From assembly GCA_030749235.1 (NCBI GenBank), contig JASMKM010000007.1:1-64000 (forward strand): DNA of 64,000 bases. Direction: 5' to 3'. Position 1 is the first letter of the stretch; every line of letters begins with the position of its first letter. This document shows positions 1 to 64,000 of the stretch, in pieces. The DNA is from Planctomycetota bacterium. GTDB taxonomy: Bacteria; Planctomycetota; UBA1135. The notes under the pieces were generated by a model that ran no database searches, was not told the DNA's origin, and saw nothing but the letters and a program-made list of their open reading frames with translations. The position numbers were made by a program, and so were the translations under genes.

Positions 1-781
1 TCAGCGAACTCGACAGGACTTCCTTCCAGCTGCGGTCCTGCCATGCCTTCACCAGCTTGGTTACGTTGGTCGCCCAGTTCTTGTTCGGAGTTCCTTTGCC
101 GGTGGTGGGGACCTTAATCTGAGCCAGAATGGCTGCGGACTCCTCCATCTCCTGAACAGGAGGTTGGCTGCAATCACTGAGGCTGTCCCAAGGGTTGCCT
201 GTGTTGTCGGCGCTGAGGTGAATGTTCAAGGTCCTGTCAAGCAGATCGAGAAGGCCTTCGAATACGCTGCGCTTAAACTCGTGCTGCTGCAGGTCACGCA
301 ACAAAGCATCGGCCTGACTGGGGGCCAAGCCAGCAATTACTTCAAGGATTGCTTGGGCACGCAGGTCACTTAAGTCGAAGGGGTCGCCGACGCTCCAGCC
401 CGGCGGCAGGCCCAACTCCAGGGCTACTACCTGCAGGTTCTGCTGGAACCATGCATCCAGGGTGCGTACCTCGAAGCGATGTAGGTTTTTGACCAAGTCG
501 CGCAGGAGACGGATTGCATGTTCGCGCGACCATTCATCCGGCACCTCCACATGCTTCAACAGTTCGGCGAACGCTGATTCCTCTAGCGCAGCCTTCGAGA
601 GCCGTACGAGGATGCGGTCGAGAATTTCGCCGGCAGCCTTTTTGGTAAAGGTGGTGGCGAGGATGTCCTGCACCGGCGCACCGTTGGCAACCAACTCCAG
701 GAAACGACTCGACAAGCGGAAAGTCTTGCCGGTGCCAGCGGAGGCCAACAGCACCAAGGGTTCAGGAATGTGGTCGCTCAT
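1..781 (-). CDS. AddA/UvrD-family ATP-dependent helicase-nuclease, N-terminal part (C-terminus beyond window edge)
   Basis: Own minus-strand translation from 781: MSDHIPEPLVLLASAGTGKTFRLSSRFLELVANGAPVQDILATTFTKKAAGEILDRI; Walker A GTGKT and TFTKKAA motif; open through position 1; ATGA overlap with the upstream AddB-like gene. Confidence 0.85.
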   Translation of the reverse strand, partial: MSDHIPEPLVLLASAGTGKTFRLSSRFLELVANGAPVQDILATTFTKKAAGEILDRILVRLSKAALEESAFAELLKHVEVPDEWSREHAIRLLRDLVKNLHRFEVRTLDAWFQQNLQVVALELGLPPGWSVGDPFDLSDLRAQAILEVIAGLAPSQADALLRDLQQHEFKRSVFEGLLDLLDRTLNIHLSADNTGNPWDSLSDCSQPPVQEMEESAAILAQIKVPTTGKGTPNKNWATNVTKLVKAWQDRSWKEVLSSSL

Positions 782-3615
782 GAGGCCTCCTCCTCATCCT
801 CTTCCTCGTCGCCACGGGAATCTGTGGGCACCAGCAAACCGACGCCTGCGAGTACGGCAAGGCGTGGATCCCGCGGTGGTTTCTGATCCGGATCGAAGAA
901 ATCCCCGTGCCGGATGCCATTCACCGCCTCGGCGACGATCTCTTCCATTTTGCTGATGGCGTCGGCACTCCAGTTCGCCAAATCGATGGCTTCGCCCTTA
1001 TGACTCTTCGGTAGGTTGAAATAACCGAGTTGCACGGTGTCGGAAGCACCAGCGCTTGGCCGCCCACCGACCAAGGATTCCGCCAAGTAGTGATAGAGCG
1101 GTAGCTGCACGTCTAGCCACTTGTTACTTCTCCGCTTATAGACGTCCTTGATGGCGCGCGCTTTGTCGCCACTTTTGTAGTCATAGATCCGCCAGCAGCC
1201 GGTTTCGGTATGGCGATCAATGCGGTCGATCTGGCCTTGCAGCAGGAAGCTCTGGTCTCCAAAGAGGAGCGAGATATTTTCTTCCGGTGGTTTCCATTCG
1301 ACGGCATGAATGCGCCAGCCTTCCTCCATCAACTCTGCTTGGCGCTCGGCGAAATATTGCAGGCGATGACGCATCTGCAGGAGTTGCAGGCGAATGGTCG
1401 GGCGCATGTCCGCGCCGAATAGGAGCAAGCCGCGTTGCTCGAGCCGATCATGTACATGGCGTGCAATTGCCGATGCGTCGCAGACTTCACGCATGTCGGA
1501 ATCACGGCCATAATCCTCGAGCACCTTGTGCATTAGGTTGCCGAAGTTCAACGGATCCAGTTCACGTGCATCGTCATCCCTGGTGCGCGCCTTACAGACA
1601 TACTTCAGGTAATACTCATAAGGCGAGTGCAGATAAGTATTGAGGCGCGAGGCGGAGAAGACCTCGGAGGTCTCGGGTAGGTCATCACGCGGTCCGGGCA
1701 GCACATAGCCATGCAAGGTGTCGTCAGCTGCGACGCGGGCGGCGGAAGGCAGCTCGCGGAATGCGGCGAGTGCACGCGCAGGTAACAGATCATCCTCGCA
1801 GTGGAAGAGTAGGCGACTCGGCAGCAGGCTTTCACCGTCGGCACGATGGCGGCAGCAGAGGAACAGCGCCTTGCCAGATGCCTGCACTCGGCTTTGCAGT
1901 AAGACCGCAGTTGAGTACAGGTCACGCGCTAAGCGTTCGGCGTGATTGGCCATGTGCAACTTGTCGCGCAGGGATTCCGGAAGGAAGACAGTGCTGCCAA
2001 GCGGCGCCGGGACCGCACCTTCGCGGAAGTCGGTAACAATCAAGGCCGGCGCGTCGTCTAAAGGCAGCTCTAACCAACCGACCGCTTCGATGCTGCCGGT
2101 GGCCGTGCGTCCGGGCGCGATCTGTGCACTGAGTAGTGGCTTTACAAACAGGCGGATCGCCTGACTGGCGCTCAAGGGAAGACGTCCAGCCGCACTGTCG
2201 CCCAACTCGGCAAACTCGGTGGCAGCAGTCGCCAGTTGCTGCAAGGCCAGGGCTAACTTGCGGTCAGATTCGCGGCTGCGATCGAGTTCGCGGTGACCAT
2301 AGAAAGCCTGCAGCAGGTGCAGGATGCGCGCGCTCCATGAGGAAGTGGCTGCGAGCTTCAGGCTGACCAGCTCCTCGAGTTGTTCGAGCAACAGCTTATG
2401 GGCGAGTGCCAGCGGAGTCTGCTCCAGCCAATGGCCGTCGACCTGATGTGGCAGATGCTTCTCGAAGTAGCGATCCAGTGCCCCAACGGAATCATGCGCA
2501 CCCAAGTGCGCAGTGCATAGGTCCTCGACATCGGGGTGGCGCAACAAGGTGGCGAAGCTCTCGAAGCTGCGGGTTTCCAGCCAATCGGCGACCGCCAACA
2601 ACAGGCGTAACGGTGGGGACTGACTCAACAGTGTGCCCTCTGGCGAACGCAGCGGGACACCACGCTCTGCAAGGTGCCGCTCGATGGTGGGAAGGTGCTC
2701 GGCATCGAGGATGCCTAAGGTGACCTCATCGTGCGCAAGCTCGCCAGACCAACGATGCAAGGCGCGCACGACCTCTTCGGCCTGCTGCTCGGGGGAGTCC
2801 ACCAGGCTCCATTGATTGTCCTCGAAGCCAAGGTCGAATTCCTGCCAGGCATCCACAAATAGGAAGCCGGCGTCGTCGAAGTGATTGGCCAAGCGATCCG
2901 GCGCCACCACCAAGGATGTCACCGTATGTTGGTGCGCGATGTGCGCCAACATCTGGCGCTGCAATCGATTCGCCGACGCGACCCCAAGCAACACCAGGTT
3001 GGTGGAGGGTGTCTGCATGTTGCCGACGCGCAAGGCCTTGGTGCGCTCCAGGTGATGGTCGCATACGCCGGCATCATCTAGTGCCTGCGCATAAGCAGCC
3101 TGCACTTGCGCGAGCACTTGCCACCGCCGAGTCTCTTGAGCGGGGGAGTCGGCCAAGTAGGGGCGACCATCGATGCCGTTGCCGAGCACGTCGGCGAAGG
3201 TCAGGGATTCAGCCGCAAGCTCTGAATGCAGACGATCGAGCATCTCGGCCAGCTTCCACCAGGCTTGCAGGTCCTTGGGTTGCGGTGGCTCGTTCAGCAG
3301 CTGCTTCAACTCGGCAGAGTCGCGATTCTGCAGAGCCATCGTCCAGCACAAGGCGCGCTGATAGACCCCGGCTCGTGGTCGTGGGTAGTCCACCAGCATG
3401 TCGGTGACTTCCGCCAGCGTGGCCATCTGCGGCGGTGACCATGCTGCTGGTGCGCGCTGTACCAACAGCTCGATTAGACGACGACCGGCGCGACGTCCGG
3501 GCAGCACCATCGTGAGCGCCGACATGTCGGCGCCGTACTTTTCCAGCAGCCAATCTGCTGCAATTGGCAAGGCGGGCTCGGACCAGCCAAGGAATTCGCG
3601 TCGGACGCCACTCAC
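778..3615 (-). CDS. AddB-like exonuclease, PD-(D/E)XK nuclease superfamily
   Basis: 945-aa ORF; VLPGRRAGRRL near the N-terminus, C-terminal SRLNTYLHSPYEYYLKYV and QGQIDRIDRH...YDYKSGD nuclease-type motifs; adjacent to the AddA-like helicase. Confidence 0.85.
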   Translation of the reverse strand: MSGVRREFLGWSEPALPIAADWLLEKYGADMSALTMVLPGRRAGRRLIELLVQRAPAAWSPPQMATLAEVTDMLVDYPRPRAGVYQRALCWTMALQNRDSAELKQLLNEPPQPKDLQAWWKLAEMLDRLHSELAAESLTFADVLGNGIDGRPYLADSPAQETRRWQVLAQVQAAYAQALDDAGVCDHHLERTKALRVGNMQTPSTNLVLLGVASANRLQRQMLAHIAHQHTVTSLVVAPDRLANHFDDAGFLFVDAWQEFDLGFEDNQWSLVDSPEQQAEEVVRALHRWSGELAHDEVTLGILDAEHLPTIERHLAERGVPLRSPEGTLLSQSPPLRLLLAVADWLETRSFESFATLLRHPDVEDLCTAHLGAHDSVGALDRYFEKHLPHQVDGHWLEQTPLALAHKLLLEQLEELVSLKLAATSSWSARILHLLQAFYGHRELDRSRESDRKLALALQQLATAATEFAELGDSAAGRLPLSASQAIRLFVKPLLSAQIAPGRTATGSIEAVGWLELPLDDAPALIVTDFREGAVPAPLGSTVFLPESLRDKLHMANHAERLARDLYSTAVLLQSRVQASGKALFLCCRHRADGESLLPSRLLFHCEDDLLPARALAAFRELPSAARVAADDTLHGYVLPGPRDDLPETSEVFSASRLNTYLHSPYEYYLKYVCKARTRDDDARELDPLNFGNLMHKVLEDYGRDSDMREVCDASAIARHVHDRLEQRGLLLFGADMRPTIRLQLLQMRHRLQYFAERQAELMEEGWRIHAVEWKPPEENISLLFGDQSFLLQGQIDRIDRHTETGCWRIYDYKSGDKARAIKDVYKRRSNKWLDVQLPLYHYLAESLVGGRPSAGASDTVQLGYFNLPKSHKGEAIDLANWSADAISKMEEIVAEAVNGIRHGDFFDPDQKPPRDPRLAVLAGVGLLVPTDSRGDEEEDEEEAS

Positions 3616-4184
3616 GGGATAAGTTTGTTCATCGTGTTGGCGGAAATCAGCACCGCCGGGTCATCGCCGTCAAGCGACGTTCGCATTAGACCTTTTTCGT
3701 CACCGCAGCGGGCCACTGTTTCCTCGAAACCTAGGGCCGACGTCAAGACCCAACCACGCAACTCCTGCGCATAACGATCGAGCAGCGGCCACGCCGGCGA
3801 AAGCCATGGATCCTCCTGGTCAATGACTGCAGCCTGCGTTTCGTTGAGCCAGAACTCCAGCAGGCATTCGGCTCGGAAACCCTGCTCATGCAGCTGACGC
3901 ACCACCTTCACAGGTAGCTCCAACACCGAGACCAGCTCCACTAGGCAGTCCGCGCGTTGCCGTGCCCCCCCGGCTGGCTCCGAAGCACGCTCAGAGCCGT
4001 GGCCATCTCTCGACAGGAAGTGTTCCGCTAGCTTGCCTGCCGGCTTGATGGCAGCTACGGTCGATGTGGCAGCGATGTCGCGCAACAGGCCGTGGAAATA
4101 GCGCTCATCCAGCGGCATGTCGGTGATTAGGGTGGCAAGGTGTTCCAAGTGTGGCCTCGAATTTAACGGTGCTGATCCACCCAA
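3612..4184 (-). CDS. hypothetical protein co-oriented with addBA-like genes (start uncertain; Met at about 4118 also possible)
   Basis: 190-aa ORF overlapping the start of the AddB-like gene by 4 nt. Confidence 0.5.
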   Translation of the reverse strand: MGGSAPLNSRPHLEHLATLITDMPLDERYFHGLLRDIAATSTVAAIKPAGKLAEHFLSRDGHGSERASEPAGGARQRADCLVELVSVLELPVKVVRQLHEQGFRAECLLEFWLNETQAAVIDQEDPWLSPAWPLLDRYAQELRGWVLTSALGFEETVARCGDEKGLMRTSLDGDDPAVLISANTMNKLIP

Positions 4185-4228
4185 CCCCGAACTATCGCGC
4201 GGAATTGCGCGGCGTTAAAGTTCTCGCA

Positions 4229-4876
4229 ATGCCGCGTGACCTGAAGACACCTCCACCGGAGCGCTTGAAGATTCAAGGGCCTTTAGGGGACTTGGCCGCC
4301 ACCTTGGAGATGCCTGAAGGCACTCCGCGAGCGGCCGTACTGCACCTGCATCCACACCCGATGCATGGCGGTACGCGGCAGAACAACGTAGTGCGCTATG
4401 GGGCACTCGGTTCGCTCGAGGCCGGCTGCGTCGCCCTGCGGATCGACTTTCGCGGCGTCGGCCAATCCGGTGGCGAATATGATGAGGGCATCGGCGAGGT
4501 CGACGATGCCCAAGCGGCCTATGAATACTTGAAGCAGCGCTTTCCTGGCTTGCCGGTGTTCTTGTGGGGCTTCTCCTTTGGTTCCCGCGTGGGCCTGAAT
4601 CTCGGCATCCGTCTGCGTGCCGAAGTGGATGGATACATGGCCGTGGCTTGGCCGACCAACATTTACACATGGCCGGAAAGCGACGATTGGCCCGACCGCT
4701 TGGCCTTCCTGGCCGGCACCGAAGATGAATTTATCGATTTCAAGGGCATGGACCGTGCAGAGCGCAATGGCGGCGTGCTCACCATCGTCGACGGCGCCGG
4801 ACATTTTTTTCCAGGTGAACTGCATCGAGTTCGGTCCTACACTGCCAATACCTTGAAAGGATGGTTGAATGACTGA
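4229..4876 (+). CDS. alpha/beta hydrolase family protein
   Basis: HLHPHPMHGGTRQNNVV, RIDFRGVGQSGG and nucleophile-elbow-like GFSFGSR; Met at 4229 (MPRDLKTPPPERL) avoids overlap with the divergent gene. Confidence 0.85.
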   Translation: MPRDLKTPPPERLKIQGPLGDLAATLEMPEGTPRAAVLHLHPHPMHGGTRQNNVVRYGALGSLEAGCVALRIDFRGVGQSGGEYDEGIGEVDDAQAAYEYLKQRFPGLPVFLWGFSFGSRVGLNLGIRLRAEVDGYMAVAWPTNIYTWPESDDWPDRLAFLAGTEDEFIDFKGMDRAERNGGVLTIVDGAGHFFPGELHRVRSYTANTLKGWLND

Positions 4877-5270
4877 AGAATGCACCTCGTGTGATGCCGA
4901 TTCGCGTGAGCTGGCCTTACGCACCACCTTGCTGCCCAAGGACACCAATCCGGCCGGCACCATCTTCGGTGGCGTGATCCTGTCGCTGATTGACCAGGCC
5001 GGAGAGATTGCGATGCGTCGCATCAACCCGCACCGACGTTACGTGACCGTGGCGATGGATTCGATTATGTTCCACGCACCGGTATTCGTCGGCGACCTGG
5101 TCTCTCTCTATGCCTGCAAGACTAAGGTCGGGAATACGTCGGTCTCTGTGCAGGTCGATGTGATTGTTGAGCGCCGCGACCGGCCCGGCGAAGAAGTACG
5201 CGTGACCGAAGCCAACGTGACCTATGTCGCGGTCGGCGGCGACGGTAAACCGATTCCCGTCAATGGCTGA
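4869..5270 (+). CDS. acyl-CoA thioesterase, hotdog fold (YciA-like)
   Basis: LPKDTNPAGTIFGGVILSLIDQAGEIAMRR...VTVAMDSIMFHAPVFVGDLVSLYA. Confidence 0.9.
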   Translation: MTEECTSCDADSRELALRTTLLPKDTNPAGTIFGGVILSLIDQAGEIAMRRINPHRRYVTVAMDSIMFHAPVFVGDLVSLYACKTKVGNTSVSVQVDVIVERRDRPGEEVRVTEANVTYVAVGGDGKPIPVNG

Positions 5271-5367
5271 TGAAGATGCAGCCGCTTTTCCTCCCGCCAG
5301 TAACCAACCGCTTACGCCGGTGCTGATGCATGATGCTTGGATTGGCGGCTAGATTACAATCTTCACA

Positions 5368-6444
5368 ATGAAGCGTCGCACTACCCGGACTGTCACTGTC
5401 GGTGATCTTCAGCTCGGTTCGGATTATCCGATCCGCGTCCAGTCGATGACTTGCACCGACACCGACGACGCCGGTGCGACCATCGCCCAGATGCAGGAAA
5501 TGATCGAGGCCGGGTGTGAGCTGGTACGCGTGACGGTCAACAACGATCGCGCCGCCGACGCTCTTGGTGAGATTCGTGCCGCCTGCAGTGTGCCGTTGGT
5601 TGCCGACATCCACTTCACCCATCGCTTGGCTTTGCGCTCGATCGATGCCGGCGTGGATAAGGTGCGCTTGAATCCCGGCAACATTGGCAGCCGGGATCGC
5701 GTGCGTGAAGTCGTGCGTGCCGCAGATGCCGCCAACATTGCCCTGCGCATCGGCGTGAACTCCGGTTCGGTCGAGAAGGATCTACTCGAGAAGTATGGCT
5801 GGCCGTCGCCGGAAGCGATGGTCGAATCGGCCAAACGCCATTGCGCCACAGTTGAGGATATGGGCTTCGGTAACTTGGTGGTGTCGTTGAAGAGCACCGA
5901 CACAAACACGGTGTTGCAGGCCAATCGCCAGTTCGCTGCCGAGACCGATATCCCACTGCACCTTGGCGTGACTGAAGCCGGACGCGGTACCTACGGTTCC
6001 TTAAAGTCCGCAGTTGGGCTGGGTTCCTTGCTACTGGATGGCATCGGCGACACCATTCGCGTATCGCTCACTGGGGATCCGGTCTCCGAGATTCCTGTCG
6101 CTTACGACATTCTTAAGGCGTCGGGTGCGCGCGTGACCAGTCCTGAGTTGATCTCCTGTCCTACCTGCGGGCGAATCGAGATCGACTTGGAGGCTTTGAT
6201 GAACGAACTGGAAGAACGCCTCGAAGGCGAGGTCGTCCCGGTGAAGATCGCCGTGCTCGGTTGCGTGGTCAATGGCCCCGGCGAAGCCAGTGAAGCTGAC
6301 ATCGGCATCGCCGGTGGTGGTGGCAAGGGCATCCTTTATCGCAACGGTGAACAGGTACGCGTCGTGCCGGAAGCCGAGATGGTCGACGCCCTGCTCGAAG
6401 AGATCGAGAAGTGGAAGAACGAAATCGACCCGCTCAAGGTTTGA
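5368..6444 (+). CDS. ispG: 4-hydroxy-3-methylbut-2-en-1-yl diphosphate synthase (flavodoxin)
   Basis: MKRRTTRTVTVGDLQLGSDYPIRVQSMTCTDT; ISCPTCGR and VAVLGCVVNGPGEA-type cysteine motifs. Confidence 0.97.
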   Translation: MKRRTTRTVTVGDLQLGSDYPIRVQSMTCTDTDDAGATIAQMQEMIEAGCELVRVTVNNDRAADALGEIRAACSVPLVADIHFTHRLALRSIDAGVDKVRLNPGNIGSRDRVREVVRAADAANIALRIGVNSGSVEKDLLEKYGWPSPEAMVESAKRHCATVEDMGFGNLVVSLKSTDTNTVLQANRQFAAETDIPLHLGVTEAGRGTYGSLKSAVGLGSLLLDGIGDTIRVSLTGDPVSEIPVAYDILKASGARVTSPELISCPTCGRIEIDLEALMNELEERLEGEVVPVKIAVLGCVVNGPGEASEADIGIAGGGGKGILYRNGEQVRVVPEAEMVDALLEEIEKWKNEIDPLKV

Positions 6445-6479
6445 CTTAAGCGGGTCGATGGGAGGTCGTTTCGGGCGCC

Positions 6480-7721
6480 TTAGCGCTGGACGTAGATTTC
6501 GCGCTCGTTGGCCGATTGGTTGCGCATGCGGTTACGGAAGGCGGTGACTTCCTGGGCCGAGGCCGTTTCCGGATCGTAATTCTCGAAGTCGAAGGCGACA
6601 CTGCGACCGGAGGCGTCCATCGGACGGACCACGACGATGAGCGAGTCGCTCTCCAACCACTCGAAGGAAGTGGAGATGGTCGGGTCGTTCTCATTCGCGA
6701 GCTCCACGAGGCCAATCGCGACAGGCCTATCCCAGTTGATGGTGTTGGAATCGACGCCAGCATAGATAGCGTATTCGAGTTGACCAGCACGCGAGCCGTT
6801 GAAGGGCAGACTCTCCGGATCCACGGCGTGTGGGTAGGTGACCTGGACCGTGTCGAAGGCGGTAAATTCACCGAAGTAGCGCCCGGCAGTCTCGGAATCA
6901 CCGAACTCGAATACCGGTGGGGTGGAATCGGGCACGGCCAATGCGCCTTCTGCAATCCACGCCATCAGTGGTTCTTCCATCGCGGCCAAGCCAGTCGGCT
7001 CTGCGAAGTAAGCCGAGTGCTGGAAGAAGTTTGGCCAGACCGACATGCGTGACAGAAACTCCGACCAGGAAGCTTCACCCTGATAAGGGATTACGAAGCT
7101 GTCCGGAGCGCTCAAGGAACCGACGCCAGCGAGTACACCTTCCAAGGTGCTCAGGTCCAACATGCCGGCACCAGGAGTGGTGTGGCAGCTCAAGCAAGTG
7201 GTGTTAGCGTCGCCCGGCATGGGGGTATTCCACAACGGCAGGATGTCGGTGTTGTAGTCGATGGTGCCTGCACCATACGCAGATGGCGTGTGTGCACTTG
7301 CGACTTCCGTGGTGATGGATGTGCGTTCCTCAGTATCCATTGCGACCACGCGATAGAAAATTGTCGTGCTGTCTGGCAGGCCGGTGTCGACGAAGGAGTC
7401 GACGCCTTGGTCGGTGGTCGCCACGAAGGAGGAATCCTGTTTGGCGAGCTCTTCGGTCAGGCCACGGTAGATGTGGTAGCGCATCTGATTGGCACCGCCT
7501 CCGGTGGAAGCGAGGATCGCAGGCTGCCAAGAGAGTGTGATCTCATTGGGGTTGATGGCGTCAGCGGTGGAAATCCCGCCGAATATGAGGTCGGTGGAGG
7601 GTTGACCCGCGTCGGCGGAGGCAGCACCAGCCGCAAGCGACGTTTTAGAGTCGCTTGGACCACAGGCTGCTGGGAGGAGGGCCACCATGGCCAGGGAAAA
7701 ACAGGTGAGGGCAGAACGCAT
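6480..7721 (-). CDS. lipoprotein with fibronectin-III-like region and one CxxCH haem-type motif
   Basis: ORF track 6480..7748; internal Met at 7721 gives lipoprotein signal MRSALTCFSLAMVALLPAACGPS; ITLSWQPA...YHIYRG FN3-like; TTCLSCHTTPGAGMLDLS. Confidence 0.7.
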   Translation of the reverse strand: MRSALTCFSLAMVALLPAACGPSDSKTSLAAGAASADAGQPSTDLIFGGISTADAINPNEITLSWQPAILASTGGGANQMRYHIYRGLTEELAKQDSSFVATTDQGVDSFVDTGLPDSTTIFYRVVAMDTEERTSITTEVASAHTPSAYGAGTIDYNTDILPLWNTPMPGDANTTCLSCHTTPGAGMLDLSTLEGVLAGVGSLSAPDSFVIPYQGEASWSEFLSRMSVWPNFFQHSAYFAEPTGLAAMEEPLMAWIAEGALAVPDSTPPVFEFGDSETAGRYFGEFTAFDTVQVTYPHAVDPESLPFNGSRAGQLEYAIYAGVDSNTINWDRPVAIGLVELANENDPTISTSFEWLESDSLIVVVRPMDASGRSVAFDFENYDPETASAQEVTAFRNRMRNQSANEREIYVQR

Positions 7722-7872
7722 TGGGAAGTGAGACTTTTCGCAAATCATCGGGGGAGTCCGGTCTCTGAGGAATCATACACTACGATTTACTGATAGGAGG
7801 GTTGCGTTTTTCTGTCCGCACGGCGATAACACTACCCCCGCACCGGGAAAATCGATAAATAAAGGACTTACA

Positions 7873-9336
7873 GTGCCTGTACCCTCCCTTCCACCGAACC
7901 TTCTCCCCTTCGCATCGCTACTCCAAGGCTCAGCAGGAGATGTGTTGCAACTCGATGCGCCCATGTGGATTACGCGCGCTCCGGGGTGCCTGGATCTAGT
8001 TGGAGGGCCGGCAGAAATGCCCGGATCGGCGTCGGTTAGCATCGCTACAGGGCGATCGGTCTACAGCGCCATCCAAAACAAGGATAACGACCAGATTCGG
8101 ATTCGTTTTCTGAGGTCAGCGAACAAAGGTGGAAATTTGGAGTGGAGTGGCAAGATTTCCACGATCTACACCAAGAAGGGCCCCCCACGGAGCCTTGCGG
8201 TGCTGGCGGCGCAGTTTGAGGAGGATGGAGCTCCTTGGATGATGGAGATGATGGCGGTGATGATAGGTTTGCGGCGTACTCACCAGCTGAATACCCCAAA
8301 ACAAGGCTTCACGCTTGTCATCTGGGATTGGATGCCAGAAGGTGCTGGTTATGGAACGGATGCCGCCGTGGCGACTTCCACAGCACTTGCCTTTAAGGCT
8401 TCCACCGGCCTGGATAAGAAGCGTGTCGACGGCATCCGCATCGCCCGCGCCTTGATTTACGGTTTCAAGGAAATCCTTGGTCGAGAGCTGCCGATGACCC
8501 AGGTGCTGACCTGTTCGGTCGCCCAACAAGGCTGCCTTCTCGCCATCGAGCATGGCCTGGATCCAGTCATGCAATGGTTGCCGTTGCCGGAACATGTGGT
8601 GGTTGCTTCGATCGACGCCGGTGGCGGTCCTGCCGCACCGGATATGGCGCGCCATGCCTCGGTCGGTGCACGCATGGGACTGGAGCACCTCAACAAGGTT
8701 CTTAAGAAGAACAAGCTGTCACGTCGCGGCGGTTGGGGCCAGGTCACACCGGCAGAGTTTGAAGGTGGTCTGCGCGGACATGTCCCTACCAAGGAGAGCG
8801 GCAAGGATTGGCTTGCCAAGTACAAGGATCCGCATGATGAGAACCTGCGCGAGCTCGTCCCGGCCGATGAGAACTTTCGTGAGCGAGCTCTTTCGGAACA
8901 CCACGTCCGAGAGAGTGGTCGCGCCAGACGTCTGCTTCAGCAGTTGCAGGACTACAGTCGCACGAAGCGCGAGGATTTCCTGGCCGAGTCCGGCCGCGTC
9001 CTGAACAGCGCACACCGATCCCTGGTTGAGAAGTGCAGCTTCAAGAACGAGAACGTTGCTTCCCTGCGCGTCGAACTGACAGCCGCAGGTCGCAAGGCAG
9101 GCTTGTTCGGTTCTCGCCTGGCTGATGGCGGCGCGGGATCCGCCATCATGGTGATCGGTCACGCTACCGCGATGCCGCGTTTGCGTGAGATCGCCGAGGC
9201 TCATCATAAGAGCACTGGCGACGGCGGCCAGGTCTTCCAGGAAGTCGGTCAAGGCGGGGTCCTTGATGGATGGTGGGAAGGTGTGCTCAATGCCGATGAG
9301 GAAACGGTCAACGATGCGGCGAAGGATTCCAAATAA
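7873..9336 (+). CDS. GHMP kinase superfamily protein (galactokinase / L-arabinokinase-like)
   Basis: RAPGCLDLVGGPAEMPGS motif-1-like, MPEGAGYGTDAAVATSTALAF motif-2-like, GSRLADGGAGSAIMVIG motif-3-like; GTG start with AAAGGA upstream. Confidence 0.7.
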   Translation: MPVPSLPPNLLPFASLLQGSAGDVLQLDAPMWITRAPGCLDLVGGPAEMPGSASVSIATGRSVYSAIQNKDNDQIRIRFLRSANKGGNLEWSGKISTIYTKKGPPRSLAVLAAQFEEDGAPWMMEMMAVMIGLRRTHQLNTPKQGFTLVIWDWMPEGAGYGTDAAVATSTALAFKASTGLDKKRVDGIRIARALIYGFKEILGRELPMTQVLTCSVAQQGCLLAIEHGLDPVMQWLPLPEHVVVASIDAGGGPAAPDMARHASVGARMGLEHLNKVLKKNKLSRRGGWGQVTPAEFEGGLRGHVPTKESGKDWLAKYKDPHDENLRELVPADENFRERALSEHHVRESGRARRLLQQLQDYSRTKREDFLAESGRVLNSAHRSLVEKCSFKNENVASLRVELTAAGRKAGLFGSRLADGGAGSAIMVIGHATAMPRLREIAEAHHKSTGDGGQVFQEVGQGGVLDGWWEGVLNADEETVNDAAKDSK

Positions 9337-9463
9337 GTCTCGACTTGTGTTGCTTTTGTTCGCGGGTTAGGTTTCTGCTCAACCAGCGGTCATGGATCCG
9401 CCGACGGCCACTACCGAACATCAAGTCGCTTGCAGTCTTGATGTGCTCTCCTGAGGTTGGGCG

Positions 9464-10387
9464 CTAGTCGGTCAGTTCTTCGACGCTTGCGCTGAATAGG
9501 CGCAAGTTCACGTGACCGTCACCGCGCTTCAAGGCCTTCACCACTTCGCGGTGACCGATGCCCCATTCGAGGACGGCATGACTGCTCTTACGTGCAAAGT
9601 CGAGATGGCCGCGGAACATCTCGCTCAAGGCTCGACGCTGCGCGGTGTAATCGGCATACCAAACATCAGCGGAAGCCAATAGTTGCTCGACCTTAACTAA
9701 GTCCTGCTCGGGATCGCCGCTGGCTTCACCTGCTCCGGCAGCGACCATCGCGATGGTACTTCGTAACTCGACCTGGCGATCCAGTAAAAGGGAGCGTGCG
9801 GCGAGTTCATCACTCCAGCGTTGCGCTAGCAGGTCCATCGCGATCGTTTCCCCGGCGGCAAGCTCCTCGGCCAAGCCGCGAAAGGATTGCGCCAGGCTCT
9901 TGCACATAATCGCCACAATCGGGTGGGCGGCTTCCATGGCATCGGCCACCGATTGGCTCGCCAGAATCCGCGCCATCGCTTCCTCATGTTGCTCGACGGT
10001 GATGCCGAAGGAGGGGGCGATGCCGGTCTGCAGCAGACGGACATGCAGTTGGTGGAAGGCGATGCCGATGCCGCGCATCGCGGTGGTGTTCGGCGTTCGC
10101 AGCGAGATCGCTAGGTCCACGTCAGAAAGATAAGACTCGAGCACGCGCCAAGCCATGACCTGACGGGCGTATTCCTGTTGCAACTCACCTCCTAGGCGGC
10201 GCGCGGTGCGGTACTCCTTACTGCCAGGAATAAAAACCGCTAGCATAGAAGCTGTGAGTTCTTCCCCTTCTTTTTCTACCGAAGCAGCAAGGCTCAGAGT
10301 GTCCTCAGACCACGGCTGATACTCCACCGGTGCCACGCAAGTGGGCAGGCAAAGCATTAGGAAGGGGAGAAGGACAGGAATCCTCAT
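9464..10387 (-). CDS. hypothetical lipoprotein
   Basis: 307 aa; N-terminus MRIPVLLPFLMLCLPTCVAPVEY resembles a lipoprotein signal. Confidence 0.6.
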   Translation of the reverse strand: MRIPVLLPFLMLCLPTCVAPVEYQPWSEDTLSLAASVEKEGEELTASMLAVFIPGSKEYRTARRLGGELQQEYARQVMAWRVLESYLSDVDLAISLRTPNTTAMRGIGIAFHQLHVRLLQTGIAPSFGITVEQHEEAMARILASQSVADAMEAAHPIVAIMCKSLAQSFRGLAEELAAGETIAMDLLAQRWSDELAARSLLLDRQVELRSTIAMVAAGAGEASGDPEQDLVKVEQLLASADVWYADYTAQRRALSEMFRGHLDFARKSSHAVLEWGIGHREVVKALKRGDGHVNLRLFSASVEELTD

Positions 10388-10407
10388 TCCAGACAGGTTA
10401 CTCCATC

Positions 10408-11070
10408 ATGGCAATTCCAACACCCGCTCAACTGCGTTCGCTTTGTAAACGCGATCCCCGGCTTGCCGCAGCCATGAGTAGTTTGCCGAAATTCCCGGGC
10501 TTCCCGTGCTCCGAATCCCCGCGCAGAACTCGCTATGAGGGACTGGCCCGCGCAATCGTCTTTCAGCAGCTTGCCTACAAGGCTGCCGACACCATCCACG
10601 GTCGCGTATGCACGCTGACACCCGGTGCCCGGTTCCCGAAGCCTCAGCAGCTACTGGATTTGTCCGAGGAATCCCTGCGTCGGGCTGGGTTGTCGGCGGC
10701 CAAGTTTGCCGCAGTGCGTGACTTAGCGAGTCACATTCAGGATGGTCGCCTTCACTTGGCCAGCATCCATCATCACGAGGACGACCGCATCATTGAACTG
10801 CTGACTGCCGTGCGCGGCATCGGCGCTTGGACCGCGCAAATGTTCTTGATCTTCCACCTAGGGCGATTGAATGTCCTACCCAGTGGCGACCTTGGTGTGC
10901 AAGAAGGCCTGCGCATCCTGGATGGATTGGACAAGCGTCCCACCCCGAAGGAAGTGGAGGCACGCGGGGCGGTATGGGCACCGCTAAGTAGCGTCGCCAG
11001 CTGGATGATGTACCGGTTGGTGGATAAGGCTGCCGAGAAGAAGGCGCAAGCGAAGTCAGGACCTACTTAG
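10408..11070 (+). CDS. DNA-3-methyladenine glycosylase II / HhH-GPD family (AlkA-like)
   Basis: ARAIVFQQLAYKAADTIHGRV; AVRGIGAWTAQMFLIFHLGRLNVLPSGDLGVQEG HhH-GPD with catalytic-type Asp; Met at 10408. Confidence 0.9.
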   Translation: MAIPTPAQLRSLCKRDPRLAAAMSSLPKFPGFPCSESPRRTRYEGLARAIVFQQLAYKAADTIHGRVCTLTPGARFPKPQQLLDLSEESLRRAGLSAAKFAAVRDLASHIQDGRLHLASIHHHEDDRIIELLTAVRGIGAWTAQMFLIFHLGRLNVLPSGDLGVQEGLRILDGLDKRPTPKEVEARGAVWAPLSSVASWMMYRLVDKAAEKKAQAKSGPT

Positions 11071-12311
11071 GTATTCGCGGTGACGGGCTCCTCGCTGAAG
11101 GACTCCTGAGTTTCGCCAGGGATCACCGAGTTGAGGTAATCGTGACGACTGGATTCCTTAATCAAGTTGCGTGCAATCACCATGCGCTGCACCTGGTTGG
11201 TGCCTTCGTAGATCTGCAGGATCTTGGCGTCGCGGTAGAACTTGGCGATTGGGTAGTCCTCCATAAAGCCATAACCGCCGAAAATCTGCACGGCATCGGT
11301 GGCGACCTCCACGGCCACATCACTTGCGAAGCACTTGGCCATTGCGGCGATCTTGGTGACACCTTTGGAACCGGCGTCGGCGTGGGCGGCGGTCGCGTAG
11401 ACGACCCAGCGCGCGGCTTCGGTCTTCTGGGCCATGTCGGCCAACATGCCTTGGATCATCTGGAAGCCGGAGATGGCCTGGCCGAACTGCTTGCGTCGGC
11501 AGGCGTAGGTGGTGGCCAGTTCCAATGCGCCGGCAGCAGTGCCAACGGCCTGGGCAGCGACGCCAGGACGCGCCAGGTCCAAGGTCATCATGCTGTGCTT
11601 GAAGCCGAAGCCAGGCTTGCCACCGATTAGGCGGTCATCGTTGACCTTGACTCCGTCGAAGACCGTCTCGCAGACCGGAACCGAACGGATACCCATCTTG
11701 TCCTCGACCTTTTTAATTGAGAAGCCAGGGTCGGTGTCCTCGACGATAAAGGCCGAGATGCGACGCGAACGCGACTCAGGGTCGGTCACGGCGAAGCAGG
11801 TGATGATGTTGGCGCGGGAGCCGTTGGTGGTCCACTTCTTCTCGCCGTTGATGGTCCAGGTGTCGACATCCTTGGTGGCGGTCACCGAGAGACCACCGGC
11901 ATCAGAACCGGCGAACTTCTCGGACAAGGCGAAGGCGCAAGCGGCTTTACCTTGGGCGACCAAGGGCAAGTATTTGGCCTTTTGCTCGTGGGTGCCGCCG
12001 ACAATGATTGGCAAGGAACCCAGCGCGTTGACCGCGAAGGCTACGCCGAAAGCAGGGTCGGCTTTGGAGAACTCCTCGACCATCAGGGCCAAAGCCATGA
12101 TGCCGTCGCCGGTGCCGCCGTACTCCTTCGGGATCCAGGTGCCGAGCATGCCTGCATCGGCCGCTGCCTGGAAAGCCTCTTCATTGAAGGTGGAGTCCTT
12201 GTCGTGCTGCATCGCCTGCGGCAATAGATATTGGACGGCGATTTCGTTGGCCTTCTCGCGCCAAGCGAGATGAGCTTCGGTGAACTTGATGTCGTAAAGC
12301 GGGTTCATCAT
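11067..12311 (-). CDS. acyl-CoA dehydrogenase
   Basis: FALSEKFAGSDAGGLSVTA, WTINGEKKWTTNGSRANI, CRRKQFGQAISGFQMIQGMLADM, FGGYGFMEDYPIAKFYRDAKILQIYEGTNQVQRMVIAR; start trimmed to MMNPLYD. Confidence 0.95.
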   Translation of the reverse strand: MMNPLYDIKFTEAHLAWREKANEIAVQYLLPQAMQHDKDSTFNEEAFQAAADAGMLGTWIPKEYGGTGDGIMALALMVEEFSKADPAFGVAFAVNALGSLPIIVGGTHEQKAKYLPLVAQGKAACAFALSEKFAGSDAGGLSVTATKDVDTWTINGEKKWTTNGSRANIITCFAVTDPESRSRRISAFIVEDTDPGFSIKKVEDKMGIRSVPVCETVFDGVKVNDDRLIGGKPGFGFKHSMMTLDLARPGVAAQAVGTAAGALELATTYACRRKQFGQAISGFQMIQGMLADMAQKTEAARWVVYATAAHADAGSKGVTKIAAMAKCFASDVAVEVATDAVQIFGGYGFMEDYPIAKFYRDAKILQIYEGTNQVQRMVIARNLIKESSRHDYLNSVIPGETQESFSEEPVTANT

Positions 12312-12486
12312 GGTTGCTTCTTGCTGCTGTAGGTAATGCCCACATAAGCCGGGGCTTTCCACAGCGTAGAGGGCAGATTGTAGCCTTGCGCGGGCTTTTC
12401 AGCCGGATAAGCCGAGGCCAATTCCGAGCGCCGCGCCGATCAGAATCGCCATCGGGAAGGCGCCCCGCCTTGCTCAAGGCGACTCC

Positions 12487-13065
12487 TTACCAGCCGAACA
12501 AGGTCTTCTCTTGACGCTTGCGGATCTGGTGCTCGTCGGCCCAGACGATCTGGCGGGTCTGAGTGTTGACCGCGTTGAAGGTGAACTTGTAGTAGATCGA
12601 TTCGACATCGCCACCGGCCGACATGATGGTGGTGAAGCGACCGTAGAACACGTACTCGGCGCCAAGTTGACGACCGAGTTCCACTGCCGAGGCCAAGTCG
12701 ACGGAACCTGCACCCTGGTAGTCCAACTCACCTTGGATCTCCGACAAGCCTTGCTCGCCGGCCAATACCGTGAACTTCTGCGACCGGATCAACGCGGTGC
12801 GGATGGTGTCGGTGATGTTGACGGTATCGATGTGCTGATTGGTGCGATTCGCGACACCGCCGAAGACGATGCGTGGCTTGTCGCCACCCCAAGCGTCCGA
12901 CGCGGTGAAGGACTCGGTCATCGTCTGGGCGATGGCCTGCAGTTCGCTAGGGCCGAAGTTAGTGCTGAGGACCTCGATGCCTTCCGGGTCTTCCAGGGTG
13001 ACCTTGTTGGAGCAACCCCCAGTCATGGCAATCAAGCCGGCAAAGATGAAAGTACGAATGATCAT
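12487..13065 (-). CDS. penicillin-binding protein activator LpoB-like lipoprotein
   Basis: MIIRTFIFAGLIAMTGGCSNKV lipobox; RIVFGGVANRTNQHIDTVNITDTIRTALIRSQKFTVL; LGAEYVFYGRFTTI. Confidence 0.8.
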   Translation of the reverse strand: MIIRTFIFAGLIAMTGGCSNKVTLEDPEGIEVLSTNFGPSELQAIAQTMTESFTASDAWGGDKPRIVFGGVANRTNQHIDTVNITDTIRTALIRSQKFTVLAGEQGLSEIQGELDYQGAGSVDLASAVELGRQLGAEYVFYGRFTTIMSAGGDVESIYYKFTFNAVNTQTRQIVWADEHQIRKRQEKTLFGW

Positions 13066-13067
13066 GG

Positions 13068-13514
13068 CTATTTAGGAGGGGCAGTGTGGTTGATGCGAAT
13101 CACGCACTGGATCGCTTTTTCGGTAGGCGAAGTGAACGGCATGACCCGGGTTTCGCCGGGGCGTAGGACCAGGTGATGCTCGGGCTTTTCGTATTGGGCA
13201 CGACGCAGCACGATGCCGCCTGCGTCACGCCATTCCCAGGTGAGGTTCAGGCGTACGGGCACATCGTCGTCGTTGTACATCTGGAACTGCACGGCAAGGC
13301 GGCCGTCGGAAAGGCGACCGGTGACGTTGTCCAGTTCGAGGTCGACATCGTCAATGCTGTTCTGGACCTCGACGATGACATCCTCGATCGCGCCTTCGCC
13401 GTAATCAAAATCCTGCCCGTTGACGCGAATCATGTCGGGCCGATGGATGTCCGGACCGGAGCAGGCAGGCAAGGCCACCAGCAGGCCGAAGCATAGGAGT
13501 GAGATTTTGGTCAT
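13068..13514 (-). CDS. YcfL/DUF1425-like lipoprotein
   Basis: MTKISLLCFGLLVALPACSGPD lipobox; VQFQMYNDDDVPVRLNLTWEWRDAGGIVL. Confidence 0.65.
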   Translation of the reverse strand: MTKISLLCFGLLVALPACSGPDIHRPDMIRVNGQDFDYGEGAIEDVIVEVQNSIDDVDLELDNVTGRLSDGRLAVQFQMYNDDDVPVRLNLTWEWRDAGGIVLRRAQYEKPEHHLVLRPGETRVMPFTSPTEKAIQCVIRINHTAPPK

Positions 13515-13518
13515 GGAA

Positions 13519-13923
13519 TCAGCGGGTCATTGGGTCGTAAAGGCTAACTTCCATCTCGCAGCGCACGGCTTCCATGTTCGGTGCGACCGACTTCACGGAC
13601 TTATGCGAACCGGCATAGATGTACACCTTGGACCAGGCACCGGTGATGGTGCGAACTTCGATGCCGTCGGCGTCGTACCAGCGGGCACGGTATTGGACAC
13701 TGACGTTCTCATCGTCGCGGTTGATCAGGTCTACCTGATAGACGGCGACATCGGAGCGGCTGAAGGAGATGCGTTCGTCACCGAACTCAATGATGTCTTC
13801 GACGTCGCCAGAGCCTACAGGGCGAGTCGCGCCACTTAAATCGCCATTCTCGACGCCATTGGAACTACAGGCAACAAGCCCGGTCAAGGCGAGTAAGGGA
13901 ATCAGTTTGAGTAGTGCTTTCAT
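13519..13923 (-). CDS. YcfL/DUF1425-like lipoprotein (second paralogue)
   Basis: Met at 13923: MKALLKLIPLLALTGLVACSSNG lipobox; YQVDLINRDDENVSVQYRARWYDADGIEVRT. Confidence 0.7.
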   Translation of the reverse strand: MKALLKLIPLLALTGLVACSSNGVENGDLSGATRPVGSGDVEDIIEFGDERISFSRSDVAVYQVDLINRDDENVSVQYRARWYDADGIEVRTITGAWSKVYIYAGSHKSVKSVAPNMEAVRCEMEVSLYDPMTR

Positions 13924-13927
13924 CGGA

Positions 13928-15226
13928 TCAAGGGCGGGTCTCGCCATGTGCATTTGGTTCAGCGTACAGACGCCCACCTATCTCGCGCACGCCAATCAGT
14001 ACGGGCTTGCCGGCCTGGAATGAGTGGATTCCCAGGTCAAGTTTTTGGCCGGCGCTTCCGCTGGTGAGGATTACGCGATGCTTGCCGGCGGTGACTGCGG
14101 CCCGTAATACCTGGATTTCCGTAGGCAAGGTGAGCCACGAACGCAAATCGGCACGTTCGGTGTATTCGTTCAACAAGGTGCCGGTGATGCCGACCAGGAT
14201 GCCGGCCCATTTGCCATGTTTCTCCTTGGCGGCTTCTGAGACCTCGTCGACGATGACGGTTTTCGCCACCGAACGGGCCACGGATTTCGTGGTCGCCCAA
14301 CCAATGCGATCGTTGAGGTTGGACTTGCCGACGGCAAGGACATCTTCAATCAAGGTCGTGGTACCGAGGCCCCTGTCACCGACCTTCACCGACACCGAAG
14401 CGGCGGCAAATGCTGGCATGCCGAAGTCGGGCACCGAGAACTTTCCGATGGATCGATTGGTGGAGTAGCGAAGTTCATGCGCGACCTTCTGTGGCATGCG
14501 GCCGCGTTCGAAGACCACCACGATCTCGGCGACCTCGCGTTCCGCGGCGCGTTCCCTGGATTGCAAGCGTTCGATCCTGGCCAGCGAATACTGCACCGTC
14601 GGATGATCGGGGATTTCCTTCGCGAGGCTTTCCAAGTCGATACGCGCGTCGTCGTACTGACCATCGATATCCTGCGCGAGTGCGGCGACAAATCGCGCGA
14701 AGCGGTTCATGCCATAGGTGGTGCCGAAGCGCTCTTCCTCGAAGAGCTCGAACTCATAGCCGCGCTTCACTTCGACCAAGGCGTCGTCGAGTTTGTTCAG
14801 GCGCAGGAAATCCCAAGCCAGGAAACCATGAAGTAGCACCGCCTCGAATCCTTCGCCATCGTAAGGAATAGTCTTGTCGTTGATCAACATCGACAGCGCT
14901 CCTTCACTGAGGCTACGTCCGCTGATGGTGGGGCGGTCGCCGAAATCATCGAGTACGCGTACCGCTTTCAGCCACTCATTGGTGGCGGCCTCGAGATCGC
15001 CGCCAACGTGATAAGCCATGCCCGATTCGGCGTAGGCCAGGAACTCGTTGCTGTCCAAGGTGCCGTTGAGCAGTTGGAATTCCTGGGCGGCGCTCTGGAA
15101 CTCACCATGTTCGAAGGCATCGAGGGCGAACCAGGCGTCTTCCGGATAGTCGGTGAAAACTGAAGACGAGCACGACGCGCCAAACCCGAGCAGGGTTATG
15201 GATATGGCTTTGGCGGGGCTGAACAT
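13928..15226 (-). CDS. COG3014-like lipoprotein with TPR-like N-terminal region
   Basis: MFSPAKAISITLLGFGASCSSSVF lipobox; FEHGEFQSAAQEFQLL; RFARFVAALAQDIDGQYDDARIDLESLAKEIPDHPTVQYSLARI; directly upstream of the YcfL/LpoB-like genes. Confidence 0.65.
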   Translation of the reverse strand: MFSPAKAISITLLGFGASCSSSVFTDYPEDAWFALDAFEHGEFQSAAQEFQLLNGTLDSNEFLAYAESGMAYHVGGDLEAATNEWLKAVRVLDDFGDRPTISGRSLSEGALSMLINDKTIPYDGEGFEAVLLHGFLAWDFLRLNKLDDALVEVKRGYEFELFEEERFGTTYGMNRFARFVAALAQDIDGQYDDARIDLESLAKEIPDHPTVQYSLARIERLQSRERAAEREVAEIVVVFERGRMPQKVAHELRYSTNRSIGKFSVPDFGMPAFAAASVSVKVGDRGLGTTTLIEDVLAVGKSNLNDRIGWATTKSVARSVAKTVIVDEVSEAAKEKHGKWAGILVGITGTLLNEYTERADLRSWLTLPTEIQVLRAAVTAGKHRVILTSGSAGQKLDLGIHSFQAGKPVLIGVREIGGRLYAEPNAHGETRP

Positions 15227-15339
15227 GCAGGTCCTGGGGTCAAAAACGGCTGGCGGACATCGTATCAGGGTCAGCAGGCATTGACCGTTCCCCCCGAATA
15301 CGGTCGGGAAGGCTTGGCGGCAGTTAAAATCCCGAACCC

Positions 15340-18093
15340 GTGAGCTCCACGCAATCCCCTAAATCCCGCAAGGAAGCGACGCCGATGATGCGTCAGTTTC
15401 ACGCAGCGAAGGATCAGCATCCCAATGCGTTGCTGTTCTTCCGCATGGGGGATTTCTACGAGCTGTTCTACGAAGACGCCAAGATTGCCGCCAAGGAGCT
15501 CGGCTTGACGCTGACCGCGCGCGATAAGGAGCGCAAGGTCCCGATGGCCGGCGTTCCGGTGCGGTCCTTGGAGGGATATCTCGCGCGACTGGTCCGTGCC
15601 GGCCACACCGTGGCAATCTGTGAGCAGTTGCAGGATCCACGCGAAGTCAAGGGCATCGTCGAACGAGGTGTGGTGCGGGTGGTCTCGCCCGGCACCTTGT
15701 TGGAGGAAGAGAGTCTGGTCGGCAGCGAACCGCTGTTCGTCTTGGCCATCCATGTTGAGGTGCCGCGCGGCAAGGAGGCGGAGAGGATTCCACTCGGGCA
15801 ATGGCCAGTCGGCTTGTCTTGGGCTGATCTGACCACCGGTGCATTCCGTTGTTGCTTGACAGACCTGGATGGTTGCGCCGAGGAAATTGGAAGGGTCCAG
15901 CCGGCGGAGGTCCTGCTGGCCGACATCCCAGAGGACGAGGAGCATGGCTTTGCAGCGGCAAGCAGATTGAAGGAGCTAATCGCGTCGGAAGCGATCCCGC
16001 TGAGCCCGCGCCTGCCGTGGACCTTCGATGAGCGAAACGGCCGACGTGACCTGTGCGCGCAGTTGAAGGTGTCCACCCTTGAGGCCTTCGGTATCGAGGA
16101 GATTCCACCGGTCATCGCCGCCTGCGGTGCTCTGTTGGACTTCCTGCGCGATACGCAGAAGTCGTCGTTGGATCAGTTGCGTGAACTGCATCTGCATCAA
16201 GCAACACGCCACTTGGCCCTTGACCGCGCTACGCGCCGCACTTTGGAGATTGTGCGCAACCAACATGATGGCGGTCGTGAAGGGACTTTGCTCGCGATCC
16301 TTGACCGCACCGGCACGCCGATGGGTGCGCGACTGTTGCGGGATTGGGTGTTGGAACCCCTGGTCGACGTCGAAGGCATCCGCAGCCGCCACGATGCGGT
16401 CGGTGAGTTGCTTGAGAAGGCACAACAGCGTCGTGAAACCGCCAAGGCCCTTGACGGCCTGGGTGACCTGGAACGCTTAGCTGCCAAGCTGGTTTCTGGG
16501 CGTGCAGGTGCTCGTGACCTGTCTGGACTGGCGCGTGCCTTGGAGCGCGTACCGAGCTTGCGCGCACAGCTCGAATCTTGCGATGCCGATGCCTTGGCGA
16601 GCATCCTCGATTCGCTGGATGCCTGCACCGACGTGGTGGAGCGCATCCGCGGCACCTTGCTCGAGGAGCTGCCGCTGTCGCTAAAGGATGGTGGCTTGAT
16701 TCGCGATGGCTTCCATCCCGAGGTGGATGAACTGCGTGCCCTCGCAAAGGGCGGCAAGGATTATCTGATTGCCCTGCAAGAGCGCGAGTCGGAACGCGTT
16801 GGCTTTCCGGTGAAGCTCGGCTTCAACCGCGTGTTCGGTTATTACATCGAGATCACGCGCCTGCATTCGGATAAGGCGCCAGAGGATTACATCCGCAAGC
16901 AGACTCTGAAGAACGCCGAACGTTTTATCACGCCGGAGCTGAAGGAATACGAAGGCAAGGTGCTTAGCGCCGAGGATAAGGTCAAGGAACTCGAGTACGT
17001 GTTGTTCGAGGAGTTGCGCAAGGCTGTCATGGAAGATTCGCTGCGGATCATGAAGACTGCCCGTGCTGTCGCCGAACTAGACGTGCTGCAGGGGCTGGCG
17101 ACCGTGGCCAGCGAGCGCCGTTACGTGCGCCCTGAATTTGTCGATGCAGCGGAAGACCGCTGCGGCCTCTTGGATATCCGTGAAGGTCGTCACCCTGTGG
17201 TGGAGGCCGCACTCTCCGACGACCCCTTCGTGCCCAACGATACTTTTCTTGGCACGGCCCCAGAGGCCGAAGAGGCTGACGCCAAGGCACGCCTTGCAAT
17301 CCTCACTGGTCCCAATATGAGCGGCAAGTCCACTTACCTGCGCCAGACGGCGATGGTGGTCCTGCTCGCGCAGATGGGCAGTTTCGTGCCGGCAGACAGC
17401 GCGCGTCTCACCTTGGTGGATCGCATCTTTACTCGCCTCGGCGGCGGCGACGACATTAGCCGCGGTCAATCCACCTTCATGGTGGAGATGGTCGAGACCG
17501 CCAACATCTTGCGTCATGCCACGCCGCGTTCGCTGCTTCTGCTGGATGAGGTCGGGCGCGGCACCAGCACTTTCGATGGCTTAGCAATCGCCTGGGCTGT
17601 CTGTGAATTCGTGCATGACCGCGCGCAATCACGGTGCCTGTTCGCTACGCATTATCACCAGCTCACGGACCTGGCTGCCCAGTTGTCAGACGCCATTAAC
17701 CTGAACGTGGCAGTACGTGAATGGGGCGACGAGATTGTTTTCCTGCACCGCATCGAGCAGGGCGGCACCGACCGCAGCTACGGGATTCACGTTGGCCAGC
17801 TGGCTGGCTTGCCGCAGAGCGTGCTCAGCCGTGCGCAGGCAATCCTCGAGAAGTTGGAACGTGACGAGGAGGGCCTATCCCGCAGGATTCTGCAAGGGCA
17901 GACCGAGCGCACGCCAACCGAGGAACCGCAGGCGGTGGTGCACCAGCCGGGCCTGTTCGACATGCTCAGTGGGGACTCTAGCGGTACTTTGCTGGGGGAG
18001 TTGTTGGATACCGACATCGATCATCTTCCTCCCATAGAAGCATGGCAGCTGTTGGCGCGTGTGCTCCAGCAGCTGCGCGATCGTCAAGGCTAG
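15340..18093 (+). CDS. mutS: DNA mismatch repair protein MutS
   Basis: MMRQFHAAKDQHPNALLFFRMGDFYELFYEDA; LTGPNMSGKSTYLRQTAMVVLLAQMGSFVPA; LLLDEVGRGTSTFDGLAIAWAV; GTG start. Confidence 0.98.
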   Translation: MSSTQSPKSRKEATPMMRQFHAAKDQHPNALLFFRMGDFYELFYEDAKIAAKELGLTLTARDKERKVPMAGVPVRSLEGYLARLVRAGHTVAICEQLQDPREVKGIVERGVVRVVSPGTLLEEESLVGSEPLFVLAIHVEVPRGKEAERIPLGQWPVGLSWADLTTGAFRCCLTDLDGCAEEIGRVQPAEVLLADIPEDEEHGFAAASRLKELIASEAIPLSPRLPWTFDERNGRRDLCAQLKVSTLEAFGIEEIPPVIAACGALLDFLRDTQKSSLDQLRELHLHQATRHLALDRATRRTLEIVRNQHDGGREGTLLAILDRTGTPMGARLLRDWVLEPLVDVEGIRSRHDAVGELLEKAQQRRETAKALDGLGDLERLAAKLVSGRAGARDLSGLARALERVPSLRAQLESCDADALASILDSLDACTDVVERIRGTLLEELPLSLKDGGLIRDGFHPEVDELRALAKGGKDYLIALQERESERVGFPVKLGFNRVFGYYIEITRLHSDKAPEDYIRKQTLKNAERFITPELKEYEGKVLSAEDKVKELEYVLFEELRKAVMEDSLRIMKTARAVAELDVLQGLATVASERRYVRPEFVDAAEDRCGLLDIREGRHPVVEAALSDDPFVPNDTFLGTAPEAEEADAKARLAILTGPNMSGKSTYLRQTAMVVLLAQMGSFVPADSARLTLVDRIFTRLGGGDDISRGQSTFMVEMVETANILRHATPRSLLLLDEVGRGTSTFDGLAIAWAVCEFVHDRAQSRCLFATHYHQLTDLAAQLSDAINLNVAVREWGDEIVFLHRIEQGGTDRSYGIHVGQLAGLPQSVLSRAQAILEKLERDEEGLSRRILQGQTERTPTEEPQAVVHQPGLFDMLSGDSSGTLLGELLDTDIDHLPPIEAWQLLARVLQQLRDRQG

Positions 18094-18113
18094 GCCTTGC
18101 TAGTGGGACCTGC

Positions 18114-19265
18114 TCAGGCCTTATTCTTCTCCTTCTCCTTGTAGTAGAACTCGCCGTCGAGAATCGGCGTGGCAATCTTCACCATGAAGGTGAACAGCAG
18201 GCCGCCGATGCCAATGATGCCGATCGAGACCAGCAGTTCATTGACCGAAGGCACGTACTCGTAAATCTCACCGAGGGTATCGGGGGTCATGCCGGGGATT
18301 ACCATGCCCATGCTCTTCTCGATGTAGACCCCTAAGAAGATGAGCAGGCAACCGAGGTTCATCAGCACCACGTTCTCTCTAGACTTGCGTCGCAGGAACA
18401 GAATGAAGGCAGCGAAGGAACAACCGACTGCGAACCACATCCATGGCACCAAGGTGTCGTGGCCGTCGACGCCCGAGAACATGTAGTGCATATGCGTGAC
18501 ATGATGGGTATCCGAGTAGTACTCCTTGAAGACTTCCGCTCCCAGCAGGAAAAGATTGAAGCCCATGAAGTAGGCCATCAGTTCGGATATTTTCCACATG
18601 GCTTCCTGGCGGATTTTGAATTTGCTGAAGCGTTGCAGGATTTGCATAAGGACCAGCATCACCGCAGGACCGGAACAGAAGGCCGAGACGATGAAGCGCG
18701 GCGCCAGGATTGCTGAATTCCAATAAGGACGCGAGACCAGACCTGCATACAGGAAGGCTGTGACCGTATGAATCGCAATCGCTGCAGGAATAGAGAGCCA
18801 TACCAGCGGCATGAAGATGCGCCTGTTCGGTTCCTTGCGCTGGAACAGGCGGAACAACAGGTAGGTAGTGATGACGAAGTTCAGAATTAAGTATCCGTTC
18901 AACGCGATCACGTCCCATGCCAGCATCGAGTTCGGCACGTTGAGGATGCCGGGACCTGGAATCAGGTGCCAGAAGCGTTCGGGGCGGCCGATGTCGACCA
19001 TTACGAACAAGGCGCACATGGTGATTGCGGCGACCGCCAACAGTTCACCATAGACCACGATCTCTTTGATTGGCTTCCAGTGGTAGAGGTATGCAGGGAC
19101 AACCAAAGTCACAGCTGCCGCGGCCACGCCCACCAGGAAGGTGAAGTTGCCGATGTAGAAGCCCCACGAGACCTGGTCACGCATGCTGGTGGTCTTGAGG
19201 CCTTCCTCCAACTGAATGCCATAGGCCCATAAGCCTACTGCGGTACAGGCAAGAAGGAATCCCAC
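18114..19265 (-). CDS. NrfD/PsrC-family membrane protein (DsrP/HmeB-like), start uncertain (GTG)
   Basis: Multi-TM 383-aa ORF; YHWKPIKEIVVYGELLAVAAITMCALFVMVDIGRPERFWHLIPGPGILNVPNSMLAWDVIALNGY. Confidence 0.85.
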   Translation of the reverse strand: MGFLLACTAVGLWAYGIQLEEGLKTTSMRDQVSWGFYIGNFTFLVGVAAAAVTLVVPAYLYHWKPIKEIVVYGELLAVAAITMCALFVMVDIGRPERFWHLIPGPGILNVPNSMLAWDVIALNGYLILNFVITTYLLFRLFQRKEPNRRIFMPLVWLSIPAAIAIHTVTAFLYAGLVSRPYWNSAILAPRFIVSAFCSGPAVMLVLMQILQRFSKFKIRQEAMWKISELMAYFMGFNLFLLGAEVFKEYYSDTHHVTHMHYMFSGVDGHDTLVPWMWFAVGCSFAAFILFLRRKSRENVVLMNLGCLLIFLGVYIEKSMGMVIPGMTPDTLGEIYEYVPSVNELLVSIGIIGIGGLLFTFMVKIATPILDGEFYYKEKEKNKA

Positions 19266-19356
19266 CCAGCCGTTAAGAGAGAGCGGCTGGGGAAGTGCAC
19301 TAATTTAGTGCTATATTTTCTGTCACAAATGCTAGATTATTGCCACACAAAAGACG

Positions 19357-20502
19357 ATGGCACCGGAAATCCAGTTCGACGATCTCATCGAGCGACTCCA
19401 TGAGGACAGCTTCGATTCTTCGGCACCCGCGCTGATTGAACAGCTCAACGCGGCAGGCACCCACGTATTATTCGATTTTGAGCGCCTCGAGCCGCAAGCT
19501 CCTGTCAAAGATAGGTTTAGCTCGTTTCGCGACGAGGTAGCCCGGATTCCGACGATGGATCGCGTCAGCGAGTTGCAATTCGCGATGGGCCTGGAGTTGT
19601 TGTGGATGCGCCTTCAAGACGCTCGCAAGCGCGCTGGCTTCAGCCAAGAAGAGGTGGAACGCTACCCAGACATCAATGACACCAAATGCCTAAACTGCGG
19701 TCCGAGTGATCAGTTGAGTTGCTTCGGGTGTTCGCCGGCCACCTGCGACGTGCGCACCCGCGAGGAGCTGCGCGACCGCACCCATGATTTGATTGCCGCC
19801 CGCAACGAGATGGTCGAGCGCCACATGCATGTGGTCTTTCACCTGCTCGAGAAGTACCGCCACGTTTCAATTCCCAACGAGGATTTGGTCCAAGAGGCCA
19901 ATGAGTCGCTGTTTCGTGCAGTCGAGGGATTCGATTTCCGTCGTGGCTTCCGCTTCAAAACCTACGGCGCTTACTGGATTAACCAGGCCTTCTTGAATGC
20001 AATCTACAACCAGAGCCGCACCGTGCGCGTGCCGGCCTACATCCAGAAAGCCATGAAGAAGATTTCGCGTGTGATCGGCGATGTCGATGGTGGTGTGCAT
20101 AACATTGATGCGATCGCTGAGAAGGCTGGCGTGGACCGCAAGCTGGTCCTCTCCGCCATGGGGCGCAATCGCTTCACCTTGTCTCTGAATAAGGTGGTAG
20201 ACCAGAATGAAGGCAGTGCGATGGTCGAGATTATCGCCGGTCGCGACGAGGCCGAGAGCCCCGAGTTGGGCGAGAACTCAGCCATGACCAGCTACCTGGA
20301 GCATGCGGTCAAACGCCTCAGCGAGCGCGAGCAGGAAGTGATGCGCATGCGCTTCGGGCTGGGTGGCGTCGGCATCAAGACTTTGTCGGAAGTTGGCAGC
20401 AGCCTCGGCATCTCGTTGGAGCGTGTGCGGCAGATTCAACGAGCGGCGCTGGACAAGATTCGCGGTGGCGACTTCGGCGGTAAGCTGGAGCAGTTCGCAT
20501 AA
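19357..20502 (+). CDS. RNA polymerase sigma-70 family factor with cysteine-rich insert
   Basis: NEDLVQEANESLFRAVEGFDFRRGFRFKTYGAYWINQAFLNAI (region 2); LSEREQEVMRMRFGL...TLSEVGSSLGISLERVRQIQRAALDKIR (region 4); CLNCGPSDQLSCFGCSPATC insert. Confidence 0.95.
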   Translation: MAPEIQFDDLIERLHEDSFDSSAPALIEQLNAAGTHVLFDFERLEPQAPVKDRFSSFRDEVARIPTMDRVSELQFAMGLELLWMRLQDARKRAGFSQEEVERYPDINDTKCLNCGPSDQLSCFGCSPATCDVRTREELRDRTHDLIAARNEMVERHMHVVFHLLEKYRHVSIPNEDLVQEANESLFRAVEGFDFRRGFRFKTYGAYWINQAFLNAIYNQSRTVRVPAYIQKAMKKISRVIGDVDGGVHNIDAIAEKAGVDRKLVLSAMGRNRFTLSLNKVVDQNEGSAMVEIIAGRDEAESPELGENSAMTSYLEHAVKRLSEREQEVMRMRFGLGGVGIKTLSEVGSSLGISLERVRQIQRAALDKIRGGDFGGKLEQFA

Positions 20503-20674
20503 CACGGCCCCGGGAGCCTAGAGGGAGCCATACTTCTGCGTGTATCCCGGAATGCTTACTCCGCCCTCTAACGACCCAGACCCAAAGTCGCCGGCATCTA
20601 CCACTTGCGTGGTTGGATTGGTCGGCCAGCCTGTTCACGTCGGTCCCCTCCAAAGCAGCGGAGATCAAGCAACC

Positions 20675-21262
20675 ATGATCCTGCTCATCGATAACTACGA
20701 TTCCTTCACCTACAACCTGTATCAGTCCTTAGCGACTTCCGGTGCACAGGTCGAAGTGGTGCGCAACGACGCGATCGATGTTGCCACCGTGCTTGCCAAG
20801 CAGCCGCATGGTGTTGTCCTGAGCCCTGGTCCGGGGCGACCCGAAGGCGCAGGTATCTGCCTGGAACTCCTGGAGGCCTTGCCTACGGACATGCCTCTGC
20901 TTGGCGTGTGCCTAGGCCATCAAGCCATGGTCGGGCATTTTGGCGGCAGCCTAGAGGTGGATCCTGTACCGACCCATGGCAAGGCCTCGATGGTGCATTA
21001 CAAGGAGGGTTGCCACCTTTACGAAGGCTTGCCCAATCCATTTCCGGCCGGGCGTTATCACTCCTTGCGCGCCAAGCGCGCCGACCTGCCGAACCAGTTG
21101 CAATTGACCGCCTGGACCGAGGAAGGGCTGGTGATGGGGGTGCAACATCGTGATCGCCCATGGCATGGAATGCAGTTCCATCCGGAATCGATCCTCACCC
21201 CGCAAGGCGACCACATACTGCAGAAGTTCCTGCAACAAGCCAGCGAGGGCGGCGTCCGCTGA
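20675..21262 (+). CDS. anthranilate/aminodeoxychorismate synthase glutamine amidotransferase subunit (TrpG/PabA)
   Basis: MILLIDNYDSFTYNLYQSL; VLSPGPGRPEGAG; LLGVCLGHQAM; HGMQFHPESILT. Confidence 0.95.
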   Translation: MILLIDNYDSFTYNLYQSLATSGAQVEVVRNDAIDVATVLAKQPHGVVLSPGPGRPEGAGICLELLEALPTDMPLLGVCLGHQAMVGHFGGSLEVDPVPTHGKASMVHYKEGCHLYEGLPNPFPAGRYHSLRAKRADLPNQLQLTAWTEEGLVMGVQHRDRPWHGMQFHPESILTPQGDHILQKFLQQASEGGVR

Positions 21263-21353
21263 TGTTCTTGCAGGATGCACCTGAGGTCGGGATTAACAAA
21301 ATGTTCGGCAATATTGCCGAATTGATTTCACAGGGTGTCGGCCTAGGCAAAGC

Positions 21354-21359
21354 TATAAT
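21354..21359 (+). promoter_or_regulatory. putative -10 element (TATAAT) upstream of lipA
   Basis: GCTATAATCTCCCC, about 17 nt before the lipA TTG start; no convincing -35. Confidence 0.35.
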
Positions 21360-21376
21360 CTCCCCTTCAAGCTTTC

Positions 21377-22270
21377 TTGAATGCTGCTGTGAAAGAACCA
21401 AAACCCTCTTGGCTAAAGATGAAGCTGCCCACTGGGCCAGTGGTTGCGAAATTGCGCAAATCTTTACGTGAAAGGAGTTTGTACACGGTTTGCGAAGAGG
21501 CTCGCTGCCCCAACCAAGGCGAATGCTGGTCCGATGGCACGGCTACGGTCATGTTGCTTGGCGATACCTGCACACGCGGCTGTCGTTTCTGTGCGGTCAA
21601 GACCGGGAATCCTCAAGGGTGGTTGGATCCGGAAGAGCCAGCCAAGGTCGCTGCTGGCGCTGAGATCCCTGGTTTGCGTTATATCGTGCTGACCAGCGTG
21701 GACCGCGATGATCTGCCGGACTATGGAGCTGGCCACTACGCTGCCACCATCGCTGCGCTGAAGGCTAAGCGTCCGGATCTACTGGTCGAGGCCCTAACTC
21801 CTGATTTCCAAGGCCGAGTCGACTGCGTCCAGGCCATCTGTGATGCCGGGCTGGATGTCTTCGCCCACAACATCGAGACCGTTGAGCGTCTACACCGCCG
21901 GGTGCGCGATGTGCGCGCCACCTACAGCCAAACCTTGGATGTGTTGCGCGCGGCCAAGCGTTACCGGCCGGAAGTGGTCACGAAGTCGTCGATCATGTTG
22001 GGCCTCGGCGAGGCCGATGCCGAAATCCGCCAGACCATGGTGGACTTGCGCGAGGCAGGGGTGGAAATCCTCACCCTCGGGCAATACCTACAACCCACGA
22101 AGCGGCATATCGCTGTGGAAGAGTTCGTGACTCCGGAGAAGTTCGATGAGTGGAAGCAGGTCGCCGAGCAGGAGCTTGGCTTTGCCTACTGCGCTTCGGG
22201 CCCGTTGGTGCGCTCCTCCTATAAGGCAGCCGAGAACTTCGTGATGAGTCGCCAAGCACTACATGTCTGA
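21377..22270 (+). CDS. lipA: lipoyl synthase
   Basis: [29 protein letters not shown] radical [31 protein letters not shown]; exact start uncertain (TTG 21377 in the ORF track). Confidence 0.97.
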
Positions 22271-23378
22271 ACTCCTCCAGATTCTCGATGAGACCGGTAA
22301 GAAGGTCGGCAAGGCACCGCGCGTGAAGCGCGAGGTCCTGCTGCAGATTTACCGCGCCATCGTCCAGACCCGGGCCTTCGATGACCGCTGCATGAAGTTG
22401 CAACGGACTGGGCGCATCGGGTTCTCTGTGCCGAACCTCGGCATCGAGGCCGTCTCCGCCGGTGCCGCAGCGGCCATGGACCCGATCCGCGATTGGTTCG
22501 CGCCCTACTATCGGGATTTTGCGATGTTGTTCTACCACGACGTCAGCGCCGAAAAGATGTTCGATAACATGTTCGGCAACTGTGAGGACAATGCCGTCGG
22601 CCGTCAGATGCCGGTGCACTTCACTTTCACCGAGCCAGCCAAGTTTTTCTCGATCTCGTCGCCCCTCGGCACGCAGATTCCGCAGGCCGTCGGCATGGCG
22701 ATGGCCATGAAGAACCGCGGCGAGGATAGTGCTGTCATCACCACCTTCGGCGATGGCACCACCAGCTCTAGCGGCTTCCACTCTGGCCTGAACTTCGCCG
22801 GCGTCTACAAGGCACCGATCGTGTTCCTATGCCAGAACAACCAGTTCGCCATCAGCTGCCATAGCGATATGCAGACCGCATCGGAATCCTATGCGATCAA
22901 GGCCAGGGCCTATGGCATGCCTGGCGTGCGCGTCGACGGCAACGATGCGCTTGCGGTCTACAAGGCGGTTTCTGACGCCGCTAAGCGCGCCCGCGAAGGC
23001 AAGGGGCCAACCCTGATCGAGGCTTATACCTTTCGCATGGGCGGCCATTCCACATCCGATGATCCGAGTCGTTACGTCGATGCGGGGTTGATCGCGAAGT
23101 GGCAGAAACGCGATCCGCTGCTACGCCTGCGCAACTGGTTAATCGGCGAGGGCCACCTCACTGAGGAACGCGCCGATGAAATCGCCAACGAGGTCGCCGA
23201 GGAGATTAAGCAAGCCGCCGATGCGGCACAGGCCAAGTCACGCCCAGTGCTTGGCACCATCTTCACCGATGTCTTCGAGAAGATGCCATCCCACCTTGAA
23301 GCCCAGATGGAGGGCTGCATCAAACACCACGCCGAGCGAGACGAGGCTGTCGACGAGAAAGGAGAATTCCCACTGTGA
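22263..23378 (+). CDS. 2-oxoacid (pyruvate/branched-chain) dehydrogenase E1 component alpha subunit, copy 1
   Basis: [40 protein letters not shown] ThDP motif; [17 protein letters not shown]; overlaps downstream E1 beta. Confidence 0.93.
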
Positions 23379-24352
23379 CCGAACTCACATTAGTACAAGC
23401 TGTCAATGACGGACTGCGCTCGATCATGAAGGAAGATGATTCCGTGCTTGTGATGGGCGAGGACGTAGGGCCGAAAGGCGGCGTGTTCCTGGCGACCGAG
23501 AAGCTCACCGCGGAGTTCGGTGAGGAGCGTTGCTTCGACACCCCATTGAGCGAGGACGGCATCGTCGGTGTCGGCGTCGGCATGGCGATGAACGGCATGA
23601 AGCCGGTTTGTGAGATCCAGTTCCAGGATTTCATCTTCCCGGCCTTCGACCAGATCGTCTCCGAGGCCGCCAAGATCCGTTACCGTTCCGGTGGTCAGTA
23701 CACCGTGCCGATGGTGATTCGCACGCCTTATGGCGGTGGCATCAAGGGTGGTCTGTATCACTCGCAGTCAGGCGAGGCGTACTTCGCTCACACACCCGGC
23801 CTCAAGGTCGTAATCCCGAGTACACCATACGACGCCAAGGGTCTTCTAATCGCATCGATCAACGATCCCGATCCGGTGTTGTTTATGGAGCCGAAGGCCC
23901 TGTACCGTGCATTCCGCGAGGACGTGCCCGATGGCGTCTACGAGGTGGAACTGTCGAAGACGCGCAACGTGACCGAAGGCGGTGATGTGGCGGTGTTCTG
24001 CTACGGCGCGATGGTCCCAGTGTGTGCCGATGCTGCCAAGCGCATTAAGGACTCGCGCAACAAGGATGTGCGCGTGGTCGACCTGCGCACATTGATGCCA
24101 CTCGACGAAGAGTCGGTGCTGCAGGCCGCGCGCGATTGCGGTCGCGTGGTAATCGTTCATGAGGCACCGCGATTCTGCGGTTACGGTGCCGAGCTCTCGG
24201 CCTTGATTGCCGAGCGTGCGATCGAATCCATCGAGGCGCCAATCAAACGCGTCGCTGGTTTCGATACCCCATTCCCAAATACCCTCGAGAATTACTACAT
24301 GCCTGATGCGCGTCGTGTTCTTGATGCAATCGAAGAAGTACTGGACTTCTAA
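23375..24352 (+). CDS. 2-oxoacid dehydrogenase E1 component beta subunit
   Basis: VLVMGEDVGPKGGVFLATEKL; FDTPLSEDGIVGVGVGMAMNGMKPVCEIQF; GTG start. Confidence 0.95.
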   Translation: MTELTLVQAVNDGLRSIMKEDDSVLVMGEDVGPKGGVFLATEKLTAEFGEERCFDTPLSEDGIVGVGVGMAMNGMKPVCEIQFQDFIFPAFDQIVSEAAKIRYRSGGQYTVPMVIRTPYGGGIKGGLYHSQSGEAYFAHTPGLKVVIPSTPYDAKGLLIASINDPDPVLFMEPKALYRAFREDVPDGVYEVELSKTRNVTEGGDVAVFCYGAMVPVCADAAKRIKDSRNKDVRVVDLRTLMPLDEESVLQAARDCGRVVIVHEAPRFCGYGAELSALIAERAIESIEAPIKRVAGFDTPFPNTLENYYMPDARRVLDAIEEVLDF

Positions 24353-24365
24353 TCAACGGTAAAAA

Positions 24366-26015
24366 ATGACTACTCTCGAATTTCCGCTTCCCGACATTGG
24401 GGAAGGTGTTCACGAAGGTGAAATCGTTCGTTGGATCGTCGCTGAAGGTGCATCGGTCTCCGAAGACGAGCCGGTCGTCGAAGTGATGACCGACAAAGCC
24501 ACCGTTGAAATACCTGCTCCCGCTTCCGGCGTTGTGATTAGCCATCGTTTTGCCGAGGGCGACGTCGCCACCGTCGGCGATGTGATCTTCGCAATCGACC
24601 AAAGTGGTGGTGGCACGGCTGCAGCTGCCCCTGCTGCCGAAGCCCCTGCTGCCGAAGCCCCCGCTCCAGGCCCCGTTGAAGCCCCTCCGGTGGAGGCACC
24701 CGGCGCTGCTCCTGCTGGTGGCGGCAGCTTGTTTGAGTTCCCACTGCCGGACATCGGTGAAGGTGTCCACGAAGGTGAGATCGTGCGTTGGATCGTTGCA
24801 GAAGGCGCGACAGTCGCAGAGGATGAGCCAGTCGTCGAAGTGATGACCGACAAGGCCACCGTCGAGATTCCAGCCCCCGTCGCCGGTGTGCTGCAATCGA
24901 CTTTGGTCGCCGAAGGAGAAGTCGCCACCGTCGGCGACGTGATCTTTGTGATTGCACTAGGTGATGGTGGAGGTGTTGCTGCACCCGCAGCTGCTCCAGC
25001 CCCAGCCGCTGCCGCGCCCGTCGCTGCCGCGCCGGCACCTGCTGCACCCGCCGCTGCTCCGGCAGCAACCATCCCTGCCGATCCGAACCGCAAGGTCCTG
25101 GCCGCACCAGCTACGCGTCGCTTGGCGCGTGAGATGGGTGTAGACCTGACCACCGTGATCGGTTCCGGTCCCAAAGGTCGGGTCAAGCCAGAGGATGTAC
25201 GCGCCGCCGCTGCAGCTCCAGCGGCTCCAGTCGCCGCACCATCGGTCGCCGCACCACCTACAACCCCGGCTGCTCCGGCCTCGCAATCACTGCCGAACTT
25301 CCCACAGGTCGTTGGTGCACGCGAAACCGAAGAGATTCCATTCCGTGGCATCCGTCGGAAGACCGCGGAAGCCATGTCGCGATCTAAGTTCACTGCAACG
25401 CACTTCTCGTTGATCGAGGAAGTGGATTGCACCGAGATGGTCTCGGCACGTGGGCGTGCCAAGGAGATTGGTGCCCGTCACGGCATCAAGGTCACCTACA
25501 TGGGTTACATCATGAAGGCCACAGCGCTGGCCTTGATGGAGTTCCCGCAGCTCAACTCTGAGCTAGACGAGGAACGCGGTGTGATTGTCCAGAAGCAGTA
25601 CGTAAACCTCGGCATCGCCGTCGACACACCGAACGGCCTAGTCGTGCCGGTGGTGCATGACGCCCACTTGAAGAGCATCTTGCAGTTGTCCGCCGACCTC
25701 ATGGACATCGCCGGTCGCGCGCGTGAAGGCAAGCTCAAGCCAACCGACTTTGCTGACAGCACCTTCAGCATCACCAACGCCGGCAACATCGGCGGCACGC
25801 TCGCTACTCCGATCATCAACTTCCCGGAAGTCGCGATTATGGGTGTGCATTCGATGCGCAAGATGCCGCGCTGTAAAGGCGACGACATCGTAGCTGCGCA
25901 GGTTATGAACCTGTCGATTAGCATCGACCACCGCATCGTCGATGGCGCCGATGGCGCACGATTCATGGTGCGCGTCCGTGAGTTGCTCGAGGACCCGAGT
26001 CTGATGCTGTTGTAG
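24366..26015 (+). CDS. dihydrolipoamide acyltransferase E2 with two tandem lipoyl domains
   Basis: Two EVMTDKATVEIPAP lipoylation motifs; peripheral subunit-binding domain APATRRLAREMGVDLTTVIGSGPKGRVKPEDV; catalytic SISIDHRIVDGADGARF. Confidence 0.96.
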   Translation: MTTLEFPLPDIGEGVHEGEIVRWIVAEGASVSEDEPVVEVMTDKATVEIPAPASGVVISHRFAEGDVATVGDVIFAIDQSGGGTAAAAPAAEAPAAEAPAPGPVEAPPVEAPGAAPAGGGSLFEFPLPDIGEGVHEGEIVRWIVAEGATVAEDEPVVEVMTDKATVEIPAPVAGVLQSTLVAEGEVATVGDVIFVIALGDGGGVAAPAAAPAPAAAAPVAAAPAPAAPAAAPAATIPADPNRKVLAAPATRRLAREMGVDLTTVIGSGPKGRVKPEDVRAAAAAPAAPVAAPSVAAPPTTPAAPASQSLPNFPQVVGARETEEIPFRGIRRKTAEAMSRSKFTATHFSLIEEVDCTEMVSARGRAKEIGARHGIKVTYMGYIMKATALALMEFPQLNSELDEERGVIVQKQYVNLGIAVDTPNGLVVPVVHDAHLKSILQLSADLMDIAGRAREGKLKPTDFADSTFSITNAGNIGGTLATPIINFPEVAIMGVHSMRKMPRCKGDDIVAAQVMNLSISIDHRIVDGADGARFMVRVRELLEDPSLMLL

Positions 26016-26019
26016 GGCA

Positions 26020-27159
26020 ATGCGCGTCGTTGAACCCAAAGGCGTCACTGTTCGCAAGGCCATGCGAGAAGACGGCACCGCACTCTTGAAGGCGTTTAAG
26101 GGTGTGGAGCCGGACAGCAATGATTTGCTGGCGATCCATCGCGCGATGTTAACCACGCGCTTAATGGATGAACGCATGATGAAGCTGCAGCGCCAAGGGC
26201 GTGTCGGTTTTGTGGGTTCCTCGATGGGGCAGGAGGGCGCAATCCACGCGTCAGCACAGGTTTTCGGCGCGAGCGACTGGATCTTTTCGGCACTGCGTGA
26301 AGGTGGAGTCACCTTGCAACGTGGCATGTCGATGAATGATTACGTGGCGCATATGTTCGGCAACGCCGAAGACACCGCCAAAGGTCGGCAAATGCCGAAC
26401 CACTTCCAGTGCAAGGAAGCGAACTTCCCGAGTTGGTCGAGCGTGTTGGGCACACAGATGCCGCACGCCGTCGGTGTGGCCATGGCCATGCAGCGACGCG
26501 GTGAGAAAAACGTGGTCGCCGCCTATACCGGTGATGGTGCCACCAGCACCAGCGGTTTCCATTCGGCGATGAACTTCGCCGGGGTCTACAAGGCACCGGT
26601 GGTTTTCCTGGTAATCGATAATGGCTGGGCGATCTCCTTGCCGAGCGCCAAGCAGACCGCCTCGAAGTCCTACGCCGATAAGGCCGTGGCTTATGGCATG
26701 CCAGGTTTCAATGTCGACGGAATGGATGTGTTCGCGGTCTTTGATGCGGTGGAGGAGGCTCGACAGCGCGCCTTGGCCGGTGAAGGTCCAAGCTTGTTGA
26801 ACTTGCGTTGTTACCGCCAAGGAGGTCACTCCAGTTCGGATGACCCTACGCGTTACCGCAACGAGGAAGAAGTTGAGTACTGGGCCAAGCGCGATCCGCT
26901 CGCACGCTTCGAGAACTACCTGTTCAAGCATGACCTGCTGAAAGATGCCGCGCTCGAGCAGATGAACCATACGCTGACCGAGCAGATCAAGGATGCAGTC
27001 GATCACGCCGAGACCGTCGGCCCGCCGCCGCTGGAGTCCTTGGTAGAGGATGTCTACGATTCACCGCCGCACCACCTGCGCAGACAAGTCGCGGATGCGC
27101 TACGCATCGTTGCCGAAAAGGGCGATGTTGACCGCTTGGTCGGCAAGTTTCCACTGTAA
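26020..27159 (+). CDS. 2-oxoacid dehydrogenase E1 component alpha subunit, copy 2
   Basis: [38 protein letters not shown] ThDP motif; LREGGVTLQRGMSMNDYVAHMFGN; RQGGHSSSDDPTRY. Confidence 0.93.
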   Translation: MRVVEPKGVTVRKAMREDGTALLKAFKGVEPDSNDLLAIHRAMLTTRLMDERMMKLQRQGRVGFVGSSMGQEGAIHASAQVFGASDWIFSALREGGVTLQRGMSMNDYVAHMFGNAEDTAKGRQMPNHFQCKEANFPSWSSVLGTQMPHAVGVAMAMQRRGEKNVVAAYTGDGATSTSGFHSAMNFAGVYKAPVVFLVIDNGWAISLPSAKQTASKSYADKAVAYGMPGFNVDGMDVFAVFDAVEEARQRALAGEGPSLLNLRCYRQGGHSSSDDPTRYRNEEEVEYWAKRDPLARFENYLFKHDLLKDAALEQMNHTLTEQIKDAVDHAETVGPPPLESLVEDVYDSPPHHLRRQVADALRIVAEKGDVDRLVGKFPL

Positions 27160-27580
27160 CGGTTGTCAGTGGTTGGCGTGCCTTTGGAAGCCACGCCTTG
27201 GAGCGCCGGGAATAGGGCGAAGCCCATGCGGATATCGAGCTTCGCACAAAAAAAACAAGCATTAAGGTATGTATTCTTGGAAAAATAAGGACAGTCCCTA
27301 TGCCGTAATCCTTGTCGCACCGGCAGTCCGGCATGGGCCATAGAGGCCCCAAACTGATTCAGGTTCAAGCCAGCTCCAAGATGAAATACAGCACCCAAAA
27401 ACGGCAAAGTGATGCCGTCGGCGAGGGAAAATAATAAACCCGAATCAGGGGTAGAAATTTTCACCTCCGGCTCGGAACTAGGCTTCCCTGAAGGCGACCG
27501 CATCGCTATCCTGTGCGCCACAAATGGGGAAGGTGGAACCCAAATTCCCACACCCCAGGAAGATCTCCCGCTTCCTCACA

Positions 27581-28231
27581 ATGAGTGACTACCATTTTCC
27601 CAGGTGGACGGACCGTGTTCGTCCAATCATGGGGTACGCTGCAATCATTGTCCCCATCTACTTGGTGGGGCTTATGACTTACGCATTTTCGGCCGACAAC
27701 CTCAACCGAGGTTACGCGCCGGAGCAGCCAATCCCCTTTAGTCATGCCCTTCACGCCGGTGAGCTTGGTGTGGATTGTCGCTATTGCCATAACACCGTCG
27801 AGACCGGTGCGATGGCGGCGCTGCCACCGACCTCCACCTGCATGAACTGCCACGAGCGCGTGCGCCCGGAGAGCCCCTTGCTGGCCCCGTTGCGCGAGAG
27901 CGCGGAGACTGGCGACCCAGTCGAATGGGTGCGTGTACATGACCTTCCTGAGTACGTCTACTTCAACCACAGCGCTCACTTGAGTGCTGGTGTCGGTTGC
28001 GTGGAGTGCCACGGCCGTGTTGATCAGATGGACGTGGTTCGCCAGGAAGAAAACCTCTCGATGGGGTGGTGCCTCGAATGCCACCGCGATCCGGCTCCGC
28101 GCCTACGTCCTACCGATCACATCACTGATCTCGGCTGGAACCCCACCGAGAACCGCGAAGTCCTCGGTCAGCGCATCATGGCCGAGAAGAACATCCACCC
28201 ACGTGAGGATTGCTCCACCTGTCACCGATGA
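27581..28231 (+). CDS. actA: alternative complex III pentahaem cytochrome c subunit ActA
   Basis: Five CxxCH motifs (CRYCH, CMNCH, CVECH, CLECH, CSTCH), N-terminal TM; followed by ActB-F-like genes. Confidence 0.9.
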   Translation: MSDYHFPRWTDRVRPIMGYAAIIVPIYLVGLMTYAFSADNLNRGYAPEQPIPFSHALHAGELGVDCRYCHNTVETGAMAALPPTSTCMNCHERVRPESPLLAPLRESAETGDPVEWVRVHDLPEYVYFNHSAHLSAGVGCVECHGRVDQMDVVRQEENLSMGWCLECHRDPAPRLRPTDHITDLGWNPTENREVLGQRIMAEKNIHPREDCSTCHR

Positions 28232-31216
28232 AACGATCCGAATCAACCAAGCGCTACTGGCGTAGTATCCACGACCTCGAGCAGACGCCGGAATTCGCGG
28301 CTGCGCAGAACAACGAGTTCGCTGGGCAGATCGACCAGGAGTGGACCACCACCTCGCGTCGCCGCTTCATCCAGCTGATGGGTGCTTCGGTCGCCTTGGC
28401 AACTGCGACCAGCTGCCGTTGGCAGGAAGAGAAGCTACTGCCGTTGAACGACCGCAACCCAGGCTTGACTCCGGGCAGCCCGAAGAACTTCTCGAGCATT
28501 CTCGATTCCGACGGCTTCGCCATCGGCGTCAAGGTCACAAGCTTCGACGGCCGCCCCACCAAGATCGAAGGTAACCCGCTGCACCCTGAATCGCTCGGTG
28601 CCACCTCGACCTACGCGCAAGCTGCAACTCTCGGCCTCTACGACCCAGACCGTAGCCGCACCGTGATTCATCACGATGGCAGCAACGCCGTGGACAAGAC
28701 CGCCGAAGATTTGGCAGCACTCACTGCAGGAATCGCCGCCAAGAAGGGAGCAGGTAGCGGAGCCGTCGCAGTCCTAGCCGAACCGAGCGCGTCGCCATCG
28801 ATGTTGCGCCTGAAGGAGTCCTTCATGAAGGCCTTCCCTCGAGCCACGTGGGTGGACTACTCTCCGATTGCGCGCGACAACGAGGTTGCCGGCTGCAAGA
28901 TGGCCTTCGCCTTGAATGCGCGTCCTTACTACCGGATGAGCGATGCAAAGATCATCGTCGCGCTCGACGATGACTTCCTCTACGAGGGTCCATCGGCACT
29001 GCGCCTGATGCGTGAAGTCACCGCGCGTCGCAAGCCTGAGGCTGGCTGGATGAACCGCATCTACTCGGTCGAGGCCAACTACTCCTTGACCGGCGGATTC
29101 GCCGACCATCGCCTGCCGTTGCGCAGCTCCGAGATCGGCGCCTTTGTTACGGCCTTGCGCGCCAAGATCTCCGGTGGCACGGCACCGACCCTGTCGGCCA
29201 AGGGTGCGGATGATTTCCTCACCGCGATGGCTTCGGATCTGAAAGCCCATAAGGGAGAGTGCATCATCACTTGTGGTCCTGGCCAGCCTGCCGCAGTCCA
29301 CGCCCACGTGCATGCGCTCAACATGGAGCTAGGCGCCAGCGGCAAGACGGTCGACTACTACGAGGCTACTGCTAACGGCTCGGGCCTGGATGCGGTCAAG
29401 GATTTGGTAGGTAAGATGAACGCCGGCACCGTCACCGATTTGGTAATCCTTGGCGGTAACCCTGTCTACGACATGCCTGCTGACCTGGCTTTCGGCGACG
29501 CCCTCGACAAGGTCGCCAACAGTGTCCGCCTCGGCCAGTACCTCGACGAGACTTCGGTCAAGTGCACCTGGCATGTGCCGCAGGCCCATGAGTTAGAGCT
29601 CTGGACCGATGGCGCAGCCCCGGAAGGCACCGTGTCGATCGGCCAGCCGCTGATCAACCCCTTGTGGGATGGCCTGGGCACCACCGAGGTGCTGTCGCAG
29701 CTGCTCGGCGAGTCGAAGAACTCAATGGAGATCGTCAAGCAGACTTCCGGTCTCGGTTCGACCGCTTGGCGCAAGGCGCTGCACGATGGCATCGTCGCGG
29801 GCACAGGTGCGAAACCTTACCGCGTGAAGTTGCGTGAGCTACCGAAACTCGCAACGCCGATGGAAGGTCTGGAGCTGCGCTTCATTCCTCACTTCGCATT
29901 GCGCGATGGTCGGTACGCCAACCTCGGTTGGCTGCAGGAGCTGCCCGACCCGATGACTAAGTTGACTTGGGACAACGCCGCGCTGATTTCCTTTGCCACC
30001 GCTGAACGTCTCGGTGTCCAGCATGAGTCGATGGTCGAGCTGACCGTCGGCGGTCGCAAGCTGGAGGTCGCTGCTTACCTGATGCCAGGCCACGCGGATG
30101 ATTCCATTACCTTGGCGCTCGGCTTTGGTCGCACCGACGGCGGTCACGTCGCCGGCCTAAGCGACGACGACGTCGAGGCGGTCGGTTTCGATAGCTACAA
30201 GCTGCGTGGTTCCGATGCCATGGATGTGGCAGCCGTCAGCTTGGCGACCACCAATAAGACCTACCTCCTGGCGACGACCCAAGACCACTTTGCGATGGAC
30301 GACATCGGCACCAAGGGTAGCCAGAGTCGTCTGCCGAACCTAGTCAAGGAGAACACGCTTGACGGTTACGAGCATGACAAGACCTTCGCCAAGCACGCTG
30401 CAGACTTCTGGGGCGACGAGAAGACCTTGTGGCAGGAACTCGATTCACAGAAGGACACCAACCACAAATGGGGGATGGCTATCGACCTGAGTTCGTGCAC
30501 CGGCTGCGGCAGCTGCACCGTCGCTTGCCAATCGGAGAACAACATCTCCGTGGTCGGCAAGGAGCAGGTGTTGCGCGGCCGCGAGATGGCTTGGATTCGC
30601 CTCGACCGCTACTTCCTTGGAGACGCGGAGAACCCAAAGGCAATCAACCAGCCCATCAACTGTGCGCACTGCGAACTCGCTCCATGCGAATCGGTGTGCC
30701 CGGTAGCGGCGACCACCCACAGCGAGGAAGGCCTCAACGACATGGTCTACAACCGCTGCATCGGTACTCGGTACTGCGCGAACAACTGTCCTTATAAGGT
30801 CCGTCGCTTCAACTACTTCAACTTCAACAAGGATGCTGCCCAGCCGGGCAACGAGGTGTTGAAGATGGCCGCCAACCCGGATGTCACGGTACGCGACCGC
30901 GGAGTCATGGAGAAGTGCACCTTCTGCGTACAGCGCATCGAGCGCGTCCGTATCGACAGTCGCAACGAGGATCGCGACACCTTCATCGAAGATGGCGCCA
31001 TCAAGGTCGCATGCGAGCAGGCTTGCCCTGCCGATGCGATCGTCTTCGGCGACCTGCTCGACGACGACAGCCGCGTGCTGAAGGCCCAGTCCCAGGACCG
31101 TGCCTACAAGCTGCTGGTTGAACTCAACAACAAACCACGGATCAGTTTCCTGGCTCGGATCCGTAACCCGCATCCATCCCTAGAGGCTCACGAAGCCGCT
31201 GAGGAGGTCGTCTCCC

Positions 31217-31224
<8 letters not shown>
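28228..31224 (+). CDS. actB: alternative complex III molybdopterin oxidoreductase-like/Fe-S subunit ActB
   Basis: [103 protein letters not shown]. Confidence 0.95.
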
Positions 31225-32611
<1,387 letters not shown>

Positions 32612-32623
32612 GAGGGCGAAACG

Positions 32624-34114
32624 ATGACCAACGACAACAACTTCTACGGTCTGCTGGCTGAGTTCGAGGATCCGACCGCCCTCTGTAAGGGTGCGGAACG
32701 GGTTCGAGACGCCGGCTATAAGCACTGGGACTGCCACTCGCCGTTCCCGGTCCACGGCCTCGATGATTGCATGGGCGTCAAGTTCACACGCCTGCCATGG
32801 ATTGTGCTGACGATGGGCCTCATCGGCTTGTTCTCCGGCATAGCCTTGCAGTGGTGGACCAACGCCGTTGACTACCCTTACGACATTTCCGGTAAGCCGG
32901 TCTGGTCGTTGCCCGCGAACATCCCGGTTATCTTTGAGGTCACCGTGTTGTTCTCGGCATTCACTGCCTTCTTCGCGATGTGGGGCATCAACGGCTTACC
33001 CCGTTGGTACCACCCGCTGCTTCGCAAGAAGAGCTTTGCCAAAGCCACCGACGACGGTTTTTTCATCTCGATCGAGGCCAAGGATCCGAGCTTCGCTCTT
33101 GAGCGTACCGGCGACTTCCTGAATACCATCGGCGCGAAGAGGGTCGAGGAGGTGCGCGAGGCCGATGAGCCCACCAACTTGCCTGGAAACATCAAGGCCA
33201 AGTTGTGGATCACTGCTGGTGTCATGCTAATCCCGGTCGGCATGGTCTACCAGACTTGGGATTCCACTACGACCGAGCCACGCGTGCACCTCGTCAAGGA
33301 CATGGACAAGCAAGATCGCTTCCGTTCCCAAGGCGAGACTTCCATGTTTGCGGATGGTCGCATGTCGCGCCCGCAGATCGAAGGCACAGTTGCCGAGGGT
33401 CAGTTCTTCGAGGACATGTCCTTCGTGACCGGTAAGGATGGTGGCAACTACGTCACCGCCATGCCGGCCTCGATCACCGTCGACGAGAAGTTTCTGGCTG
33501 AAGGCAAGAAGAACTTCGATATCTTCTGTGGGCTTTGCCACGGCGCCAATGGTGCTGGCAACAGCAAGATCCATGAACGCGCCATGATGCTGGCTGCGCA
33601 GGGCGAGGCGATTTGGGTACAGCCCACCGACTTGACTGGCGTGCGCATCATGGACATGGCCGATGGTCAAATCTTCGAGACCATCAGTAACGGTCTCAAC
33701 ACTATGCCTGCTTACGCCGCACAAATCTCTACGGAGGAGCGTTGGGCGATCATCGCCTACATGCGCGCCTTGCAGGAGGAGTATGGCGATGCAGGTCCGA
33801 GTGCCGATGAGCTTGCCAAAATGACTCCGGTCGAGCGCGGCGATTTGGTCTTCAACCAGCAAGGTTGCATGGCTTGTCACACCACGAACGGTACACCGCT
33901 GGTCGGTCCTACCTTTAAGGGTTACGTAGGCAGCGACATCAAGCTGACTACCGGCGAGACAGTAAAGGGCGACCTTGCCTACCTAACCGAATCCTTGCGC
34001 GATCCGCTCGCGAAGACACGTGAAGGTTCCATCCCAGGTGCGATGGTCGCGTACCCGAACATCACCGACGAACAGATCTCCGATCTCTTCGAGTACCTAA
34101 GCACTTTGAAGTAG
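32624..34114 (+). CDS. fused alternative complex III ActD (DUF3341-like) plus ActE-like cytochrome c protein
   Basis: N-terminus NNFYGLLAEFEDPTALCKGAERVRDAGYKHWDCHSPFPVHGLDD with TMs; C-terminus with two haem motifs CGLCH and CMACH. Confidence 0.88.
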   Translation: MTNDNNFYGLLAEFEDPTALCKGAERVRDAGYKHWDCHSPFPVHGLDDCMGVKFTRLPWIVLTMGLIGLFSGIALQWWTNAVDYPYDISGKPVWSLPANIPVIFEVTVLFSAFTAFFAMWGINGLPRWYHPLLRKKSFAKATDDGFFISIEAKDPSFALERTGDFLNTIGAKRVEEVREADEPTNLPGNIKAKLWITAGVMLIPVGMVYQTWDSTTTEPRVHLVKDMDKQDRFRSQGETSMFADGRMSRPQIEGTVAEGQFFEDMSFVTGKDGGNYVTAMPASITVDEKFLAEGKKNFDIFCGLCHGANGAGNSKIHERAMMLAAQGEAIWVQPTDLTGVRIMDMADGQIFETISNGLNTMPAYAAQISTEERWAIIAYMRALQEEYGDAGPSADELAKMTPVERGDLVFNQQGCMACHTTNGTPLVGPTFKGYVGSDIKLTTGETVKGDLAYLTESLRDPLAKTREGSIPGAMVAYPNITDEQISDLFEYLSTLK

Positions 34115-34123
34115 GGCAGAAAA

Positions 34124-35464
34124 ATGAGTTCCCACCCCATTCAACTGGAAGGCGACAACCAAGCCGGTGATCTTTCACCGAAGGTTGCTCGCTTCGGCCT
34201 TGGTCTTGCTGTAGTAGGCCTCGGCCTCGGTGCTGCCCTTGGCTTCATGTCGAACGATCACGACGCCTACAGCCACTTCTGGTTCGCTTACCTAGTCGCA
34301 TTTTGCTTCGTGTTCACCATCGTGCTTGGTGCGACCTTCTTCACAATTGTTCAGCACTTGGTCAACGCGCATTGGAGCGTATCGGTCCGTCGCTTGTCGG
34401 AGTTGACCATGGCCAACATCCCGCTGTTCGCGATTTTCGCACTGCCGCTGTTGGTGCCGGCCTTCTCCGACGATGTCGAGGTCTGGAAATGGGCTTCCAT
34501 GGGGCACGGCCATGAGGCCGCAGCCGATCACGGAGCTACCGACGCTGCCGGCGACCAGGCCCATGCCGGTCCTGCTGAGGCGCATGACCTAGCCACCCAG
34601 CTGGAGCATGAGGAGCACGAGCACTTCGTCGCTGCGAAGGAGCCATACCTGAACCGCACCTTCTTCATTATCCGCCTGATTGCCTACTTCCTGCTGTGGA
34701 TGTGGATGGCCAGGTTCTTCTTTAAAAAATCGGTCGACCAGGACACTGCAGAAGGCATCGCACCAACCTTGGGAGCAAAGAAGGTCTCGGCGGTTTCGGT
34801 AATCCTGTTCGCCTTCGCCCTCAGCTTCTTTTCCTTCGACGTGTTGATGTCGCTGGATGAGACCTGGTTCAGCACCATCTTCGGCGTCTACATCTTCGCA
34901 GGAGCCTTCCTCAGCTGCGTGTGCTGGATGGTCTTGATGTCGAAGTTCCTGCAGGCCAAGGGCAAGATGACCAAGGTCATCAACGACGAGCACTACCATG
35001 ACCTGGGCAAGTGGATGTTCGCATTCACCTTCTTCTGGGGCTACATCGCGTTTTCTCAGTTCATGTTGATCTGGTACGCCAACATCCCTGAGGAGACCCA
35101 CTTCTACGCGGCTCGCCTTACCGACGCCTGGACCGGCTGGACCTGGTGTCTGTTGATTTTCCACTTCATCATCCCGTTCGCTGGTCTGCTTTCACGTCAC
35201 GTGAAGCGCAACACCAACGTGCTGAAGTACTGGGCCATTTACATGCTGGTTCTGCATTGGGTCGACATCTACTGGATCGCCATGCCGAACTACAAGCGTG
35301 GTGAAGCAGGCGCCGGCAACCCCTTCGGCCTGATGGAGATTGCCTTGGCCGTGGGCATGATTGGAGTTCTGATTTACGGTATCGGCAAGAAGTCGGCCAA
35401 GCAGGCCCTTCTGCCGGTGCGCGACCCGCTGCTCGGCAAGTGTCTTGGGTTCAAGAACATCTAG
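34124..35464 (+). CDS. actF: alternative complex III membrane subunit ActF
   Basis: Multi-TM 446 aa; SLDETWFSTIFGVYIFAGAFLSCVC; YHDLGKWMFAFTFFWGYIAFSQFMLIWYANIPEETHFY. Confidence 0.93.
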   Translation: MSSHPIQLEGDNQAGDLSPKVARFGLGLAVVGLGLGAALGFMSNDHDAYSHFWFAYLVAFCFVFTIVLGATFFTIVQHLVNAHWSVSVRRLSELTMANIPLFAIFALPLLVPAFSDDVEVWKWASMGHGHEAAADHGATDAAGDQAHAGPAEAHDLATQLEHEEHEHFVAAKEPYLNRTFFIIRLIAYFLLWMWMARFFFKKSVDQDTAEGIAPTLGAKKVSAVSVILFAFALSFFSFDVLMSLDETWFSTIFGVYIFAGAFLSCVCWMVLMSKFLQAKGKMTKVINDEHYHDLGKWMFAFTFFWGYIAFSQFMLIWYANIPEETHFYAARLTDAWTGWTWCLLIFHFIIPFAGLLSRHVKRNTNVLKYWAIYMLVLHWVDIYWIAMPNYKRGEAGAGNPFGLMEIALAVGMIGVLIYGIGKKSAKQALLPVRDPLLGKCLGFKNI

Positions 35465-35568
35465 CTCTTGCTTGGCCCCTGGGGGCGCGGCGGCCTAACT
35501 CGCCGGGCTCCACGGTGGGGGGATACCCGATGGGTTGCGCGCTTTGCTCGCCGCCCGCTTGGACGCTA

Positions 35569-35607
35569 CCAAGGCCACCTGGCCCTAGTCGGAAGAGGTG
35601 GTTTTGG
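35569..35607 (+). terminator. stem-loop downstream of actF, possible terminator or RNA processing element
   Basis: CCAAGGCCACCT (35569-35580) pairs with AGGTGGTTTTGG (35596-35607), 12 pairs including two G-U; 15-nt loop. Confidence 0.4.
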
Positions 35608-35796
35608 TATTCCATGGTGCACCCTTTGCAATCCCACAAATCTGAGGTTTTTAACGTGGCTGAGAAGTTGCCAGTCGCCAAACCAATACCTTGATTTTAT
35701 TGCAATGCTATGCGACGATTTTGCTTCCAATCCGTGCAAGTCCCTGTCCTTTGGGGTCTCTCAGCAGTATCTTGGCGCGGAAAATCACAGCAGAAA

Positions 35797-36015
35797 ATGG
35801 CACTCGAACCCGATACGCCCGACGTGCGCGCACTGGTCACAATTGGCCTCGTGAGCACCTTCGCAACCATCGCGATTTCCTATCTCGTCGTCGGCCTGAC
35901 GAACAGCGAACGCCTTGCTCTGCAAGAGAGTCGCGAGTCGTCGGTAGCTGTCGAAGAGGCGCCTGCTGTGAGCGATGACTCCATGCAAGCGGTCATCCAG
36001 AAGTACGCCAAGTAG
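35797..36015 (+). CDS. small single-TM protein of unknown function between actF and SCO (start trimmed to MALEPDTPD)
   Basis: 72 aa: MALEPDTPDVRALVTIGLVSTFATIAISYLVVGLTNSERLALQESRESS...; embedded between actF and the SCO1/SenC gene. Confidence 0.55.
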   Translation: MALEPDTPDVRALVTIGLVSTFATIAISYLVVGLTNSERLALQESRESSVAVEEAPAVSDDSMQAVIQKYAK

Positions 36016-36029
36016 CCGCATTCCTGACG

Positions 36030-36899
36030 ATGGCCATTACGCGTTTCGCATTCATGCACTGCACTGCCGTAGTGGCGGTGATGGTCATGGGTGGGGTGAA
36101 CGCGCAACAGTCGCACTTTGACGTCGAGCAGAGGGGGCAGAGTGCAGCTTATCAACCGGACTCGCTCGAAGGTGTTGGCATCGATGAGAAGCTAGAGGCG
36201 CAGGTGCCGGGCGACATGGTCTTCACCGATTCCGCTGGCAAGCGAGTCCGCCTAGGCGATCTCTTCGACGGCGAACGTCCGGTGATCCTCACGATGAATT
36301 ACGCCAGTTGCCCGCAGCTCTGCGGCCTGCAGTTGAACGGTTTCGTGAAGACGCTGGAGAACATGGAGGATTGGACCCCGGGCAATCAGTTCCGCGTGGT
36401 CACCATTAGCCTCGATCCCAACGAAACGGCCGAACGTTCGGCAGACTTCCGCAATGCATTACTGAGCAATTACGGGCGCCGCGAGCAAGTGCTAGGCGGT
36501 TGGTCCTTCCTACGCGGCAGTGAAGAGGACATCCGTCACCTCGCCGACGTCGTCGGCTTCCGTTACAACTTTGTCGAGGAGACCGGTCAGTACGCGCACA
36601 CTGCCGCGCTGATGCTGCTCGACCCGCAAGGGCGCGTTGCGCGCTACTTGTACGGCATCGATTTCAAGCCCAGCACGCTGCGGCTTTCCCTTTCCGAGAC
36701 GGCTGACTCCAAGTTCGTCTCAACCATCGACGCACTCATCCTGCGGTGTTTCATGTACGACGCGGCGTCGGGCTCCTTCGTCGCCGATGCATGGAACCTT
36801 ACACGGTACGTGTTGTCATTCTTGGCCCTGTTTTTCTTCGCGTTCCTGGCTTGGTTGTTCAGGCTCGAGCGCAAGACCCGTAAAGCAAAAGTGGCATGA
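36030..36899 (+). CDS. SCO1/SenC family copper chaperone for cytochrome oxidase, C-terminal TM
   Basis: LTMNYASCPQLCGLQLNGFV CxxxC motif; FRVVTISLDPNET; YAHTAALMLLDPQG; C-terminal hydrophobic segment. Confidence 0.92.
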   Translation: MAITRFAFMHCTAVVAVMVMGGVNAQQSHFDVEQRGQSAAYQPDSLEGVGIDEKLEAQVPGDMVFTDSAGKRVRLGDLFDGERPVILTMNYASCPQLCGLQLNGFVKTLENMEDWTPGNQFRVVTISLDPNETAERSADFRNALLSNYGRREQVLGGWSFLRGSEEDIRHLADVVGFRYNFVEETGQYAHTAALMLLDPQGRVARYLYGIDFKPSTLRLSLSETADSKFVSTIDALILRCFMYDAASGSFVADAWNLTRYVLSFLALFFFAFLAWLFRLERKTRKAKVA

Positions 36900-37897
36900 A
36901 CCTCCTGAATCTGTTGGCACTGCCCCAGAGCGGAGCAGAGACATTCTGGTTTCCCAGCCAGGCTTCCACAGGCGCATCGCGCGTGGATGATCTGTTCTAC
37001 TTCATCTTTTACGTCTCGTTGTTTGCGTTCATCGCGATTGTCGTGGCGACCATCATCTTCTCACTGAAGTACAGCCGCTCGCGCGTGGGCATGGAGCCGG
37101 AAGACAGTCCGCATCACTCGACCAAGATCGAGATTGTGTGGTCGGTGATCCCAGCCTTGTTCATGGTTGCGATGTTCTGGTACGGCTTCAAGGATTTCGT
37201 GGACAGCAAGAACCCACCTGTCGACGCCTACCAGATTGAGGCGGTCAGCCAGAAGTGGAGTTGGACCTTCAATTATCCGAACGGTGCAATCACCACCGGT
37301 GGCAACCCTGCCATTGATGAAGGTGAAGGCCTGGTGATCCCGGTAAACAAGCCGGTTGTGGTTCGCTTGGAATCCACCGATGTGTTGCACTCCTTCTTTG
37401 TGCCGGCCTTCCGCGCCAAGATGGATGCGGTCCCTGGTCGTTACACCTATGTTTGGTTCGAAGCCAATGAGATTGGCGAGTTTCCGCTCTACTGCGCCGA
37501 ATACTGTGGCTCGAAGCACTCGCGGATGTTGGCCACAGTCAAAGTCGTGAGTCAGGAGGACTTCGACACTTGGGCCGCCGACGCTATCGACGACTCCGAC
37601 CTCAGCCCTGAGGAGCGCGGCAAGAAACTGTTCGCGGTCAAGGGTTGTATTGCCTGTCACTCCACTGCGGGCGTCGCGGGCATCGGCCCGGCGCTGGACG
37701 GTCTCTACGGCAAACAGGAAACCCTCGTGGATGGCACCAAGGTCGCCGTCGACGACAACTACATTCGTGAGTCCTTGCTTGATCCTCAAGCCAAGGTTGT
37801 GGAAGGCTACGCCAACGTGCCTATGACTTCCTTCGCGGGTCAACTCGACGATGACGAAATCAGTGCGATCATCGCTTACCTCAAGTCGCTGAACTAG
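36896..37897 (+). CDS. cytochrome c oxidase subunit II with fused cytochrome c domain (caa3 type)
   Basis: [25 protein letters not shown]; Cu[12 protein letters not shown]-terminal [31 protein letters not shown]. Confidence 0.95.
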
Positions 37898-37908
37898 GGA
37901 GTACTTTC

Positions 37909-39615
37909 ATGGCACCTTCCACAAACTCTCTCGACCGCACCCATTACCTGAACGCCACCAAGGGCTTCCGGTCATGGTTCATGACCATCGACCACAAGCG
38001 CCTCGGTCTCATGTACCTCTGGTCGGTAGTCGGCTGCTTCATCCTCGGTGGATTCTTTGCGATGAAGATCCGCTGGACGCTGACGCCGGGCGTCACGGAC
38101 TTCATGGCCCAGTCCGTTGAGCAAATGAATGCATACAACAATGCGTTCACCGTGCACGGCGCGGTGATGATCTTCCTGGTCATCATCCCATCTATACCCG
38201 CGGCCTTGGGCAACTTCGTATTGCCCATCATGCTGGGGGTGAAGGACGTGGCTTTCCCGAAACTGAATAGGCTGAGTTACCACCTTTGGTTGATCGGTGC
38301 GCTGCTGTTCGTAGCCACCCTATTCATCGGCAACCTGGACACCGGCTGGACTTTCTATCCACCGTACTCCACCGGCCATACTGACCCCTCGGTGATTACC
38401 GCGGTGCTCGGGGCTTTTGTGCTGGGCTTCAGCTCAATCTTCACCGGCCTGAACTTCATCGTGACCATCCACAAGATGCGTCCGCCGGGGATGACCTGGT
38501 TCAAGATGCCACTGTTCCTGTGGGCCATCTACGCAACCGCAATCATCCAGGTCCTGGCTACTCCTGTAATCGGCATCTCCTTGCTGCTGCTGCTGGTCGA
38601 GAAGACCATGAACATTGGCATCTTCACGCCAGCACTGGGTGGCGATCCGGTGTTCTTCCAGCACCTGTTCTGGTTCTACAGTCACCCTGCGGTGTACGTG
38701 ATGATTCTGCCAGGCATGGGCGTGATGTCCGAGCTGTTCGCCACCTTCGCCCGTAAGCCGATCTTCGGCTACAAGTCGATCGCCATGTCATCAATCGCGA
38801 TTGCGATCCTGTCCTTCATCGTCTGGGGTCACCACATGTTTGTCAGTGGCCAGTCCGAGACGATGTCGGTGATCTTCTCGGCCCTGACCTTCTCGGTTGC
38901 GGTGCCCTCAGCGATTAAGGTGTTCAACTGGATTGCCACGCTGTACAAGGGTTCGATTGCCTTCACCACTCCAATGTTGTATGGACTCTCCATCATTTGG
39001 CTATTTGGTATCGGCGGTTTGACCGGCATGTTCCACGCTACCTTGGGTACGTCGGTGCACCTACACGACACTTACTTCGTGGTGGCCCACTTCCACTTCG
39101 TGATGGTCGGTTCGGCGCTGTTCGGGTTCATCGGCGGAATTTTCTATTGGTGGCCAAAGATGTACGGTCGTATGGCGGAAGGTGCTCTCTCCAAGTGGGG
39201 TTGTCTGCTTTCCTTCGTCGGTTTCAACATGACCTTCCTGCCGCTGTTCCCGGCCGGTTCACAGGGCATGCCGCGACGCTACGCCGGATACACCGAAGCT
39301 GCCGGCTTCGACAGCTACAACATGTCGGCGACCATCGGCTCGATGGTCTTGGCCCTAGGCTTGTGCATTGCGCTTTACTCGCTGCTCCGCTCCTTTAAGC
39401 ATGGCGAGAAGGCTCCTGCGAATCCATGGGGTGGAGTCACCCTCGAATGGCAGTGCGAGTCGCCGCCACCGGAACACAACTTTGATATCGATCCTCCGAC
39501 GGTCGATAATCCTTACGACATGACCTTGGTCGAGTGGCGCGGACAGGAGGAAGGCTTCCTGCCGAAGAACCCACGCAGCGACGACAAGTGCATCGCCGAC
39601 ATCCAGCAAGCGTAG
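37909..39615 (+). CDS. cytochrome c oxidase subunit I
   Basis: [78 protein letters not shown]. Confidence 0.98.
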
Positions 39616-39625
39616 GTAACGGAAC

Positions 39626-40396
39626 ATGAGTACTACTGCCAACGACCACGGACACGACCCGAACCGTCCCAAGCACCTCGCGCATCATTTCGAGACGCTC
39701 GGACAGCAGTTCGATTCCGGCAAGCTCGGTATCTGGGTCTTCCTGCTCACGGAAGTCCTTTTCTTCAGCGCACTGTTCGTCGCGTACACCATGTACCGCT
39801 CGAACTATCCCGAGGTCTTCCAGTACGCCTCTCAGTTTCTGGACACCAAGATGGGCGCGATCAATACGGTCGTGCTGCTGTTGAGCTCCTTCACCTTCGC
39901 GTGGGCGGTGCGGAATGCGATGCTCGGCGAGAAGAGAAAGCTCATGTTAAACCTCCTTGTCACCCTGGTGTGTGCGGGTGGCTTCATGGGGATTAAGTAT
40001 GTGGAATATAGCCATAAGTTCCACGACGGCACTTTGTGGGGCGGCAATGCGAGCACCATCTTCAAGGCCGACCCGGCAGAGATCCCGGCAGAGATCAAGG
40101 AAGTCTCAGAAGCCTGGAACAACCCTGAAGGCAAGTTCTCGGTGGCGGTTAGGGATCTCGATCCCGCTTTCCGCCAGAAGGTGGGCGTCTTCTTCGGCGT
40201 CTACTTCTGTCTGACCGGCCTGCACGGTATCCACGTCATGCTCGGCATGATTCTAATCATCTGGCTGATGATGCGAACCAAACGCGGGGACTTCGGCCCC
40301 ACAAACTTCAATGCGATCGACTTTGGTGCCCTTTACTGGCACTTAGTCGACCTCATCTGGATTTTCCTCTTCCCATTGCTTTACCTCATCACTTGA
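39626..40396 (+). CDS. cytochrome c oxidase subunit III
   Basis: [76 protein letters not shown]. Confidence 0.95.
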
Positions 40397-40398
40397 TT

Positions 40399-40752
40399 AT
40401 GTCCGACCACACACACGATTCTGGCGAAGAGCACATCGGTCACGTCCTGCCCCTGAGCCTGCTGGTGAAGGTATTCGGTGGCCTCGTGCTGCTGACGGCC
40501 CTTACGGTTTTCACCGGGACCATGAACCTCCATGGTTGGGACCTGCCGGTGGCCATGGTTATCGCCACCAGTAAGGCGAGCTTGGTCTGCCTTTTCTTCA
40601 TGCACTTGAAGTACGACAAGCCATTCAATGGCATGATCTTCTTGTTGTCGGTTCTGTTCGTCGGGCTGTTCCTGGCATTTGTGGGTTACGATGCCGGCCA
40701 ATACCAGGACGACATCAAGGCCTACACCATCGAGCACATCGGCGGCGAATGA
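40399..40752 (+). CDS. cytochrome c oxidase subunit IV-like protein
   Basis: Multi-TM; VKVFGGLVLLTALTVFTGTMNLHGWDLPVAMVIATSKASLVCLFFMHLKYDKP. Confidence 0.88.
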   Translation: MSDHTHDSGEEHIGHVLPLSLLVKVFGGLVLLTALTVFTGTMNLHGWDLPVAMVIATSKASLVCLFFMHLKYDKPFNGMIFLLSVLFVGLFLAFVGYDAGQYQDDIKAYTIEHIGGE

Positions 40753-41639
40753 CACCCAAAGTGGCGGCGAGTAGCGGTTCCCAGGAGCCGCTGCCAGCAG
40801 GCACCTCCAGTATGGGCCTTTGGCTCTTGTTGGTCTCACTCGGGGTCTTGTTTATCGCCACAATCTTCTGCGGCTGGTATCTGCGCGATACCGGAGCAGC
40901 CGCGGAACACCCCCTCCCTGACCTGCCTAGCAGCCTGTGGTTGACCACCGCGCTGCTGGCAGGTCTCAGCTTTTGTGCCGGGCGCGCAGCGCGCCTGACC
41001 GATCCGCCAGGACAGGCTAAGTTCCTGCGCCTGTCGATGGTCTTCGCGGTGTTGTTCCTCGGCGGCCAGGTTCTCAGTTGGGTGCAGCTGATGGCGGCCG
41101 AGATCGGCGATGGCGTGCATCCGATGTACGCCTTCAACTTCTACCTGATGACCGTGTTGCATGCCGTCCATGTCATCGGTGGATTGGTCTACAACGCGCT
41201 GGCCTTGCTTGCGGTGAAGGTCGGCGGTGGAATGTTACGCAACCGCTCACGCAACAACGCCACTTACTGGCACTTCTTGGGGGCGGTGTGGATCGTAATT
41301 CTGCTCAACCTGATGGCAGTGCGTATCCCGGATCCGGAGGAGTCCTTCCTGGCGCCCTTGTCGCTGGGAGTGACTGGCCTGCTGTTGGCCGGCTTCCTTT
41401 ACTACCAACTGCGCATCATCGTGCTTCTGGTCAAGCGAGGCGAAAGAGCTTTTGCATTCTTCAGCGTGTTGCCGCCGGTCGCCTTCATGCACGCTTGGGC
41501 ACGCGGCGAGGAGATCGGCACCCAGAAGCTGGCACTGCATTGGGCGATCCTGCAGGGACTGCTGCTGATCGCGTTGATGTTCACCATCACGATCCACATC
41601 GGCCAGTTCGCGGACAGCTACGACGTCGGTGCTCCTTAA
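40749..41639 (+). CDS. second haem-copper oxidase subunit III-like membrane protein with C-terminal extension
   Basis: ATGA overlap with the subunit IV-like gene; MYAFNFYLMTVLHAVHVIGGLVYNALALLAVKVGGG...ATYWHFLGAVWIVILLNLMAV, then extra hydrophobic segments. Confidence 0.8.
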   Translation: MTPKVAASSGSQEPLPAGTSSMGLWLLLVSLGVLFIATIFCGWYLRDTGAAAEHPLPDLPSSLWLTTALLAGLSFCAGRAARLTDPPGQAKFLRLSMVFAVLFLGGQVLSWVQLMAAEIGDGVHPMYAFNFYLMTVLHAVHVIGGLVYNALALLAVKVGGGMLRNRSRNNATYWHFLGAVWIVILLNLMAVRIPDPEESFLAPLSLGVTGLLLAGFLYYQLRIIVLLVKRGERAFAFFSVLPPVAFMHAWARGEEIGTQKLALHWAILQGLLLIALMFTITIHIGQFADSYDVGAP

Positions 41640-42237
41640 CGCGTTCGAGAAGCGCCTGGTCACGGGGTGCCTACGCAGAATCGTGCAGCGTCGTCTGGAT
41701 GCCACGCGTCTGCTGAAGTTAGGCGGCCCTGTCGACGGCGGCACCGTGCTGGAGATTGGCTGTGGCCGTGGTTTTGGAGTAGAGGCCGCGTTGGATATCT
41801 TCGGTGCCAAGCAGGTGCATGCCTTTGATGACGATCGCGAGATGGTCGGTTTGGCGCAACGCGAGTTGACCAAGCGCGGGTTGATGGGCGGAGCCTTTGC
41901 GCCTCGTATCTGGCATGGCAGTGTGCATCAGATCCAGGCACCCAGCGGCGAATACGACGCCGTCTTCGATTACCAGGTGCTGCATCATGTCACCGATTGG
42001 CGTGGCGCCCTGGAGGAAATCGCGCGGGTGATGAAGCCCGGCGCCACCCTCTATCTGGTCGAGAGCTTACGCGCTTTCGTGGAACATCCGCTGTGGGGGA
42101 GGTGGATGAATCACCCGACGGAGGATCGCTTCACCGACATCATGCTGCTCGAGGAGTTAAATCGCCAAGGCTTCACAGTGCAGGCGCAGCGTGGTTGGGG
42201 TAAGCAGTTGCTTTGGCTTGTGGCCAGCCGCAACTGA
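41629..42237 (+). CDS. class I SAM-dependent methyltransferase
   Basis: GGTVLEIGCGRGFGVEAALDIFGAKQVHAFDDD; YDAVFDYQVLHHVTDWRGALEEIARVMKPGATLYLVE; GTG start. Confidence 0.9.
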   Translation: MLLNAFEKRLVTGCLRRIVQRRLDATRLLKLGGPVDGGTVLEIGCGRGFGVEAALDIFGAKQVHAFDDDREMVGLAQRELTKRGLMGGAFAPRIWHGSVHQIQAPSGEYDAVFDYQVLHHVTDWRGALEEIARVMKPGATLYLVESLRAFVEHPLWGRWMNHPTEDRFTDIMLLEELNRQGFTVQAQRGWGKQLLWLVASRN

Positions 42238-42340
42238 GGGGCACTTAGGCATAAGCGAACTATAGGTGCGGCGCATGCCCGGAAATCCAAAGCGCCCCGA
42301 GCCCCCAGACTTTGGGATCACTGCACGACGACGGCGAACC

Positions 42341-42346
42341 TATAAT
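42341..42346 (+). promoter_or_regulatory. putative -10 element (TATAAT) upstream of isocitrate dehydrogenase
   Basis: CCTATAATCTCGCG in the 190-bp intergenic region; no clear -35. Confidence 0.35.
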
Positions 42347-42409
42347 CTCGCGTCATTCCCTTCTCTGGCCGTGGTTAGCCGTCAACCTTGTCGGTGCGCC
42401 CAAGGTTAG

Positions 42410-44674
<2,265 letters not shown>

Positions 44675-44737
44675 GCCTACGCTTGATTAGGGAAGGCATC
44701 CCATTGGCAGCCTTCTAGGTTCCGCAGCAATCCAGAC

Positions 44738-45616
44738 TCACAGCGCTCGAAGCCATTCCGGCTTGAAGCGGGCGTTGGCAGGATCGTGCAGCACCTGGTC
44801 CAGCGCACTGACCATCGCGGCCTTGTCCTTCGGCAAGGTGCCGGCGACCGACAGGTAGTTGCTGGCGTGGTTCGAACGGAAGATCGACGACTTCAACTCG
44901 GTATTGGCCAGGAACTCGCGCAACTCAGCAGCCAACTCGATGGGAGACAAGGTCTCGAACTCGCCACGTTGATCGCGATCCCACAACGGCGTGCCTTCGA
45001 CCGGCGTGACCACCAGGGTGGAGACGAACTTCGGTTGGATTGCGTTCACCACTTGTGCCGAATCGATCGCATGTTCGCGACTCAATGCACGCTGGCCCAT
45101 GCCTAGCAGGATCATCGTGCTCAGCTTCACGCCGGCATCATGCGCCTTCAGGGCCACGCGGATCATCTCTTTGGCATCTACGCCTTTATCGATATCGACC
45201 AATACCTGGTCGTTGCCGGATTCGATGCCCAGGTAATACTGCGTCAACTTCTTCGATCGCAGCATTTCCATCTCCTCGACTGAGCGCACGGCCAGGGACT
45301 GCGGCGACGAATAGCAGGTGACGCGCTTCACGTCGGGCCAGGTGGCGTTGATCAAATCGAGCAATTCCGCCAGAAAACTAGCCTTGGCCATATGCGCGTC
45401 GCCGTCGGCCAGGAAAACCTTGCGAGGTGCCGGAAAATTGTGCGCATACCACTCGATTTCCTTTTGCAACTCGGTAATTTTCCTTACCTGAAAGGCTTTA
45501 TCACGGTACATGGCGCAGAAGCTGCAGCGGTTCCAGCTGCAGCCCAAAGTGGCCTGTAGGATGAGACTATTGGCTTCCGACGGCGGTCGAAATACCTGAC
45601 CTTGGTAAGTGATCAT
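44738..45616 (-). CDS. radical SAM protein
   Basis: ORF track 44738..46162 trimmed to MITYQGQVFRPPSEANSLILQATLGCSWNRCSFCAMYRDKAF (CxxxCxxC) at 45616; YYLGIESGNDQVL. Confidence 0.9.
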   Translation of the reverse strand: MITYQGQVFRPPSEANSLILQATLGCSWNRCSFCAMYRDKAFQVRKITELQKEIEWYAHNFPAPRKVFLADGDAHMAKASFLAELLDLINATWPDVKRVTCYSSPQSLAVRSVEEMEMLRSKKLTQYYLGIESGNDQVLVDIDKGVDAKEMIRVALKAHDAGVKLSTMILLGMGQRALSREHAIDSAQVVNAIQPKFVSTLVVTPVEGTPLWDRDQRGEFETLSPIELAAELREFLANTELKSSIFRSNHASNYLSVAGTLPKDKAAMVSALDQVLHDPANARFKPEWLRAL

Positions 45617-45659
45617 CGATGGGGTGTAGAAGGGGCAAGGAATTGCCGATGGAAGAGAG

Positions 45660-46742
45660 ATGATAACGACGGCTGCAATCCTCGGTTTCGGGCGCTTTGG
45701 TGCTGCCCTAGCGGAACGTTTGCGCGAAGCCGGCGTGAACGTGCGGGCTTTCGATCCAGCCGTTACGCCACCAGAGGACTTCGCCGCACCATCCGCCTGC
45801 GATGCCGTGCGCGATGTCGAGCTTGTAATCCTGGCGGTCCCGGTTTCGGCCCTCCATGACGTGCTCGATGAGATTCGTAGCAGCCTTATTCCGGGCCAGA
45901 TTGTGATTGACGTGGCGTCGGTTAAGTCAGGCCCCAGCGCAATCCTAGAAAGCACGCTCGGTACCGATATCCCGTGGGTGGCTACGCACCCGCTGTTTGG
46001 CCCAATCAGCCTAGCCCGCGGTGAACGTCCGGTGCAGGTGGTGGTGTGCCCGAACCTGCAGCACCCCAATGCCGTCGAGACCATCAATGAGTTCTTCTGG
46101 GAGGCTGGTTTCGATCCAGTCAGTCTCGACCCCGAGGAACACGACCGCGAGATGGCGGCCACTCACGCATTGGCTTTCTTCATCGCCAAGGGATTCCTGG
46201 ATGCGGATATCCAACTGCAATCGGAATACGCCCCGCCGTCCGTTTGGGGCATGCGCCGCATGTTGGAATCGGTGCGTGCCGATGCCGGTCAACTCTACGC
46301 GACACTGCAGCTGGACAACCCCTACTCCGCACAGGCACGTCGGCGCCTGCTCAATGCGCTGACCCAGGCCGACCACATCTTGCGCAGTGCCGCATCCACG
46401 ACGCGATCCAGCGGTGCGGATTCCTCGCTCAACATTCCTGCCGCACCGTCGGAGTTGAGTTCGCCGTTGCTCGACAAGGCTCGCGATGGCATCGACGAAA
46501 TCGATCGCGAGTTGGTGGCCTTGCTTGCACGTCGCGCACAACTGTCTAGGCGCGCAGGTCGTGTCAAGGCCGAGATTGGTCACGGCGTACGTGACCCTCA
46601 GCGCGAGGCTTCCTTGCTGGAAGAGCGCCGCGCAATGGCCCAGAAGCTGGGACTCGACGCCGATGCGGTCGAGGAAGTCTTCCAGTCGATTCTGTGCCTA
46701 TCCCGCGATTCCCAAAGTAAGGACCTCAAGAGAATCCCATGA
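45660..46742 (+). CDS. bifunctional prephenate dehydrogenase / chorismate mutase (PDH-CM order)
   Basis: AAILGFGRFGAALAERLREAGVNVRAFDP Rossmann; WVATHPLFGP; C-terminal ARDGIDEIDRELVALLARRAQLSRRAGRVKAEIG...DPQREASLLEERRAMAQKLGLDADAVEEVFQSIL. Confidence 0.9.
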   Translation: MITTAAILGFGRFGAALAERLREAGVNVRAFDPAVTPPEDFAAPSACDAVRDVELVILAVPVSALHDVLDEIRSSLIPGQIVIDVASVKSGPSAILESTLGTDIPWVATHPLFGPISLARGERPVQVVVCPNLQHPNAVETINEFFWEAGFDPVSLDPEEHDREMAATHALAFFIAKGFLDADIQLQSEYAPPSVWGMRRMLESVRADAGQLYATLQLDNPYSAQARRRLLNALTQADHILRSAASTTRSSGADSSLNIPAAPSELSSPLLDKARDGIDEIDRELVALLARRAQLSRRAGRVKAEIGHGVRDPQREASLLEERRAMAQKLGLDADAVEEVFQSILCLSRDSQSKDLKRIP

Positions 46743-47827
46743 TCATCACCTTCAAAACTTCTGCCGCCGACGAACAAATCTCCACTGTGATGGAAGCGGC
46801 CGCGCGTTTCGACGATGTGGAGCCGCGCCAATACCGATTCGAAGGCAGTGATGGTGACTTCTGCGAGGTCCACCTAATCGGCAACACCTCACGCGTGCCG
46901 GAGGAACCCTTCGAACTGCTGCCGGGCGTGCGTCGCGTGATCCGCGTCTCTTCCAAGTACCGCGTGATTGGTCGCCATGGTCAGGACGATTCGGAAGTGG
47001 GCTTTCAATACAACGGCTTAGCTTTCGACGAGAGCTGCGTGCATGTGTTGGCCGGCTTATGTGCGGTCGACAGTCGCGAAAGCGTACGCTCGATGATGGC
47101 GGAGTTGCAGAAAAACGGCTTGCAGTCGACGCGTATGGGGGCTTATAAGCCACGCACCAGTCCTTATGATTTCCAGGGCTTGGGTGCGGAGTGCTTGCCC
47201 TATGTCTTCGAGGAAGCTGGCGCGCATGACATCAAGCTAGTGGCGATGGAGGTCTGCGACAGCACCCACATCGACGAGATCCTTTCGGCCTTGGATATGG
47301 CAGGCAATCCCACTGGCGTGATGCTGCAAATCGGCACGCGCAACACGCAGAACTTCGAGCTGCTAAAGCAGGTCGGCCAGCAGGGCAAATTGCCAGTACT
47401 GTTCAAGCGCGGAATGGGCATCACCCTGGAGGAGTCGCTGAACGCCTGCGAATACATCGCGGCCGAAGGCCAACCAAACATCGTCTTCTGCTTGCGGGGT
47501 GTGAAGTCGCACCTCGGGGAGCCGCACCGCAACCTGGTGGACTTCGCCCACGTACCGGTGGTGCGGTCGCAGACTCGCCTGCCGGTGGTCATCGACCCGT
47601 CGCACAGTGTCGGTCGCTACCACATCGCCCCGGACGGCCTGCCCGAAGTCTTCCATGCCACCGGCCAAGGCCTCATCGCCGGCGCATCGATGGTCCTGGT
47701 GGATTTCCACCCGGATCCGCGCCATGCCCTTTGCGACGGTCCGCAGGCGCTAACTTTGGACCATCTGCCGCCCTTTTTGGACTACGTGAAGACCGTCCGA
47801 AGCGCCTATGAAGCAGTGCTGAAATAG
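46739..47827 (+). CDS. 3-deoxy-7-phosphoheptulonate synthase (AroF/AroA-beta type with N-terminal ferredoxin-like domain)
   Basis: MGAYKPRTSPYDFQGLG; LQIGTRNTQNFELLKQVG; PVLFKRGMGITLEESLNACEYIAAEGQPNIVFCLRGVKSH; LPVVIDPSHSVGR. Confidence 0.95.
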   Translation: MIITFKTSAADEQISTVMEAAARFDDVEPRQYRFEGSDGDFCEVHLIGNTSRVPEEPFELLPGVRRVIRVSSKYRVIGRHGQDDSEVGFQYNGLAFDESCVHVLAGLCAVDSRESVRSMMAELQKNGLQSTRMGAYKPRTSPYDFQGLGAECLPYVFEEAGAHDIKLVAMEVCDSTHIDEILSALDMAGNPTGVMLQIGTRNTQNFELLKQVGQQGKLPVLFKRGMGITLEESLNACEYIAAEGQPNIVFCLRGVKSHLGEPHRNLVDFAHVPVVRSQTRLPVVIDPSHSVGRYHIAPDGLPEVFHATGQGLIAGASMVLVDFHPDPRHALCDGPQALTLDHLPPFLDYVKTVRSAYEAVLK

Positions 47828-47839
47828 CCCCCGCCGACG

Positions 47840-47845
47840 TATAAT
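47840..47845 (+). promoter_or_regulatory. putative -10 element (TATAAT) upstream of dihydrolipoamide dehydrogenase
   Basis: CGACGTATAATGCGTGG between the DAHP synthase stop and the lpd start. Confidence 0.35.
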
Positions 47846-47910
47846 GCGTGGTCGAGACAATGGCGTCAGCTGTTGTAATCCCGTGAAGACGGGCCTAATC
47901 AAGACCTGCA

Positions 47911-49314
47911 ATGTCGAAAATGAAAACCGATGTCGTCGTGCTGGGCGCTGGTCCAGCTGGTTACGTTTGTGCCATCCGTGCCGCCGATTTGGGAAAGAAT
48001 GTCGTCTGTGTCGAGTTCGATAACCTCGGCGGCACCTGCCTCAACGTCGGATGCATCCCATCCAAGGCGCTGATCTCGGCCGGGCATTTCATGGAGTCCA
48101 CCAAGCATGCCGCCAGCATGGGTTTCACGGTGGACACGCCGCAGCTTAATGTGGCCAAGCTGATGGAGTGGAAGGAGGGCATCGTCAAGCGCCTAACTGG
48201 CGGCATTGGCATGCTGTTCAAGAACCGCAAGATTGAGTGGGTCAAGGGGAAGGGCAAGATCCTGAGTCCCAACAAGATCGAGGTCGACACCGCCGACGGC
48301 AAGGTCGAGATTGAGTGCACCGACATCGTGGTTGCCACCGGTTCCGAGCCTGCACCGATCCCTGGCTTCGGCTTCTGCGAGGAGATATGGTCAAGCACTG
48401 AGGCGCTCTCGCCGAAGGAACTGCCAAAGCGCTTGTTCGTGATTGGCGGCGGCGTGATCGGCATGGAGCTTGGCATGTTCTACGCGCAGGTTGGCACCGA
48501 GGTCACCGTGGTCGAGTTCATGGATCAGATCCTGCCGGGTGTCGACCCTGAGTTGGTCAAGATCGTGCAGCGTAAGGCCAAGAAGGCCGGCATGAAGATC
48601 CACGTGAAGTCGGCAGCCAAGAGCTGGAAGAAGACCGCGAATGGCGTTGAGGTCGTCGCCGACATCAAGGGCAAGGAGACGACCTTCGAGGCCGATGCGA
48701 TTCTCCTCACGGTGGGGCGTAAGCCGGTCACTAGCGACATCGGCCTGGAGAACATCGGCGTGAAACCGGACAAGCGCGGCTTTATCCCGGTCAATGACCA
48801 GTGCTGCACCAAGACTCCGCATGTTTACGCTGTTGGCGATGCGACCACCGGCATGATGCTGGCGCATAAGGGCAGCGCCCAGGGCCTGGTGGCCGCGGGC
48901 GCCATCTGCCGCCAGCCCGGTGTGGCTTACGACCCGAAGGTCGTTCCTGGAGTGATCTACACCGATCCGGAAATTGCCACCACTGGCTTGAGCGAAACCG
49001 AATGCAAGGAGCGTGGTCTCGACTACAAGGTCGGTCGCTTTAACTTTGGCGCCAACGGGCGCGCCATGTCGATGCAGGCCACCGAAGGCCTGGTAAAGGT
49101 CATCGCCGACGCCAAGGACGACACTATCCTCGGTGTGCACATGGTCGGCCCGAACGTCACCGATATGATCGCGGAAGGATCGTTGGCGATCGAAGGCGGC
49201 CTCACGGTCGAGGACATCACCTTGACCATCCACCCGCACCCGACATTGTCGGAAGTGTTCATGGAAGCTTGCGAAGATGTGCACGGCATGTCGCCGCACG
49301 CCATGAAGAAGTAG
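47911..49314 (+). CDS. lpdA: dihydrolipoamide dehydrogenase (E3)
   Basis: DVVVLGAGPAGYVCAIRAADLG; NLGGTCLNVGCIPSKALI redox disulfide; VYAVGDATTGMMLAHKG; HPHPTLSEVFMEA. Confidence 0.97.
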   Translation: MSKMKTDVVVLGAGPAGYVCAIRAADLGKNVVCVEFDNLGGTCLNVGCIPSKALISAGHFMESTKHAASMGFTVDTPQLNVAKLMEWKEGIVKRLTGGIGMLFKNRKIEWVKGKGKILSPNKIEVDTADGKVEIECTDIVVATGSEPAPIPGFGFCEEIWSSTEALSPKELPKRLFVIGGGVIGMELGMFYAQVGTEVTVVEFMDQILPGVDPELVKIVQRKAKKAGMKIHVKSAAKSWKKTANGVEVVADIKGKETTFEADAILLTVGRKPVTSDIGLENIGVKPDKRGFIPVNDQCCTKTPHVYAVGDATTGMMLAHKGSAQGLVAAGAICRQPGVAYDPKVVPGVIYTDPEIATTGLSETECKERGLDYKVGRFNFGANGRAMSMQATEGLVKVIADAKDDTILGVHMVGPNVTDMIAEGSLAIEGGLTVEDITLTIHPHPTLSEVFMEACEDVHGMSPHAMKK

Positions 49315-49316
49315 TC

Positions 49317-49955
49317 ATGCGCTTCAGCAACTCCGCAGCTTTCGAGGTCGTCGACCTCGGGCGTGCGGACTATGTCGAGGTCGATCGGCGGATGATGGCT
49401 TTGGTCGATGCAATCCGCGCCGGCAAGCAGCCTGACACCCTACTACTGGCCGAGTTTGAACCGGTTCTGACTGTCGGTCGCGCGGCTGACGCATCCCTTT
49501 ATGACGACGTCGGCCTGCCGGTTCATGCCATCTCGCGTGGCGGCAAGACCACCTTTCATGGGCCCGGACAACTCGTGGCCTACCCGCTAATCCAGCTGCA
49601 GGAAGGAACCCGCGACCTGCACGCCTATTTGCACGCTCTCGAGGAGGCCCTGGTCCGCACGGTCGGCGACTTCGGCTTGCCGGGTGTTCGTGACCCACGC
49701 AACACCGGTTGCTGGGTTCATGGCCGCAAGCTTGCGAGTATCGGCGTGGCGGTGCGGCGCTGGGTGACTTACCACGGCGTGGCCTTGAACGTCAGCACCG
49801 ATCTTTCCTGGTTTCGTCGCTTCGACCCCTGCGGTCTGGAGCCGGAACTGATGACCAGTATGCAATCCGAACTCGGTGGCGAAGCGCCACCGTTTGCCGA
49901 TGTCACCGCATCCCTTGCCCAACGGATCGAGGAGATCCTCCGTGAAGAAGACTGA
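49317..49955 (+). CDS. lipB: octanoyltransferase
   Basis: ISRGGKTTFHGPGQLVAYPLIQL; GCWVHGRKLASIGVAVRRWVTYHGVALNVSTDLSWFRRFDPCGL. Confidence 0.95.
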   Translation: MRFSNSAAFEVVDLGRADYVEVDRRMMALVDAIRAGKQPDTLLLAEFEPVLTVGRAADASLYDDVGLPVHAISRGGKTTFHGPGQLVAYPLIQLQEGTRDLHAYLHALEEALVRTVGDFGLPGVRDPRNTGCWVHGRKLASIGVAVRRWVTYHGVALNVSTDLSWFRRFDPCGLEPELMTSMQSELGGEAPPFADVTASLAQRIEEILREED

Positions 49956-52059
49956 TTTACGTTCCCTGGACGCCTTATTCCGCCCGCGTTCCGTCGCGGT
50001 GATTGGTGCTGGTCGTAAGCGATTTCAAATCGGCCACGAGATCGTACGCAACCTAGTGCTCGGTGGGTTCACCGGCCAGGTCTATCCAGTCAACCCAAGG
50101 GCCAAGGTGGTGCATAGCATGCAGTGCTTCCCGAAGGTGTCTGCGGTTCCCGGTCCAGTCGACCTAGCCGTGATTACAGTACCTGCGCCGTTGGTTATCG
50201 CCGCGGCTAAGGACTGCGCGCGTAAGGGCGTGAAGGGGCTAGTTGTAATCACTGCCGGTTTCGGCGAGATCGGTGGTGATGGCACCGTACTGCAGGATGA
50301 ATTGGTTTCGATCTGCGAGAAGGCCGGCATCCGCATGATCGGCCCCAACTGCATGGGAATTCTCAACACCGCGGTCGAGCATGCGATGAACGCATCTTTC
50401 GCTGCAGCCACCCCAACGCGTGGTGGCGCTGCCTTCCTGTCGCAATCGGGCGCTTTAGGCGAAGCCATTCTCACCGACGCGCGCAGCTTGGGCATCGGCG
50501 TCAGCATGTTCGCAAGTATCGGCAACCGCGCCGACGTCTCGCCTTGTGACCTACTGGACTACTGGTATGAAGATCCGAACACCGAGCAGATCCTGCTCTA
50601 TCTAGAGGCCTTCGGCGAGCCGGAGCGCTTCATGAGTTCGGCCCGCCGGATTTCGCCGGACAAGCCGATCCTGGTGGTGAAGTCCGGGCGCACCGCCCAA
50701 GGCGCGCGTGCGGCGGTCTCGCATACCGGCTCCCTGGCTGGCTCCGAGGCAGCGGTAGATTCGCTACTGAATCAGTGCGGCGTTTTGCGGGTCGATACGA
50801 TGAAGGATCTGTTCGCTCTGGCCAGCGCCGTACAGACAGGCAAGCGTCCGAAGGGTAAGAAGGTGGCAATCGTCACCAATGCCGGCGGACCTGCCATCCT
50901 CGCCACCGATGCCTGCATCGCCAATGGTCTGGAGATGCCGGAGCTGTCGTCCGCTACGAGACGCAAGCTCGACAAGGTCATGCCACCGGAAGCGTCGTCG
51001 GTGAACCCTGTCGACTTAATCGCCTCCGCTGATGCCGAGCGCTTCGATGCAGCCCTGACGGCCACCATCGCCGACAAAAATATCGACATGATCCTGGCGA
51101 TCTTCGTCTCACCGGTAATGATCGATGCTTCGGCGGTGGCCAAGGTCTTTGCAAATCACGCCGCCGCCACCGACAAGCCGCTGCTCGCTTGTTTGCTTGG
51201 CAAGTCACGTAGCGAGGAGGCAGCCGAGATCCTACGCGAGAACGGCGTGCCGAACTATCGCTTCCCCGAGGAGGCAGCTTTCTCCTTGGCCAACATGTAC
51301 GAGCTGCAGAAGTTGCGAACCCGCGAGGAAAAGCCGGCGCCGAAATATCGCGTACGCAAAGTCAGGGCTCGCGCCGTCATCGACAGCGCCTCGGAGCAGG
51401 GCCGAACGATGCTCGGCGGGATGGAACTCTACGATCTGTTCAACGCCTACGGCATCCCTTTGGTGCCGAGCCGCATCGTCAACACCCGCGAGAAGGCCTT
51501 GCGTGCAGCACGCAGCTTGGGCTTTCCGATGGTGGCCAAGGTCGAGTCTGAAGATGTGGTGCATAAGTCAGACCGCGGCGGCGTGATTGTCGGCATCCGC
51601 AGCCGCGAGGAACTGCTTGACGCCTACGATCGTCTGGAGGATATCTTCGGCGAGGATTGCCCTGACATGAGCCTGCTGCTGCAGTCGATGCGGAGTGATG
51701 GCGTGGAGACCTTCTTCGGTGCCGCCACCGACCCACAGTTCGGTCGCATGTTGGCCTTCGGCCTAGGCGGCGTGCATGTCGAGGTATTCAAAGATGTGGT
51801 CTTTCGCCTGCACCCGCTCACCGAGACCGACGCTCGCGAGATGGTTGAAGGCATTCGTGCCAAGGCTATGCTCGAAGGCACACGCGGCAAGCCGCCGGTC
51901 AATCAAGATGAGTTGGTGGATATCCTCCTGCGTTTGAGTCGTATGCTAACCGACTTTCCTGAAATCGCCGAGTTGGATATCAATCCCTTCTTGGCGGGTT
52001 ACAAGGGCAAGGATTCCTGCGCGCTGGATGTACGCGTGCGCCTGGAAGCGGTCGAATAG
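49942..52059 (+). CDS. acyl-CoA synthetase (NDP-forming), fused alpha/beta subunits
   Basis: LFRPRSVAVIGAGRKRFQIGHEIVRNLVLGGFTGQVYPVNPRA; SQSGALGEAILTDARSLGIGVSMFASIGNRADV; VSHTGSLAGSEAA; ATP-grasp FPMVAKVESEDVVHKSDRGGV; GTG start overlapping lipB. Confidence 0.94.
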   Translation: MKKTDLRSLDALFRPRSVAVIGAGRKRFQIGHEIVRNLVLGGFTGQVYPVNPRAKVVHSMQCFPKVSAVPGPVDLAVITVPAPLVIAAAKDCARKGVKGLVVITAGFGEIGGDGTVLQDELVSICEKAGIRMIGPNCMGILNTAVEHAMNASFAAATPTRGGAAFLSQSGALGEAILTDARSLGIGVSMFASIGNRADVSPCDLLDYWYEDPNTEQILLYLEAFGEPERFMSSARRISPDKPILVVKSGRTAQGARAAVSHTGSLAGSEAAVDSLLNQCGVLRVDTMKDLFALASAVQTGKRPKGKKVAIVTNAGGPAILATDACIANGLEMPELSSATRRKLDKVMPPEASSVNPVDLIASADAERFDAALTATIADKNIDMILAIFVSPVMIDASAVAKVFANHAAATDKPLLACLLGKSRSEEAAEILRENGVPNYRFPEEAAFSLANMYELQKLRTREEKPAPKYRVRKVRARAVIDSASEQGRTMLGGMELYDLFNAYGIPLVPSRIVNTREKALRAARSLGFPMVAKVESEDVVHKSDRGGVIVGIRSREELLDAYDRLEDIFGEDCPDMSLLLQSMRSDGVETFFGAATDPQFGRMLAFGLGGVHVEVFKDVVFRLHPLTETDAREMVEGIRAKAMLEGTRGKPPVNQDELVDILLRLSRMLTDFPEIAELDINPFLAGYKGKDSCALDVRVRLEAVE

Positions 52060-52086
52060 GCTGGTGCCGCGAGTCGCTCGCCGTCG

Positions 52087-53907
52087 CTAGATGATTTGCA
52101 TCAACGCCGGTGCCGAGACCTCGCGCACCATAATGGTGCCTGGAGTGTCGAAGGTGTAGAACACCGCGTAGATGAAGGCATTATGCAAGCTGGCGCGGTT
52201 CGGGATTGTTCCGGAGACATAGATCGCTTCGCTGCTGGGGACCGTGCCGAAGAACCCTGGCATGTTGACGGTCAGGTTGTAGGCGCGATCCTGATTGCCT
52301 GGGATGCGGACGCCATTGATGTAGAAACCAGGCGTGGTGCCGAGCGAGATAAAGCCTTGGTAGAAGAAACCAGCTTCTCCAGGCGCTAACCACTCCATGT
52401 CGAGCACTTGACCGACCACCGGCGAGGTCAGGATGTTGATATCCAAATTGCTGCCGCCGCCACCGAAGGCAGTGGTGTCGGAGGTGTTCGTGAAACCGGG
52501 AGTCCCTTTGTCGCCGTTACCGAAGGTCGCTGTGGCCGCAGTGAAGTTACTCGAGGCACTGGAGCCGAGCAGGTCCTTGCGTTCGGCCGCCACGCCGTTC
52601 GAGAACGGCCAACTGCTGGTGTAGTTCACCTGGTCCAAAGTGCTGCCACCATGCTGCAAAGCCACGGTATCGCTACTGTTGCTCATCGAGAAGGTGTTCG
52701 ATGGCCAGACCATATGCGGGCGTACACCACCGTTGCGAGCAGCAAGGCCGTCGGCGGCGATTACGATCTCGATGCCTTGATCGAGCAGCATCGGCGCACC
52801 AATGGTGACGCTGTGACTTCCGAAATCGGTGAGCTTGACGTTCTCGAGACTCACGTAGCCGTCTTCGGTGCCGGCAATCTCCACCCATTCACCGTCGGTG
52901 TCGGAGGTCTGTCCGGGATTTGGCAAGAACTCGGCCACCACTAGGTCGCCGGAACCAGGCGTGCCGTTATTGCGCTCATCGACGGCCATCGTGAAGGTGG
53001 TGCCGTCGGATGCCGTCACCGTGTAAAGATTGCCATCGGTGCTCAAGTGGATGTCACCACCTGCGTCGACGAAACCCTCGGTGCCAACGCCATCGGTCGG
53101 GCACCACACCGGGCAAACATGGTTCGCGCTGTTGAGGCGATTGGTGACTTCCTGTTTGGGGTAACCGTAGGGGTTCGAGTGTCCGCATGCGATCACCGAG
53201 AACTCAGGCTTCAGCGCATTCACCCAGTTACTGTTGGTCGACGTGCGCGAACCATGATGATTAACCTGATAGACATCCACGTCGCCGACTAACGGACCCA
53301 CCGAGGATTCGACATCGGTGGTGGAGTTGCCGCCACCAGTCAGGTCCCCGCCCATCCACATCTGGAAGTCACCGTAGTCCACACGCCATCCCACGCTGGA
53401 GGAGTTCTCCCATTGGGAAGAATTGCTGATGTTGACCGAGCCGCCGCCGATTAACTGACCATTGCTGACGATGCAGGTCAGCGTCACTCCGCCACCCAAG
53501 CTAATCACCTGCCCAGGCGTGACCGCCTGACGCACCGACGAGTAGCGGTTGGCGTAGTCGTTGTAGGACTGTGTGCCGGGCGTGTTGTTGAAGCCGCGGT
53601 CCAAGGCGGTGGTGGCAGTGATACCAGCGTTCCAGATTTCATCCAAGCCACCCAAATGGTCCGCGTGGTAATGACTCACTCCAACGTAATCCAAATGCGT
53701 GATACCCAGCGAGTTCAACAGCGGGACCACATCGGCATTGCCGTCACCATTGTCGCCGCCATCGAACAGAAAGGTCTGACCGGTGGGGCCAACCAGCAGG
53801 GTGGCGTCGCCTTGGCCGGCGTCGATGAAATAAACCTCCAGGTTGCCGCTGCCGGCTGGCAGCGAGAAAAAGCGTGCACATAGTGCGAGAAGGAAGAGGA
53901 TTCGCAT
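52087..53907 (-). CDS. secreted metallo-beta-lactamase-fold (ComEC-like) hydrolase with lamin-tail-like domain
   Basis: Signal peptide MRILFLLALCARFFSLPAG; LEVYFIDAGQGDATLLVGPTGQTFLFDGGDN; VSHYHADHLGGLDEIW; NHHGSRTSTN; LVVAEFLPNPGQTSDTDGEWVEI lamin-tail-like. Confidence 0.88.
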   Translation of the reverse strand: MRILFLLALCARFFSLPAGSGNLEVYFIDAGQGDATLLVGPTGQTFLFDGGDNGDGNADVVPLLNSLGITHLDYVGVSHYHADHLGGLDEIWNAGITATTALDRGFNNTPGTQSYNDYANRYSSVRQAVTPGQVISLGGGVTLTCIVSNGQLIGGGSVNISNSSQWENSSSVGWRVDYGDFQMWMGGDLTGGGNSTTDVESSVGPLVGDVDVYQVNHHGSRTSTNSNWVNALKPEFSVIACGHSNPYGYPKQEVTNRLNSANHVCPVWCPTDGVGTEGFVDAGGDIHLSTDGNLYTVTASDGTTFTMAVDERNNGTPGSGDLVVAEFLPNPGQTSDTDGEWVEIAGTEDGYVSLENVKLTDFGSHSVTIGAPMLLDQGIEIVIAADGLAARNGGVRPHMVWPSNTFSMSNSSDTVALQHGGSTLDQVNYTSSWPFSNGVAAERKDLLGSSASSNFTAATATFGNGDKGTPGFTNTSDTTAFGGGGSNLDINILTSPVVGQVLDMEWLAPGEAGFFYQGFISLGTTPGFYINGVRIPGNQDRAYNLTVNMPGFFGTVPSSEAIYVSGTIPNRASLHNAFIYAVFYTFDTPGTIMVREVSAPALMQII

Positions 53908-53949
53908 TGACGGTCGGGTGGAGAGGGGCCGACCACAGGGGGAGGATGG

Positions 53950-55494
53950 TCAGTCCGTAGGAGCTGTCATCTTACCACCTGTCAGCGAAGCTAGATCCTT
54001 CATGAACTTTTCATGCCTCGTACTATCGGTAACCAATACAGTATGAATACGTACGCCACTGCGCTCGAACAGTCGACTGGCGCCATCCAGGATGTGGCCG
54101 TTGTACTGGTGCTTGCCGGCTGAACTGCCGCCATCACTGATGACTACGATGGTATCGACCATGGGATCTTGCTGAACCTGATCCAGCGCGTCGTACAACG
54201 CCGAGGTGCTCTTGAAGGGCCGCGAGTTCAGGAACTTTAGCGCCTTGGCGGCATTGCCCTTGGATGCCGGCACCATCTTCTTGAAAGCGAAGACCGGTTC
54301 CTGCTCAACCACCACCACCTGGAACATAACTCCCTTCGGCAGGCCATCGATGAAGCCTTCGACCTCTTTTGCCGCGGCTTCGGCACAGCTCAGCGCACCC
54401 ATCTTGTTGGTGCTCATGCTGCCGGAGCCATCGACCAGGAAAACCACGTTGGCACTATCGATGGCCAAGCCGAAGAAGCGCGCCACGGTGTCGCGTTCGA
54501 CCCGTTTCGACGCCTTGGCACTGGGTTCACCTTCAAGTGCTTTCTGCAGCCAGGCGGCACCCTCTGCGCTGTACCACTGGTTCCAAGTCTTGGCGTTGTC
54601 GCCGAAGCCTTGTCCGGTCAAGGAGCGTAGGGCGGCACCGAGATCGCCACTGAAGCGGTTTGGATGCCTGAGTCCTTCGGTCTCCAAGGCTTTGATTAGC
54701 GCGGGCACTGCGGAGACCACCTTGTTTTTGACCGCCGCGTCGATGTAGACAGCTTTGGGTGAGTTGAACTTGCGGGCGAAGACAAATGTCGCCGCCGAGG
54801 TGAAGCCAGCCCAGGCTTCCCGATGGCCTGCGAGCGTTCGCAGGGCAATCGCGCAGTCGCCGGATTGGTCGGCTTTCTTAGCCACGCGAACCAAGGAGCT
54901 GAGCATATCGATTTCTGCATCGGTCAACTCGGCCACATAAGCCAAACCTGGCCAAGGCCTGCCTTTAGGTGCGGCCAATCGTGCGCGTACCACCGCCTCG
55001 GCAGATTCCATCTTGCCTAGCTTCACCTTGCTCAGGTCCAGCCGCTTCTCATGCAGCAGAATGCCCAAGGTCGTGGCCCATTCGCGATGCACCGCCATAG
55101 GTGCTTTGTCGAAACTCTTGTCCAGCATCAGCTTGCCGGACACCGTGGCCGAACATCGGCCAAGCGCTCGCAGAAGCACCACACGCTGCCACTCGCTGCG
55201 TTTCTTTTCGGCTGCCGCATCGGCCATCAAGTTGGCTTCCTCAGCCGTGGAGGCCTTCAGGAAGCCACTGAAAAACCAATCGCGTAGGTACACCCCACGA
55301 TAGGTATCCATCTTGTCATCGAACAGATCGAGGCGCAGCTCCATTGCCTCGGGAGAGCGAATCTCAGCGAGTTCCTTGGCTGCCTGGTAAGCCCCATTCT
55401 CGTAGGTCGACTTATCGGTGGCGGCGTGCAGTGTGTCGCCGATGGCGTCGAGCTGGGCGCAAGGCAGGAGGCTAAGGATGAGGGCGGTAAGCAT
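53950..55494 (-). CDS. von Willebrand factor A domain protein
   Basis: NVVFLVDGSGSMSTNKMGALSCAEAAAKEVEGFI MIDAS-like DxSxS; VDTIVVISDGGSS; N-terminal signal peptide. Confidence 0.85.
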   Translation of the reverse strand: MLTALILSLLPCAQLDAIGDTLHAATDKSTYENGAYQAAKELAEIRSPEAMELRLDLFDDKMDTYRGVYLRDWFFSGFLKASTAEEANLMADAAAEKKRSEWQRVVLLRALGRCSATVSGKLMLDKSFDKAPMAVHREWATTLGILLHEKRLDLSKVKLGKMESAEAVVRARLAAPKGRPWPGLAYVAELTDAEIDMLSSLVRVAKKADQSGDCAIALRTLAGHREAWAGFTSAATFVFARKFNSPKAVYIDAAVKNKVVSAVPALIKALETEGLRHPNRFSGDLGAALRSLTGQGFGDNAKTWNQWYSAEGAAWLQKALEGEPSAKASKRVERDTVARFFGLAIDSANVVFLVDGSGSMSTNKMGALSCAEAAAKEVEGFIDGLPKGVMFQVVVVEQEPVFAFKKMVPASKGNAAKALKFLNSRPFKSTSALYDALDQVQQDPMVDTIVVISDGGSSAGKHQYNGHILDGASRLFERSGVRIHTVLVTDSTRHEKFMKDLASLTGGKMTAPTD

Positions 55495-55512
55495 GACTTC
55501 AAAAAGAAAGGA

Positions 55513-55552
55513 GGGAACCCGAGTAGGGCTCCCTCCTTGAAGACGGGTTCCC
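55513..55552 (-). terminator. putative intrinsic terminator or attenuator between minus-strand genes 55573 and 55494
   Basis: GGGAACCCG (55513-55521) pairs with CGGGTTCCC (55544-55552), with an inner AGGG/CCCT stem; on the minus strand followed by CTCCTTTCTTTTT. Confidence 0.6.
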
Positions 55553-55572
55553 GGCGGTGCCGGGACACGATT

Positions 55573-57252
55573 CTATTCGATTGTGGACTGAGCCGCGTTC
55601 GACATGGTGGCGCCACGTGGGTTCGCGAGCGAATCCAGGCAGTACCACTGGAAGAACAGGTCTTGGCCGACCAACGAAGGGATGCCAGGGATGGTCAGGA
55701 GCGTCGAGGCGTTACCCGAGGCGTCTGCGACTGTGTTGAACTGGTACTCACCAGCGACATACAGGGTGTTGCCAGGGGCGCCAGCAGCCGTCATGTCGAA
55801 TGGCAGGTTTAGCACTGGAGGCATGTTCCAAACGGTGTTGGAGAAGCCAGCCAGCAGCACGTTGGCGTTGTTCGGGATGCCGTTGGTCAGGCTGACAGTG
55901 AAGCTTGCACCAGCAGTTGGGAAACCGATGTGGTCAATCTCAGGAACCAGACCCAGGGAGCTGGTACCACCGGTACCGAACTCGATCCAGTTGACATTGC
56001 TGGACGGGTGGGCGAAAGCACCGACAGGCGCGTCGTCCACTTCGTGAACCATGTGACTCAAAGGATCCACGCCCATCAGGGTGGTCTCGTTCGCGTCATC
56101 CGCATCGCCATCGCCGTTGAGGTCGATGTAGAACAGGACATCGCCGCCACCAGCACGGCAGGAGAAGCCGCCATCATGAGCGGCGCCCCCGTACATAGAT
56201 GGGTAGGTCAAGGCCGAACCAGGACCGCCGGTCATCAGGGTGACCTCGCCGATGTCGTTCAAGTCCAAGTCGCCGTTGAGATCGATGCCGCGGTAAAGCA
56301 GACCACCAGCACCGGTGCAGGAAGCATTGGAAGCGGTCGACATCATCCAGTAGACATCTTCGCCGGAAGGGCCAGCGCCAGGAGCGAAGTCGAGGACTTC
56401 AAGGCTAGCGTAGTAACCAGTACCGCTGGAGCTAGGGCAGCTTGGGCTCTGCAGCGCACCCGAGACCACGTCGGCGTTGACCTCGAGGCCAGCGACGTCG
56501 AAGGTCATGTTGCAGAAGTTCCAAGCCTCGCCGGCATCCATGGCATCGCCGTCGCCGTTGAGATCCTGGAAAGCATAGAGTGCCAAATCCTGCTGGGCGA
56601 AACCAATCACGATGCCATTGGTGGAATCGTACATGACGGCTTCGAAGTCTCCGATGTCAATACTGACCGGACCGGAGGTGCCCGGAACGGTGAGCGCGGA
56701 AGTCGCATCCACGAACTGCATGAACTCGCCTGCGTCGTTGGCATCGCCATCGCCGTTGAGGTCGGTGTAAGCATGGATACCGGAGCCAGGCTGGGAGCCG
56801 GAGTTCCAGTTATCGTCGGTTACGTAGAAGGTGCCGGTGATCGGATCGAAATCCAATGAGTCGGGGGAGGTATTCGAGACACCTGCACCTGCACGCGTAT
56901 CGGCCCACTGGGTAATCTCACCAGGGCCGGCGCATTCGCCATCGCCATCCAGGTCCTGGAGACGCAAGACCACATCGCCGGAAGCGATGATGTAGACGTA
57001 GTGGTTGGTGCCTTCCTGACGGTACTTCACATCATCCACGTAGGTAATCTGAGTTGCACCATCGACTGCGAAGGGGATCAACTCATCGGCGGCCATGAAC
57101 AGGCCATCGCTGTTGCGATCGAGGTGGCGGTATAGCCCCCAGTCGTTGAGAGTGGAATCTCCTTGGTAGAAGACCAGCTCGGAGTTGACAGTTTGAGCGA
57201 AGGCTGTGCCGGACAATAAGGCGGTAGCTACGAGTGCAAGTGGTGTACGCAT
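55573..57252 (-). CDS. secreted protein with multiple EF-hand/dockerin-like DxNxDG repeats
   Basis: Start trimmed to MRTPLALVATALLSGTAFAQ; repeats DLDGDGECAGPGE, DLNGDGDANDAGE, DLNGDGDAMDAGE, DLNGDLDLNDIGE, DLNGDGDADDANE. Confidence 0.8.
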   Translation of the reverse strand: MRTPLALVATALLSGTAFAQTVNSELVFYQGDSTLNDWGLYRHLDRNSDGLFMAADELIPFAVDGATQITYVDDVKYRQEGTNHYVYIIASGDVVLRLQDLDGDGECAGPGEITQWADTRAGAGVSNTSPDSLDFDPITGTFYVTDDNWNSGSQPGSGIHAYTDLNGDGDANDAGEFMQFVDATSALTVPGTSGPVSIDIGDFEAVMYDSTNGIVIGFAQQDLALYAFQDLNGDGDAMDAGEAWNFCNMTFDVAGLEVNADVVSGALQSPSCPSSSGTGYYASLEVLDFAPGAGPSGEDVYWMMSTASNASCTGAGGLLYRGIDLNGDLDLNDIGEVTLMTGGPGSALTYPSMYGGAAHDGGFSCRAGGGDVLFYIDLNGDGDADDANETTLMGVDPLSHMVHEVDDAPVGAFAHPSSNVNWIEFGTGGTSSLGLVPEIDHIGFPTAGASFTVSLTNGIPNNANVLLAGFSNTVWNMPPVLNLPFDMTAAGAPGNTLYVAGEYQFNTVADASGNASTLLTIPGIPSLVGQDLFFQWYCLDSLANPRGATMSNAAQSTIE

Positions 57253-57368
57253 TTTTTGATTGGGAGCGGACAAGAAGCAGGGGACTCGCACCTACGCGAG
57301 GTGCGAGATGGGGAGTCGATTATAGGTGCCGATGAATGGCTTCCTGATGAAGAAGGCGTGAAAAAGCC

Positions 57369-57770
57369 CTACAGCAAGCGGAAATCCACGGCATTGCTTG
57401 TCTGGAAGTTGCTCACTACGGTGAGGTCCACAACGCCGGGAAAGAGCACGAATGGCACGCCAGTGATGGTCACCGAGATCTTGCCGATCAGCGGAATCCT
57501 TGGCGTGTTAAAGGTTTACAGCGGCACCGAAGGGAAGAAGCCGAAGAATGGCACGGGGAAATCGCCGAAGTTGGTGCCGACAATGACGACCGGATCGAAC
57601 TGCTCACCTTCTGCCGGGAAGACAAACCAGATTTCCGGCGCGGCGGCCATGGTGGCCTGGGGAAGCTCTGCTGCGACGGTCTCGACGACGGCAGCTGGAG
57701 CGACTTCGGTGCTGTTGATTTCCACGCTTGAGGTGGTCATCAGGAAGGTGGTTAGGAGGGGTAGGATCAT
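57369..57770 (-). pseudogene. secreted IPT/TIG-like domain protein interrupted by an in-frame TAA at 57516-57518
   Basis: ORF track 57516..57833 ends ...FPAEGEQFDPVVIVGTNFGDFPVPFFGFFPSVPL*; the same frame continues TFNTPRIPLIGKISVTITGVPFVLFPGVVDLTVVSNFQTSNAVDFRLL* to 57369, together resembling one IPT/TIG fold. Confidence 0.6.
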
Positions 57771-57887
57771 GATTCTTTTAGAGGACGGGCAGGGGTGCCA
57801 AAGGGTACCATATATTCTGCGGTACAGGCCCAAAGCAGGAAAAGGATTTCCTAGGCGCAGCCCTCAGGAGAAGGCCTAGAAAGGAAC

Positions 57888-57915
57888 AAAGCCGCATCCC
57901 GAAAGATGCGGCTTT
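57888..57915 (-). terminator. intrinsic terminator downstream of the BNR-like protein gene
   Basis: AAAGCCGCATC-ccgaaa-GATGCGGCTTT, 11-bp perfect stem, 35 nt past the stop at 57950. Confidence 0.75.
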
Positions 57916-57949
57916 GACGTGGCCCAAAGGCCTGAAAAGCTCCAGGAGC

Positions 57950-59665
57950 CTACTCTACCTCGACGGTCAGCGAATCAGAGATCGAACTAAATCCGCCACT
58001 GGTTCTCCGCGTGAGGGCCACCGTGTAGAGCATGGTGCCAACAGGGAAGCGGCTAGGCATGGTCAGCACAGGGGTGCTGGCCGAACCATCTGGAGCGACG
58101 GTGCCCATCAAGGAAGCCATGCTTGAAGTGGTCATCAGAATCGGGGACATGCCGATACCGATGTCGCGGCCGTCGCCAGGCAGGAAGGCCGAGCCATAAC
58201 CACCGGCGGTGGAGACCAGAACCATGAAGGTGTCACCAGCCTCGGACTCACCCCAACCGGCGCCAGTGAAGTTCACTGGCGAGCCAGCGGTGAAAGGACC
58301 GTTACCGGTCAGGCCTGGGACGCGGAAACCACCAGCGAACATCTCGTTGGTGCCGGTAGCACTGTCATCCAACCATACGCCGATGAAGTTGTTGTAAAGT
58401 CCATTGTAGGCAAGCTCTGCGTAGTCAGCATCGTTAACCTGACCTGCGGCAAGGTCGATTGTGGTGCCCCAGGTCACGCCACCGTCACGCGAAGCGACAG
58501 CCATCGAACCTTCAGGGTAGGAAGGACCAGTCCAGTTAATCGCGACATAATCGCCCTCACCAGCGATCGATGGGAAACCACCACCGCCGAAAGGACCAGC
58601 TTCGGTCCAGGTTGCGCCACCATCGGTGCTGGTGTGCGCGAACATCTCATCGGAACCGTTACGGTTGTCTTCGCATGCGGCGATAACGTTGCCGGAGCGA
58701 GTGACGGCCAACACTGGGTGGTCGGTGTCGTCGGTACCGGCTACATAACCACCAACCAGGACGTCGCCGCCCCAGGTCGCACCACCATCGGTGGAGACGT
58801 TGATGTTCAGCTGGTGTCTGCTCGAGGTAGGCAGGTTATCTGCCTGCATGCCAATGGCGACGGTGTAGCCGGTGGCTGCAATGAAGATGTCGTTCTCGAC
58901 GGTTCCACCAGCCAAGCCAGCGCTGACCAACACATCTTGTGCGGTCAACAGGCCAGAGGCGATGTCGTAGCTCGAGTAGAAGGCCTCATTGGTGCCGCTG
59001 ACGTTGTCCTGCCAAGTCATGTGAATCGTACCAAGAGCCAGTGCAGCGCTCATGGCATCGACGTCGACGGTTCCGTTCGGGTGGGTCGAAGCAGCAGTCG
59101 CTGCGCTCCAAGTGGCGCCCGCGTCGGTCGACACGGTCACAAATAGTTCCTCCTGGGAGCCGCCACCATCGTTCTCGGTAGCGACGACCAAGGCTACGGT
59201 GTTGCCGTCAGCCATCAGCTTCCAAGCTTTGATGTCGTTCGCGCCGCTTGGGTAACCCTTCGGTAGTGCCAAGTTGGCGGACCAAGTCGCACCACCATCG
59301 CTGGACATGGTGAACATAGGGTCGGCATCGCCCGCGGCATTGCGGTCATCGGACCAGACTGCGTAGATGTTGCCACCGGAAACGGCCAAGCCGAGATCGT
59401 TGGCGAACTTGTTGGCTCCAGAGGCGTCATCGTCGATGCGGACTGCGGCTCCCCAAGAGTTGCCGTTGTCCATCGAAACGGCGGAATACATGTTGTTTGT
59501 CCCATCCTCTTTCCAGACTGCGGCGCTGATGTCACCACTGGTAGAAATCGACGGGCCTAGTGGCTTAGCAAGACCAGCATCAAGCTGCTGAGGTGTGCGT
59601 GTATTTTGGGCGTATCCGTGAGCCGCAAATGCAGCCACGAACAGAGGAAGGAGAATCTTTTTCAT
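57950..59665 (-). CDS. secreted sialidase/BNR-repeat-like (beta-propeller) protein
   Basis: Signal MKKILLPLFVAAFAAHGYAQ; repeated Asp-box-like S.DGGATW motifs (SSDGGATWSANL, STDAGATWSAAT, STDGGATWGGDV, STDGGATWTEAG, SRDGGVTWGTT). Confidence 0.85.
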   Translation of the reverse strand: MKKILLPLFVAAFAAHGYAQNTRTPQQLDAGLAKPLGPSISTSGDISAAVWKEDGTNNMYSAVSMDNGNSWGAAVRIDDDASGANKFANDLGLAVSGGNIYAVWSDDRNAAGDADPMFTMSSDGGATWSANLALPKGYPSGANDIKAWKLMADGNTVALVVATENDGGGSQEELFVTVSTDAGATWSAATAASTHPNGTVDVDAMSAALALGTIHMTWQDNVSGTNEAFYSSYDIASGLLTAQDVLVSAGLAGGTVENDIFIAATGYTVAIGMQADNLPTSSRHQLNINVSTDGGATWGGDVLVGGYVAGTDDTDHPVLAVTRSGNVIAACEDNRNGSDEMFAHTSTDGGATWTEAGPFGGGGFPSIAGEGDYVAINWTGPSYPEGSMAVASRDGGVTWGTTIDLAAGQVNDADYAELAYNGLYNNFIGVWLDDSATGTNEMFAGGFRVPGLTGNGPFTAGSPVNFTGAGWGESEAGDTFMVLVSTAGGYGSAFLPGDGRDIGIGMSPILMTTSSMASLMGTVAPDGSASTPVLTMPSRFPVGTMLYTVALTRRTSGGFSSISDSLTVEVE

Positions 59666-59760
59666 GGTTTCTTGGGGAAAGGGGGTAGGGACAGAGATAA
59701 GTCCCAAGAACCGCACGATAACGTCGCGGCCATTTCCGACATTGAAGATTAGGTGTTCTT

Positions 59761-62388
59761 TTAGTGATTGTGCCCTGCGTGGGCGTCATGGGGAACGGTC
59801 TCCTCCGCCTCCACCAATTTCTTCAACTCGATTGCAGGCTTGAAGTTGGGAGCACTCGCCAGGATTTCGCCGACGTATTCGGCGGCCAGTTCAAAATCCA
59901 GGCTTTCGGTCGCAGCATGCGCTAGGACCAGCAGAATTTCCGGTTGCGACCAGCCCAGCTCCTCATGCAGTACTGTGTAATACTCATCCATCCAGGCGAT
60001 TTCGCGCTGTTCCACTAGGATCACGCCGAGGGTCTGCCAGACAGTGCGGATGCTCGCCGAATCGGGATAGGCACGCGCCGTCTCGAGCAGTTTGGCGAGT
60101 GCCTCTTCACTGGTTTCGATGGCATAAGGATTGCGGTCCAGGAAGGTGTCATGCACTGAGTATTCCTGCGCCGATAGTTGTGCCGCGAAGAAGTCGACCA
60201 GGGATGCACCATTGGCTGTCTCTAGCGCAGCGAGCTCCTCCAGGACGGCGGCGGCGCGTTTGACGTTCTCCAACTCCTCGATCAAGCGATAGGCCGTCGG
60301 CGCGAGCAAGGATTCGGTCGGTCGGAACGGTCCGCGGAACATCCAATAGGAAGCATCGCCTAAGTCGTCCTGCAGCTGTACTTCCAAGGCGAGCAGGTCG
60401 CTCTTCGAATTTACCGGCAGGCCGAAGCGCTCCAAGGCTGCAGCCATGGTGCCGGTGGCGATTGGCCAACTACCGTCTTCTTTGGCTGAATCGTCGCTGC
60501 CAGCGATCAGAATGCGCGCTTTGCTCATGCCGTCAGGCAACACGAAGACGCTGACCTTGTCGAAGACGCGGCGGAACTCGGCGATCCATTGCGGCAACAT
60601 GCCCGGCACCAGTTGTTCCGGTGCACATGCAAAGGCGCACACACCACCTGCATCTAGTCGTACCGAGGCCTGGCGCAACAACTCCACGCGCAACAACGAT
60701 CGACGCTCTTCCCACATGCCCGTGTTGCGAAGGAAGACCAGGTCGAAAGGGCCGTCGCTGCTGGCCAAGGAGCGCTGAATGGGCGCATTCGAAGGCAAAC
60801 TCAAACCTTCCATCGCCAGCGGCACGAGTTGTGGCGGGTCGCATGCGAAGCTGAATCGCGGTTGCAGCAACTGCTGCATGATGTCGACGCTGGCCTTGTC
60901 CGGCGCGCCGACCATCAGCAGGCGTTGCGGGTCCGCAGTCAGCGAAGCGGCGAGAAGGAACTCAGCGACTTGTGCCGGCGCGCGTTCGGCATCGGCGCTG
61001 AGCCTGTTGCGCGACTCGTACAGATACGACATGTCATCCTGTCGGAGCTCTGGATTGGCCGCGCGCGTCAAACGACGTGGCATCGAGGTCCACCCCACAC
61101 TGTGTAGGTCGCTACCTGGTTCAAAGGCGCTTGGCGCAACCGCCACCTGTTGCTTCCATTCGAAACCATCGCGCATCGGATAACCCATAGTGGGTCGTTC
61201 GATGTTGCGCAGACCGATTGCCGCGGCGATCGCCACCACCCCGATGCCAATCCAACGATTGCGCGGTGCCTTGGCGAAATTCCACCAGTGGCTACTCGCT
61301 GCGATCAACAGCATCGTCGCGGCAAGCGTTCCGAGCACCGGCAACAGGGAAGCGCTGGACAGCAGACCGCAAAGTAACAAGGTGATGCCGGCGCCGGTCA
61401 GCAGTGGCGACCACGACGAGGCACCTGTTCGTTCACCGCGCAGCGAGGTGCGTAGGCTAAAGGCGAAGACCGCGGCGAAGACACCGAAGCACAACAAGGT
61501 CAGCCATGGCACATAAAGCGCGCTTTCTTCTGGAAGCAGAGGGGCGTTGGAACCGGACCACTCGCGAAGGCGTGGATCGGTCATCAGCCGGTGATAGGTC
61601 TTGGGGGTAGAGATGTCAGCCAGAATCGAGGTCAGCGGCTTGATCGCCACGCCCAGAACCATGAAACCGGCTGCAGCTGCGGGGGCGCGCAGCTTGGTGT
61701 TGGCTAGGGCTTCGCCGAAGGTGAACCAACAGGCCAGGAAGCAGGCTGTCAGCGTCAGCCAGCGGCGCAAATCCTGATTTACGGCGCCGGAGTCGAACAT
61801 GGCGCTGTAAGGAAGGAAGAACAGCACCATCAAGGTGAGTGCTGAGCCAGCCACCAAATTTGGCACCAGGTGGTAGAGCGGTGGCTTCGGATCGGCCGGC
61901 AGTTCCTTGCCTTTGGCTTGGGCCACTGGCTTTGGAATGGTGAAGCGCTGCAGGATTCCGGCGACCGCCCAGAACACCAGGAACCCGGGCAGGCCGAGGC
62001 CGGCATGGCTACAGAGCAGGAGACCCAGAAGGGTGCCGACCATAAAAAACGAGCCACCAAACTTGTGCGACTCGATTCCAGCGGTGAGTTGAGCGCCCAA
62101 GGCGCGCAGCGGCAGAAACAAGAAGGCAGCGAAGGCGGCGCCGACGGGGGCGAAGCCGGCCAGCAGCGGCAGGGCTCCACCGAGCCCGAGCAGCACGAAG
62201 GATGCGCGTAAAGGAATGTGGCCAGCGCCCTTGAAGGCGGCTCCTAAGCCAACGGCCATGGTCGTGAAGCCCGTGGCGATTAGGGAATCGCGGCTGGCAC
62301 CGCCGAGCAGGAGGGCCACGCTGTCGGCAATGCCGAGCAACATGCCGGCAACGGCAACGAAGTACAGGAAGAGGCGGAGAAGGTGCAT
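59761..62388 (-). CDS. multi-TM membrane protein with C-terminal spermidine-synthase/methyltransferase-like domain
   Basis: Start trimmed to MHLLRLFLYFV; many hydrophobic segments; DPQRLLMVGAPDKASVDIMQQLL...FDLVFLRNTGMWEERRSLLRVELLRQASVRLDAGGVCAFA; His-rich C-terminus DAHAGHNH. Confidence 0.7.
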   Translation of the reverse strand: MHLLRLFLYFVAVAGMLLGIADSVALLLGGASRDSLIATGFTTMAVGLGAAFKGAGHIPLRASFVLLGLGGALPLLAGFAPVGAAFAAFLFLPLRALGAQLTAGIESHKFGGSFFMVGTLLGLLLCSHAGLGLPGFLVFWAVAGILQRFTIPKPVAQAKGKELPADPKPPLYHLVPNLVAGSALTLMVLFFLPYSAMFDSGAVNQDLRRWLTLTACFLACWFTFGEALANTKLRAPAAAAGFMVLGVAIKPLTSILADISTPKTYHRLMTDPRLREWSGSNAPLLPEESALYVPWLTLLCFGVFAAVFAFSLRTSLRGERTGASSWSPLLTGAGITLLLCGLLSSASLLPVLGTLAATMLLIAASSHWWNFAKAPRNRWIGIGVVAIAAAIGLRNIERPTMGYPMRDGFEWKQQVAVAPSAFEPGSDLHSVGWTSMPRRLTRAANPELRQDDMSYLYESRNRLSADAERAPAQVAEFLLAASLTADPQRLLMVGAPDKASVDIMQQLLQPRFSFACDPPQLVPLAMEGLSLPSNAPIQRSLASSDGPFDLVFLRNTGMWEERRSLLRVELLRQASVRLDAGGVCAFACAPEQLVPGMLPQWIAEFRRVFDKVSVFVLPDGMSKARILIAGSDDSAKEDGSWPIATGTMAAALERFGLPVNSKSDLLALEVQLQDDLGDASYWMFRGPFRPTESLLAPTAYRLIEELENVKRAAAVLEELAALETANGASLVDFFAAQLSAQEYSVHDTFLDRNPYAIETSEEALAKLLETARAYPDSASIRTVWQTLGVILVEQREIAWMDEYYTVLHEELGWSQPEILLVLAHAATESLDFELAAEYVGEILASAPNFKPAIELKKLVEAEETVPHDAHAGHNH

Positions 62389-62396
62389 TCGCTGGG

Positions 62397-62404
62397 ATTT
62401 TATA
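62397..62404 (-). promoter_or_regulatory. putative -10 region (minus strand TATAAAAT) 8 nt before the ATG at 62388
   Basis: Minus strand CAGTTATAAAATCCCAGCGAATG; resembles the mutS upstream CAGTTAAAATCCCGAACCCGTG. Confidence 0.35.
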
Positions 62405-62433
62405 ACTGATTGCAGCCCAAAGGAGGTGATGTG

Positions 62434-62523
62434 ATGCAAGAACCCGTACTGGAGGGTTGGTTCAAGGCCGATCAGGGATTGACCGACCCATTGTTGCGCC
62501 CTGGCAACACCAACTGCAGGTGA
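62434..62523 (+). CDS. putative small protein (29 aa) with near-perfect Shine-Dalgarno
   Basis: AAAGGAGGTGATGTG-ATG; translation MQEPVLEGWFKADQGLTDPLLRPGNTNCR*. Confidence 0.35.
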   Translation: MQEPVLEGWFKADQGLTDPLLRPGNTNCR

Positions 62524-62570
62524 AAGGCATCGAGATGATTGGGCGCGGCGTTTCGTAGAATCAACGGATA

Positions 62571-62987
62571 GTGAATGTCTCTATCACCGATTTCGCCACC
62601 TTGCTGCAGGCTGCGCGCCAGCAGCCGGAGCCGCAGCGCCTGCTGTTCGTCTTCCTGAAGGTCACGCTGCCCGAAGGCGCTACTCCCGAGGAGCAGGAGC
62701 GCTTTAAGGCCGGACAAGGAGGTCAACTGATGCCGGTAGTCTGCGTCGACAAGACACTCGAGGAGCTGACAGACTTCAACGCCCTAGTCGCCGAATCCGA
62801 CGCCGAGATGGGTGAGGATTGGAAGATTGTTCTGGTCGCGGCGATGTCCGGTGAGAACGGCAAGATGCCGACGTCCGAGGACGCCGAAGAACCACTGAAG
62901 TCAATCGCCCACGACGTCGTCAGTGGCGGCGACTTGTCGAACTTCCTGGCTTTCAAGCGCGATGGCGAGCCGGTTCTTTTCAACTAA
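62571..62987 (+). CDS. conserved small protein of the type often annotated 'ribonucleotide reductase subunit alpha' (function doubtful)
   Basis: GTG start; NVSITDFATLLQAARQQPEPQRLLFVFLKVTLPEGATPEEQERFKAGQGGQLMPVVCVDKTLEEL; overlaps the M28 gene. Confidence 0.7.
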   Translation: MNVSITDFATLLQAARQQPEPQRLLFVFLKVTLPEGATPEEQERFKAGQGGQLMPVVCVDKTLEELTDFNALVAESDAEMGEDWKIVLVAAMSGENGKMPTSEDAEEPLKSIAHDVVSGGDLSNFLAFKRDGEPVLFN

Positions 62988-63975
62988 GAAAAGCCACTTC
63001 CTCGCCACCATCGTGGTGGTTAGTGCAGCGGTCATCTGGTGGACCCTGTTCTCGCCGATCACGCCGAGTGCTGCCGTGGCCAAGCAGATTGGCAGTATCG
63101 GCCCCGGACGTCTCGCCGAACACATCAAGCGCCTGACCGAGATTGGTCCGCGTGATGGCGATAACATCAGGGCTACCCGCGCGACCATTGATTACATTAG
63201 CGAAAGGTTGCGCGGCTTGGGTTATGAACCAATCGAAGAGGCCATCCAGTGGCCCGGCTTTGGCGGCCAGGGGCATGTCAACCTGATCGCCGAGAAGCGT
63301 GGGACCAAGTACCCGAACCAGATCGTCGAGCTCGGTGCGCACTATGACACCGTGCCCATGTCGCCGGGCGCCGATGACAACGCCTCGGGCGTGGCGGGCG
63401 TGTTGGAAGCCGCTCGGGTATTGCGCGATCTGCCGACCGAGCGCACCATCCGCTTCTGCTTCTTCGGCCTTGAGGAGAAAGGCCTAATCGGCAGTCGGTC
63501 GCATGTGGCGGCTTTCCAGAAGACTCCACAGCGCGAAGTCCTGGGGCTACTGAATCTCGAGATGATCGCTTGCCGCAAGGCTTGGCCCGACTCCCAAGAC
63601 GCACCGATTCGCATTCCGATAATCGCTTCTTTGCCGACCACCGGTGATTTCATCACCGTGGTGGGGGACTTCGCCTCTGGTCCGCTGGGCAACCTGTTCG
63701 AGGCCTGCGTTAACGCTTATGTGCCGGAGCTGAACTACTTCAGCGCCAACCGCATCGGCGGCTATTTCGGCGATGCCGCACGCAGCGACCACAGCCCATA
63801 TTGGGAGGCCGACTTACCAGGCATCATGTTGACCGATACTGCCGAGTTCCGGAACCACAACTACCACCAACCGAGTGACACCTTCGAGAGCTTAGACCTG
63901 GAGTTTGCGGCCCAAGTGAGCCGTGCCACTGCCGCAACGATGGCGCATTGGGCGGTGCTTTCAGGCAGTGGGTAA
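62962..63975 (+). CDS. M28 family metallopeptidase
   Basis: VELGAHYDTVPMSPGADDNASGVAGVLEAARVL; FFGLEEKGLIGSR; SDHSPYWEADLPGIMLTDTAEFRNHNYHQPSDT zinc-ligand motifs; N-terminal TM. Confidence 0.94.
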   Translation: MASRFFSTKKSHFLATIVVVSAAVIWWTLFSPITPSAAVAKQIGSIGPGRLAEHIKRLTEIGPRDGDNIRATRATIDYISERLRGLGYEPIEEAIQWPGFGGQGHVNLIAEKRGTKYPNQIVELGAHYDTVPMSPGADDNASGVAGVLEAARVLRDLPTERTIRFCFFGLEEKGLIGSRSHVAAFQKTPQREVLGLLNLEMIACRKAWPDSQDAPIRIPIIASLPTTGDFITVVGDFASGPLGNLFEACVNAYVPELNYFSANRIGGYFGDAARSDHSPYWEADLPGIMLTDTAEFRNHNYHQPSDTFESLDLEFAAQVSRATAATMAHWAVLSGSG

Positions 63976-64000
63976 AGGGCTGAATATCCTTCGGTTTTTG

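Follow-up and report, generated by a model that had tools for sequence, protein, structure and literature searches.

Positions 19357-20502 (+) of the window, as the whole 64,000-nucleotide stretch of DNA analysed here is called, encode a 381-aa alternative sigma factor of the sigma-70 family. A conserved, putatively metal-binding block of four cysteines lies in its linker between regions 1.2 and 2.1, and the gene may be repressed by an Rrf2 regulator of the IscR/SufR type. The chances that this reading is correct as a whole are considered to be about even. Its basis in sequence covers the identity of the sigma factor, the conserved cysteine block and a palindrome shared with the promoters of rrf2-iscS operons.

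The sigma protein and its class

The gene was identified by its open reading frame, by Pfam and PDB matches and by comparison with 20 orthologues from the same family of Planctomycetota. The assignment to sigma-70 made in the original prediction was substantiated by profile searches: region 2 (residues 152-221, 19810-20019 (+); Pfam PF04542, E 9e-13) and region 4 (residues 318-369, 20308-20463 (+); Pfam PF04545, E 1.2e-15) both exceed the Pfam gathering scores. Region 3 is sub-threshold in the window protein (20.9 bits, against a Pfam cut-off of 25.3); 15 of 17 relatives have a Pfam match to it when E values up to 10 are admitted. No Pfam call was obtained for region 1.2 in the window protein; a region-1.2-like segment at about residues 57-93 (19525-19635 (+)) was located by homologue alignment and by the AF2 helices 55-62 and 69-93. 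In a PDB search, residues 138-381 display clear similarity to the structures of SigA, SigB, RpoS and RpoD. The N-terminal domain is colinear with region 1.1 of RpoD, at an hhalign probability below 5%, which is not significant.

The protein had originally been viewed in the frame of housekeeping sigma factors, and this part of the prediction was abandoned. The window genome, a draft of 2.41 Mb that is 90% complete, encodes a separate RpoD, in a frame of 627 aa, together with two more sigma-70-family proteins. The residues of the window sigma were compared with E. coli RpoD at the positions by which a primary sigma reads the -10, extended -10 and -35 elements. W433, T440, R441, H455, E458 and R584 (E. 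coli RpoD numbering) are replaced by Y, L, N, Y, K and L, respectively, while W434, Q437, E585 and R588 are kept; the RpoD of the same genome retains every residue that the window sigma has changed. The gene is missing from several family genomes and from all three genomes of genus g10, and in another family genome (G012) only a region-4 remnant is present; these drafts are 73-90% complete, and single absences of the sigma are weak evidence. Because of the separate RpoD, the altered promoter-reading residues and the loss of the gene in some relatives, identity with a group 1 (primary) RpoD/SigA factor was rejected, and the 381-aa protein is classified as an alternative sigma.

Two other types of protein were considered. 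The protein does not fall within the CorE-type ECF sigma factors, as region-1.2-like and region-3-like parts are present and no cysteine occurs after residue 130. Neither the H-x3-C-x2-C motif of the ZAS zinc anti-sigma domain nor a Pfam match to it was detected in the window sigma. A second, related sigma paralogue occurs in eight family genomes (L064-L071), and is devoid of both the cysteine block and the palindrome described below.

The cysteine block

The sequence CLNCGPSDQLSCFGCSPATC, encoded by positions 19687-19746 (+), corresponds to residues 111-130 and includes Cys 111, 114, 122, 125 and 130. These are the only cysteines of the protein, and the probability that five random cysteines fall within 20 of 381 residues is about 2e-5. 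The predicted placement of the cluster between the N-terminal region and region 2 was confirmed by the ORF translation, by alignments and by AF2 helices (55-93 and 132-155): the region-1.2-like segment lies on the N-terminal side of the block and the region 2.1 helix on its C-terminal side.

The expectation that all five cysteines are conserved as a block was borne out for four of them, but not for the fifth. The four-cysteine core, C-x2-C-x7-C-x2-C (residues 111-125, 19687-19731 (+)), is complete in 15 of the 20 family orthologues, with identical spacing, whereas the fifth cysteine (residue 130, 19744-19746 (+)) is present in only six members, namely the window protein and its five nearest relatives, which form the window's own clade. 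Across the family orthologues the block is nearly all-or-none: one protein (L017) has three cysteines, having lost the third, and four (L020, L021, L022 and L024) are missing the whole block. Loci L005-L022 and L034-L050 come from largely the same genomes, represented in two collections, and were counted once. The family sigma factors form a single clade (SH-aLRT 99), beside clades of other families. On this tree one change accounts for the fifth cysteine and three changes for the block, whose history, as reconstructed from the sequences, would fit one gain and two losses.

The complete core is retained down to about 48% identity and across many genera of the family. In a 14-row alignment (A3), the invariant columns of the insert are the four cysteines, one proline and one arginine, while many other columns have a pairwise identity of 10-30%; moreover, the cysteine codons differ synonymously between close relatives. 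This invariance amid drifting residues, maintained through synonymous change and lost in a nearly all-or-none fashion, argues against the view that the cluster is a neutral, lineage-specific linker devoid of any ligand. Such a view would agree with the variability of the linker in the wider subfamily, with the different cysteines found there in other lineages and with the low AF2 confidence over this segment, and is considered highly improbable.

Outside the family, the core was not found in the sequences retrieved, which comprised orthologues belonging to the order's other families, and related sigma factors of further families in the phylum, sampled from one class and from 392 genomes of the phylum. 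In two f7 proteins (L094 and L096) the linker is Cys-rich in a different way, and a C-x6-C pair occupies the same place in many f8 proteins. Since these families have other patterns, cysteines may have been acquired repeatedly in the region 1.2-2.1 linker.

The AF2 model, built with 17 sequences and without metals, has a mean pLDDT of 75.7, decreasing to about 60 over the cysteine block, and a fragment model of the insert reaches a similar confidence there. Comparison of the insert with solved Zn or Fe-S folds, by profile search and by Foldseek of the fragment model, gave nothing significant, and Pfam zinc-finger families produced isolated matches only, at E 0.05 and in single relatives. The conserved block suggests a putative metal- or Fe-S-binding site, for which either Zn or an Fe-S cluster may be the ligand, and which might have a sensing function.

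A possible, though not the favoured, explanation is that the block is a structural zinc knuckle, which would shape the linker, for example for a contact with beta-prime or DNA, without any sensing, Rrf2 control being a separate layer. The C-x2-C-x7-C-x2-C pattern with its Pro/Gly turns does resemble a small Zn knuckle, its spacing is fixed across many genera of the family, and the fifth cysteine, a potential switch, is restricted to one clade. However, two sub-clades have lost the block and yet keep the sigma, which indicates that the block is dispensable for the fold; also, a purely structural role takes no account of the location of the gene behind a putative operator of the Fe-S type.

Palindrome, Rrf2 regulators and proposed control

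The palindrome GCACTAATTTAGTGC is located upstream of the sigma gene, at positions 19297-19311, and is regarded as a putative operator for an IscR/SufR-like Rrf2 protein, given its recurrence upstream of family sigma genes and its similarity to rrf2-iscS sites. By inspection, it is abutted by TATATT (19312-19317 (+)), a putative -10 hexamer, in the arrangement TGC-TATATT, the same layout being seen at rrf2 promoters. Of the 19 family orthologues for which upstream sequence is available, 13 carry the palindrome with 0-2 mismatches within 160 nt of the gene, and another has it with 3 mismatches; a level of at most 2 mismatches is reached by 0.05% of shuffled regions. For 56 other sigma genes, from other families, paralogues and other members of the phylum, the best upstream match has at least 5 mismatches. 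In one variant, GCACCAATTTGGTGC, found at L034, both half-sites are changed and the symmetry is preserved. The distribution of the palindrome does not entirely match that of the cysteine block: two orthologues have the palindrome only, and two or three have the block without a clear palindrome.

Pattern searches of 26 family genomes, allowing at most 1 mismatch, identified nine places, compared with none for a reversed-pattern control. Six of them are upstream of the sigma gene, one precedes the sigma remnant of G012, one belongs to the rrf2-iscS locus of G011 and one falls inside a coding gene. The G012 remnant (L128, contig 59) consists of about 82 aa, includes region 4 only and is preceded by a long perfect palindrome surrounding GCACTAAWTTAGTGC. 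Viral contigs were also scanned and yielded 35 exact palindrome matches, probably due to chance. Between palindrome and start codon, the sequence TTTTCTGTCACANATGNTANATT (about 19316-19340 of the window) hardly differs among the three closest genomes, including those of L034 and L035, and is a possible second regulatory site.

The G011 palindrome, with at most 1 mismatch, directly precedes an Rrf2 regulator gene, and iscS comes next. The encoded regulator matches the Rrf2 superfamily and contains the pattern C-x5-C-x5-C; its scores against the SUF-regulator and IscR models are weaker and stay under the curated cut-offs. An rrf2 gene of this type is present in all 26 family genomes. The best palindrome match, with 0-5 mismatches, is located 26-30 nt before its start in 24 of the 26, and sites with 3 mismatches or fewer were found in 16. 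The rrf2 site of the window genome itself (contig 90) is GCACTAAATAGATGC, a degenerate version with 3 mismatches; here too, iscS follows. As judged by inspection, the palindrome fills the gap between TTGAAA-like and TATWTT-like hexamers in several rrf2 promoters, a layout such as would be expected for repression by occlusion.

Palindromes at rrf2-iscS were also found in several genomes of f8, f7 and f6, while placement before the sigma gene was seen in the family only; the similar sites in these other families of the order indicate that the palindrome predates the family. The palindrome was also considered as the sigma's own promoter, an idea discarded because a similar rrf2 site persists in genomes that lack the sigma. 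Because the palindrome of the sigma gene resembles those located about 27 nt ahead of rrf2-iscS operons, the gene is most likely a member of an Rrf2 iron-sulfur regulon, in which binding of the regulator is putative. The occurrence of a palindrome common to rrf2-iscS promoters independently supports a probable redox or Fe-S connection of the sigma.

The following scheme is proposed; it infers Rrf2 binding, the sense of regulation, the nature of the ligand and any sensing. On the model of E. coli IscR, cluster-loaded Rrf2 would occupy GCACTAAWTTAGTGC and block the sigma promoter as long as the Fe-S supply is adequate. Once clusters become scarce or oxidised, it would depart, both iscS and the sigma would be made, and the sigma would then redirect RNA polymerase. 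The cysteine block, by binding an Fe-S cluster or Zn, would subject the sigma to a further check, at the level of the protein, and, adjoining the core-binding region 2, could modulate holoenzyme formation. In one form of the scheme, judged rather unlikely, the Rrf2-controlled sigma would hold, in its region 1.2-2.1 linker, an Fe-S cluster acting as a switch, and Fe-S status would be read both at the gene and in the holoenzyme.

The reduced [2Fe-2S] form of E. coli IscR represses type 1 sites, and releases them upon cluster oxidation (PMC12594620). As for IscR of E. coli and Rhodobacter sphaeroides, the Planctomycetota rrf2 gene is found beside iscS, and the putative operator overlaps its promoters (PMC12594620, PMC4618611); the protein has three spaced cysteines, as in most IscR. 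Unlike IscR, it scores under the curated IscR threshold, its proposed operator is GCACTAAWTTAGTGC and the sigma gene is among its probable targets.

Sigma factors with metal-responsive cysteines are known from other classes. CorE and CorE2 (ECF238, formerly ECF44) of Myxococcus xanthus are metal-sensing sigma factors endowed with a Cys-rich element of their own (PMC8999054), and the window sigma is similar in carrying such an element, with a putative metal role. CorE, however, is a two-domain ECF factor whose Cys-rich domain is C-terminal and which has a CxC motif between sigma2 and sigma4, whereas the window sigma comprises regions 1.2-2-3-4 and has its block between 1.2 and 2.1. In OrbS, the iron-starvation ECF sigma of Burkholderia cenocepacia, one signal acts through Fur on the gene and through cysteines on the sigma (PMC9023288). 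A similar two-layer control, by a metalloregulator and by sigma cysteines, is proposed here, the protein-level layer being presumptive; the difference is that OrbS, an ECF factor, relies on C-terminal cysteines, Fe(II) and Fur, and the window system on Rrf2. The insert sits where group 1 sigma factors have their non-conserved region (NCR), between regions 1.2 and 2.1 (PMC4598750), but it is about 30 residues long, has a conserved four-cysteine core and belongs to an alternative sigma.

No description of such a sigma was found in the open-access literature, to which the search was confined. If the proposal is true, it would define a new architecture, in which a larger, region 1.2-containing sigma carries a four-cysteine block beside the core-binding domain and is included in a probable Fe-S-type regulon; in a lineage that has received little study, promoter choice would thereby be tied to Fe-S status. 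The shared operator and the conserved cysteine block make the idea directly testable.

Gene neighbourhood

The gene order mutS - sigma - lipA/trp - pdhA - pdhB is common to much of the family; in many relatives lipA, pdhA and pdhB are located close behind the sigma gene, on the same strand. LipA is a radical-SAM Fe-S enzyme. This arrangement would agree with a reading in which the palindrome serves a sigma-lipA-pdhAB operon, for the production of lipoyl synthase and PDH, while the sigma, a mere passenger, has a cysteine block unrelated to Fe-S. Three observations make it improbable. At L034, L036 and L037, where trp genes follow and lipA is outside the stretch examined, the sigma gene still has its palindrome; no other site with at most 1 mismatch exists in G003 and G004; and an f8 genome (G042) has the order sigma - lipA - pdhA - pdhB without the palindrome. 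Control of the sigma gene itself by Rrf2 is the reading preferred here.

On the other side of the operator, a divergent NrfD/DsrP-like gene (18114-19265 (-); Pfam NrfD, E 1.6e-41; NCBIfam DsrP) is the neighbour of the sigma gene, though no required part of the system. It appears N-terminally shortened, its first usable start being a GTG at 19265. At L034 and L035 the corresponding gene is full-length, and ferredoxin-like and multiheme cytochrome genes, which the window lacks, come after it in the direction of the sigma. The lack of these genes and the shortening of the NrfD/DsrP-like gene suggest that sequence beside the operator has been deleted, or misassembled, in the window. A functional tie between the sigma and the NrfD/cytochrome genes was considered and set aside as weak, as they are adjacent in few loci only, and in two arrangements. 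Further downstream in the window, an alternative complex III-like cluster at about 27524-34114 (+) encodes cytochrome c7, Fe-S, NrfD and ActD domains.
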